Positions 1 through 43,245 of a stretch of DNA of 43,245 nt are shown here, in pieces (the first letter of the stretch is position 1; every line of letters begins with the position of its first letter). The notes under the pieces are model-generated. The model saw only the letters and a program-made list of their open reading frames with translations, did no database searches and was not told the origin of the DNA. Position numbers and translations under genes: made by a program. This DNA comes from Verrucomicrobiota bacterium (lineage in GTDB: Bacteria; Verrucomicrobiota; Kiritimatiellia; CAJWTS01). Location: the NCBI GenBank assembly GCA_027623315.1, contig JAQBYD010000033.1, positions 1 to 43,245 on the forward strand, given 5' to 3'.

Positions 1-263
1 CAAAGCTACCAGCACCACAGACCCGCGCAATCAAAAAAGTTAACAAATTGAAACACTGACCCCTTTTCGATCACCCCGCAGTTGCGGGGTCCGAAGAAGC
101 GCGCGAATCCGAGAGTCTGGAAGACAGGCAGGGGGGAGACTGTTCCCGTCACGACGGCGACGGTCGTCCCGTCGGACGGTCGATCCTCACGAAAACCCTT
201 GAGATTCCGTCACTTCCGGTCCATGTGCCGATCCTCGGCACATCCGATTTCTCTCTGCCCGCC

Positions 264-300
264 CAAACAAAACGCGCCGACCGTCACGCGGTCGGCGCGT
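264..300 (-). terminator. Intrinsic terminator downstream of tRNA-Ser
   Basis: Positions 272-282 and 290-300 are perfectly complementary (11 bp, 12 with G283-C289) around a short loop. Read on the minus strand, the stem is followed by TTTTGTTTGG (264-272). This is the form of a rho-independent terminator and it lies about 90 nt beyond the 3' end of the minus-strand tRNA gene, so it most likely ends that transcript. Confidence 0.75.
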
Positions 301-389
301 CCAGAATCAATCGCCGTCGGCTCCCGGTCGTCTGCGTCAGATTCCCGAAACCCTTCCAATTTCTCGCCCATTCGGCGAAAAATTCAAAC

Positions 390-481
390 TGGCGGAGGGG
401 GAGGGATTCGAACCCCCGGGACACTTGCGCGCCCACATGATTTCGAGTCATGCGCATTCAACCGGACTCTGCCACCCCTCC
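390..481 (-). tRNA. tRNA-Ser (anticodon CGA)
   Basis: On the minus strand the sequence folds as a class II (long variable arm) tRNA. The acceptor stem GGAGGGG (475-481) pairs with CCCCTCC, followed by discriminator G and an encoded CCA (390-392). The D arm begins TGGCAGAGT, the anticodon loop reads CTCGAAA (CGA, decoding UCG), a long variable arm follows, and the T arm has the TTCGAAT loop. At 92 nt it has the usual length for tRNA-Ser. There is no other gene within 290 bp on either side. Confidence 0.95.
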
Positions 482-775
482 GGGGGAAAATCTTGACTTC
501 GGGCCCGTCCGTGTTCCCCAACTCTCTTGAGAGCCGTCGCGGGCATGACGATAGACAGACTGGCAAAGATACGTCCTCGCGAATCCAAAGTCAATCGTTG
601 CGACGCTGTCTGGAAATATCTCGTTGGATTCCGGCATCCGCGGCCGGTGTAAATGGAGATTGAGCGACCGCCGCATATTGGTTAGTTTGATCGCGAATCT
701 GTAAGGAACGATTCTGCGTGGCCCTCAGCCCTGCCCTCTCCCAACGAAAGAGGGCGTAGATGAAGGATTGAACTA
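482..775. other. Intergenic region before the 776 cluster
   Basis: I see no convincing gene here. A 7-bp hairpin (GCCCTCT at 733-739 with AGAGGGC at 749-755) lies just upstream of the first gene of the cluster, and GAAGGA at 762-767 is a good ribosome binding site for the ATG at 776. The promoter of the long cluster is presumably in this region, but I cannot pick -35/-10 boxes with confidence. Confidence 0.4.
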
Positions 776-1786
776 ATGCCCTGGTACTACGTCGAGAACG
801 GAGAATCGGTCGGCCCCGTCGCTGACGCCAACTTTGATGCGGCGGTCACCGCAGGCAAGGTCACGGACGAGACCCTCGTCTGGCAGGAAGGCATGGCGGA
901 CTGGCTACCCTATGCGCAGGTCCGCCCCGAAGCACCCGCCGGCGTGCCTGCTGACGCGCCCGCCACATCGCCCTGCGCGGAATGTGCGGAAACTTTCGCG
1001 ACGGATGAGATGATCCAGTACAACGACGCGTGGATCTGCGCACAGTGCAAACCAGTCTTTCTGCAACGCTTGCAGGAAGGAGCCCCACCCCCCGCCCCGA
1101 TGGGCGGCCTCGGCCAAACGCACAATGCCGATCTCAATCGCACGGCCCGGAGCATGCTGCAGGGCAACTGGGGAGTTCCCATCGGCGTATGCTTCCTCAA
1201 GTGGGCCATCGAAACCGGGGTCAGCCAGTTTATCTCTCTGCTCGTGCTGTTCCTGACGGCACCGCTCACCCTCGGATCGGCGAGCTTCTTCGTCAAGCTT
1301 ACGGCCGGTGATCGACGCGGCGTCGAGGAGCTCTTCTCCGGGTTTCGCAACTATGGACGCTCCCTGTCGACGCTCCTGCTGATGAGCCTGATCGTGTACG
1401 GCTGGGCACTGCTGACGGCAATTCCATGCATCATCCTCTTCGTCCTTGCCGCTCAGCAGGACAGCGTGGTTTTCGGCGTCGCAGGCGGGATCGCAGCCAT
1501 CCTCCCGCTGACCGTGGTCACCGTGGTAGGCCTGATGTACGGGATGGTGTTCTATATTCTGGCGGAACGCCCCACACTGGGATGCAGTGAAGTGCTCCGG
1601 CAAAGCCGATTCATGACACAAGGCGTGAAATGGAAACTCTACTGCCTGCACTGGAGATTCGTCGGCTGGGCGCTCCTTTGTATTCCTACCCTGTTTATCG
1701 GACTCCTTTGGTTGATGCCGTACTACTCCACCGCGATTGCGCTCTTCTATCATGACACCAAGGGCCGACTGGCCGAGTATGCCTGA
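776..1786 (+). CDS. GYF_2 domain / zinc-binding / DUF975-type membrane protein
   Basis: This 336-residue protein has three parts. Residues 1-50 (WYYVENGESVGPV, later VWQEGMADWLPY) match the GYF_2 domain, a small adaptor fold common at the N-terminus of bacterial membrane proteins. Residues 67-91 hold two CxxC pairs (C67/C70, C88/C91), a likely zinc knuckle. From about residue 135 the protein is hydrophobic with several membrane helices. The end, with a basic KWKLYCLHWRFVGW segment and an LLWLMPYYSTAIALFYHD tail, resembles the DUF975 family of integral membrane proteins. It is the first gene of the long plus-strand cluster and has a good Shine-Dalgarno site (GAAGGA). The function is unknown; GYF_2 suggests docking of proline-rich partners in the cytoplasm. 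Confidence 0.8.
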   Translation: MPWYYVENGESVGPVADANFDAAVTAGKVTDETLVWQEGMADWLPYAQVRPEAPAGVPADAPATSPCAECAETFATDEMIQYNDAWICAQCKPVFLQRLQEGAPPPAPMGGLGQTHNADLNRTARSMLQGNWGVPIGVCFLKWAIETGVSQFISLLVLFLTAPLTLGSASFFVKLTAGDRRGVEELFSGFRNYGRSLSTLLLMSLIVYGWALLTAIPCIILFVLAAQQDSVVFGVAGGIAAILPLTVVTVVGLMYGMVFYILAERPTLGCSEVLRQSRFMTQGVKWKLYCLHWRFVGWALLCIPTLFIGLLWLMPYYSTAIALFYHDTKGRLAEYA

Positions 1787-1819
1787 GCCGGCCAGGATGT
1801 GGCCCGCATCGCTGGACCT

Positions 1820-2440
1820 ATGACTGCATCGGTCAGGCGCCACATTGATTGTGCGCGATGCAACACCCCCCTGCCCCGCGAGCTGATCAATCTTTCTGAC
1901 TTTCGGCCCTGCCCAAAGTGCGCGACTCCCCAGTGGATCACGGCCTTCCCGGCCCTGGTCGAACCTCCCGCCGCCGTAGAGCCCAGCGACGCCTCGGTGA
2001 TGGATGGCGAAGCCGGTTGCTTTTACCACGACCATAAGAAAGCCGTGACCGTATGCGAATCGTGCGGACGCTTCATCTGCGCGCTCTGCCGGCTCGAGTT
2101 CAACAACCGACAGATATGCCCTGCATGCCTGCAATCCGACCGCGCAAAGGGGCAACTCGATGACCTGGATCACACGCGGCCCCTGCACGATAGCACCGCC
2201 CTGCTGATTGCCGTCATGCCGCTCGTCCTATTCTACCCGTTTGCCCTGGCGACCATCGTCACGGGACCCCTGGCGATCTTCCTCTCCATCCGGCACTGGA
2301 ACAAGCCAAGCAGCGTTCTTGGACGTACCAAGGCGCGCTTCATCATCGCGATCCTCCTCGGATCTCTACAGATCGCGGGCTGGATCTTCGCGGGCATCGT
2401 AGGATTCGGTCAGATCGTGAGCGTCTTCAGCAATGTCTAA
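1820..2440 (+). CDS. Zinc-ribbon/B-box zinc-finger membrane protein
   Basis: The protein has 206 residues from the ATG at 1820; a GTG at 1799 would add seven residues. Neither start has a well-placed ribosome binding site, so the start is uncertain. Residues 11-34 carry two CxxC pairs (zinc ribbon). Residues 67-90 carry a B-box-like pattern CFYHDH...CESCGRFIC..C, followed by a further CPACL. The C-terminal third holds two or three membrane helices. B-box fingers in bacteria are found at the N-terminus of membrane and rhomboid-type proteins, and their ligand is unknown. The stop overlaps the start of the next gene (ATGTCTAA), indicating translational coupling. No specific function can be assigned. 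Confidence 0.75.
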   Translation: MTASVRRHIDCARCNTPLPRELINLSDFRPCPKCATPQWITAFPALVEPPAAVEPSDASVMDGEAGCFYHDHKKAVTVCESCGRFICALCRLEFNNRQICPACLQSDRAKGQLDDLDHTRPLHDSTALLIAVMPLVLFYPFALATIVTGPLAIFLSIRHWNKPSSVLGRTKARFIIAILLGSLQIAGWIFAGIVGFGQIVSVFSNV

Positions 2441-3512
2441 GCAGACCCAGTATCGCCGGATCTATCGCTACTCGCGCCTGGGCGGCTCGAGCAGTATCTG
2501 GGAGTCCGAATCACATCTGCTGCTCGTCCGGAACTCGGTGCTCGCCGAGACCTACCGGCGATTCTACTTTCGTGATATTCAAGCCGTCATGATTCAGCAA
2601 AACCACTATCGGTTGTTCAACGCACTGACGCTTGGATTCCTGGTGCTGCCCGCGGTCGCACTCCTCGCAAGCAGTATCGGACGCGGATGGGATATCGCCG
2701 CCACGATCACGATTTCGATCTCGACCGCCGCTCTTCTTGCGCCGTTCGTGATCAACCTGACCCGGGGTCCCTGTTGCAAGTGCTTTCTCCAGACGTCCGT
2801 TCAGCGGGAACTCCTCGACCCGATCACGCGTGTACGCGATGCCCGGCGCGTCCTCGACCAGATAAAGCCTCGAATCGAGTCGATCCAGGGCGAGCTCGGC
2901 GAAGACCAACTCGACACCTACACCATAGACATCGCCGAAGCGCGGGCGGACGTGCCGAAGCCTCCCCCACGTCCCCTGCGCGTCATCCAGGTCACCTTTC
3001 ATAAAGCGGTCTATCTCCTGATGCTCCTGGGGGCCGCGACCTCCCTCTTCATGTTGGTGTCTCCGGGAGATCACAAGGTGATCGCGGTCAGTGTCGCCGT
3101 CATTATCGTCGCCAGCTTTGTCTGCAACATCGGTGCCCTGTTCAGGCAGTTTCGCAGCACGCTCGCCAAACCCCTTCGCGTCCTGACCTGGTGCGCCCTC
3201 GCCTACCTATGCACCGGTGTATTCGTGAGCTGGCTCTACTCCATCGTGCACGCGTTCGGATCCTTGAATCGCCTCGGACAGGGTCTCAGCGAAGCCGGAA
3301 ATACGCATGATCCGATCTACAGCACGATCTTGCTTGTCGACTCGCTACTATCCGCCGCACTGGGACTGGTGGGGTTACTGATGCTGCGAGCGCATGGCCG
3401 CACGCTTGAATCGCTGCGGCCTTCGCCCCCGCCCACGCACCACCCCCCGGAAGCCCGTGCGCAGGATGACGCAGACAACGCAGATATCAACGGAGCGCCG
3501 ACCAATGAGTGA
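2433..3512 (+). CDS. Uncharacterised six-helix membrane protein
   Basis: A 359-residue protein that I do not recognise. The N-terminal part (residues 1-50, YRRIYRYSRLGGSSSIWE then FYFRDIQAVMI) looks like a short cytoplasmic PH-like or strand-rich region. Two membrane helices follow at about 65-110, a soluble segment at about 115-180 contains CCKC and a conserved-looking VQREL, and four more helices lie between about 190 and 330. The C-terminus is polar and proline-rich. It overlaps the preceding gene by 8 bp and the following gene by 8 bp (ATGAGTGA), so it belongs to the same transcript. The position between two B-box proteins suggests a shared membrane complex, but this is inference. Confidence 0.7.
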   Translation: MSKQTQYRRIYRYSRLGGSSSIWESESHLLLVRNSVLAETYRRFYFRDIQAVMIQQNHYRLFNALTLGFLVLPAVALLASSIGRGWDIAATITISISTAALLAPFVINLTRGPCCKCFLQTSVQRELLDPITRVRDARRVLDQIKPRIESIQGELGEDQLDTYTIDIAEARADVPKPPPRPLRVIQVTFHKAVYLLMLLGAATSLFMLVSPGDHKVIAVSVAVIIVASFVCNIGALFRQFRSTLAKPLRVLTWCALAYLCTGVFVSWLYSIVHAFGSLNRLGQGLSEAGNTHDPIYSTILLVDSLLSAALGLVGLLMLRAHGRTLESLRPSPPPTHHPPEARAQDDADNADINGAPTNE

Positions 3513-3852
3513 AACCTTGAACTCTTCTCCGGCGCACGGCGTCACATCACAACGCTGCTTCAATCATGATCAACGTGAGGCGGCGGCAGTGTGCCTCGAA
3601 TGCTCGCGTACGTTCTGCCGCGAGTGCGTCACCGAGCATGACGACCGCGTCATATGCGCCAGTTGCCTGCCCACGATCGCATCACGTGACGCGGGGCGAT
3701 CGACATCGTTGCGCCCGCTTCTACTCGCGCTCCAGGGGCTACTGGGCTTCGCTCTACTCTGGCTCTCTTTCTTCACGCTCGGACAAATACTGCTGCAGAT
3801 GCCGGCCGAGTTTCACGACGGGGCTGACCCCGCGGAGAGCGCATTACCGTGA
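3505..3852 (+). CDS. Small B-box zinc-finger single-pass membrane protein
   Basis: The protein has 115 residues from the ATG at 3505. An upstream in-frame start at 3394 would lie inside the previous gene and is unlikely. Residues about 17-50 form a B-box-like zinc site (CFNHDQREAAAVCLECSRTF, then CRECV and CASC). This is clearly related to the finger of the protein at 1820. One membrane helix (LLLALQGLLGFALLWLSFF) follows, then a short acidic tail. It overlaps both neighbours (ATGAGTGA at its start, GTGA at its end), so it is translated with the DUF4129 gene downstream. Two B-box proteins flanking one membrane protein is a distinctive arrangement. The function is unknown. Confidence 0.75.
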   Translation: MSETLNSSPAHGVTSQRCFNHDQREAAAVCLECSRTFCRECVTEHDDRVICASCLPTIASRDAGRSTSLRPLLLALQGLLGFALLWLSFFTLGQILLQMPAEFHDGADPAESALP

Positions 3853-5744
3853 AATCACGCCGCGCGAGAAAACAGAGCGAGGAAGCTGAACTCGGCGGCC
3901 TGCGCCTGGTGGACGAGGCGGTCCACCTGCTGCGCCTCGCCCCGCCGCATACGCTCGCCGCGTATGCCATCGGAACGCTCCCCTTCACCATCGGGCTTCT
4001 CTACTTTTGGATGGACATGAGCTACAACACGTTCGCCGGCGCGCACTGTCTCTCTGCATCGCTCCTTCTCGCCGTCGGATTCATGTGGATGAAGGTCTGG
4101 CATGTCGTCTTCTGCGACCAACTGTCGGCCGCCTTGACTCTGCAAGGGCGCTCCGCATGGACCATCAAACGCCTCGCGAAAGTGACCCTTCAGCAGGCCG
4201 CGCTGCAACCGACGGGATTCCTTGCGATCCCACTGGCCCTTCTGATCCTGATGCCTTTTGGCTGGGCCTATGCGTTCTACCAGAATCTCTCGACCCTCGG
4301 CGGCGATCCATCCATGACCCTCGCGACTCTCGTGCGTAGATCCTGGCGGCAAGCCGGCGTCTGGCCGAGGCAGAACCACCTGATCATCTGGCTGACCTGT
4401 CCATGGACCCTGATCCTCTGTATGGGGCTCTTCTTCGGAACCATCTGGCTGATGAGCGAAGCGCTCCCCGTGGGAGGGCTCATTCTTATCATGCTCGTCG
4501 TCTACCTGATGGTGCTCTTGCAAGTGCTGGTCACCGCCGGCGTCCTGCTCTGCCCGTTCGGCTTTGCCGTGGCCGGAAATGTCGCAATGGCACTGATGCT
4601 CGCCCCCTACTTACTCAAGACCTTGTTTGGAGTTGAAAGCACCTTCAATCTCTCCGGGGTCCATAGCGTCTTCAATACCACATTCTTCGCCGCCGTATGT
4701 GCCCTATCCTACCTCTGCCTCGATCCCATCATAAAATCCTGTTACGTCCTGCGGTGTTTCTATGGAGCATCGCGACACAACGGCGCCGACCTGCTCGCGG
4801 AACTGGATCGAATCCGGCAGACCCGCCTCCGCCGCGCCGGCTCCGCGATCGCCATGATCGCTGCGTGCCTCTTCACCTTGTCCCCGAACGCTCGTGCGGA
4901 TGGAACGGTTCCCCAACCTCCGAACGACGCGCCTGAATCTCGCACCCTCGAGACCACACGGCTCGACGAAACACTCGACGAAGTCATCTCCCAGCCGGAG
5001 TACAGCTGGCGGCTACCGCGCAGCCGGGAGGAGGTCGAGCGACCTGCCGTTTTGGAATCCTTCATGAAGGACTTCGGTGCATGGTCAGAATCTTTCATGG
5101 AATCCGCGAAGACGTGGATTCGCCGTATGATGAAGATCATCGAGGACTCCATGGAGCGGCTCCTTCCGGAGCGCCAGGCACCGGAACCGTCCGAGCCGCA
5201 TGAGTGGATGACCCCGAAACAGATCCTGATCTTCGTACTCCTCGTGGTGGTCTGTTCCGTCCTGGCGATCACGCTTTACCGAACCCTCAAACACCGACGG
5301 CGCACGAAGACCGAAGCGGTTGCGATCACCGAGACGCCTGCCGTCGACATGACCGATGAGAGTGTCATAGCCAGTCAACTCCCCTCGGACGAATGGTTAG
5401 TGCTTTCGCTGGAGCTTCTTCAAAAGGGCGAGTGGAGGCTCGCCATGCGTGCGCTTTACATGGCCGGGCTGGCGCATATGGCCCACGCTGACCGACTCAC
5501 GATCGAACGCTTCAAGTCCAATCGTGATTACCTCTCCGAATACAACCGTCGGGCGCACGACGACCCTAACGGAATCAAGGCCTTCGCAGATAACATCCGG
5601 ACCCTCGAGCGTGTCTGGTATGGCCGGCATCCCGTGACCCCGGACACGCTGGAGCATTTCGCGAATCATCAACAGGCATTGCTGCCGCCCGCGTTCTCCG
5701 CCCGGGACTGGCTCGCCTCCGCGGGCGGCACACCTTCCGCATGA
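3849..5744 (+). CDS. DUF4129-domain multi-pass membrane protein
   Basis: This 631-residue protein begins with GTG at 3849, overlapping the previous stop by 4 bp. The first 300 residues contain about seven or eight membrane helices. A further hydrophobic stretch (AGSAIAMIAACLFTLSPNARA) precedes a charged extracytoplasmic region (about 345-440) rich in Glu, Arg and Pro. One more helix (ILIFVLLVVVCSVLAITLY) leads to a C-terminal cytoplasmic domain. That last domain (LLQKGEWRLAMRALYMAGLA ... LTIERFKSNRDYL ... LERVWYGRHPV) matches DUF4129, which is typically encoded beside MoxR and DUF58 genes. It is long for the family, so the N-terminal part may be a fused permease-like domain. The function is unknown; the context suggests an envelope assembly or stress complex with the MoxR ATPase. 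Confidence 0.85.
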   Translation: MKSRRARKQSEEAELGGLRLVDEAVHLLRLAPPHTLAAYAIGTLPFTIGLLYFWMDMSYNTFAGAHCLSASLLLAVGFMWMKVWHVVFCDQLSAALTLQGRSAWTIKRLAKVTLQQAALQPTGFLAIPLALLILMPFGWAYAFYQNLSTLGGDPSMTLATLVRRSWRQAGVWPRQNHLIIWLTCPWTLILCMGLFFGTIWLMSEALPVGGLILIMLVVYLMVLLQVLVTAGVLLCPFGFAVAGNVAMALMLAPYLLKTLFGVESTFNLSGVHSVFNTTFFAAVCALSYLCLDPIIKSCYVLRCFYGASRHNGADLLAELDRIRQTRLRRAGSAIAMIAACLFTLSPNARADGTVPQPPNDAPESRTLETTRLDETLDEVISQPEYSWRLPRSREEVERPAVLESFMKDFGAWSESFMESAKTWIRRMMKIIEDSMERLLPERQAPEPSEPHEWMTPKQILIFVLLVVVCSVLAITLYRTLKHRRRTKTEAVAITETPAVDMTDESVIASQLPSDEWLVLSLELLQKGEWRLAMRALYMAGLAHMAHADRLTIERFKSNRDYLSEYNRRAHDDPNGIKAFADNIRTLERVWYGRHPVTPDTLEHFANHQQALLPPAFSARDWLASAGGTPSA

Positions 5745-7031
5745 AAGCATCACTCTATTAAAGCCCAGACCATAACGGGGCTCATCATGGCGGGCGTTTT
5801 CCTGGCGGGTGTCTATTCGATCTTTCAGCTTCGCTTCCAACGCGGCGACATCTACCCGCCCTACTCCACGTATCGAGCCGACCCGCTCGGCTGCAAAGCC
5901 CTCTATGAAAGCCTCGACACCTACGAGGGCATGAGGGCCCGGCGCGTGCTTGAACCGTTCGACGAACTGGACGACATCGAAGGCAGCGTATTTTTCAACC
6001 TCGGAGTTGTCGCCTCGCCCTACCTGTGGGAGCGGGACGTTGTCGCCGACATACGACAGTTTATTCATCATGGCGGACGCTTCGTCATCACCTTTGCTCC
6101 AGTCACGGGTACTCTGAATGCCTGGGTTCATGAGTACGAGGAAGAGGCGGACGAGGATAAAGACGGGGACGAAAACGAGGATAAAGACGGGGACGAAGAC
6201 GGGGATAAAGACGCGGATAAAGACGCGGGCGAGAACAAGAATGGCAAGGTCCGCAATCGGTTCATGAAGCAGAGCCTCGCCTGGGGAGTAACCAACGTCG
6301 TGCTAGACGCGGATGCGGGCGCCGTCGCAATGCGGACCACGGCCGGAGACGATCTGGAGCTACCCGACTCGATCCCGAGCCGCACTCGCCTCGCCTTCGG
6401 AGTGGTTGACGAAGACTGGAAGGCACTCTACACGATCGATGATCATCCGGTCATTCTGGAGCGACGCATCGGCGACGGAACTGTGGTCATCTCATCGCTT
6501 TCCTACGTCATCTCCAATGAGGCCATGAAGAATGACCGGCACACTCACTTGCTCGCGTGGATGGTGGGACGGTATGATTCCGCCATCTTCAACGAGTACA
6601 TTCATGGCATGATTCATCGGACCGGCGTGGCTGCCCTTGCGCGGCAATACCACTTGGAACCGCTTTTCGCGGGTCTACTGGTTCTCGCGGCTCTCTTCAT
6701 CTGGCGAAGCGTGTGTCCACTGGTGCCCCCGGGGGCGAGAGGCGTTGCGGACAGCACGAGGCTTGGCATTGCGACGGGCCGTGGATCCGGGTCTGCGCTT
6801 GTGAATTTGCTCCGACGCAATATCCCGCGCCAAAAGGTCCTGGCGGTATGCTACCAGGAATGGAAGCGCACACGCGGTCACGCAGGGATGTCCGAGCACG
6901 TGCGCGCTGGAATCGCCGACGCCATTCATGAGGAGCGCGCGGCGCCTGTCGGCAAACGTAATCCGGCCCGCGCCTACAATCGCCTGCACAAACTTCTATC
7001 CGATAAACCTACACGCAAGGAGACATCATGA
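5741..7031 (+). CDS. DUF4350-domain membrane protein, probable frameshift near the start
   Basis: The uninterrupted frame starts at ATG 5787 (414 residues), but that start cuts into the first membrane helix. ATG 5741 overlaps the previous stop as ATGA, as at most junctions in this cluster, and reads MKASLY before TAA. Removing one T from CTATTAAAG (5755-5763) gives MKASLYKAQTITGLIMAG, which continues into the helix and the rest of the protein. A one-base insertion or sequencing error is therefore likely. The family pattern is clear: an N-terminal helix, YPPYSTYRADPLGCKALYES, the FNLGVV and GGRFVITFAP strands of a flavodoxin/GATase-like fold, a second helix near residue 290 (FAGLLVLAALFIWRSVCPLV), and a cytoplasmic tail. 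A highly acidic Asp/Glu/Lys insert lies at about residues 115-150. It is the standard partner of MoxR/DUF58/DUF4129 genes; its role is unknown. Confidence 0.8.
6153..6233 (+). repeat. 12/24-bp tandem repeat encoding an acidic DKDGDE-type insert
   Basis: Two almost identical 24-bp units (6153-6176, 6177-6200), each beginning GAGGATAAAGACGGGGACGA, are followed by 12-bp derivatives ending GATAAAGAC (6201-6212, 6213-6224). They encode a run of Asp, Lys, Gly and Glu in the extracytoplasmic part of the DUF4350 protein. The repeat keeps the frame. It resembles calcium-binding DxDxD runs, but no complete EF-hand or dockerin pattern is present. Confidence 0.85.
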
Positions 7032-7987
7032 CGACAGACCAACTCAAAGAACTTCTAATTCGCGCGCGCCACGAGATCGGCAAGGTGATTATCGGCCAGC
7101 AAGCCGTTATCGACCTTGCCCTCATCACCACGATCACGCGTAGTCACGCTCTGATCGAAGGCGTACCAGGAGTTGCCAAAACACTCCTCGTGCGCACGCT
7201 CGGTCGCGTCTTTGGCGGGGACACTAATCGCATCCAGTTCACGCCGGACCTCATGCCGGCTGACATCACCGGCACGAATGTCTTCAATATGAAGGACAAC
7301 TCCTTCACGCTGATCCGCGGCCCGATCTTCACCTCCTTTCTTCTGGCCGACGAGATCAACCGAGCGCCCGCCAAGACCCAGTCAGCGCTTCTGCAGGCCA
7401 TGCAGGAACGTACGGTCACGATCGATCGCGAAACCCACACGCTGCCGTCGGGCTTCACCGTCTTCGCGACGCAGAATCCGATCGAGTACGAGGGTACCTA
7501 TCCGCTTCCTGAAGCTCAGAAAGACAGATTCATGTTTAAGATACGGATGGATTGCCCCAACCAGGAAGACGAACTGGCCCTGGCGCATCGCATGCTGGGC
7601 GACCTCTCGCCGGAGCATGTCCTCGAGAGCGGAGCCGTGGAGCAGGTTGCCACGACGGAAGACTTCCTGGAGTTCGGGCGAAGCTTGCAGGGCATCACGG
7701 TGCGCGACGAACTGGTGTCCTACGTCGTGGAGGTCGTTCGCGCCACACGCACGCATGGCAGCGTAATGGTCGGTGCCGGACCGCGAGCCACGCAGTGCCT
7801 TCTCCTCGCGAGCCGTGCCCGCGCCGCCATGGAGGATCGAGATTTCGTGACGCCGGATGACGTCAAAAGCAGTTCCACTCCCGTCCTGGAGCATCGCTTG
7901 ATTCTACGTCCTGAATTCGAGATCGAAGGACTATCCCCGCAAGAGGTCGTCGCGCAGATTCTTCAGGAGATCCCTGTGCCACGATGA
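7028..7987 (+). CDS. MoxR-family AAA+ ATPase
   Basis: A 319-residue protein of normal MoxR length. The start ATG overlaps the previous stop (ATGA). Residues 45-52 GVPGVAKT are the Walker A motif, LLADEINRAP (about 105-114) is Walker B, and the sensor region FATQNPIEYEGTYPLPEAQKD is characteristic of the MoxR/RavA branch. The C-terminal lid domain includes VGAGPRATQCLLLASRA. MoxR proteins act as chaperone-like ATPases, often delivering or activating metal-cofactor or envelope proteins together with DUF58 (VWA-like) partners. The partner is encoded immediately downstream with a 4-bp overlap, so the two are almost certainly made in step. The client here is not known. Confidence 0.95.
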   Translation: MTTDQLKELLIRARHEIGKVIIGQQAVIDLALITTITRSHALIEGVPGVAKTLLVRTLGRVFGGDTNRIQFTPDLMPADITGTNVFNMKDNSFTLIRGPIFTSFLLADEINRAPAKTQSALLQAMQERTVTIDRETHTLPSGFTVFATQNPIEYEGTYPLPEAQKDRFMFKIRMDCPNQEDELALAHRMLGDLSPEHVLESGAVEQVATTEDFLEFGRSLQGITVRDELVSYVVEVVRATRTHGSVMVGAGPRATQCLLLASRARAAMEDRDFVTPDDVKSSSTPVLEHRLILRPEFEIEGLSPQEVVAQILQEIPVPR

Positions 7988-9303
7988 TCGTACCGTCCAC
8001 CAGGCTTCTGATCTGGACGCTGATTGCGCTCCCGTTTACCGTAACCGCCGCGGTTTCGCCCGCTGCGCTGATCCTCTCGATCACCGTTCTGATGCTGTTC
8101 GTCGGAATCGCCGCGGTCGATGCCGTAACGGGTCTCCGCCGGATCCGCCTGGTTGAGGCCGCCTTTCCGGAAACGATACGAATGTCCAAGGACCGGGCGG
8201 GCGTGATTCCGATTCTGTTGACCTGCCGGCAGGGACCCCACGCGGCGATCCGCATTGGCATACCACTCCCGGAAGGGATCGAATCCGACAAGGAGGCCCT
8301 GCTCATCGATGCCCCCGACCATGCCGACCTCTCGCGCGTCGACTGGGCCTGCGTGCCGCGATCACGAGGCGCATTCACAGTGGACCAGATCTTCCTTGAG
8401 GTCTCGACTCGCCTCGGGCTCTGGGACGCTCGCCGAACGTGCGCCTCGCGCGTCGATATCCGGGTATACCCAAACCTGATGGGAGAGAGGCGGCGACTGG
8501 CATCCCTTTTCCTCAATCGCGGCGTGTTCGGGATCCATGCGCAGCGGCGTATCGGGCAGGGACGCGATTTCGAGCAACTTCGAGAGTACCAGGCAGGGGA
8601 CGGCTACGAGGACATCCACTGGAAGGCAACCGCGCGACACGGAAAGCCCTATACCAAAATCTATCAGATCGAGCGGACCCAGGAAGTCTACGTCTTGATT
8701 GATTCCTCTCGCCTCAGCGCACGCCAGATCGGCAAGGATACGGCCCTGGACCGCTACGTCACCTCGGCCCTGGTGCTCGGGCTTGCCGCCGAACAGCACG
8801 GAGACCTGTTCGGGCTGCTAACCTTCAGCGACCGAATTGATCGATTCATGCGTGCCCGATCCGGCAAGGCCCATTACGCTGCGTGCCGGGACGGGCTCTA
8901 CACGCTCGCGACAGATCACGTGAGCCCGGATTTCGACGGCCTGTGCGCTTTCATTCGTACCCGCTTGCGTCGCCGTGCGCTGCTCATCGTTCTCACGGAT
9001 CTACTGGACCCCGTTCTGAGTGAGAGCTTCGTGCGTAATATGCGACTGATCAACCGTCAGCACCTGGTGCTCGTCAACTCGATTAAACGACCGCACGTGA
9101 ATGCCCTCTTCTCGGAACCGGTCGGAGACCAGACCGATGAGCTATATCAACGGCTATCCGGCCATGTGCAGTGGACGCAGCTGCGCGAGCTCAACCGAAC
9201 ACTGCACCACATGGGTATCGACATGTCCGAAGTGGATGACGAGCGCATGTCCTCTGAACTCATCGCGCAGTACATGAGCGTCAAGCAGCGGCAACTGATA
9301 TGA
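7984..9303 (+). CDS. DUF58 (VWA-like) membrane protein
   Basis: The protein has 439 residues. Two membrane helices in the first 50 residues (LLIWTLIALPFTVTAAV, then LILSITVLMLFVGIAAVDAV) are followed by an immunoglobulin-like segment and the DUF58 signature at about residues 200-216 (REYQAGDGYEDIHWKATARH). A von Willebrand factor A-like fold follows (VYVLIDSSRLSA, later LLIVLTDLLDP), though a complete MIDAS DxSxS is not obvious: the motif reads DSSRLS. DUF58 proteins are regular partners of MoxR ATPases. The ATGA overlap at both ends places it inside the operon, consistent with a membrane-bound complex with the MoxR, DUF4129 and DUF4350 proteins. Confidence 0.92.
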   Translation: MIVPSTRLLIWTLIALPFTVTAAVSPAALILSITVLMLFVGIAAVDAVTGLRRIRLVEAAFPETIRMSKDRAGVIPILLTCRQGPHAAIRIGIPLPEGIESDKEALLIDAPDHADLSRVDWACVPRSRGAFTVDQIFLEVSTRLGLWDARRTCASRVDIRVYPNLMGERRRLASLFLNRGVFGIHAQRRIGQGRDFEQLREYQAGDGYEDIHWKATARHGKPYTKIYQIERTQEVYVLIDSSRLSARQIGKDTALDRYVTSALVLGLAAEQHGDLFGLLTFSDRIDRFMRARSGKAHYAACRDGLYTLATDHVSPDFDGLCAFIRTRLRRRALLIVLTDLLDPVLSESFVRNMRLINRQHLVLVNSIKRPHVNALFSEPVGDQTDELYQRLSGHVQWTQLRELNRTLHHMGIDMSEVDDERMSSELIAQYMSVKQRQLI

Positions 9304-10331
9304 TCATCGACATCCAACAGTTCATTGCAAGCAGGCGTGCCACCTGGACCGAGTTCGAGGGACGACTCGAGAAACTAGAGTCCCGCGCGGCAGGCCGACT
9401 GAGCGTACGAGAGGTGATGCGCCTGCACTACCTGTATGAGCGCGTGTCCGCCGATCTCGCTGCCATGTCGACCTTCGCCGCCGAGCAGACCACGCGCGAG
9501 TACCTCGAGGCGTTGGTGGCGCGGGCCTACGGCGAGATTCACGAGACACGCGATAGGACCCACCGATTCGCCCCCCTGCGCTGGTTCCTCTGGACGTTCC
9601 CATGTACTTTCCGGCGTCAATGGCGCGCATTCCAACTGGCCGTGCTTCTCACGATCGTCGGCGCCGCGTTTGGCGGAATCGCGCTCTCCGTGGACCCCGA
9701 GGCCAAGTCCGTCATTCTTCCGTTCGATCATCTTCTTGGAGACCCGAGCGAGCGGGTCGAGCAGGAGGAAGGGGCGACCAATGATCGACTGCGCGGCTCC
9801 AAGATCCAGGGAGCGGCGTGGTATTGGACGCACAATACGCGCGTCTCCCTGACGACGATGGCACTCGGCTTCACGTGGGGAATCGGAACGATCATTCTGC
9901 TCTTCTATAACGGGGTCATTCTTGGCGCGGTTATCACCGACTACCTCCTCGCCGGGGAGGCACCCTTCCTGATCGGTTGGCTGCTGCCCCACGGAGCCGT
10001 GGAAATACCGGCCATTCTCGTGGCGGGCCAGGCTGGTCTCGTGTTGGCCGGTGCCCTGATCGGTTGGAAGACGTCCCGTACGTTGAGGGAGCGTATGCGG
10101 CAGATTTCCCCGGACCTGGTAACCCTCGTGTTCGGAGTCGCGCTGATGCTCTTCTGGGCAGGCATCATCGAATCCTTCATGTCTCAGTACCACGAACCCG
10201 TACTACCCTATTCCTTCAAGATCGCATTCGGGACAGTTGAACTTGCGCTCCTGTTCGTCTATCTCGGGATCTGCGGACGCAAGGCCCATCATCGCACCGC
10301 TGCAGGAGATGTGCACGATGCCGCCAGCTAG
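9300..10331 (+). CDS. SpoIIM-like (DUF95) membrane protein
   Basis: The protein has 343 residues and its ATG overlaps the DUF58 stop. The N-terminal 100 residues are soluble and charged (FIASRRATWTEFEGRLEKLE, a typical opening of this family). Helices then begin at about 115 (FQLAVLLTIVGAAFGGIAL), and the family-typical segment HNTRVSLTTMALGFTWGIGT is followed by several more helices and ILVAGQAGLVLAGALIGW. In spore-formers the relative SpoIIM acts in the engulfment machinery. Outside them, as here, it is a member of the MoxR/DUF58/RDD clusters and says nothing about sporulation. Its role here is probably envelope remodelling or a membrane scaffold, by context only. Confidence 0.88.
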   Translation: MIIDIQQFIASRRATWTEFEGRLEKLESRAAGRLSVREVMRLHYLYERVSADLAAMSTFAAEQTTREYLEALVARAYGEIHETRDRTHRFAPLRWFLWTFPCTFRRQWRAFQLAVLLTIVGAAFGGIALSVDPEAKSVILPFDHLLGDPSERVEQEEGATNDRLRGSKIQGAAWYWTHNTRVSLTTMALGFTWGIGTIILLFYNGVILGAVITDYLLAGEAPFLIGWLLPHGAVEIPAILVAGQAGLVLAGALIGWKTSRTLRERMRQISPDLVTLVFGVALMLFWAGIIESFMSQYHEPVLPYSFKIAFGTVELALLFVYLGICGRKAHHRTAAGDVHDAAS

Positions 10332-11076
10332 AACCAACACGATGCTCATTCGGACACCGGAAGGCGTCACGTTCCCGCTGCATCTTGCCGACCCGGTGAC
10401 ACGCTGCCTGGCCTGGTTGATCGACCATTTCTGCATCCTCGCGCTGGCATGGATCATCGGATTCGCGGCCTCCATGCTACGATGGATCTCCTACGATCTT
10501 TCCGGCGCCGTTACGATTGCTCTCTATTTCTGTGGAAGCATCGGCTATCCCATCGTCGCCGAGTGGTTCTGGCGCGGTCAAACGATCGGAAAACGGATAT
10601 TTCGTCTACGCGTGGTCGATGAGGATGGACTCCGCCTGAAGTTCAGCCAGATCGTGATTCGCAATCTGCTTCGATTCGTGGATTCGCTCCCCTCGTTCTA
10701 CCTCGTCGGCGGCGTAGCAACGCTGCTCAACTCGCGCGCCCAGCGACTGGGAGATATCGCCGCCAACACGATCGTGATACGACATGCACAACCCATCGTC
10801 CCGGACCTGGACCAACTGTTACCGGGGAAGTTCAACTCGTTCCGCGGTTACCCTCACCTGGTGGCTCGCCTTCGCCAGGGCGTCTCTCCCGAGGAGGCAG
10901 GTATCGCACTGCGTGCCCTGATGCGCCGTGAGAACCTGGATCCAGAGGCGCGACTGGAGCTCTTCGCGCAACTGACAGGCCATTTCGCGGAACTCGCGGC
11001 GTTCCCCCCCGAGTGCACGGATGGCATCAGCGACGAGCAGTATGTGCGTAACGTGGTGGATGTGCTGTTCCGATAG
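10318..11076 (+). CDS. RDD-family membrane protein
   Basis: The protein has 252 residues from the ATG at 10318, which has GGAG at 10305-10308 as ribosome binding site; the gene overlaps the previous one by 14 bp. The RDD family pattern is present: an Arg near the first helix (RCLAWLIDHFCILALAW), Asp in that helix, and the later QTIGKRIFRLRVVDEDGLRL motif, with NSRAQRLGDIAANTIVIR. Two to three membrane helices are followed by a soluble C-terminal region of about 90 residues. RDD proteins are poorly characterised and some act in ion homeostasis. It closes the cluster: the next gene lies 165 bp away and I see no strong terminator hairpin in that gap. Confidence 0.88.
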   Translation: MPPARTNTMLIRTPEGVTFPLHLADPVTRCLAWLIDHFCILALAWIIGFAASMLRWISYDLSGAVTIALYFCGSIGYPIVAEWFWRGQTIGKRIFRLRVVDEDGLRLKFSQIVIRNLLRFVDSLPSFYLVGGVATLLNSRAQRLGDIAANTIVIRHAQPIVPDLDQLLPGKFNSFRGYPHLVARLRQGVSPEEAGIALRALMRRENLDPEARLELFAQLTGHFAELAAFPPECTDGISDEQYVRNVVDVLFR

Positions 11077-11241
11077 GTCTCGGCAGACGATCGGCAGGAG
11101 GCCAAAAGTCGACGCGGCCCGACGCCGCTTGGACCGTTCTCGCGCCGCTCCCTCGAGATGACGTTCTATCCCTTGAAGTCGCAGCCCATCTCCCTTACGC
11201 TTATGGTCCGAGGACAGCCTGAGGGGAAATTCTAGAAAATT

Positions 11242-12264
11242 ATGAAAGCAGCGGTAGTAGAAGCGGCGGGCCACCTCGCGATCAGAGATCTTCCTGAGCC
11301 TACGCCTGGCGACTACGACGTGTTGTGCGAGATCCTGTACGGCTCCGTCTGTTCGGGTACCGACCGCCACATTGTGGCCGGCACATGCCCCTATAGCGGC
11401 CCCTTTCCCACCATTCTGGGTCACGAAAGCATTGGTCGAGCCGTCAAGTGCGGTCCCAAGGTCCGCTACATCGAACCCGGCGATTTGATTACGCGGGTGG
11501 GAACACCTGCCGTGGGCGACTGTTCTTCGACGTGGGGCGGATTCGCCGAATTCGGAATAGCGCAAGACTACCGCGCGGCCCGGGACGATGAAGTTCCGGC
11601 GGCGCGATGGGCCGAGGGCAGGCGCAACCAGGTTCTCCCCGACGGCATGGACCCCGCTGTGGCTACGCTATTTATCACCTGGCGCGAGACCCTGAGCTAC
11701 TCGAATCGGATCGGGTTCGGCGAAGGACGCAACATACTCGTCGTCGGTTCCGGAGGTAATGGCCTTGCGTTCGTCGCCCACGCGACCAACGCAAATGCCC
11801 GTCAACGCGTCATGATCGGATCCCCCCGGCGAAAAGAGATCGCCCTGCGCGCGGGCGTCTCACACTTCATCGACTACAAGAGCACGACGCTCGCGAAAGA
11901 GATCAGCGCCGTGGCACCGGGCGGGTACGACATTGTGATCGACTCACTCGGGCGCAAGGGCAGCGGCGACTTCTGCGTTAGCATGATCACGGAACACGGC
12001 GTCCTCGGTGTTTACGGACTGGATGACCACGCGGAGTACACCGTGTCGCCGAATAAGACGGAGACAACATTCTCGATATACGGCGGTCATTACGATGAAC
12101 CGGAGACGCATAACCAGGTCCTACAACTCTACCAGGACGGGGAGCTAGACCCGTCCATCTGGCTGGACCCAAACGCCGCGTTTTCGCTTGCCGAGTTGGA
12201 CCGCGCGATCGAAGCCGCCGAATCGGGTACCCAGGTTAAACCCCTGGTCAAGATCCGCGGGTAA
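11242..12264 (+). CDS. Zinc-type MDR dehydrogenase (glucose/sorbitol dehydrogenase-like)
   Basis: A 340-residue medium-chain dehydrogenase/reductase. The catalytic zinc ligands appear in place: Cys in GSVCSGTDRH (about residue 37) and His-Glu in LGHES (about 73-74). The nucleotide-binding Rossmann motif is VVGSGGNGLAF, a variant of GxGxxG. The structural-zinc lobe with four closely spaced cysteines is not visible, so this is a one-zinc subtype. A YDIVIDSLGRKG segment matches the family. The substrate cannot be read from the sequence; sugar or polyol oxidation is likely. GAGGGG about 20 nt upstream and ATGAAAGCAG at the start support the chosen start. It is convergent with the Top6A-like gene (stops 7 bp apart). 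Confidence 0.85.
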   Translation: MKAAVVEAAGHLAIRDLPEPTPGDYDVLCEILYGSVCSGTDRHIVAGTCPYSGPFPTILGHESIGRAVKCGPKVRYIEPGDLITRVGTPAVGDCSSTWGGFAEFGIAQDYRAARDDEVPAARWAEGRRNQVLPDGMDPAVATLFITWRETLSYSNRIGFGEGRNILVVGSGGNGLAFVAHATNANARQRVMIGSPRRKEIALRAGVSHFIDYKSTTLAKEISAVAPGGYDIVIDSLGRKGSGDFCVSMITEHGVLGVYGLDDHAEYTVSPNKTETTFSIYGGHYDEPETHNQVLQLYQDGELDPSIWLDPNAAFSLAELDRAIEAAESGTQVKPLVKIRG

Positions 12265-12270
12265 GTTGAC

Positions 12271-13416
12271 TCAGGGCAGAAACTTCTTCTTCTTGAGCTT
12301 CTCGGGAAGGTAGGTCTCGAGCACGTAATTGAGCCCGTGCTTGGCGAAAGCCTGCTGCTCGATACGGACGCCCATTTTTAGCATATCCTTGAGCGCCTGC
12401 TGCCACTCCTTATGGTGCTTGATGAACGGGTCGTTCTTGAGCGCGTCGTTGGCGCGCTTGATATCGGCCGCCTCGAGCGGATGCGTCGCATCATGCAGGT
12501 TGTACTGGTCGATATCCCCGGGGGTTACACCGAGGAACTGCGCCTGAGGCACGCAGAAGAACTGATTGATGTGCGCTGCCTGCCCCGAGCCGACCTTCAA
12601 GGTTCGGTAGATATTACAATAGCCGTACGGATCCCCATCGGTAAAGACCAGTACCGGGAGTTTCTGATCGTCCGCAAGGCGCCGAACGAACCGGCGACAC
12701 GCGCGTGTCGGCACTCCGCTCATCGAGATAAGCACACAGCTTGCCGTATCGTAGTACTGGTGATGCACAAGGCGCTGAAAGAGCGACGAGGTCTCTACGA
12801 CCAGGATGAACTTCGCCTTGCACTCGAATCGCAGATGCTCGACTCGCGAGGGGATGCTCCACGCGCCCGACCCCAGCTTGGCGCAGTTGATCTGCACCTC
12901 TTCGCCGCTCACGGGATTGCGATCAATCACGACGAGGGAGCCCGCCACATCGCCGCCGCGCTCCTCCGGAATGTACCCGAGTTGCTCCCGGTTGACGCCA
13001 ACCAGGGCCTCCATATCGTCGAGCAGTGAATCGCTCTCGGGTTGATGATCGAATCGGCACTCACCCCAGCTCTTACTGTTGTAATAGATCTCGCGTTTAC
13101 CCGCGATATCGTTCTTGTCCAGCAGATCATTCTTGGTCGTCGCGAGCAGGCGCATCGACTGCGCGAAGGTCTTCACGGTGTTATAGGAGAGGGTACGCGT
13201 TGAGATCTTCCCCAGGATCTCGAAGTGTCCCTTGCGAGGATTGTATTTTACGTTCGAGAGCGAACGTATGGGGAACTTAAGATTCGGCTTGCGATGTTTT
13301 TTTACGATCTCGGTGTAGACGCGCTCACCAATCGACTCGATCAACCGCGACGCTTTCTCCTTCTCCGCATCGGAGACCGCCTTCTTCCGTGCGGTGGCTT
13401 TTTTCTTCTTCGCCAT
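12271..13416 (-). CDS. top6A: DNA topoisomerase VI subunit A-like protein (Spo11/Top6A family)
   Basis: A 381-residue protein with the full Top6A architecture. The N-terminus is very lysine-rich. The winged-helix domain carries KREIYYNSKSWGE at residues 108-119, where the second Tyr (112) matches the catalytic tyrosine of archaeal Top6A. The Toprim domain has FILVVETSS (Glu208) and VFTDGDPYG (Asp260, Asp262) as metal ligands. Length and motif order match archaeal Top6A. In archaea the ATPase subunit Top6B is encoded next door; here no GHKL ATPase gene lies in the whole window. The upstream neighbour on the same strand is a DUF362 gene only 15 bp away, so the two are probably co-transcribed. 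The family cuts both strands of DNA through a tyrosyl link; activity without Top6B is uncertain. Confidence 0.9.
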   Translation of the reverse strand: MAKKKKATARKKAVSDAEKEKASRLIESIGERVYTEIVKKHRKPNLKFPIRSLSNVKYNPRKGHFEILGKISTRTLSYNTVKTFAQSMRLLATTKNDLLDKNDIAGKREIYYNSKSWGECRFDHQPESDSLLDDMEALVGVNREQLGYIPEERGGDVAGSLVVIDRNPVSGEEVQINCAKLGSGAWSIPSRVEHLRFECKAKFILVVETSSLFQRLVHHQYYDTASCVLISMSGVPTRACRRFVRRLADDQKLPVLVFTDGDPYGYCNIYRTLKVGSGQAAHINQFFCVPQAQFLGVTPGDIDQYNLHDATHPLEAADIKRANDALKNDPFIKHHKEWQQALKDMLKMGVRIEQQAFAKHGLNYVLETYLPEKLKKKKFLP

Positions 13417-13431
13417 GCGTCGTGCTGACTC

Positions 13432-14730
13432 CTATTCGGCAGGGGCAACCTTTCGAGACGATCGCCGGCGTCGCGCCGCGAACTCAGGCGCCTCCCTCAT
13501 ACAGGTGCCGAGTATGCGCAGCGAACGCATGAAGAGCTTCATGCTGTCCTGTTTTAACTTGAGCGGGGCATCGCCCACGTCATCCCACCCCTTCGTCTCG
13601 AGATCGTCCGGATCGATCGCCTTCTCTTCCCAGTTGTTGAACAGGCGTCCCCACTCGCTGGTGAGGATATCCCGGATGATTCGTTGATGCGTCGGATACC
13701 AGAAGCTGTCGTGATAGAGCACACTGGCCATATAGGCCCAGGGAGCGAGCACCGTTTTGAGTGACCACTCGACTGGTTTTTTGAGCGGCCCCCAGTAGAT
13801 CTTGTGCTGCATTCGGCTCGCGAAAGTCATCTTTTTGAAGGGGCCCACAAAGTGCCAGTTCTCATCCGCGGCATCAACATCGCCCACGATCTCGATCTCG
13901 CGCGGATCCCCGCATCCCAGGCCGAGCTCATGCGCCAACCTCACGAACTTGATATCCTTGAGCGGATCCATGCCCATCAGCTTTGCCGCGACGGCGTCAA
14001 TGGCCACCTGGTCGGATGAAGCAAGCAATACGTTCTTCACATGCGGGATCATGCAGCGCGGCCCCGGACCGTCGCCCACGAAGGTGCCATCCATGACGGC
14101 GAAGACTCCGCGATGTATCTTTTTCTGGATCATTAAGAGGTCAACCAGGGTCTCGTGAATTACCGGGTGCGTCCAGTGCCGCCGCTCGTTGAGCAATCCA
14201 CCGAACGCATTCTTCATGGCACCCGTGGTCGTCGTAAAGATGTGGGTTTTCACCGTGGGCAGATGAATGATATTCTCCCCGATGAAGCGTTTCGGGATCA
14301 TGAACCCGTCAGGGAAGACCTCGTTGAGACACAGGAACTTATCGGCGAGGTCTCCGACCGCCTCGCGCACGTCGATCCACTCCTCGCCTTCATAGAGGTG
14401 CACGTTGCGAAGCCCGTGGGCGTCGGTTACATCGACCTGCTTGTTCTCCCTCTCGCCGAGATGCGCGTCGATGACGACGGTACGATTGTGACAGGCATGC
14501 AGCAGGTCCATCGAGTATCCATCGCGTTTCATCGCGCGGATCACGCCGTCGAGCTGCCAGGGAGTCGTCGAGGAGCCGGGGAAGAAAAAGTGCCAGCTGA
14601 TGTTGATCTTCAGGCCCGTGTCCGCATCCTTTGTGACCGTCTCCTGGTAGTCCGCGAGGTTCATCAGGCGGTGGTAATCATCGAGGACCGTGGCCGGTGT
14701 GGTGCGGCATATGGCGACTTTCGATTTCAT
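13432..14730 (-). CDS. DUF362 domain protein
   Basis: A 432-residue protein. The DUF362 core is recognisable: NIIHLPTVKTHIFTTTTGAM followed by KNAFGG, then VFAVMDGTFVGDGPGPR, and VAIDAVAAKLMGMDPLKDI. DUF362 proteins often carry ferredoxin domains, but no CxxCxxC cluster is seen here, so this is the cluster-free form. The C-terminal 120 residues (PVEWSLKTVLAPWAYMASVL onward) are an extra tryptophan-rich region, ending in a basic RRRRSSRK tail. The start ATG at 14728-14730 is preceded by an A/T-rich TATAAATA that could belong to a promoter. The function of the family is unknown. It lies 15 bp upstream of the Top6A-like gene and probably shares its transcript. Confidence 0.85.
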   Translation of the reverse strand: MKSKVAICRTTPATVLDDYHRLMNLADYQETVTKDADTGLKINISWHFFFPGSSTTPWQLDGVIRAMKRDGYSMDLLHACHNRTVVIDAHLGERENKQVDVTDAHGLRNVHLYEGEEWIDVREAVGDLADKFLCLNEVFPDGFMIPKRFIGENIIHLPTVKTHIFTTTTGAMKNAFGGLLNERRHWTHPVIHETLVDLLMIQKKIHRGVFAVMDGTFVGDGPGPRCMIPHVKNVLLASSDQVAIDAVAAKLMGMDPLKDIKFVRLAHELGLGCGDPREIEIVGDVDAADENWHFVGPFKKMTFASRMQHKIYWGPLKKPVEWSLKTVLAPWAYMASVLYHDSFWYPTHQRIIRDILTSEWGRLFNNWEEKAIDPDDLETKGWDDVGDAPLKLKQDSMKLFMRSLRILGTCMREAPEFAARRRRSSRKVAPAE

Positions 14731-14775
14731 GGACGGTATTTATAGCAGGCGATTAGAGCCAAGGCTAGAGCAGAA

Positions 14776-14795
14776 GGTGCCGGGAACCGGGCACC
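14776..14795 (-). terminator. Possible terminator of the polysaccharide operon
   Basis: GGTGCC (14776-14781) and GGCACC (14790-14795) form a stem that can be lengthened with one bulge. Read on the minus strand it is followed by TTCTGCTCT. It lies about 60 bp beyond the stop of the last gene of the minus-strand operon. The T-rich tail is poor, so this is a weak call. Confidence 0.35.
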
Positions 14796-14854
14796 GCTGC
14801 CAGGGCCTGGCGTGCGGCACGCCTGACACCGACCACCCGCAACTTCCTGCATGA

Positions 14855-15475
14855 CTACGGCGAGGCGAGACTCTCGAGGAATTTTCTCTTGGCCAGCTCG
14901 ACGCCGTGGACCGCATCCTCGTAGTACGGCGATCGTTCGACCAGGAACAGCGATTGTTCGGCCTTGTCGAATTCCCCGGCACGCGCATAGAGCCTGGCCA
15001 TAATGGCGTGATTGTGCGGATGCCAATAATGCCAGTCGAGATACCGCTCCATCTCCGCAACCGCGCTGACGAGGTCTTCTCCAGCGAGCAGCGCCACTCG
15101 ACGCAGCCGAAGCGTGCGATCATAGTAATTGAGACGTAACCCTCGGTCGCACCAGTGCTGGGAGAGTTTCAGTAACGCCGCCGCTTCCTCGTGGGACTCC
15201 GCATCGAAGCTGGCATAGTAGGCCTTCTCAGAAATGTACTGCTGAACATAGAAGTTGAATGGGTATAGTTTCTCGGCGGTGCGACATAGTTTCAGCGCGA
15301 GTTCAAGGTTATCCTTACCCGCGCCGTATTTGGCCGCCCGATACGCACGTTGAGAAATCGTGGCGCATACGGAGTAGATCGTACCTGCGGCGCAGACGAC
15401 GAGAAGAACGAGCCCCACGAGGGATGCTTGCGCCGGGCTCAGACCGGAACGCCGCGATGACCGGGAACCCGGCAT
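14855..15475 (-). CDS. Membrane-anchored TPR-like small protein
   Basis: A 206-residue protein that I do not recognise by name. It has one N-terminal membrane helix (ASLVGLVLLVVCAAGTIYSV, about residues 18-37) and then an all-helical region with TPR-like spacing: LELALKLCRTAEKLYPFN, EEAAALLKLSQHWCDRGLRL, and YLDWHYWHPHNHAIMARLYA followed by RAGEFDKAEQSL. It is the last gene of the minus-strand operon with Wzz/kinase, Wza-like protein and coiled-coil protein, separated by only 4 bp from the one before. A role as periplasmic scaffold in polysaccharide or O-antigen ligase-type machinery is plausible (TPR segments follow Wzy-like proteins in related loci), but it is inference. Confidence 0.7.
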   Translation of the reverse strand: MPGSRSSRRSGLSPAQASLVGLVLLVVCAAGTIYSVCATISQRAYRAAKYGAGKDNLELALKLCRTAEKLYPFNFYVQQYISEKAYYASFDAESHEEAAALLKLSQHWCDRGLRLNYYDRTLRLRRVALLAGEDLVSAVAEMERYLDWHYWHPHNHAIMARLYARAGEFDKAEQSLFLVERSPYYEDAVHGVELAKRKFLESLASP

Positions 15476-15479
15476 GCGC

Positions 15480-16115
15480 TTACCGATTTCCGACCGGCGT
15501 CACCAGTGGAATCGTGACCGGTATTCCATCGATACGGCGGATGGTGTTGGTCTCGTCAATGGGCAGGAGAGACCCCTGCATCAGAAGCCAGCGCTTCTTT
15601 AGAATATCCGTTTGGATGCGACTCCTGGCTTCCAGCGCTTCGATCTTGCGAAGACTGCGCTTCACTTTCGCCAACGCCGATTTCTGACCGCGCACCGACT
15701 CGCTTGTCATGGCAAGCTTCGCGTGAGCTTGTGCCCGTTCGGCCTCGCGCGCCGCCTGGGTGTGCCAGCGGGTTATGTCCTCAACCGTATCGCGGCAATC
15801 TGCCAGGGCAGCATCCGCGGCCCGCTTGAGTTTCTGCGCCCGTTTGGCTGCGTCCTTGTCCGATACCCCGCGGGCCTCAACCATCACAAGAGCCGCATCC
15901 GTGTTCGCTGCGGTCGCGTTCTCGAGGGCTTTCAACGCGATCTCGTGGTACGTCTCGCAGGCCTGGGCGAGCGCCACACATTTCAGCCCGAGCGTCGCTG
16001 CCTGCTGTGCGAACTCTGCGGGCTTGGCTTCCTCGACGGCAGCGCGAGCCGCCATGCCGTTCGTGAGGGAGCCGCAGACGATCAACGCGCAGAGAACTCT
16101 CGCGATCAGTACCAT
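15480..16115 (-). CDS. Secreted coiled-coil protein of the polysaccharide operon
   Basis: A 211-residue protein with a clear N-terminal signal peptide (VLCALIVCGSLTNGMAARA). The mature part is almost entirely Ala/Lys/Glu-rich helix, with heptad-like runs between about residues 60 and 165, as in AKRAQKLKRAADAALADC and REAERAQAHAKLAM. The C-terminal 40 residues (SLLPIDETNTIRRIDGIPVT) are not helical. It overlaps the Wza-like gene by 10 bp and is followed after 4 bp by the TPR-like gene. I know of no named family; it may be a periplasmic spacer or partner of the export channel, by context. Confidence 0.7.
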   Translation of the reverse strand: MVLIARVLCALIVCGSLTNGMAARAAVEEAKPAEFAQQAATLGLKCVALAQACETYHEIALKALENATAANTDAALVMVEARGVSDKDAAKRAQKLKRAADAALADCRDTVEDITRWHTQAAREAERAQAHAKLAMTSESVRGQKSALAKVKRSLRKIEALEARSRIQTDILKKRWLLMQGSLLPIDETNTIRRIDGIPVTIPLVTPVGNR

Positions 16116-16894
16116 CGCCTCGGCACCTCGATGATGTCGCCGGGGTCAATCACCGGGTCGCGATCCTTACCGGCCTCGATCTTGGGCAGGCTATGCGTGG
16201 TGGTCGCGCCGCTCTCTTTGCGAATCTTGATTTTTTTATCATTGGCCCATTGGGTGGGTCCGCTTGCCGTCGCGATTGCCTTGGTTAACGTGAGTCCGGG
16301 ACGGAGCGAATACGGCGACGGGCGATTCACTTCGCCCTTGATGAAGAAGGTGCGCGCGGATGGAATAATCGTCACCACCAGTTCCTTCTGGAAGATCTTC
16401 TTTTCAGCCACGTAGATCTGCCAGACCCTTTCTTCGGCGTCTGGCGGCGTCAGTCCGTCAAGTCTCACGGATCCCACGTAAGGCAAGGTGATGTTTCCGC
16501 GCGCATCAATGACCTCCTCGAGCGTGACCAACTCGAGCGCGTGAAGAGAGATTGATAGCGCATCGCCTTTGGAGAGGGTTCTCGCCACAGGTGCGATCTC
16601 GGCATCCGCCGCGACGACAGTGGCGGTCGCATCCTTCTTGCGCACGTCTTTCGGTCTCGTCGAGTTCGGCGGCCGCTCTGCATTCCCGGCCGGCGCCCGG
16701 GGCGTGAGGCGGCCGGCATCCAGCATCTCGAGGGGCGTCACCGGCGACCCGCCTGGCAAACGCAATCCGTCCAGGTTGGGCTGGTACTCTGCCGTGGCAC
16801 GATCCCAACTCGTCGTACTCGTGCAGCCAGCCAGTCGCATGCCAAGACACGCCACCGTCACGGTCCGCAGGATGATGCTCTGGCGGCACTTCAT
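16106..16894 (-). CDS. Wza/BexD-like polysaccharide export lipoprotein
   Basis: The protein has 262 residues. The signal peptide ends in a lipobox (LAGC, Cys24), so it is an outer-membrane lipoprotein. Residues about 100-190 form the Poly_export domain (LSKGDALSISLHALELVTLE, ITLPYVGSVRLDGLTPPDAE, a VVTI strand). An SLBB domain follows (TFFIKGEVNRPSPYSLRPGL) with the closing VIDPGDIIEVPRRWY. It is shorter than E. coli Wza (about 380), with a single SLBB domain. It probably forms the outer-membrane channel for exopolysaccharide made under control of the Wzz/kinase encoded just upstream; the two genes overlap by one base. Confidence 0.9.
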   Translation of the reverse strand: MKCRQSIILRTVTVACLGMRLAGCTSTTSWDRATAEYQPNLDGLRLPGGSPVTPLEMLDAGRLTPRAPAGNAERPPNSTRPKDVRKKDATATVVAADAEIAPVARTLSKGDALSISLHALELVTLEEVIDARGNITLPYVGSVRLDGLTPPDAEERVWQIYVAEKKIFQKELVVTIIPSARTFFIKGEVNRPSPYSLRPGLTLTKAIATASGPTQWANDKKIKIRKESGATTTHSLPKIEAGKDRDPVIDPGDIIEVPRRWY

Positions 16895-19032
16895 TAGTAC
16901 GTGGCCTCCTCTTCCGCGCGTGCTTCTTCTGCGCGGTCCTCCTCGGCACGTTGATAGGTCGAGTAGTAGGTGTGATAGTAGTAGTAGTAATATGAATCGC
17001 GGGACACATTGATGTTGTTCAGCACCACACCGGCGAGATTCCCGCCGACGTGGTCGATCAGCGTCCGCGCGCGCGCCGAAACCGAGCGTGGATACTTGCG
17101 GTACTGAATCACCAGCAGGGCCGCAGCCGCTTCGCTAGCCAGTACCGAGGCATCGCTAACGCCCAGGATGGGCGGAGAATCAAGGAATACGAAATCATAG
17201 GTCTTGCGGACGTCGTCTATCACTTTGCGCATCCGGGAGGCATCCAGCACGCCGTGCGCTGCCGATGGAAGCCGCCCGCTCGGCATTAGAAACAGGTTCG
17301 GTACCGATGTCGGCATCACGGCGTCCTCGCAATCCATCTCACCGAGCAGCACGTTGGCCAGGCCGAGTCGATTGGAGAGATTAAACATCTTGTGTTGTCG
17401 AGGGCGGCGCAGGTCCGCATCGATGATCAAGGTCTTCTGCCCGAGCTGGGCATTAACGAAAGCAAGGTTTGCCGTCGTGAGGGACTTGCCCTCTCCGACG
17501 CTGCCGCTCGTCACGCACAGCGTATTCGCGCCATCCGACAATCCCTTCGAAAAGCTCAAGTTCGTACGAATCACGCGGTACGCCTCGGCATGTGGACTCG
17601 AGGGCCCCTCCTCGATCAGGGGAAGCACCTTCTGCGGAATGATTCCCAGCACCGACGCCCCAATGTGGCGTTCAATGTCCTCGACGGTGCGGATCGAGGT
17701 ATCGATATACTCCATGAAGAATGCCACCCCGACCCCGCTCGCGAGTCCCACGACGATGCTGATCAGAAGATTCAGCAAGAGGTTCGGACGATCCGGCTTC
17801 TGCATATCGGGCACCTCGGCGATGTCAACGACTTCAACTATCGTGTGCGGTATGGCCTGCTCGATATCGACTTGCTTGATCCGCACTTCCAAGATGTGGG
17901 CAATGCGCTCTTGCCGGTCGAGCTCCTGTGTAGCCTCCTTAAGCTTGCGGTAGCCCTCGTCTTCGTCCAGCATTCTGTCCGCGCGAAGTTCCACGAGCTT
18001 CTTCTCGAGCGCGGCGACTTCACTCGCGGATCGAACGGCATCCAACTCCACGGCGCGGCGCAGCCCATCCAGCTTATCCTGAATCTTGGCGTTGAGGGTT
18101 GTCAGCTTCTCCTTGAGGCTGATGACTCGAGGATGGTTTTCCGCCAGCGCCTTCTGCATCTCGGCGAGGGTTAGATCGTCGGCGTCGCGCTGCTCGGTCA
18201 AGCCACGCAATGTGCCGCCCTGCGACGTGAATTCCTGGGAGTTCAGCAACTCCCGGTCGCTCATCGCTTTCACGCGCTCAGAGAATACCCTACGGCTCTC
18301 GGACTGCGCGACGACCACGGCGTAGTGCTGCGAGATTGCCTGCAGGATGATTTTCTGGTCGGCGTCGAGCGTCCCGGTTGAGAAGTCTGCGTCTCCAACG
18401 ATGTTATACGTCTTGCGGATGTCGGCCACGCGCTGCTCAAGCGCCTTGACGTGGGCGGCCTGGCGTTTGTATTCGTCATCGAGCGCCTTTAGGGCACCCC
18501 GAATCTGCTTGCGGTTCACCTCGTCACGTTGGCGCTCATAGACACGTGCGATCGTGTTTGCAATGGTCGCCGCCAGTTGCCCCGGATTATCCTCGGGCAT
18601 GCTCATGTAGACTTGGATCTCGACGAGATTCGTGTCCCGGAAGAGCTGCACACTTGCATTTCGCGCAAGATAATCCCGTGCCCTCTGAAAACTCCCCGGT
18701 CGCCCGGCCATCTGGAACTGTTCCTCGAGATTGAGTTCCTGCACGACAGCGCTCAAGACGCGCCGCGACATGATAACCTCGAACTCCGTCTTCAGAAATG
18801 CGAGATAGGTGAATTGCGAGCCGACGGACTCCCCGCCGAAGGGCTGGATGTCAGGCCCACGGCGCTCGATCTTGATCCTGGTTGAAGCCTTGTAGACCTT
18901 CGGGATCGCGAATATCGTGATCAGAGCACCGGCGATGACGACCATCAGGACGATCGCGATGACCAGTTCCTTTCGCGAGCGGAGAACGCGCCAGTAATCT
19001 AGAAAATGTGAATCGTCGCCTGTCTCGTGCAT
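16894..19032 (-). CDS. Wzz-type chain-length determinant fused to BY-type tyrosine kinase
   Basis: A 712-residue protein of the Wzc type. Residues about 10-45 hold the Wzz start and first membrane helix (ELVIAIVLMVVIAGALITIF). A long periplasmic coiled coil runs to about residue 420, and the second helix is NLLLNLLISIVVGLASGVGV. The cytoplasmic kinase has Walker A SGSVGEGKSLTTA (about 505-517), Walker A' LIIDADLRRP and Walker B FVFLDSPP. The C-terminus is a tyrosine cluster (SYYYYYYHTYYSTYQ) followed by Glu/Arg/Ala repeats, and ends with Tyr. In this family the cluster is autophosphorylated and controls oligomer state and polymer length. It is followed with a one-base overlap by the Wza-like gene. 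No glycosyltransferase or polymerase genes lie in the window. Confidence 0.95.
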   Translation of the reverse strand: MHETGDDSHFLDYWRVLRSRKELVIAIVLMVVIAGALITIFAIPKVYKASTRIKIERRGPDIQPFGGESVGSQFTYLAFLKTEFEVIMSRRVLSAVVQELNLEEQFQMAGRPGSFQRARDYLARNASVQLFRDTNLVEIQVYMSMPEDNPGQLAATIANTIARVYERQRDEVNRKQIRGALKALDDEYKRQAAHVKALEQRVADIRKTYNIVGDADFSTGTLDADQKIILQAISQHYAVVVAQSESRRVFSERVKAMSDRELLNSQEFTSQGGTLRGLTEQRDADDLTLAEMQKALAENHPRVISLKEKLTTLNAKIQDKLDGLRRAVELDAVRSASEVAALEKKLVELRADRMLDEDEGYRKLKEATQELDRQERIAHILEVRIKQVDIEQAIPHTIVEVVDIAEVPDMQKPDRPNLLLNLLISIVVGLASGVGVAFFMEYIDTSIRTVEDIERHIGASVLGIIPQKVLPLIEEGPSSPHAEAYRVIRTNLSFSKGLSDGANTLCVTSGSVGEGKSLTTANLAFVNAQLGQKTLIIDADLRRPRQHKMFNLSNRLGLANVLLGEMDCEDAVMPTSVPNLFLMPSGRLPSAAHGVLDASRMRKVIDDVRKTYDFVFLDSPPILGVSDASVLASEAAAALLVIQYRKYPRSVSARARTLIDHVGGNLAGVVLNNINVSRDSYYYYYYHTYYSTYQRAEEDRAEEARAEEEATY

Positions 19033-19055
19033 AGCTGGACCAAAACTTTCGGGCC

Positions 19056-19088
19056 AATTAAAGTAAATGAGGCCTCGTGAGCCTCATT
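19056..19088 (-). terminator. Hairpin terminator after the outer-membrane barrel gene
   Basis: AATGAGGC (19066-19073) and GCCTCATT (19081-19088) form a perfect 8-bp stem with a 7-base loop. Read on the minus strand the stem is followed by TACTTTAATT. It lies 77 bp beyond the stop of the barrel gene and 34 bp before the Wzz/kinase start, so it may end or attenuate transcription between the two. Confidence 0.6.
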
Positions 19089-19164
19089 CGCGACAACCCC
19101 GTGTCTACCGCTTGGTGTTGTCTCCGCCCAGGGAAACGGCGGCCATTCTAAGGTCGATACCGTC

Positions 19165-20379
19165 TTAGAGCTTCATCTGCCAGGTCACGGTCCCCGTCGT
19201 TCGGTCGTAGTCGCGGTTGGTGCCGACATCGACGTCGGAAGAAAGGTCCTGGTGAGAGGCTTCAGCTTTAATCTTCTGACGGTTATCGAGTTGATACTCG
19301 ACCCCGCCATGAACGGCAACGAGATCCTCATCGCCGCCACGCACGACGCCGGCTAATCCCGAGGGCACCTCGTCATATTCGCTCACTCGGTACTGCACTC
19401 CGCCGAGTAGCTTTATTTTCTTACTCACGACGTGCTCCAGCGAGGCGGTCAGATGCGTGTGCTCCTGGGAGGCAAAGGGAGCCACGTCCGAATCCCGCAG
19501 CTCCAGTCCCGCACCAAGACGTAGACGCGTCTTGGCACGCGAGTCACTCGAGAGCGTCGCACTCACGAAAGGCGATGATTCGCTGCCCAGCGTCGTGTCG
19601 TCATGATCAATTTCGGTAATACCCACGCGGGCTCCGGCGTGCATGCCATTACCCAAAACGCGGTGAACACCAATCACGCCCTGCACGCGATCGAAATCAC
19701 GGATGGCGCTGGTACTGTCAAATTCATACGCGCCGACTTCGACTTCAGCCAGGACCGCCGTATCGTCACGGACCTGTCGCCAGACCGTCAGACTCGCGCT
19801 GGCGGCCTCTTCGTCGAGATTCGCGGCGGCTCCCGCGGAATCATATTCCTTGAGACGATGATCAACGCGCAGATCCACGTAGACGCTCTTGGTCAGCAGG
19901 TAGGAGGCCAGCCCCTGGATGCGGTTAAGGAAATACGCTCCATCCTGACGCAAGGTTCCGCCCCCCGAGACGATCGCGGGGTCTTCGGTCACATTGTAAA
20001 AGTCGCGCAGCTCGATACGGAAGCGCTCACTGAACTCATGATCCAGATTGGCCCCTATATCATGATATAGCTCGTTGTCATCCTCGCCTAGTGAGGGATC
20101 CGAGCGATAGCGATACGTTGGCGAGTAGTAAAACTCAAGGAGCGTTCCGGGCCTCTCGATACGGCCGTCTGCGCGCGGAGATACCTTAATGTCCGTATTG
20201 CTCTCTTCGGCCGTGGCCGTTGAATCGCGGTTATCCGTGGTAGAAGCAGAGACTTTGAGCGAAAAGCCAAAGGGATTAGACCTCGTCTTCCCGTCGGTTT
20301 TTTTCTCCTGGGCACTGCTGAATGTAGGCACGCCTCCGAGAATCACGAGCGCGCAGGTCCAGACAATCCAATTTCGCAT
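19165..20379 (-). CDS. Outer-membrane beta-barrel protein of the polysaccharide locus
   Basis: The protein has 404 residues from the ATG at 20379, which is preceded by AGGAG at good spacing. A further in-frame ATG at 20412 with its own AGGAG is possible. The signal peptide is WIVWTCALVILGGVPTFSSA followed by Gln. The mature chain is rich in alternating hydrophobic/polar strands, with Tyr, Arg and Asp-rich turns (FYYSPTYRYRSDPSL, FRIELRDFYNV, YVDLRVDHRLKEYD). It ends in VTWQMKL, with the terminal strand pattern of a barrel. It resembles the outer-membrane barrel proteins often found next to Wzz/Wza genes in exosortase- or Vps-type loci. Its job is probably polymer passage or outer-membrane anchoring; not proven. 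Confidence 0.8.
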   Translation of the reverse strand: MRNWIVWTCALVILGGVPTFSSAQEKKTDGKTRSNPFGFSLKVSASTTDNRDSTATAEESNTDIKVSPRADGRIERPGTLLEFYYSPTYRYRSDPSLGEDDNELYHDIGANLDHEFSERFRIELRDFYNVTEDPAIVSGGGTLRQDGAYFLNRIQGLASYLLTKSVYVDLRVDHRLKEYDSAGAAANLDEEAASASLTVWRQVRDDTAVLAEVEVGAYEFDSTSAIRDFDRVQGVIGVHRVLGNGMHAGARVGITEIDHDDTTLGSESSPFVSATLSSDSRAKTRLRLGAGLELRDSDVAPFASQEHTHLTASLEHVVSKKIKLLGGVQYRVSEYDEVPSGLAGVVRGGDEDLVAVHGGVEYQLDNRQKIKAEASHQDLSSDVDVGTNRDYDRTTGTVTWQMKL

Positions 20380-20422
20380 AACAATATTCTCCTGGTCGGT
20401 CACACGATTCATGGGCATCTCC

Positions 20423-20452
20423 TTGACACGGAGCGCCCTCCTGATGCAATAT
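20423..20452 (+). promoter_or_regulatory. Candidate sigma70 promoter for rnhC
   Basis: TTGACA at 20423-20428 is a perfect -35 box. CAATAT at 20447-20452 is a weak -10 with an 18-bp spacer, 48 bp upstream of the rnhC ATG. On the other strand TTGACG (20485-20490) and TAAACA (20462-20467) with a 17-bp spacer could serve the divergent barrel gene. Confidence 0.4.
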
Positions 20453-20499
20453 GAGGCCCTTTGTTTAGGGAAAACCAGCGAGGCCGTCAACAAGGAAAT

Positions 20500-21531
20500 A
20501 TGCCACCGCGCTCATCGTTTACCTACACCCTCACTCCGGAGCAGCAGGAGGCGCTCCTGCAGCTGCTAAACAGCGGAAACTTTCGCCCGGCCACGGTTCT
20601 ACATGCTATCGCCGCGGCAGACGGCGAAGACTGCAGAATCGTCGTATATAAAAGCAGTAAATGCGTAATCCAAGGCAAAGGTGCTGAGGATTTTGTCATG
20701 TTCACGCTCGAACCACTTGTGCTCAAGCAGGCGGGAGTCGGGTACGAGGACGTACTCAATCCAGAGCAATCTGAGCCGCACGTCGGTGTCGACGAAAGCG
20801 GCAAGGGAGACTTCTTCGGGCCCCTCGTTGTGGCCTCGGCATATGTCGACGAGACACTCATATCAAAGATGCGCGATCTGGGCGTCAAGGACAGCAAGAA
20901 CATCACGAGCGACAAGAAGGCCATCGATATGGCACGTGAGCTCCGAACGCTTCTTGGCGGCCGTTTCGCCATGGTCACGATTGGCCCGGAAGCCTACAAC
21001 CGACTTTACCTCAAGATGCGCAACGTCAACACGATGCTAGCCTGGGCGCACGCGCGCGCAATTGAGAATATTCTGGAGAAGGTTCCGGACTGCAAGAAGG
21101 CCATCTCGGATCAGTTCGGGGCCAAGCGCATGATCGAGCAGGCGCTCATGAAACGCGGCAAAGCGATCGAACTGCTGCAGCGACCGAAGGCCGAGTCGGA
21201 CATGGCCGTCGCCGCTGCATCCGTCCTCGCCCGCGCAGCCTTTGTGCAAACACTTCAACAGTACGAGAAGACATACGGGCAACGCATCCCCAAGGGCGCC
21301 TCGGCGGCAGTGCGCGACGCTGCGGTCGAACTGGTGAAGCGCGCTGAGCCAGAGATTCTATTACGAACCACGAAATGCCATTTCAAAACCGCGGACGTCG
21401 TCCTGGGCGAGCTGGGACTGGATCGAAAAGTCCTCGGGCCGCAAGGCTCGGTGACGTCTCGTCCGGCCGGTAGTTTCCGACGCGGAAAGAAATCGAAGAA
21501 GCCCAATGCAGAGCCAACCTCAGACCGGTAA
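20500..21531 (+). CDS. rnhC: Ribonuclease HIII
   Basis: The protein has 343 residues from the ATG at 20500, chosen because AAGGAA (20492-20497) lies just upstream; a TTG at 20461 is less likely. The N-terminal 85 residues form the TBP-like substrate-binding domain that distinguishes RNase HIII from HII (FTYTLTPEQQEALLQLL; VYKSSKCVIQGKG). The catalytic part begins GVDESGKGDFFGPLVV (Asp98, Glu99) and continues GVKDSKN, AISDQFGAKRM and AESDMAVAAASVLAR, which carry the remaining acidic residues. It removes RNA from RNA-DNA hybrids in the cytoplasm. A Lys/Arg-rich tail follows the domain. The last 26 bp overlap the SNF2 gene, so the two are translationally linked. Confidence 0.95.
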   Translation: MPPRSSFTYTLTPEQQEALLQLLNSGNFRPATVLHAIAAADGEDCRIVVYKSSKCVIQGKGAEDFVMFTLEPLVLKQAGVGYEDVLNPEQSEPHVGVDESGKGDFFGPLVVASAYVDETLISKMRDLGVKDSKNITSDKKAIDMARELRTLLGGRFAMVTIGPEAYNRLYLKMRNVNTMLAWAHARAIENILEKVPDCKKAISDQFGAKRMIEQALMKRGKAIELLQRPKAESDMAVAAASVLARAAFVQTLQQYEKTYGQRIPKGASAAVRDAAVELVKRAEPEILLRTTKCHFKTADVVLGELGLDRKVLGPQGSVTSRPAGSFRRGKKSKKPNAEPTSDR

Positions 21532-24500
21532 GCCGCGAGACGCCGAAGGGGCCAGGCCGCCTATCACCCGGAAAGTTCTGCTCGACTGGGCCGGGCCCCT
21601 CGTATTTCGCGATGCCGAGACGCTGTTCGAGAAAGGACTCGTCGAGGATGCGACGTACGATCATCCGATCATCGAGGGATGCATTCGCTGGGCCAACCGG
21701 TCGCTGAAAGCAAAACTCGAGATTCTCGATAACGGCACCGTCGAGAATCTCTGTCCCTGCCGCGACAGCGTAGAGCGGGGCATCATCTGCACGCACGTCA
21801 TCGCGCTCGGCCTCTCCCTGGTCGACCGTCAGACCGACCCCATGCGCGAAAAGAAATACCGGGAGGAGCGCCGCCGCGCAGAACGTTTCGAGCAGTTCGA
21901 GACGTCGGACTACATCCAGCGCGCAGGGGCCGGACATGAAGACGCGATCCCCGCGACACTTAAACTCACTCTCGAGCAGGATTGGCAGGGCACCTCGCAA
22001 GACGGAGGCGCGACGGTTCATTGCAGCGCACAATTCTATTCCTATGAGCTTGGCCTGGAAGACATGCCGCGTGACCAGGTCTTCAAGCTCTCCAAGGCCG
22101 ATGATGCCATGCTGCACGTGCTTGAGGATATCTCCGAGGGACCCGCGCGCAACAACGTCCGCGTTTCGTCCGCCGACTTTATCAATCTCCTGCAGTTGAT
22201 GCCCGGCCGAGAGATCCACCACATCGACGGCGAGTCGATCGAGATACACGACATGGACGTCCCGTCGGTCCTGCGGATGGACCTGGACCGTGAGAACGGC
22301 GAACTGATCCTCGTGCACCACACCGAGCTTCCCTTTCAGAATGCCGGCGAGTTTCCGCTCTACATCGTGGACGGCAAGAAAGGCTGGGTCTATGGGGCGG
22401 GTCACTTCTGGCCCCTGGAATCACTGCTCCCGGCTCCGCTGCACGCCATCTACGCCAACCCGGTCGTGATCCCGCGCGATGGCGTCTTCCGGTTCCTGAG
22501 CGACGAACTGCCCAGGCTTCAGGAGCACATCACGATCCAGACCGACATTACGCCGGATCTCTTCACGATCGCCCCGGCCACGCCCTCTTTTCGCCTCGTG
22601 GTCAAAGGAAGCCCCGCATCCATCGCGCCGGAACTCTACGCGGAATACGAGGGCCATGCGCTCGTCGCCGGCAAAGACGATGCATCCGGTGCGTTTTCCA
22701 TCCCGGACCCGAACGACCTGATGCGCTACACCGTGCGAAACCCGCGCGCCGAGCGCGTCGCCTTCGAAGTGCTTGCCGGCGCCGGGCTTCACGGAACTCA
22801 CGGGCTGGACCTTGCCCCCATCGTCGGCTGCCGCGAGGTGCTCAACTTTCTCGGTGGTCGTCTTCCAGGCCTGCGTCGCCTGGGCTGGAAGGTCGATCTT
22901 CACGGTAAGGTGGAGCCGCTGATGGACTCTACGGACTTCGTGACACCGGTGGTGCACGTGCGGACCTCCAGCGGTGCCAACTGGTTCGAGGTGGATTTCG
23001 ACTTCGACTCGGGGAGCGACTGCAGCCTCTCCGAAGCCGATATCCAGCAGGCCATGCTGAAGGGCGACTCCTACGTCGAGAGAAGCGGACGCACGATCCT
23101 CTTCGACTCGGACGCGATGGAGGAGTTACGCGACGTCTTCGCCGACCTGTCCGGCGGTGACGGCGGTGACGCCCGCATGCGCATCGATAACCTCCACGCT
23201 GCTTTCATCAAATCCTCGCTCGATGCGCTGGACGGAGTGGACGTCGAGGCCGAACCCGAATGGCGAGATCGTGCGCGCCATTTGAATCGCGATATCCACC
23301 CCGACCCCGTCACGTTGGAGCCCAAGCTGCGGGACACGCTGCGCCCCTACCAGGCCGAGGGCGTGGACTGGCTTCGCTTCCTTGAACACAACCGCTTCGG
23401 TGGGATCCTCGCCGACGAAATGGGCCTCGGCAAAACCATTCAAACCCTCGCATGGCTCTCCCTTGAACGGCTCGACCACAAGGTGCAGAAGGCGCCCGCT
23501 CTCGTCGTCTGCCCGACCAGCCTGGTGTATAACTGGCTCGAGGAAGCCGAGCGGTTCGTGCCCCACCTGGACGTCCTGATCATGTCCGGTGCCGAGCGCA
23601 ACGATCGCTGGGAGGACGTACCCAACGCAGACCTGGTGGTCACCTCGTACGCCCTGATGCGACGCGACGTGGACCACTATCTCGAAACCGAATTCAGCGC
23701 GGTCATCCTGGATGAAGCGCAGCACATCAAGAACCGTTCAACCCAGAACGCGGTCGCGGCCAAGCAGCTGCGCGCTCAACACCGCTTCGTCCTGACCGGT
23801 ACCCCCATCGAGAACAGCGTGGCGGACCTGTGGTCGATCATGGACTTCCTGATGCCGGGTTACCTCGGGCGCTACGACATGTTCCGCGGTAACTACGAAC
23901 TTCCGATCGGCCGCGGCGAAGGACCCGGCGAAACGGCGCAGGTTAAACTTCGCCGCAAGCTGAACCCCTTCCTGATGCGACGGCTGAAATCCGACGTCGC
24001 CAAGGACCTTCCACCCAAGATCGAGCGCGTTATCTCCTGTCCGCTCACGAGCGACCAGAAGCTCGTCTACAAGAAATATGTCGAGTCGTCACGGCGTAAG
24101 ATCACCGACATGGTGGCCAGCAAGGGGTTCGATAAGTCACGCATGGAGATCCTTAAACTCCTGCTGCGTCTGCGCCAGATCTGCTGCCACCTCGAGCTGC
24201 TCAAGCTCACCGAACTGGATAAGAGCAAACAGCCGTCGGCAAAGCTGGATATCTTCTTCGAACTCCTCAACGAGGCGATGGATGGCGGCCACCGCATCCT
24301 GGTCTTTAGTCAGTTCACGTCCATGCTCGCGATCTTGCGGCGCGAGATCGAAGCGCAAGGTCACCGCTATTGCTACCTCGACGGATCAACGAAGAACCGG
24401 ATTGAGGTCGTGCGCGAGTTCAATACGGACCGTGATATTCCCCTTTTCCTGATCAGCCTCAAGGCGGGCGGCACCGGGCTTAACCTGACCGGTGCCGACA

Positions 24501-24745
24501 TGGTGATTCATTTCGATCCATGGTGGAATCCGGCCGTCGAGGACCAGGCCACCGACCGCGCGCACCGCATCGGCCAGCAGAAGACCGTCTACAGCATCAA
24601 GCTGATCACCAAGGACACGGTCGAGGAGAAGGTCCTCGCGATGCAGAAGGCCAAGCGAAGCGTCATCGATGCCACCATCGAATCGGACGGAGATGCCGGC
24701 AGCGCCCTGTCCTGGGAGGATGTGCAGGATATCCTGACGCTTTAG
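21506..24745 (+). CDS. SWIM zinc-finger SNF2-family helicase
   Basis: A 1079-residue protein. A SWIM zinc finger lies at residues 83-97 (CPCRDSVERGIICTH, CxCx9CxH). The middle 500 residues form the bacterial SNF2-associated region. The SNF2 ATPase domain starts near residue 610, with LADEMGLGKTIQTLAWL (Walker A, Lys about 642), VILDEAQHIKN (DEAQ box, about 735) and LTGTPIENSVADLWS. The C-terminal helicase lobe has LDGSTKNR, LKAGGTGLNLTGAD and DQATDRAHRIGQQ (motif VI). This is the standard Swi2/Snf2 DNA translocase; it probably remodels protein-DNA complexes or stalled transcription. It is encoded directly after RNase HIII with overlapping frames, suggesting a joint role at R-loops, which is inference. 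Confidence 0.95.
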   Translation: MQSQPQTGKPRDAEGARPPITRKVLLDWAGPLVFRDAETLFEKGLVEDATYDHPIIEGCIRWANRSLKAKLEILDNGTVENLCPCRDSVERGIICTHVIALGLSLVDRQTDPMREKKYREERRRAERFEQFETSDYIQRAGAGHEDAIPATLKLTLEQDWQGTSQDGGATVHCSAQFYSYELGLEDMPRDQVFKLSKADDAMLHVLEDISEGPARNNVRVSSADFINLLQLMPGREIHHIDGESIEIHDMDVPSVLRMDLDRENGELILVHHTELPFQNAGEFPLYIVDGKKGWVYGAGHFWPLESLLPAPLHAIYANPVVIPRDGVFRFLSDELPRLQEHITIQTDITPDLFTIAPATPSFRLVVKGSPASIAPELYAEYEGHALVAGKDDASGAFSIPDPNDLMRYTVRNPRAERVAFEVLAGAGLHGTHGLDLAPIVGCREVLNFLGGRLPGLRRLGWKVDLHGKVEPLMDSTDFVTPVVHVRTSSGANWFEVDFDFDSGSDCSLSEADIQQAMLKGDSYVERSGRTILFDSDAMEELRDVFADLSGGDGGDARMRIDNLHAAFIKSSLDALDGVDVEAEPEWRDRARHLNRDIHPDPVTLEPKLRDTLRPYQAEGVDWLRFLEHNRFGGILADEMGLGKTIQTLAWLSLERLDHKVQKAPALVVCPTSLVYNWLEEAERFVPHLDVLIMSGAERNDRWEDVPNADLVVTSYALMRRDVDHYLETEFSAVILDEAQHIKNRSTQNAVAAKQLRAQHRFVLTGTPIENSVADLWSIMDFLMPGYLGRYDMFRGNYELPIGRGEGPGETAQVKLRRKLNPFLMRRLKSDVAKDLPPKIERVISCPLTSDQKLVYKKYVESSRRKITDMVASKGFDKSRMEILKLLLRLRQICCHLELLKLTELDKSKQPSAKLDIFFELLNEAMDGGHRILVFSQFTSMLAILRREIEAQGHRYCYLDGSTKNRIEVVREFNTDRDIPLFLISLKAGGTGLNLTGADMVIHFDPWWNPAVEDQATDRAHRIGQQKTVYSIKLITKDTVEEKVLAMQKAKRSVIDATIESDGDAGSALSWEDVQDILTL

Positions 24746-24754
24746 CCGGGCCTG

Positions 24755-24926
24755 CGAGTGGCGAGTGGTAAGCAGTAAGTAGCAATTGGTAAGTGGTAGG
24801 CAGTAAGTGGCAAGTGGTAAGCGGCAGTTGATCGTGGCTGTAGCGTCTCGTGCCGGATGGCAACTTGCTTCACTCCCCACTAATCACTTCTCACTCCCCA
24901 CTTCTCACTCCCCACCTCTTCCACTC
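24755..24926. repeat. Degenerate G-rich repeats in two opposite arms
   Basis: 24755-24829 holds about nine degenerate copies of a short unit like GTAAGTGG or GCAAGTGGTAAG. 24868-24926 holds the reverse-complement type (CACTCCCCACTTCT and variants). The centre (about 24830-24867) is unrelated. The arms can pair imperfectly, giving a large hairpin just after the SNF2 stop. No conserved spacer is present, so it is not a CRISPR array. The nature is unknown; it may be slippage-generated or a terminator-like element. Confidence 0.7.
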
Positions 24927-25099
24927 AGTAGACCGGAGCTCGAAACGTATCGGTGTACTCCCCACGCTCCTTCATGCGCAGGTACTCACGCTCCCAGGGC
25001 GCCTCACACAAGCGCCCCGGTCCATTAAACCCGGTTTCACCTGCAGTCCGTTCTCCTTTCCTGAAAAAAGGAAGTCTGTTCTGCCGCGAACATCTTCAC
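24925..25099 (-). pseudogene. Small gene broken by one base at a T6 run (uncharacterised)
   Basis: On the minus strand GTG at 25099 (TGGAG lies 6 nt upstream) opens VKMFAAEQTSFF and then runs to a stop near 25037. Shifting by one base at the T6 run (A6 at 25063-25068 on the plus strand) continues into RKGERTAGETGFNGPG, then RLCEAPWEREYLRMKERGEY and TDTFRAPVY, before the stop at 24925. The second frame has no start of its own except a distant TTG. Its composition looks protein-like. The whole would be 57 residues. It lies 40 bp downstream of the GH4 gene on the same strand. It could be a sequencing error, phase variation or a decayed gene; I recognise no family. Confidence 0.45.
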
Positions 25100-25139
25100 C
25101 GGATTCTCCAATCGCGTATGGCTCGTAACGCCTTCGTGC

Positions 25140-26480
25140 CTACGAGTAGCGTGGCAGCATTTTGCCGTGCGCCTTAATCAGGTCGTTGCACAGACTCACA
25201 ATCTGGTCGAGGGTCAACTCGGCCGCGGTGTGCGGATCCATCATCGCGGCCTGGTAGATCTTATCCTTCTTGCGTGTCACCACGGCCTCGACCGTCAGCA
25301 GCTGGGGATTGATGTTGGTGCGGTTGAGAGCCGCACACTGTTCGGGAAGATCTCCGACGAAGCAGCCTTGCACGCCGTTGCGATCTACAAGGCACGGCAC
25401 TTCGACGCACGCCGTGCGGGGCAAATTCGTGATATAGTTTCCGTCATTCAGGATATTCCCGCCGATCCGGAACGGCACGTCGGTCTCCATCGCGTCCATG
25501 ATATACGAGCCGTACTCATGTGTGCGGTCGTGCGAGAGCTTCCTGTTTTTTGTGATCTCCGCGCCACGCGTCTTCCAATCTTCGATCTGGTTGATGCACC
25601 GTCGCGGATATTCGTCGAGAGGAATGTTGAACTCTTCGATCAGTTCGGGGAATTGGCTCTTAATCCAGTACGGCATGTACTCGGAGCTATGCTCCGACGA
25701 CTCGGTCAGATAGTAGCCGAAGTGCTTCATCATCTCGAAGCGGACCATGTCGCCATGCTTCGTGGCACCCTTTCGTCGAGCCTTCCGGTTCATCTGGGCC
25801 GCGCGTCGCTTGATCTCTGGATAGAGGTCGTTGCCGCCGTCGGTAATCTCGAGCAGCCAGGACTGGTGGTTGATGCCCGCGATGTTCCACCCCAGCTTCT
25901 TTACCTTGCTGGACATGCCCACCTGGCGCAGCAGCCAGTTCGCGCACCCCTGCACCGAATGACAAAGCCCGACGACCTTCACATCGGTGTGCCTCGCGAT
26001 ACCACCGGTCAGCATCGCCATCGGGTTGGTGTAATTGAGTAGCAAGGCGCCGGGACACACCGCCTCCATATCTTTTGCAAAATCAAACATGACCGGGAGT
26101 GTGCGTAACGTGCGGAAGATTCCGCCGATCCCCAGCGTGTCCGCGATCGTCTGACGCAGTCCGTACTTCTTCGGTATCTCGAAATCAATCACGGTGCTGG
26201 GCTCATACCCGCCCACTTGAATCGCATTGACGACATAGGTTGCGCCGCGCAACGCGGTGCGCCGACTCCGGGGACCGAGATGCGCGGTGATCTGTGCGCG
26301 GCCCTTGTTGATATTCTTATTCAGCGTCTGCATCATCAACTTCGACGCTTTAAGCCGAGTCGGGTCGATGTCGTAGAGCGCGATGTGGGCGTCCCGCAGC
26401 GATGGGACGAGTAGGCTGTCACCCAGTACGTTCTTGGCAAAGACCGTGCTGCCTGCCCCCATGAATGTGATCTTTGGCAT
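25140..26480 (-). CDS. GH4-family glycosidase (alpha-galactosidase/alpha-glucosidase type)
   Basis: A 446-residue protein of normal GH4 length. The NAD-binding motif FMGAGSTVFA sits at residues 6-15. The metal-binding Cys lies in VVGLCHSVQG (Cys173), matching the position known from AglA (Cys174), and NYTNPMAM precedes it. GINHQSWLLE supplies a conserved His. GH4 enzymes use NAD+ and a divalent metal to cleave glycosides by a redox elimination mechanism in the cytoplasm. MelA-type alpha-galactosidase is the closest impression, but the sugar cannot be fixed from sequence. No transporter or PTS gene accompanies it, so the sugar uptake route is not shown. The divergent hydrolase gene starts about 180 bp away. 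Confidence 0.9.
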   Translation of the reverse strand: MPKITFMGAGSTVFAKNVLGDSLLVPSLRDAHIALYDIDPTRLKASKLMMQTLNKNINKGRAQITAHLGPRSRRTALRGATYVVNAIQVGGYEPSTVIDFEIPKKYGLRQTIADTLGIGGIFRTLRTLPVMFDFAKDMEAVCPGALLLNYTNPMAMLTGGIARHTDVKVVGLCHSVQGCANWLLRQVGMSSKVKKLGWNIAGINHQSWLLEITDGGNDLYPEIKRRAAQMNRKARRKGATKHGDMVRFEMMKHFGYYLTESSEHSSEYMPYWIKSQFPELIEEFNIPLDEYPRRCINQIEDWKTRGAEITKNRKLSHDRTHEYGSYIMDAMETDVPFRIGGNILNDGNYITNLPRTACVEVPCLVDRNGVQGCFVGDLPEQCAALNRTNINPQLLTVEAVVTRKKDKIYQAAMMDPHTAAELTLDQIVSLCNDLIKAHGKMLPRYS

Positions 26481-26657
26481 GCTTCAGATTCCTTTCAGAT
26501 TCGATGGCAACGAAACAGCGGCCGATTCTCAGCGATTCAGGATGCAAGTCAAGCTTGCGGATTCAATCCAGTTTTCAGAAACGATGCGCGACGCTTCGGG
26601 GCTCGCGTGACCCGAGGCTTTCCACCGGCGCGAGATCGCTCTACTCTTTCCGGCCAG

Positions 26658-27614
26658 ATGACCACGGCTCTCTTCATCCTCCTGATCCTGATCGCTACCG
26701 GATTCGTGACTCTGAACGTCGTGGCCTATAACAACGCGCGGAGAATGACGCGATTCCTGCCTGCGGGCTCCATGCCGCGCTGCCCCGACTCGTCCTCGGT
26801 CGTAGCCCGGATCCGCTTCCTGGTCACGGGCCCCCGCATACCCCGCCCCGTGAACGCGACCACACCGGCCGATCGCGACCTTCCGTTCGAAACCATCTTC
26901 GTGACCACCGCAGACGGGCTGCGGCTGGAACTCTGGGATATTCCCGCCCAAACCCCGCGTGGGTCCGTAACCATGTTCCATGGCTACGGCGGCCAGAAAG
27001 AGGCCATGCTCGAGGATGCGCAATTCTTCCACGAACTGGGTCTCAATGTGGTCATCGTCGATTTCCGGGGATCGGGCGGTTCGGATGGAAACGTCACCAC
27101 GATCGGAATAACCGAGGCACACGATGTGATCGCCGCCGTGTCCTGGGCCAAGACCCGTTATCCCGAGGGCCGCATGATTCTGTTTGGCGTCTCGATGGGT
27201 GCCGTGGCGATCTTGCGCGCGGTGAAACATCACGCGTTGCGGCCCGAAGCCGTCATCATGCACTGCCCCTTCGACCGATTGGTGACGACCGTGGCGCATC
27301 GCTTCGAGGAACTCGGCGCGCCACCGTTTCCATCGGCGCACCTCCTCACGTTCTGGGGTGGCCTGCAATGCGGCTTCAATGGCTTCCGGCACAATCCCGT
27401 CGACGACGCAGCCGCGCTCACGTCCCCCTGCTTGCTGCTGCACGCTTCATGCGATCCACGCGTCTCCGTCGCCGAGGTCCGCCGTGTGCGTGGTGCCCTT
27501 CGAGGCCCAAGCCAATTGCACATCTTCGAAGGTCTCACGCATGAGTCCTACATCCAGGCTCGTCCGCATGAATACCGGCGCGTGGTCGCGGAGTGGATTG
27601 AGGGGTTGACGTGA
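26658..27614 (+). CDS. Membrane-anchored alpha/beta hydrolase
   Basis: The protein has 318 residues from the ATG at 26658. A GTG at 26607 would add 17 residues with poor coding character, and neither start has a strong ribosome binding site. An N-terminal helix (TTALFILLILIATGFVTLNV) anchors it. The hydrolase fold has MFHGYGGQKEAMLEDA (oxyanion strand), VIVDFRGSGGSDG, the nucleophile elbow FGVSMGAVAI (GxSxG), HASCDPRVS with the probable acid, and GLTHESYI with the catalytic His. This is the usual serine hydrolase triad, with several Cys-free substrate pockets possible. It matches the general 'alpha/beta hydrolase with anchor' group; the substrate is unknown. It is divergent from the GH4 gene. 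Confidence 0.85.
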   Translation: MTTALFILLILIATGFVTLNVVAYNNARRMTRFLPAGSMPRCPDSSSVVARIRFLVTGPRIPRPVNATTPADRDLPFETIFVTTADGLRLELWDIPAQTPRGSVTMFHGYGGQKEAMLEDAQFFHELGLNVVIVDFRGSGGSDGNVTTIGITEAHDVIAAVSWAKTRYPEGRMILFGVSMGAVAILRAVKHHALRPEAVIMHCPFDRLVTTVAHRFEELGAPPFPSAHLLTFWGGLQCGFNGFRHNPVDDAAALTSPCLLLHASCDPRVSVAEVRRVRGALRGPSQLHIFEGLTHESYIQARPHEYRRVVAEWIEGLT

Positions 27615-27930
27615 TGGCAGACTGAAAGAACGGATCGGGAGCGGACGGGAAACGTGCCGCCACCTGCGCTCCTTCGGAATTTCGAAAATCATCCTAGGCC
27701 GGACATCTCACACTTTTTCGTAGCGAGAGCGCGAAGAGCCCGTCAGGCTTGATCGAAACAGGGCTTTGCCGATGAAACGGTATGGACATACTGTGAATTG
27801 GCGAAGCCCTGTTTCGATCAAACCTGACGGAGCTATCCGTGTTCGTAGTAGGAAAAGTGGGAGATATCCGGGCTAGGCGATCCGTCGTATTGCCACTACG
27901 CTAGAAGACCACTCGGTACTCGGAGCGACC
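27615..27930. other. Intergenic region between the hydrolase and mgtE
   Basis: The 316 bp contain no gene I can support. Most of it is the palindrome described separately (27691-27881). Between the palindrome and the mgtE ATG at 27931 only 49 bp remain, so the palindrome lies within the mgtE leader or promoter region. Confidence 0.6.
27691..27881. repeat. 191-bp near-palindrome (MITE-like or structured leader) upstream of mgtE
   Basis: The left arm (27691-27770) and the reverse complement of the right arm (27800-27881) match along about 80 bases with a few gaps. The inner 32 bases (from CCGTCAGG to TTTGCC on the left) differ at only a few places. The outer ends (CTAGGCCGGACATCTCAC and its mirrored GTGGGAGATATCCGGG) also match. 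The loop is 29 nt. No T-run follows on either strand, so it is not a plain terminator. The M-box pattern of known mgtE leaders is not visible. A miniature transposable element or a repeat family is the likeliest origin. Confidence 0.85.
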
Positions 27931-29319
27931 ATGGCAGACGACACGACCATAATATCAACCTGGAAAGAACTTGAGGCGCTGATCGACAGCGGCGACAAGG
28001 CCGGTGCCGAAGCCTACCTTCGCGACTTGCCTGCCGGCGAGGTGGCACACACGATCTCACTCCTGAGCGACGATCTTCAGACCAGGCTCTTTGAGGCCCT
28101 GCCTCCCGACTACGCCGCCGACGTCATCAATCACTTCGCCGATGAGCAGGCCGCCGACCTCATCGAGGATCTACCGACCAAGCTGGCGGCGGCCATCGTC
28201 GACGCGCTTGATTCGGACGAACAGGCCGACATTCTCGGCGAAGTCGAAGACGAGGAAGCCGAAGCGATCCTCGACGAGATGCGGCCGGAAGAGGCCGAAG
28301 ACGTTCGCGAGCGCCTGGAATACGGCTCCGACACTGCGGGCGGACTGATGATCACGGAGTACTTTAGCTACTCCGCAGACACCCCGGCGAATGACGTGAT
28401 CTCCGAACTGCGCACCAACCAGGAGCGCTACTCGAAGTTCATGGTGCAGTACGTCTACGTCGTAGGCGCGGATGACGCCCTGCAAGGCGTCATTCGGCTG
28501 CATAACGTCGTCCTGGCGCCAGACGACGCTCCGCTCTCCTCCATCATGCGCACCGATCCGGTACGGGTGGCACTGGACACGAAACTCGCCGATCTCGAGG
28601 ACCTCTTTGATCACCATGACCTGAACGCGATCCCCGTCGTCGACGAGAACGGCGCGCTCGAGGGCGTAATCCGACGCGCGCACATTGAAGAGGCCCACGC
28701 GGAGCGATCCGATAGATCCCTCGCGCGTCTCGGCGGTATCATCGGTGGTGAAGAACTACGCACCATGCCGTGGTACTCCCGATCGGCGCGCCGCCTGGCC
28801 TTCCTCGTACCCAATATCTTTCTCATGATCGCGTCCGTCAGCGTGATTGCCATGTTCGAGGAGATCGTGCTCGACCGGGTCATCGCGCTTGCAATCTTTC
28901 TGCCCCTGGTCGCGGGACTCAGCGGATGCAGCGGCAACCAGGCCGTGGCGGTCAGCATTCGTGAACTCACGCTCGGCGTGACGAAGCCCACCGACGTGGT
29001 GCGCGTACTGCGCAAGGAACTGCTCGTGGGCCTCGTCAACGGTATCGTGATCGCGATCATCGTCTTCACGATCGTGGCCGTGTGGGCTAACGTCGCGGGC
29101 TGGACCGGCGGTACCTACCTCGCATTGATCGTTGCCGGCTCAATTCCGATGACCATCGTCTTCTCGGTGGCACTGGGCGGCACCGTGCCGCTGATCCTCA
29201 GCCGCATGAACGTCGATCCAGCCATGGCCTCCGGCCCCATCATTACCACCCTGATCGACTTCTTTGGTTTCTTCAGCGTTCTTGGTATCGCCTGGTTGGC
29301 GATCGACAAGTTGACCTGA
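27931..29319 (+). CDS. mgtE: MgtE-type magnesium transporter
   Basis: The protein has 462 residues and the full MgtE layout. The N domain of short acidic helical repeats spans residues 1-135 (ADVINHFADEQAADLIEDL, ADILGEVEDEEAEAILDEM). Two CBS domains follow at about 140-255 (DTAGGLMITEYFSYSADTPA; VVDENGALEGVIRRAHIEE). After the plug helix the five-helix membrane domain contains the GLSGCSGNQAVAVSIRELTL signature, the selectivity motif of the family. It is the Mg2+ uptake channel, gated by intracellular Mg2+ on the N and CBS domains. It follows the 191-bp palindrome by 49 bp and precedes the M28 peptidase gene by 11 bp. Confidence 0.95.
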   Translation: MADDTTIISTWKELEALIDSGDKAGAEAYLRDLPAGEVAHTISLLSDDLQTRLFEALPPDYAADVINHFADEQAADLIEDLPTKLAAAIVDALDSDEQADILGEVEDEEAEAILDEMRPEEAEDVRERLEYGSDTAGGLMITEYFSYSADTPANDVISELRTNQERYSKFMVQYVYVVGADDALQGVIRLHNVVLAPDDAPLSSIMRTDPVRVALDTKLADLEDLFDHHDLNAIPVVDENGALEGVIRRAHIEEAHAERSDRSLARLGGIIGGEELRTMPWYSRSARRLAFLVPNIFLMIASVSVIAMFEEIVLDRVIALAIFLPLVAGLSGCSGNQAVAVSIRELTLGVTKPTDVVRVLRKELLVGLVNGIVIAIIVFTIVAVWANVAGWTGGTYLALIVAGSIPMTIVFSVALGGTVPLILSRMNVDPAMASGPIITTLIDFFGFFSVLGIAWLAIDKLT

Positions 29320-29330
29320 ATCCAGTGACT

Positions 29331-30329
29331 ATGGAAATCATCTCGTGGAAGGGGCTCTATCGATGCGCGATCATGATCGCGATCGTGTCGATTGCGGGTT
29401 GTCGAATGATGCACATGCCCGGTAAAAGCCACTCGGGCGCCCTACCCTCGCTTGACTCCGATCAAGCGCGCTACCAGGAGGAACTGAAGCGCGATGTCGT
29501 GTCGCTGGCCGAAGAGATCGGTGAACGCAACGTCTTCAACTCCGAAGCACTGGCCCGCGCAGCCCGACATATCAAGCAGCAGTTCGAGAACGCCGGCTAC
29601 ACCGTTCGAGAACAGGCCTATACCGTGCGCGACGTCGAATGCCTGAACATCGAGGCCGAATGTCGCGGCGCCGAGCGCCCGGACGAGATTATCGTCGTCG
29701 GCGGGCACTACGATGCCGTCTTCGGATCTCCGGCCGCAAACGACAACGCAACGGGAACGGCCGCGGTACTCGCCCTGGCGCGTGTGTTCAAGAGTCGTCA
29801 CGTCGCGAGAACGATCCGCTTCGTCGCATTCGTGAATGAGGAGCCTCCCTTCTTCCAGACCGCCGAGATGGGAAGCCTCGTCTACGCAAAGGCATGTAAG
29901 AAGAACGGGGACGATGTCGTGGCGATGTTGAGCCTGGAGACGATGGGCCATTTCAGCGACGTTGACGACAGCCAGAACTACCCCTTCCCCTTCGGCCTCT
30001 TCTATCCCTCAACCGGCAACTTCATCGCGTTCGTCGGCAACGTCTCCTCCGGTTCCCTGGTCCGTCAGTGCGTGGCCAACTTCCGCAAGCATACCTCATT
30101 CCCTTCCGAGGGCGCCGCGATCCCATCCACCGTGCCGGGCGTAGGATGGTCGGACCACTGGGCATTCTGGAAACAGGGCTACAAGGCGCTGATGATCACG
30201 GATACGGCTCCCTTCCGCTACGCGCATTACCACACGACCGACGACACGGTAGACAAGATCGACTTCGCCAGCTTCGCCCGCGTGGTCGCCGGCGTTGAAC
30301 ACGTGATCATGGACCTTGCGAATCCGTGA
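29331..30329 (+). CDS. M28-family zinc aminopeptidase, lipoprotein
   Basis: The protein has 332 residues from ATG 29331; a GTG at 29325 is also possible. A signal peptide with lipobox (IVSIAGC, followed by Arg) makes it a lipoprotein, probably in the outer or inner membrane facing the periplasm. The M28 co-catalytic zinc site is intact: His-Asp in VVGGHYDAVFG, Asp in AANDNATGTAAV, Glu-Glu in VNEEPPFF, and His in RYAHYHTTDDT. The family removes N-terminal residues from peptides. Its start lies 11 bp after the mgtE stop, so the genes may be co-transcribed, without an obvious functional link. Confidence 0.9.
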   Translation: MEIISWKGLYRCAIMIAIVSIAGCRMMHMPGKSHSGALPSLDSDQARYQEELKRDVVSLAEEIGERNVFNSEALARAARHIKQQFENAGYTVREQAYTVRDVECLNIEAECRGAERPDEIIVVGGHYDAVFGSPAANDNATGTAAVLALARVFKSRHVARTIRFVAFVNEEPPFFQTAEMGSLVYAKACKKNGDDVVAMLSLETMGHFSDVDDSQNYPFPFGLFYPSTGNFIAFVGNVSSGSLVRQCVANFRKHTSFPSEGAAIPSTVPGVGWSDHWAFWKQGYKALMITDTAPFRYAHYHTTDDTVDKIDFASFARVVAGVEHVIMDLANP

Positions 30330-30346
30330 GCCACGAAAGAGAGCCT

Positions 30347-30361
30347 CCCCCCCCCCCCCCC
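30347..30361 (+). repeat. Homopolymer C15
   Basis: Fifteen consecutive C residues lie between the M28 stop and the convergent permease stop. Runs of this length are prone to slippage in cells and in sequencing. It is outside any gene, so no phase-variable reading frame is affected. Confidence 0.9.
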
Positions 30362-30461
30362 GGAAACAGGGAGCCTCACGTAGAGTCGAGTCGCTGGGCC
30401 CAGATTAAGCGAACTTCGCCTGTCGAATTCAGGCCCCCACCGGGACAAGCCCAGTGGGGGC

Positions 30462-30536
30462 GGCGGTCGAGACGCCCGCCCTCCACAGAATGGCGGGAAA
30501 CGCGAGTAGACTGGAGGGCGGATGTCCCCAGCCGCC
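30462..30536. repeat. Pair of REP-like hairpins
   Basis: GGCGG (30462-30466) pairs with CCGCC (30476-30480), and GGCGG (30517-30521) pairs with CCGCC (30532-30536). The flanks CCCTCCA (30479-30485) and TGGAGGG (30512-30518) are mirrored, so the two units lie in opposite orientation. Such small, GC-rich, inverted units between convergent genes are typical of REP elements; no transposase of the REP type is in the window. Confidence 0.5.
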
Positions 30537-30564
30537 GAGAACGTCGCGTTCTTATAGTGGCCTG

Positions 30565-31815
30565 CTAGGCGTTGTTGAGTTCCGTCGACTCGGCGACGGT
30601 GTAGCCCAGCGACTCAACGGCTTCGCGCAGGTCAGCCGCTTTGGGCCCTTCGCCAAACACCGTCGCGCGGCCCGCGCCGAGGTCGACCCGACTTTCGGTT
30701 ACGCCTGCACACTCGGCCAACGCCCGCTGCACGCTCTCCGCGCAGTGGTTACATGTCATCCCCTCGACCACGAGCGAGTAGACCGCGGCGCCCGGCCCAA
30801 CCCCTTCGCTCGACGGACCGGATCTACGCGGAATGGAAACCGCACCGATCAACAAGAGCAGGGCCACGCCAAGCCCGATGCGTACCGGGTCAGGCAACAT
30901 GCGATGCACATGCTCGGGAGACGTTATTGTAGATGGATCCATGAACTGGTTTAGCGCCATCCCGCTGATCAAGGCCACCACGACCACCGTTGCGAGATAG
31001 ATCACTGCGGTACGTCGCCCCAGCACCTTCCAGATCACGGAGATCGCGGCCGCATTCGTCGCCGGGCCGGTCATCAAGAAAACGAAAGCCACGCCAGGCG
31101 TTGCGCCCTTGGCGATCAGCGCCGCGGCAATCGGGACCGATGCGGTTGCACAGACATAGGTCGGAACGCCGATCGCGAGCATCAGCAGCATGGAGAGGAG
31201 TCCTCCCCCAAGGGCCAACTCGATCACGCGCTCCGGCGCGAATACCGTAATCACAGCCGCGATCGCGATGCCGGCCAGCATCGGGCGCGCGAGTTCCGTC
31301 GGCAGCTCCCAGAATCCATAGCGCAGCGCGGCGGCGGCTCGTGCCCCCAACGTGAGATGCTCCGCGGACGCCGGGGCCGATGTCTGAGGCGGCGGAGATT
31401 CGTCGCCCGCGATCGCGTCCACAAGCCCTCCACCCAGCACGCCCGTGATCAGCGCCACGATCGGACGGAAGATCGCGAACACGGGACCGAGCAAACTGTG
31501 CGTCACGAGGATGCTGTCGACGCCGGTCTGTGGCGTAGAAAGAAGAAAGGCCACTGTGGCGCCCCGACTCGCGCCATGGCGGTGAATCGATGCCGCCACC
31601 GGAATCACGCCGCATGAACAAAGTGGCAACGGGATCCCGAACAAACACGCCTTCACCGACGACCATAGGCCCCGGCGTCCCAGGTGTCGCTCCACAAGCG
31701 CCGGCGAGATCAGGACCGATAGCACGCCGGCGATCAGAAATCCCAGGAGCAGAAACGGCGCCATCTCCAGCGTCGTCTCCCAGAATGCAACTACGATGGC
31801 TTGGATTGTGGTCAT
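30565..31815 (-). CDS. Cu/Zn efflux permease with C-terminal heavy-metal (HMA) domain
   Basis: The protein has 416 residues. The membrane part matches the DUF318/YraQ permease family (SO_0444 type). It has a first helix pair (MAPFLLLGFLIAGVLSVLI), the cysteine motif PLPLCSCGVIPVAASI and LLSTPQTGVDSI, and the second repeat VPTYVCATASVPIAAALIAK with TGPATNAAAISV. Eight or more helices end near residue 320. The C-terminal 70 residues are an HMA domain with the metal site GMTCNHCAESV, as in copper chaperones. The whole is a metal efflux pump that binds soft metals through its own cytosolic arm. No metal-responsive regulator is visible nearby. Confidence 0.9.
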   Translation of the reverse strand: MTTIQAIVVAFWETTLEMAPFLLLGFLIAGVLSVLISPALVERHLGRRGLWSSVKACLFGIPLPLCSCGVIPVAASIHRHGASRGATVAFLLSTPQTGVDSILVTHSLLGPVFAIFRPIVALITGVLGGGLVDAIAGDESPPPQTSAPASAEHLTLGARAAAALRYGFWELPTELARPMLAGIAIAAVITVFAPERVIELALGGGLLSMLLMLAIGVPTYVCATASVPIAAALIAKGATPGVAFVFLMTGPATNAAAISVIWKVLGRRTAVIYLATVVVVALISGMALNQFMDPSTITSPEHVHRMLPDPVRIGLGVALLLLIGAVSIPRRSGPSSEGVGPGAAVYSLVVEGMTCNHCAESVQRALAECAGVTESRVDLGAGRATVFGEGPKAADLREAVESLGYTVAESTELNNA

Positions 31816-31835
31816 CGATTCCGTCTGCGCTGGAT

Positions 31836-31859
31836 GCGGCCCAAGCTTGCGGGCGCCGC
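31836..31859. repeat. Small GC-rich hairpin between permease and isomerase-like genes
   Basis: GCGG (31836-31839) with CCGC (31856-31859) and CCC with GGG form a bulged stem around AAGCTTGC. It lies in the 76-bp gap between two minus-strand genes. It looks like a further REP-type unit; a role in mRNA stability is possible but not shown. Confidence 0.35.
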
Positions 31860-31891
31860 TACATATCCCCCGGCGGAACGACGGCCTTTAC

Positions 31892-33460
31892 CTACCGCGA
31901 ATGCACGGCGCAGACGGAGCGGCCGCTCTCCGGGACTGGACCGAGTTCCTTTTCGATATCCGCAAGGCTTGGAACATCCTGCGTGCAGTCCGACACCTGC
32001 AGGCCACGCGCGGCCAGTATCTTCGCGACCTCGGCGCCATGGTGGCCCTTCATCATCACGAAGTGGTGGATGCCATGCTTATGAATCTCGTCGAGCACCT
32101 CCTGCAGATTCGGCGTGTAGGCCCAGCCATTGGCCCCGAAGGATTTCACCTTCTCGCTCAGCAGTTGCCCCTGGAAGACGGTGGCCTTAAAGGAGTCCGA
32201 CGTCGTCGCTGCCGAGATACCGGTGAACGGAGCGGCGATCATCTCCCCGCCAACCGTACCAAAGGCATTCCCCTCTCCGACGGCAGCATCGCCCTCGATG
32301 ATCTCCTGGTTCGACATCTGCGCCTTACCTTCGATCCACTCGGGCGGGGTTTGTGAGCAATGGAATACGTTGAAAACCCGCGGATCCCAGCCGGGGTTGT
32401 TGATGTCGAGAATCACGCCGGGCTCACCCGTGACGGCCCACGCCAGGCGGCACATGATTGCGTGACACACGTCCGTTTCGCACACGAGCGGTTTCTCCAG
32501 CATTGAGTTTGCCATCGCGGCGAAGGTACACGGGACGATCTGGAAATAGCGCTCGAACGACGTCCAGCAGTGTATGCCGCCGGCGTCAATCTGATCGCGC
32601 TCAAAGATGTCGCGTATCCACAGGAAGCAGCGCACGATCAGATCGACCTTCGCCTCTGGAATATGCCCGTAGTCCATCACACCGGCCAACTTCTGCTTGG
32701 CTTCCGCCACACGCGGATCGCTGGGATAGATCGGGTTGTCAGGCGTCATGCCGGGAAAGATCTTGTCCATCTCGTTCTTGAACTCTTCCTGCTTGCCGGC
32801 GAGCACCGTGGCGCCCCAGAGATCGATCAACTCATAGGTGTGCAGCGAGAAGCCGAGCCGGAAGAGTTCGACCTGGTTCACGAACGTCGTAGAGAACTCG
32901 ACGGGGTTCACGCCGACGAGAGCGACGCGCATATTGCGCAGGCACTCCATGCCATCCATGATCGACTTGAAGCTCGTAACCGAATGGATCAGCGAGCTTC
33001 GATTGGCAAAATCGATGCCGCGTGTCGCCATAATCTTGCGGCCGAGCAACCGCGCGTTGGCGTGGATCGAGAGCGAGCCACACAGCGCATCGCCGCGGTT
33101 CTCGAATTCCATAGCACTCGGGTTATCGTTCTGAAAGGCTAGGAAGACCGGCACATCATCCGGAACGAGCCGCAGGGTATCCTGAAATGCGCGCTCTTCC
33201 ATGAAGTTGCCACCAAAGGCCACGAGTGCCTTGATGTTCGACATCTCCCCGCGCCACGCTTCGAAATAGTCGCGTACGTCGGCATCCGAACAGATCGAGC
33301 CGTCGGTGTACTTGTCGTCATCCGGAAAGATCCCATCAAGCCCCAGTTCGGATGCGGCATCACGCATGTGACGCTTGGCGCGCTTCCCCAGCTCTGCATT
33401 GAAGAAACTACGAACCAGGGGCAGAAAAAGGATTCGTGAACGGTTTTGCACAATCGCCAT
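31892..33460 (-). CDS. L-fucose/L-arabinose isomerase-like protein
   Basis: A 522-residue protein with the layout of the fucose isomerase family. A Rossmann-like N-terminal part (ILFLPLVRSFFNAELGKRA) is followed by ALVAFGGNFMEERAFQDTL, VPVFLAFQND, MRVALVGVNPVEFSTTF, the middle domain with QIDAGGIHCWTSFERYF, and DINNPGWDPRVFNVFHCSQT with the family's late His. These could place the Mn2+-binding acidic residues, but I cannot confirm all of them. The enzyme would convert an aldose into a ketose in the cytoplasm. The substrate is not fixed; related proteins act on fucose, arabinose or sulfoquinovose-type sugars. No kinase or aldolase gene is adjacent, so the pathway is not visible. Confidence 0.75.
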   Translation of the reverse strand: MAIVQNRSRILFLPLVRSFFNAELGKRAKRHMRDAASELGLDGIFPDDDKYTDGSICSDADVRDYFEAWRGEMSNIKALVAFGGNFMEERAFQDTLRLVPDDVPVFLAFQNDNPSAMEFENRGDALCGSLSIHANARLLGRKIMATRGIDFANRSSLIHSVTSFKSIMDGMECLRNMRVALVGVNPVEFSTTFVNQVELFRLGFSLHTYELIDLWGATVLAGKQEEFKNEMDKIFPGMTPDNPIYPSDPRVAEAKQKLAGVMDYGHIPEAKVDLIVRCFLWIRDIFERDQIDAGGIHCWTSFERYFQIVPCTFAAMANSMLEKPLVCETDVCHAIMCRLAWAVTGEPGVILDINNPGWDPRVFNVFHCSQTPPEWIEGKAQMSNQEIIEGDAAVGEGNAFGTVGGEMIAAPFTGISAATTSDSFKATVFQGQLLSEKVKSFGANGWAYTPNLQEVLDEIHKHGIHHFVMMKGHHGAEVAKILAARGLQVSDCTQDVPSLADIEKELGPVPESGRSVCAVHSR

Positions 33461-33678
33461 GATTTGATCTCCTTGTATATTGATCCGGGATGCGGCCTCG
33501 CAGAGCCCACCTCACACGATCCGTTATAGATACTACGAATCCACGCGAACGTCATGGATTTTCTACGGGCTCTCCGCAAGCAGAAAATACTTGCAGACAT
33601 CGAGTTGCCCACGGAGAGTCATGTGGTCCCGACCCGGTCCCGGAAAACGGGGTAGATGCGGGAGCCCGCACGGGAACC

Positions 33679-34557
33679 ATGAAAAAACACGAACTAGAAG
33701 AACATCTCGAATCGGTCAGGCAGACGATCGCGACCTCCCTCGCAGAGACCGCCGTCGGCCCCATGATGCCGGAATTCACTCACCTTGTAGGCGCCGGCAA
33801 GATGCTGCGCGCGCGCCTGGCGCTGCAACTGGGGGAGGCGGCCGGGAGCGATCTGCAGGTGCTGATCGGCGCCGGGGCGGCCATCGAGCTCATTCACGGC
33901 GCCAGCCTGCTCCACGACGACGTTATCGACGGCGCCAACACACGGCGCAGGATGCCGGCCTTTTGGGTCGAGAAGGGCGTCCAGGGCGCGATCCTGCTGG
34001 GCGATCTCTTCTTTTGCCGGGCGGTTCATCTCATGAATCAATATGCCGAGGGTCGACTCACCGGCATTTTCGTCGAAAAAGTCTGCGAGATGTGTGACGG
34101 CGAAACCGACCAGGAGCTCGTTCTGCGCAATACGGAGCCCTCCTGGGAGAAAAGCGTCAGCATTGCCAGGCGCAAGACGGGATCCCTCTTCGCATTTGTC
34201 GGGCACGCGGCCGGCGGTGCGGATTCGGAACTATGCGCCCTGCTCGAAGCGTCGGCCTATGACGCCGGCACGGCTTTCCAGGTTGCCGATGACCTTCTCG
34301 ATGCCAGTGGAGACGTCGAGCAGGCGGGAAAAACCCTCGGAACCGATGCGATGCGAGGCAAATTGACTGCTGCCACAACCCTTTCCGTCGGCGGGCCCGA
34401 TCCTCGTGTCTTCATTAAGGAGAGCATCGCGTCGGCGAGCCAGCGCCTGCACGGTCACCCGCAAGTGCGGGCGGCGTGGGACCGCTACGTGACGGACGAG
34501 ATGGAGAAAGCATTCGAAACCTTCATGGCCGGCTTCACGCTCCCCGAATACGCCTGA
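33679..34557 (+). CDS. Trans-polyprenyl diphosphate synthase
   Basis: The protein has 292 residues from the ATG at 33679 (GGGA five nt upstream); the in-frame region before it has no coding character. Motifs of prenyl transferases are in order: GAGKMLRARLAL (GKxxR substrate site), the first Asp-rich motif LLHDDVIDGANTRR (Asp80, 81, 84), and the second Asp-rich motif VADDLLDASGD. It condenses isopentenyl diphosphate to make a long-chain diphosphate for quinones or undecaprenyl carriers. It is somewhat short against octaprenyl synthases (about 320). It lies 200 bp upstream of the nqr operon, which needs a quinone acceptor; a functional tie to Na+-NQR is attractive but not shown. Confidence 0.9.
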   Translation: MKKHELEEHLESVRQTIATSLAETAVGPMMPEFTHLVGAGKMLRARLALQLGEAAGSDLQVLIGAGAAIELIHGASLLHDDVIDGANTRRRMPAFWVEKGVQGAILLGDLFFCRAVHLMNQYAEGRLTGIFVEKVCEMCDGETDQELVLRNTEPSWEKSVSIARRKTGSLFAFVGHAAGGADSELCALLEASAYDAGTAFQVADDLLDASGDVEQAGKTLGTDAMRGKLTAATTLSVGGPDPRVFIKESIASASQRLHGHPQVRAAWDRYVTDEMEKAFETFMAGFTLPEYA

Positions 34558-34623
34558 GCCGCGATCCCGGGCGCTCCGAATTCGAGTCTGCGTCAACCAC
34601 GTCGAACAACTTCACTTTGACGC

Positions 34624-34651
34624 TTGACACCCCTTTCGAAACTCCTATTCT
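34624..34651 (+). promoter_or_regulatory. Candidate sigma70 promoter of the nqr operon
   Basis: TTGACA (34624-34629) and TATTCT (34646-34651) with a 16-bp spacer form a good sigma70-type promoter about 104 bp upstream of the nqrA start. Confidence 0.65.
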
Positions 34652-34754
34652 TGCGCCTTTTATTTCTCAGAACAGAAGGCGTTCTGGGCAACGGCATTTC
34701 GTATAGCGCTGGTCGGGCGGACGGTCCGGGATACCACCGGAAGTAAGGTCACAC

Positions 34755-36125
34755 GTGGCAGACACGGTCATCAAAAAGGGCTACGACATCAAGCTTGTCG
34801 GCAAGCCCGCCAACAAGCTGGTCGAGGCGGCCAACGCCTCATCGGTGTGCGTCTATCCGCGCGAGTTCGAGCCGATCAAGCTTCGACTGCTCGTCAATGA
34901 AGGCGACGACGTTAAGCGCGGCACGCCCCTCTTCTTCGACAAGCGCGACGACCGCATGAAGTACCGCTCTCCTGCGGCGGGCAAGGTTCGCTCCATCGTC
35001 CGCGGCCCACGACGATTCGTCGAACAGATCATCATCGACGTGGCGCAGGACGAAGACGCCGAAGCGCTGCAGTCCTACAACCCCGGCGACATTGCCGGTC
35101 TCGAGCGACAGGCACTGTGCGATTACCTCGCCGACACGGGCATGCTTCCGATGATCCTGCAGCGACCGTTCTCCCGAATCGCCAGCCCGGACACGCTACC
35201 CAAATCGATTTTTGTTAACGCCATGAACACGGCACCGTTCCAGGTGGACAGCAACGTCGCACTCGACGGTGAGGAGCTGACGTTCCAGGCCGGATTGGAC
35301 GCGCTGACCTGCCTGACACAGGGCGCCGTCCATCTCTGCATGGATGGAAGTGTGAGCAGCCCCGCCGCCGCACTGGCCAAGGCGGCAAACGTTCAGACGC
35401 ACACCTTCACGGGGCCGCACCCGGCAGGCAACTCGAGTGTCCACATCGCGGCGGTCGATCCGATCGCGCCCGGGGACACGGTCTGGACGATCAAGGCGCC
35501 TGATGTGGCGCTGATCGGCCGTCTGCTTCTCAATGGAATGGTGCCGCACACGCAAGTCGTGGCGCTGGGCGGCCCCGGTGTCCGCGAAGACGCCCGCAAA
35601 CATTATCGAATTCGCATCGGCAGCGATCTGCGCACCGTGCTGGAAGGCACACTCGAAGATGGCGAACAGCGCGTCATCTGGGGCGACGCCCTGTCCGGCG
35701 TGACGATCGATGCCGACAGCTACGCGCGCTTTTACGGTCGCAGCATCACGGTGCTGAACGAGGGGCGTGAGCGAATGATGATGGGCTGGCTCGAGCCCGG
35801 CTTCAAGCGCCTCAGCTTTTCGCGTGCCTACCTCTCGGGATGGCTTAACGGGGACAAGCAGTGGAATCTGACGACCAACATGAACGGTGGGCCTCGCGCA
35901 ATGGTGCTCAGCGGACACTACGACAAGGTCATGCCACTCAACATCATGGTCGACTACCTGGTGCGTGCCGTGCTCGCCGATGATACCGATGAGGCCGTAC
36001 AACTCGGCATCCTCGAGACCGACCCTGAAGACTTTGCGCTTTGTGAATACATTTGCCCATGCAAGATGGAGTTACAGACCATCATACGCAAGGGCCTCGA
36101 CCTGATTCAAGAAGAGGGCCTTTAG
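34755..36125 (+). CDS. nqrA: Na+-translocating NADH:quinone reductase subunit A
   Basis: The protein has 456 residues, the usual NqrA length, with GTG start at 34755. The opening IKKGYDIKLVGKPANKLVEA and the biotinyl-lipoyl-like segment KYRSPAAGKVRSIVRGPRRF match the family. The C-terminal QIGILETDPEDFALCEYICP (here QLGILETDPE...) is a signature. NqrA is the soluble cytoplasmic subunit at the quinone-binding end of the complex. It is the first gene of a six-gene operon in the standard A-B-C-D-E-F order, six bp upstream of nqrB. The complex couples NADH oxidation by quinone to Na+ export. Confidence 0.97.
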   Translation: MADTVIKKGYDIKLVGKPANKLVEAANASSVCVYPREFEPIKLRLLVNEGDDVKRGTPLFFDKRDDRMKYRSPAAGKVRSIVRGPRRFVEQIIIDVAQDEDAEALQSYNPGDIAGLERQALCDYLADTGMLPMILQRPFSRIASPDTLPKSIFVNAMNTAPFQVDSNVALDGEELTFQAGLDALTCLTQGAVHLCMDGSVSSPAAALAKAANVQTHTFTGPHPAGNSSVHIAAVDPIAPGDTVWTIKAPDVALIGRLLLNGMVPHTQVVALGGPGVREDARKHYRIRIGSDLRTVLEGTLEDGEQRVIWGDALSGVTIDADSYARFYGRSITVLNEGRERMMMGWLEPGFKRLSFSRAYLSGWLNGDKQWNLTTNMNGGPRAMVLSGHYDKVMPLNIMVDYLVRAVLADDTDEAVQLGILETDPEDFALCEYICPCKMELQTIIRKGLDLIQEEGL

Positions 36126-36131
36126 AACATC

Positions 36132-37301
36132 ATGAAGTTCATGCTCGACATGCACGATAAGATGCGCCCGCTGTTCGAAAAGGGCGGGAAATTGGAAAAG
36201 CTGTGGCCTCTCTTTGACGCCCACGACACCTTTGTCTTTACGCCGGCTGACACCACGCATGAGGGTAGCCACCTGCGCGACGCGATCGATCTCAAGCGCG
36301 TCATGATCACGGTTATCTTTGCACTCGGGCCGGCCATTCTCTTCGGCATCTGGAATGCGGGCCATCAGCATAACCTGAATGCCGAGGGCGCAACCGCCGG
36401 CATTCTTTCGGACATGATGCAGGGCGCATGGATCGTCCTTCCCATCATCTTCGTTTCCTACGCCGCCGGCGGCGTGTGGGAAGTCCTCTTCGCTACCGTG
36501 CGTCGCCATGAAATCAACGAGGGGTTCCTGGTCACCGGAATGCTTTTCCCGCTCACGCTCCCGCCCACCATTCCGCTCTGGCAGGTAGCCGTCGGCATCT
36601 CTTTCGGCGTCGTCATCGGCAAGGAAGTCTTTGGAGGGACGGGCATGAATGTGCTGAACCCGGCCCTGACCGCGCGTGCGTTTCTCTTTTTCGCCTATCC
36701 GGTCCAGATGTCTGGTGACGCCGTCTGGACCGCGGTTGACGGCTTCGTCGGCGCCACCCCGCTCTCCATTGCGGCGGCCACCGTCGAGGGGTCCAGTGTT
36801 GTAGAGGCCCTGACCAGCGCCGGCTACAGCTTCTCCTCGATGTTGATGGGCGCCATTCCCGGAAGCATCGGCGAGACGTCCGCCCTGATGGCCCTCCTGG
36901 GCGCCGGCATACTGCTCATGACCGGAATCGGTTCCGGGCGCATCATGGCATCCATGGTCGTCGGCGCGCTGGTGATGGGTACCACACTCAAGCTCTTCGG
37001 CTCTTCGGCGTTCTCGGACCTGCCGCCGCACTACCATCTTGTGATGGGTGGTTTCGCCTTCGGCTGCGTCTTCATGGCAACCGATCCGGTGTCTGCCGCG
37101 GCGACGGCCCGAGGCCAGCTGATCTACGGCTTCCTGATTGGCGTGATTGCCGTGATCGTGCGCACGATAAACCCGGCCTATCCCGAGGGGGTCATGCTGG
37201 CGATCCTGTTCATGAACGTCATGGCACCGCTGATTGATCACTACGTCCTGCAAGCCCATATCAAGAGTCGCGCAGCGAACCGGGGGTTGGCCAATGCGTG
37301 A
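36132..37301 (+). CDS. nqrB: Na+-NQR subunit B
   Basis: A 389-residue integral membrane subunit with about ten helices. VDGFVGATPLSIAA contains the GAT motif where the covalent FMN is attached through Thr; the residue three before Thr is Val rather than the more usual Ser. GGTGMNVLNPALTARAFLFF and MATDPVSAAATARGQLIYG are family motifs. It carries FMN, the riboflavin-proximal path and the sodium route with NqrD/E. The C-terminal start of nqrC overlaps its stop by 8 bp. Confidence 0.97.
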   Translation: MKFMLDMHDKMRPLFEKGGKLEKLWPLFDAHDTFVFTPADTTHEGSHLRDAIDLKRVMITVIFALGPAILFGIWNAGHQHNLNAEGATAGILSDMMQGAWIVLPIIFVSYAAGGVWEVLFATVRRHEINEGFLVTGMLFPLTLPPTIPLWQVAVGISFGVVIGKEVFGGTGMNVLNPALTARAFLFFAYPVQMSGDAVWTAVDGFVGATPLSIAAATVEGSSVVEALTSAGYSFSSMLMGAIPGSIGETSALMALLGAGILLMTGIGSGRIMASMVVGALVMGTTLKLFGSSAFSDLPPHYHLVMGGFAFGCVFMATDPVSAAATARGQLIYGFLIGVIAVIVRTINPAYPEGVMLAILFMNVMAPLIDHYVLQAHIKSRAANRGLANA

Positions 37302-38022
37302 TGAACTGAAAATCATCGGATTCGCTGCGGTCGTTTGCATTGCCTGCAGCCTGATTCTCTCCGCGGCCTACGCGTCATTGAAGGGCAAGCAGGACTACAA
37401 CAAGAAGATCGACCAGCAGTTTAACGTCCTCAAGGCCCTCGGCGTCGAAGTCCAGAACGAGAAGGGCAAGAAAGTCATGAGCAACGAAGAAGTTTCGGCC
37501 CTCTTCGATCAGAGTGTCGAAAGCCTTGTCCTGGACGAAAACGGGGTGCTTCTCGGGGGTGTCAAACCTGAGGACCTCGAGCCCGTCACGATCGCCGGGC
37601 GGGGCGCGACGGCCAAGAGCCGCTACCCGGTTTACATCTTCAAGGATCCAAAGACGTCGCAGACCCGATACGCGCTCCATATTAGCGGCAAGGGCCTTTG
37701 GTCCACGCTGAAGGGGTACATTGCCCTCGACGCCGAGCTGGAGAAGATCGTTGGGATCACATTCTACGAGCACGGTGAGACGCCTGGACTTGGCGCCGAA
37801 GTTGATCAACCATGGTTTCAGAAGCAGTTCCCGGGTAAGGTCCTCTTTACGGGAAACAAGCAATCCACGTTCCAGGTGATGAAGCCGGCTGCGCCCGAGG
37901 GTGCCCCGTCTGCCGTCGATTCGATTCCCGGCGCTACGATTACGAGCAAGGGCGTTCAGAAGTTTTTGAATTCGGACATGGCCGTATACAACAAGTACCT
38001 GTCGGATCTGAGGAGTAGGTAA
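37294..38022 (+). CDS. nqrC: Na+-NQR subunit C
   Basis: The protein has 242 residues from ATG 37294; an in-frame start at 37234 lies inside nqrB and is not needed. One N-terminal helix ([20 protein letters not shown]) precedes the periplasmic FMN-binding domain. The motif [15 protein letters not shown] holds the Thr that carries covalent FMN in the family. [16 protein letters not shown] and [16 protein letters not shown] are conserved family stretches. The flavin is attached by ApbE, which is not encoded in this window. Confidence 0.97.
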
Positions 38023-38627
38023 TGGCGAAAGTTAAAGACATTCTTATCGATCCGGTCTCTAAGAACAACCCGATCACCTACCAGATCCTCGGCGTCTGTT
38101 CCGCGCTGGCGGTCACATCCAAGGTGCAGACGTCGTTCGTGATGGCGGTCGCTCTCACCCTCGTCGTGACAGGCTCCAATCTTGTCATTTCCTTGATGCG
38201 CAAGATGATCCCCAGCAAAATCCGAATGATTGTCGAACTCTCGGTGATCTCGACACTGGTGATCCTTGTGGACCAGGTGCTCAAGGCGACGGCCTACGAC
38301 GTCAGCAAGCAGTTGAGCGTATTCGTCGGGCTGATCATCACGAACTGCATCGTCATGGGACGCGCCGAGGCTTTCGCCCTTCAGAATCCGCCCAAGGAGT
38401 CGGTGCTGGACGGCATCGGCAATGGCCTTGGGTACAGTGCAATCCTTCTCATCGTGGGCACCATTCGTGAGATCTTCGGGTCCGGAACCTGGGCCGGGCT
38501 AAAGGTGATGCCCGATGCCTATGCCAACAACGGCTTAATGCTGCTCCCGCCGAGCGCGTTCCTGATCATTGGCATGCTGATCTGGGCACAACGCACTTGG
38601 ATGACCAAGGTTTTCGAGGAGGACTAA
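38022..38627 (+). CDS. nqrD: Na+-NQR subunit D
   Basis: The protein has 201 residues; its ATG overlaps the nqrC stop (TAATG). Six membrane helices in the RnfE/NqrD pattern: [58 protein letters not shown] and [17 protein letters not shown]. The cysteine in [16 protein letters not shown] is one of the iron ligands (2Fe-2S) shared with NqrE. Four bp separate it from nqrE. Confidence 0.97.
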
Positions 38628-38631
38628 GACG

Positions 38632-39372
38632 ATGCTCGTGGATTACATCAACCTGGCTCTCAACCAAATCTTCGTTGAGAACATCCTGCTCGCATTCTTC
38701 CTCGGAATGTGTTCGTACCTCTCGCAGTCGAGGAAGATGGAGTCCGCAACCGGACTGGGGGTTGCCGTCATCTTCGTCCTGACGCTTTCGTGCCCCATGA
38801 ACTGGGCGATCAGGGAATTTCTGCTGGCGAAGGGTGCGCTCGCCTGGACCGGATCGGAATCGTTGGCCGGGCTCGACCTCTCCTTCCTGGGCTTTATCTG
38901 CTACATCGCCGTCATCGCGTCACTCGTTCAGCTCGTCGAGCTGGTCATCGATCGCTACTTTCCAGCGCTCTACACGTCGCTCGGAATCTTCCTGCCGTTG
39001 ATCACCGTGAACTGCTCGATCCTGGGCGCCTCACTCTTCATGGAAGAGCGCGGCTACAAGTTCGGCCAATCGCTCGTCTTCGGATTCTCCTCCGGGATCG
39101 GCTGGTTTCTCGCGATCGTCGCACTCGCGGCGATTCGCAAGAAAATCCGATACTCGCACGTTCCGCAGGGACTACGTGGTCTGGGCATGGCCTTCATCGT
39201 GACCGGCCTGATGGCTTTCGGCTTCCTCGCCTTCTCAGGGATCGACTTGAAGACGGTAACCAAGAAGGCACCAGAACCGGCGGCACCGGCCGTGGAGGCG
39301 CCGGCACTCGAGGCACCGACGATCGACATCCCCTCAGATCTGGAAGATGAAGACCTAGAGGGAGAAGCGTAA
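38632..39372 (+). CDS. nqrE: Na+-NQR subunit E with acidic C-terminal extension
   Basis: The protein has 246 residues, about 45 longer than typical NqrE (about 200). The six-helix core is standard: [20 protein letters not shown] (first helix and Cys), [20 protein letters not shown] (second Cys ligand) and [20 protein letters not shown]. After the last helix, at about residue 205, an extension runs [20 protein letters not shown] followed by an acidic [10 protein letters not shown] end. It is low-complexity, Ala/Pro/Glu-rich and predicted disordered. The first base of the nqrF ATG is the last base of this stop (TAATG). The tail does not disturb the conserved core. Confidence 0.95.
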
Positions 39373-40601
39373 TGGGGACGTTCGATCCCATGCTTGTTGC
39401 CGCGTCCACCGCCGTATTCACCGGTGTGATCGTGTTCCTGGTGATCATTCTATCGGTGATCTCGAAGAAGCTTTCCCCCGGTGGCGAAATCACAATCGAT
39501 ATCAATGACGGCAAGAAGCAGATCAAGATGGCTCCGGGCGGGAAACTCCTTTTCGCACTGGCCGAGAGCGGAATCTTCATTCCCTCCGCATGTGGCGGCG
39601 GCGGCACCTGCGCGATGTGCAAGTGCCATGTCCACGAAGGCGGCGGAGAGATCCTCCCGACCGAGACCGGCATGATCAAGAAACGTGAACAGAAGGAAGG
39701 CATGCGCCTCTCCTGCCAGGTCCCGGTCAAACAGGACATGAAGATTGTGGTTCCCGACGAGGTGCTCGAGATTCAGAAATTCGAGGCTACCGTGCGCTCC
39801 AACCATAACGTGGCGACCTTTATCAAGGAGCTGGTAATGGATCTGCCGCCCGGCGTTGACCTTAACTTCCGCGCTGGTGGCTACATCCAGATCGACATTC
39901 CGAAGTACGAGCTCAGCTTCAAGGAGTTCGACATCGAAGAGGAATACCACGGGGACTGGGACAACTTTAAGTGCTGGGACGCGACCGTGAAGAACCCGGA
40001 TCCTATCTTCCGGGCCTACTCCATGGCCAACCACCCGGCCGAAGGCAACATGGTGATGCTCAACGTGCGAATCGCGAACCCGCCGCGAGGCACCGACTTC
40101 CAGTGGGGTCTCGCCTCCTCGTACATGTTCAATTTAAAGCCCGGCGACAAGGTCACGATCAGCGGGCCTTTCGGCGAGTTCTTCCGCAAAGAAACCCAGC
40201 GCGAAATGGTCTACATCGGCGGCGGCGCCGGTATGGCGCCCCTGCGCAGCCATCTTTTTGATCTGTTCCACACGAACAAGACGACTCGCAAGGTCTGCTA
40301 CTGGTACGGTGGACGCTCGCTGCGCGAACTGTTCTACACGGACCACTTTCGTGATATCGAGAAGGAATTTCCAAACTTCTCGTATCACATCGCACTCAGC
40401 GAGCCCCAACCCGAGGACAATTGGGATGGCCCCACGGGCTTCATCCACCAGGTTGTCCTCGAAGAGTACCTGAGCAAGCATCCCGAGCCGGAGGAAATCG
40501 AATATTACCTCTGCGGCCCGCCCATGATGCTGGGTGCGGTTCAGAAGATGCTCGATGATCTCGGCGTAGACCCCGAGATGATCGCCTTCGACGAATTCTA
40601 G
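39372..40601 (+). CDS. nqrF: Na+-NQR subunit F (NADH dehydrogenase, 2Fe-2S/FAD)
   Basis: A 409-residue protein. One N-terminal helix ([20 protein letters not shown]) precedes a 2Fe-2S ferredoxin domain with the ligands in [20 protein letters not shown] and SCQVPV. FAD binding follows ([10 protein letters not shown]), then NADH binding with [16 protein letters not shown] and the end [13 protein letters not shown]. It accepts electrons from NADH and passes them to NqrB/C. It is the final gene of the operon; a terminator hairpin starts at its stop codon. Confidence 0.97.
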
Positions 40602-40652
40602 AAATTCGGCGAAGCTCCCCTCGTTCCTCGGCTTGCTCCGCCGAATTTCTTT
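40601..40652 (+). terminator. Terminator of the nqr operon
   Basis: GAAATTCGGCG (40601-40611) and CGCCGAATTTC (40639-40649) are perfectly complementary over 11 bp, with a 27-nt loop that can fold further (AGC/GCT). The stem is followed by TTT (40650-40652). It begins on the last base of the nqrF stop. The T-run is short, so termination may be partial. The same hairpin can act on the minus strand, where A-rich sequence follows. Confidence 0.6.
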
Positions 40653-40905
40653 ACGGGATGGTCATGATTTGGCTTTCGCCGACTTCAACTTTCCACGAAT
40701 CGCAAATGTCAGTCCCCCGCCGCGGCGCGGTACGCTTCGAAACGGTCGCCCGCCTGCCTGCCTGCGCGGAGATGACGCTGATCTCGGTGGGTCTCGCCAC
40801 CTGGAAGGCCACGCTCACGTCACCGATCTGTGGCGATGCAGGGTTCGCGCCGATGTAGAAGGCGCCTTCATGGAACGTCGAGGATTCCTCAATCGTGACG
40901 GTCTA
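40651..40905 (-). pseudogene. Decayed fragment of a TMEM43-family protein
   Basis: Directly downstream of the transglutaminase-like gene, the minus strand reads (after an in-frame TAG at 40903-40905) TVTIEESSTFHEGAFYIGAN, then PASPQIGDVSVAFQVARPTE and ISVISAQAG. This matches the late extracytoplasmic part of TMEM43/DUF1625 proteins, where a FY..NP..P..GD.RVSF..V..VSVIA..G pattern is typical. At a GGCA repeat (about 40762-40773) the match moves to another frame (GDRFEAYRAAAGD) and then to a third frame with VEVGESQIM. There is no start codon. It is 5'-truncated and multiply frameshifted, so a pseudogene remnant. Confidence 0.7.
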
Positions 40906-41583
40906 TCAGATACCGGGTCGGTTGACGTGATCAGCCGGGGTGGCGGGTGTCGTCGCGGCGATGGCCTGTTCCAGTCCGCCCTTGATGCGGCTCTGCACGT
41001 CGTGATCGGCCAGCAGAATGGTGAACATGTTCTTCTGTTTGCAGCGCAGGATACTCGCTACGTGCTTCTGAACGCCTTCCTGCGAGTCGAACTCTTTGTA
41101 GGTGCCGTTGCTCGAGACCCACATTTTGTCGCCCCACGAGCCGATCGCAACGGCGTGGCCCGTAAACTTTGGAGCCGTCGCGTAGTAGAGCTGGACCGAG
41201 GCCTCAAAGCCAAGCTCGAGGCACAGCTCCTGGGCCAGAATCGCAAAGTCCTCACAATCGCCGGTGCCGCCATCCCACGTGTCGTCTGCTGCCGACCATG
41301 TGTCGCCGTCCTCTTCGGTATAGACGATGTGGCGCTGCACCATCCGGCATACATCCTGGGGCGTCGTGCACTCGGCTACGGCCTGACTCCAGGATGGCTT
41401 CGTCATGGTGCGTCTGAGCCACCCGCGCTTCGGCGCAGCGGCGGCGGGTACTCCGGACGTGGCGACAATAAGTGCGGCAACGATCAGGTAGATACCGAAA
41501 TAGTGGAAGGTACGGCTGTTGATAGCATAGGATCCCAACTCTGTCTTGCCGCGCGTCCCCGATCCTGTTTTGTTGTTGCTCAT
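40906..41583 (-). CDS. Transglutaminase-like cysteine protein, membrane-anchored
   Basis: The protein has 225 residues; GAGGT lies five nt upstream of the ATG. An N-terminal helix or signal peptide (YFGIYLIVAALIVATSGVPA) precedes a transglutaminase-like domain. The catalytic triad is visible: Cys in GGTGDCEDFAILAQELCLEL, His in FTGHAVAIGSWG, and Asp or Asn in WVSSNGTYKEFDS. Bacterial proteins of this type act as proteases or crosslinkers at the envelope. The C-terminal 35 residues are Ala/Thr-rich. The stop lies next to the TMEM43 remnant, so the two may once have formed a pair. The gene is convergent with the nqr operon. Confidence 0.85.
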   Translation of the reverse strand: MSNNKTGSGTRGKTELGSYAINSRTFHYFGIYLIVAALIVATSGVPAAAAPKRGWLRRTMTKPSWSQAVAECTTPQDVCRMVQRHIVYTEEDGDTWSAADDTWDGGTGDCEDFAILAQELCLELGFEASVQLYYATAPKFTGHAVAIGSWGDKMWVSSNGTYKEFDSQEGVQKHVASILRCKQKNMFTILLADHDVQSRIKGGLEQAIAATTPATPADHVNRPGI

Positions 41584-41858
41584 TACTACCTCGATTCAGC
41601 TTCGTGTTTCGTTCCAGTTGCTGGACTGAAATAGCAGGGAGCGTTCCACGACATGTGACAGGCACCCGGAAACCCCTATAAACACGGAGAATTTCATGTG
41701 TTTGGTTCTGTCGGGGAGTTGGCACGGATTCTCGCATTCGTGGGAATCGCTCCGAAGTTGCGAATCACAAACCGTGCCAAGCGGGTTTTCCAGATCGAAA
41801 ATTCCGAAAGATTATTTGTTGGTTTCGTTTTCGGACAAACCCGCTATCATGCGCCCCC
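41584..41858. other. Intergenic region between divergent genes
   Basis: The 275 bp hold no gene. AT-rich stretches near 41790-41850 (TTTGTTGG, then CCGCTATCAT) probably include the promoter of the lipoprotein gene at 41859, but a -35/-10 pair with normal spacing is not clear. Confidence 0.4.
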
Positions 41859-42707
41859 ATGCATGAAAGCAATACCAGGCACTGGCCGCGTAAGGGCGCC
41901 CTCGCCCTACTTCTAATCGGTCTTATTGTCGCGACGTCTTGCAGCACTAATAGGCTCGCGTCGCTGGACGATGACGAGTACTGGGCCGAGATCATGAGCC
42001 GGAACCTTGAATCCGGCTCAGATCCGAAGGCGGCGCAAGGCGGCGAGAGCGATGCGGTCGAGCCGGCAGATCCCGCTGATGAAGCAAGCGATACGGCCGA
42101 AGCGGCAGATCCCGCTGATGAAGCAAGCGATACGGCTGCCGAAACCGACGTCGCCGCCGCGCAAACCGGGCGGGGCGCGCGGCTCAAACCTGGCCTGACG
42201 GTTCAGGTCAAGGTGCTGGTGCTGGGTAAGGCCGAAGTCAACGAGGAGAATAGACGCATTTCAGACGAGGGCAGCCTGGCGCTTCCGCTGATCGGCAATG
42301 TGCACGTCGCAGGCATGAATTTGCCGGAGCTCAACCGCGAGCTGACCAGGCGTTACAGCGACTACTTCCTTAAGCCACAGGTAGTCGTCGACTACGTGAT
42401 GGAAACGGGCGAGGAGGCAATCTCCCCGTGGGGCTACGTCACCGTGCTGGGAAAGGTCAAGCACCCCGGGCGCGTCAACATTCCGCCGACGCGGGACCTG
42501 ACGGTCTCCTCCGCGATTCAACGTGTGGGCGGTTTCGATACGAGCGCGAAGGACTCCGAGATTCGAGTAACCCGCCTGGATAAGCCGGGAGAACCAGAGA
42601 TCATTACGGTCAATCTTCGCGACCTCGGATCGAAGCGCGTCCGCAAGAAAAACGATATTATCCTTCAGCCGGGCGACGTGGTGAGGGTCCCCGAGAAGTT
42701 CTTTTGA
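41859..42707 (+). CDS. Second Wza-like polysaccharide export lipoprotein
   Basis: The protein has 282 residues. The signal peptide ends in a lipobox (VATSC, about Cys28), so it is a lipoprotein. Residues about 67-93 contain a duplicated 13-residue acidic unit (PADPADEASDTAE). The Poly_export domain follows (LKPGLTVQVKVLVLG, ISDEGSLALPLIGNVHVAGM, YFLKPQVVVDYV), then one SLBB domain (YVTVLGKVKHPGRVNIPPT) and the closing IILQPGDVVRVPEKFF. It is related to the protein at 16106 but not close. It stands alone here, without a Wzz or glycosyltransferase gene; the partner genes may lie downstream of this window. Confidence 0.88.
   Translation: MHESNTRHWPRKGALALLLIGLIVATSCSTNRLASLDDDEYWAEIMSRNLESGSDPKAAQGGESDAVEPADPADEASDTAEAADPADEASDTAAETDVAAAQTGRGARLKPGLTVQVKVLVLGKAEVNEENRRISDEGSLALPLIGNVHVAGMNLPELNRELTRRYSDYFLKPQVVVDYVMETGEEAISPWGYVTVLGKVKHPGRVNIPPTRDLTVSSAIQRVGGFDTSAKDSEIRVTRLDKPGEPEIITVNLRDLGSKRVRKKNDIILQPGDVVRVPEKFF
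42060..42137 (+). repeat. 39-bp tandem duplication inside the lipoprotein gene
   Basis: The sequence GGCAGATCCCGCTGATGAAG recurs after 39 bp (42065 and 42104), and the duplicated blocks encode the 13-residue unit with ADPADEASDT. The two copies differ by only a few bases, so the duplication is recent. The frame is kept. Confidence 0.85.
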
Positions 42708-43141
42708 GCAAGGTTGCGAGTCCCTGATGGGTTCAAAGGGCGCATGCGGGACCGTTTCCGTTCCCCGATGTCGCCTTTCAGATCACTGCCGCATCGCCCG
42801 CAGGATGTCCGTCCTAACTCGACGACCCGATCCAAGACCGCCACATTTCAACCGAAATATGCGAATTTGGGGTTGCACGGCGGGATGGAAGCTCTTAAAC
42901 TTTTTCTTGCTCTCGGGATTAGTACGGAGCCGGTCCAAGCCGTGGAGTGACACCTGCGGCAGGGACATCCGGCGTTCCCGTTTGCGTGCAGGCGGATATT
43001 CACGGATGTCATTAACGATCGTTCTGACCAAATAAAATGATCCCGAGAGGATAGCGGGATCACAAACCAAGGAGGCCTTCTGCGGGAGGCAATCTGAAGC
43101 GGAAGCGGAAGGATTGCCAAGCGGAGGAGTAGTGTAGATTC
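42708..43141. other. Intergenic region with structured leader
   Basis: These 434 bp hold no supported gene. Two hairpins precede the small ORF at 43142: GATCCCG (43039-43045)/CGGGATC (43055-43061) and GGCAATC (43088-43094)/GATTGCC (43112-43118). GGAGGAG about 13 nt before the ATG is a strong ribosome binding site. I could not match a known riboswitch by eye. Confidence 0.45.
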
Positions 43142-43231
43142 ATGAAAAAGACCGTTCTCACGATAGCTCTAACCCGACTTTCGCTGTTCGCGGGTTCGAG
43201 GGCGAAGAACATTAGTAAACTCGTCTTTTGA
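43142..43231 (+). CDS. Very small signal-peptide ORF, possibly truncated
   Basis: The ORF has 29 residues: MKKTVLTIALTRLSLFAGSR followed by AKNISKLVF. It looks like a signal peptide (basic start, hydrophobic core, a weak SRA end) with hardly any mature part. The strong GGAGGAG site upstream supports translation. It may be the start of a secreted protein cut short by a frameshift, or a short leader peptide. Near the window end I cannot see what follows. No family can be named. Confidence 0.4.
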   Translation: MKKTVLTIALTRLSLFAGSRAKNISKLVF

Positions 43232-43245
43232 GATCATAGGTCTTC

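Follow-up and report, generated by a model that had tools for sequence, protein, structure and literature searches.

A topoisomerase VI A subunit gene in a Kiritimatiellia bacterium and its predicted B subunit partner on another contig

The whole stretch of DNA analysed here (43,245 nucleotides, hereafter the window) stems from a bacterium of the class Kiritimatiellia and contains a gene for a topoisomerase VI A-type protein (Top6A), directly preceded by a gene for a DUF362 protein. The locus raises the question of what this Top6A works with. From the sequence of the window, the initial annotation had described an “orphan” Top6A and had offered three options, i.e. an orphan cutter, part of a Topo VIII-like or Spo11-like system, or a normal enzyme with its B subunit encoded elsewhere. 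The window is contig C50 of a draft assembly (G000; 3.9 Mb, 129 contigs, 95% complete), and the analysis was extended to the whole assembly and to a sample of 193 genomes of the class. The features discussed are compiled in Table 1.

Table 1. Location of the features discussed (positions refer to the window unless a contig is named)
Feature	Position	Strand	Description
top6A, DNA topoisomerase VI subunit A	12271..13416	-	381 aa; full-length; Pfam domains, PDB match, alignment
Intergenic gap, DUF362 stop to top6A start	13417..13431	-	15 nt; sequence read directly
DUF362 protein	13432..14730	-	432 aa; PF04015 at 69.8 bits (cut-off 24); directly upstream of top6A
top6B	C19:100437-102260	-	608-aa open frame, no stops; GHKL ATPase and transducer over cut-off
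DUF58, SpoIIM-domain and RDD-family genes	7984-11076	+	consecutive genes, each plus-strand
Minus-strand run	14855-20493	-	two ORFs without Pfam match, then polysaccharide-export genes (SLBB/Poly_export protein, Wzz/AAA_31 chain-length/ATPase protein, beta-barrel)

The window Top6A contains the Pfam domains TP6A_N, Topo_VI_alpha and TOP6A-Spo11_Toprim, each above its cut-off, with a joint span of residues 82-374. The best match among solved structures is 1d3y, a Topo VI A subunit (E 3.5e-101), followed by 2q2e (E 8e-57) and 2zbk (E 1.1e-42). Six NCBIfam models for Top6A match as well, none of them at its curated cut-off (best 438 bits versus 675). Tyr112, Glu208, Asp260 and Asp262, which the initial annotation had listed as intact, were found at exactly these positions and are invariant in all 101 rows of the Top6A alignment (some genomes are represented twice; 88 rows are left once identical ones are removed). 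We take the catalytic tyrosine to be the second residue of the YY pair, based on the alignment with 1d3y and on the residue numbering of that protein. Both hallmarks of a topoisomerase VI A subunit, the winged-helix catalytic tyrosine and the Toprim acidic triad, are thus present in a protein of which a genome search revealed only one copy. The N-terminus carries a Lys-rich tail; the Top6A frame of G014, the second sampled genome of the same family, opens with a long Lys-rich tail that exceeds that of the window protein (L105:9670-9850).

The absence of top6B from the window, noted at the outset, was borne out. A search of the whole assembly for the Topo VI B transducer yielded exactly one match, which is located on contig C19 (189 bits, E 7.8e-56, over the cut-off). 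The C19 protein aligns with the Top6B chain 2q2e_B in two stretches (E 5.5e-137), and its H2TH region has no Pfam match. In an alignment of 71 B rows, the column of the transducer residue Lys524 contains Lys in 71 of 71, and the column of Glu81, presumably the catalytic glutamate according to the GHKL motif, contains Glu in 48 rows, a gap in 19 and another letter in 4. A cognate B subunit with a GHKL ATPase and a transducer is therefore encoded in the same genome, and the term “orphan” does not apply to the window Top6A. On its 43-kb contig, top6A is 12 kb in from the end; for top6B, the distance to the nearer end of its 157-kb contig is about 55 kb. Because the two genes are at least ~67 kb apart, their separation is not a contig-end artefact.

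To place this arrangement, gene order was determined throughout the class sample, with adjacency defined as a distance of under 5 kb. Top6A matches were found in 87 of the 193 genomes, Top6B matches in 89, and both in 83. Of these 83 genomes, 63 have the two genes adjacent, and all 63 show the same order and strand, with B directly upstream of A and 9 to 2,326 bases between the matched parts. We infer that the order top6B-top6A is ancestral. In the remaining 20 genomes A and B are not near each other; these comprise the window's genome and G014, both with the genes on different contigs, and 18 more, and they include at least four (G045, G049, G132, and G178) for which a contig start is no more than 300 bases away from one of the genes; in these, A and B may nevertheless be adjacent. 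Adjacency is usual, not essential, for topoisomerase VI, and the dispersed arrangement seen in the window's genome, although in the minority, recurs within the class.

Six genomes have a Top6B match without a Top6A match, and four have the opposite. Three of these four are explicable: the match in G131 is weak (E 6.6e-4) and has two internal stops (it is counted among the 87, but was left out of the comparison of topo VI with topo IV below), that in G056 is a fragment at a contig end, and G173 is a 76%-complete genome. The fourth, G050, is 90% complete and has one copy of PF00521 and a Top6A match (G050:C168:10157-11251), whereas Top6B gave no match; it is the sample's nearest thing to a real orphan, or it reflects an assembly gap. 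In the two-contig genome G011, Top6A and Top6B are each present in several pieces (G011:C1:1423586-1427119), indicating either sequencing indels or decay.

The kinship of the two subunits was analysed with trees of all non-identical sequences covering at least 80% of A (88 rows) or at least 68% of B (67 rows, obtained with a short search), both of which were midpoint-rooted only. Within named genome contigs, the window Top6A has 14 relatives with 74-83% identity. All of them are from metagenome-assembled genomes (MAGs), which are labelled Kiritimatiellae/Kiritimatiellaeota, Lentisphaerae/Lentisphaerales or Verrucomicrobia, with the exception of L004, labelled only “uncultured bacterium”. From these labels, the host was assigned to the class Kiritimatiellia. 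G014 was taken to be identical with row L003 of the A tree, contig 22 (49,758 bases) being common to both. In the A tree, the window protein groups with G014 and L005, a Lentisphaerales MAG (support 99/98). This group is part of a clade of 40 rows (100/100), which are from class genomes, MAGs with the labels given above and L004. The window protein nests among the Top6A proteins of genomes with an adjacent B; the placement suggested by the initial annotation was obtained in a tree of Top6A rows. In the B tree, in which L005 has no row, the window's genome again groups with G014 (SH-aLRT 97), inside a 31-row clade (100). The common grouping with G014 and the co-occurrence of the subunits (of 93 genomes of the class sample with A or B, 83 have both) show that A and B are co-inherited. 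According to Allen and Maxwell 2024 (PMC11302465), bacterial Topo VI was laterally acquired from archaea. The nearest outside group is formed by Woesearchaeota/Nanoarchaeota rows in the A tree (99/90), and by Phycisphaerae rows together with L018, a deltaproteobacterial MAG, in the B tree (SH-aLRT 94). The two trees differ in this respect, and therefore they do not fix the source of the transfer.

Of the three options, the last is thus supported by a Top6B on C19 and by the grouping of both subunits with G014: we regard it as very likely that the window Top6A pairs with the C19 Top6B, and we predict that they form an ordinary A2B2 topoisomerase VI. The A domains, the catalytic tyrosine, the Toprim acids and a cognate Top6B with GHKL and transducer domains are shared with archaeal-type Topo VI (1d3y, 2q2e, 2zbk), whereas the location of the A and B genes on different contigs, the position of top6A behind a DUF362 gene and the bacterial host are not. 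By analogy with Topo VI enzymes of known biochemistry, a pair of B subunits would take up ATP and enclose DNA, and both strands of one duplex would be cut by the Tyr112 residues of the two A subunits, with a metal held by the Toprim acids. A second duplex would be passed through the break, which would then be resealed. Sister-chromosome decatenation is usually the work of topo IV. In the cell, the predicted enzyme would mainly contribute to this process, beside gyrase and a topo IV-like pair.

Gyrase is encoded on contig C13 (GyrA 1239 bits versus an NCBIfam cut-off of 902; C-terminal domain of the B subunit, PF00986, 104 bits). A second type IIA pair is located on C85. Its A subunit reaches 796 bits with the NCBIfam model for topo IV subunit A (cut-off 644). 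Its B subunit, of which a 423-aa part was compared with NCBIfam, matches PF00986 with 35 bits (cut-off 29.8) and the gyrB and parE models only below their cut-offs (best 291 versus 740), which is why we call the pair “topo IV-like”. Direct reading of the sequences revealed that the motif QRRGGKG, which we take to be the GyrA box, is present twice in GyrA and is absent from the C85 A subunit. The genome thus encodes gyrase (C13), a topo IV-like pair (C85) and topo VI (A on C50, B on C19). The bacterial Topo VI described by Allen and Maxwell 2024 (PMC11302465) likewise coexists with gyrase. In contrast, this survey limits the set of gyrase, topo IV and topo VI to Pseudomonadota and Terrabacteria, and the window's genome falls outside that limit. 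The main text of PMC11302465 contains no word beginning with Kiritimatiell, Lentisphaer or Verrucomicrob. A literature search retrieved no paper that pairs Kiritimatiell with topoisomerase VI, and the papers combining Kiritimatiell with topoisomerase are on other subjects, as judged by their titles and the starts of their abstracts.

The presence of three type II enzymes leads to the question of how topo VI and topo IV are distributed in the class. The comparison was made on the 117 class genomes with a completeness of 90% or more and a contamination of 5% or less. The presence of topo IV was scored from the A subunit only (E <=1e-110), a threshold at which the window's own GyrA, serving as control, gave no match. 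Top6A was found in 51 and the topo IV A subunit in 90 of the 117 genomes. The 25 genomes with Top6A and without topo IV were additionally searched with the PF00521 profile. A single copy was present in 23 of them, with frames of 821-882 aa except for G078 (589 aa); G101 has a second fragment at a contig end, and nothing was found in G045. After correction, 27 genomes have both enzymes (the window's genome and 26 further ones with topo VI and the topo IV A subunit; gyrase was checked in the window's genome alone), 24 have topo VI only, including G033 with only Top6B and G050 with only Top6A found, 64 have topo IV only, one has neither (G013), and one is undecided (G045). The complementarity is highly significant in Fisher's test (p ~1e-9), with the restriction that genomes of one family are not independent. 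At the level of families, a genome lacking topo IV occurs in 12 of the 21 families with topo VI, compared to 1 of the 15 families without it (p 0.004).

The distribution in Kiritimatiellia fits an idea put forward in PMC11302465, namely that topo VI can make up for an absent topo IV in bacteria. The same paper mentions an unpublished rescue of an E. coli parE temperature-sensitive strain by M. mazei Topo VI. The complementarity and the single PF00521 copy in nearly all apparent topo VI-only genomes support, without proving, a replacement of topo IV by topo VI, which PMC11302465 proposes for bacteria in general. Against it stand the scoring of topo IV from one subunit, genes possibly missed in drafts, the relatedness of genomes within families and the inclusion of G050, which has no Top6B match, among the topo VI-only genomes; moreover, topo IV is retained in roughly every second genome with topo VI, and the replacement would thus be incomplete. 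On balance, we lean slightly towards the view that, in many Kiritimatiellia, chromosome decatenation passed from topo IV to topo VI, with the window's lineage keeping both, which would add to the reading as an ordinary topoisomerase VI and not contradict it. A more specific version appears about evenly balanced, namely that an archaeal-derived topo VI took over decatenation from topo IV many times in the class, and that the window's genome represents a redundant intermediate with three type II enzymes and topo VI genes already uncoupled. Since almost every genome lacking one of topo IV and topo VI has the other, it is directly testable in this class why some bacteria keep an archaeal-type topoisomerase.

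A rival reading is that the DUF362 protein works with Top6A, e.g. as a redox partner or regulator, and that the gene pair is a functional unit. The coupling noted by the initial annotation is real, with both genes on the same strand and a gap of 15 nt. At the TAG stop of the DUF362 gene, and overlapping it, is the purine run AGGAG, a putative ribosome-binding site of top6A. The description of the DUF362 gene as the only same-strand neighbour is not quite accurate, as minus-strand ORFs resume 124 nt upstream of this gene and continue to position 20493. The pair is present in both sampled genomes of the window's family, which belong to two genera, with gaps of 15 nt and 20 nt and with 88% identity between the two DUF362 proteins. 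Its persistence while the surrounding genes differ is compatible with a functional unit: the B locus is syntenic on both sides between the two genomes, and at the A locus the DUF362-top6A pair alone is shared.

Outside the family, the coupling does not hold. Orthologues of the DUF362 protein (E <=1e-30) were found in 63 of the 193 class genomes, 14 of which have no Top6A match, and 38 genomes with a Top6A match lack an orthologue at this threshold. The 49 genomes with both proteins have them on the same contig only in the window's genome and G014, and on different contigs in the other 47, and on this ground a class-wide functional partnership was rejected. Of the 87 Top6A genomes, 47 carry the DUF362 gene on a different contig and 38 have none at the threshold; with 85 genomes in these two groups, the DUF362 protein is probably dispensable for Topo VI in the class. 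With two genomes of one family, the linkage may have been inherited as one arrangement. It is most simply explained by a single rearrangement in the ancestor of the family, after which top6A would have lain behind the DUF362 gene and would perhaps have been transcribed with it. The literature search retrieved no paper combining DUF362 with topoisomerase. A functional partnership is thus very unlikely; the DUF362 protein shares the location of top6A, and there is no evidence for its membership in the enzyme. The initial annotation had stated that a top6B gene elsewhere in the genome and an unconserved DUF362 link would indicate an ordinary Topo VI with dispersed subunits; the former was found on C19, and the latter is nearly the case, the link being confined to one family. 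In G059, a genome without a Top6A match, genes related to the polysaccharide-export run of the window are located near the DUF362 gene, in another orientation; with 28-39% identity, this similarity is too weak to be informative.

Least probable of all, and in our view hardly credible, is that the window Top6A acts without Top6B, either as a DNA cutter on its own or within a system of defence or recombination (Spo11-, MksG/JetD- or Topo VIII-like). In favour of this, top6A is not beside top6B, its Toprim region weakly matches Wadjet JetD (21.8 bits, E 2e-5), viral Mini-A homologues are mentioned by Allen and Maxwell (PMC11302465), and G050 has a Top6A match alone. Against it, the window protein is full-length with the complete Top6A domain set, has E values of 1.1e-42 to 3.5e-101 with Top6A structures but only 0.015 with yeast Spo11, nests among the Top6A of genomes with adjacent B, and belongs to a class in which 83 of 87 genomes with A also have B. 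An orphan cutter was rejected on account of the Top6B on C19, and a Spo11- or JetD-like identity on sequence, the Toprim region being similar but the sequence similarity only marginal. Both the orphan-cutter and the Topo VIII/Spo11-like options are thus unsupported. Neither a Spo11-type sequence nor the lack of a true Top6B, which would characterize Spo11 or Mini-A/Topo VIII proteins, was found; the genome of the window, unlike the Spo11 and Wadjet JetD/MksG systems, has a true Top6B. A false lead is thereby removed, as the window locus does not encode an orphan bacterial cutter.

Among the matches listed (the best 120 of 8000), seven close relatives of the window Top6A (P0013, P0023, P0066, P0081, P0088, P0095, and P0101) bear the name “DNA topoisomerase IV subunit A” in their source records despite their Topo VI A domains. 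Name-based searches would therefore confuse topo VI with topo IV.
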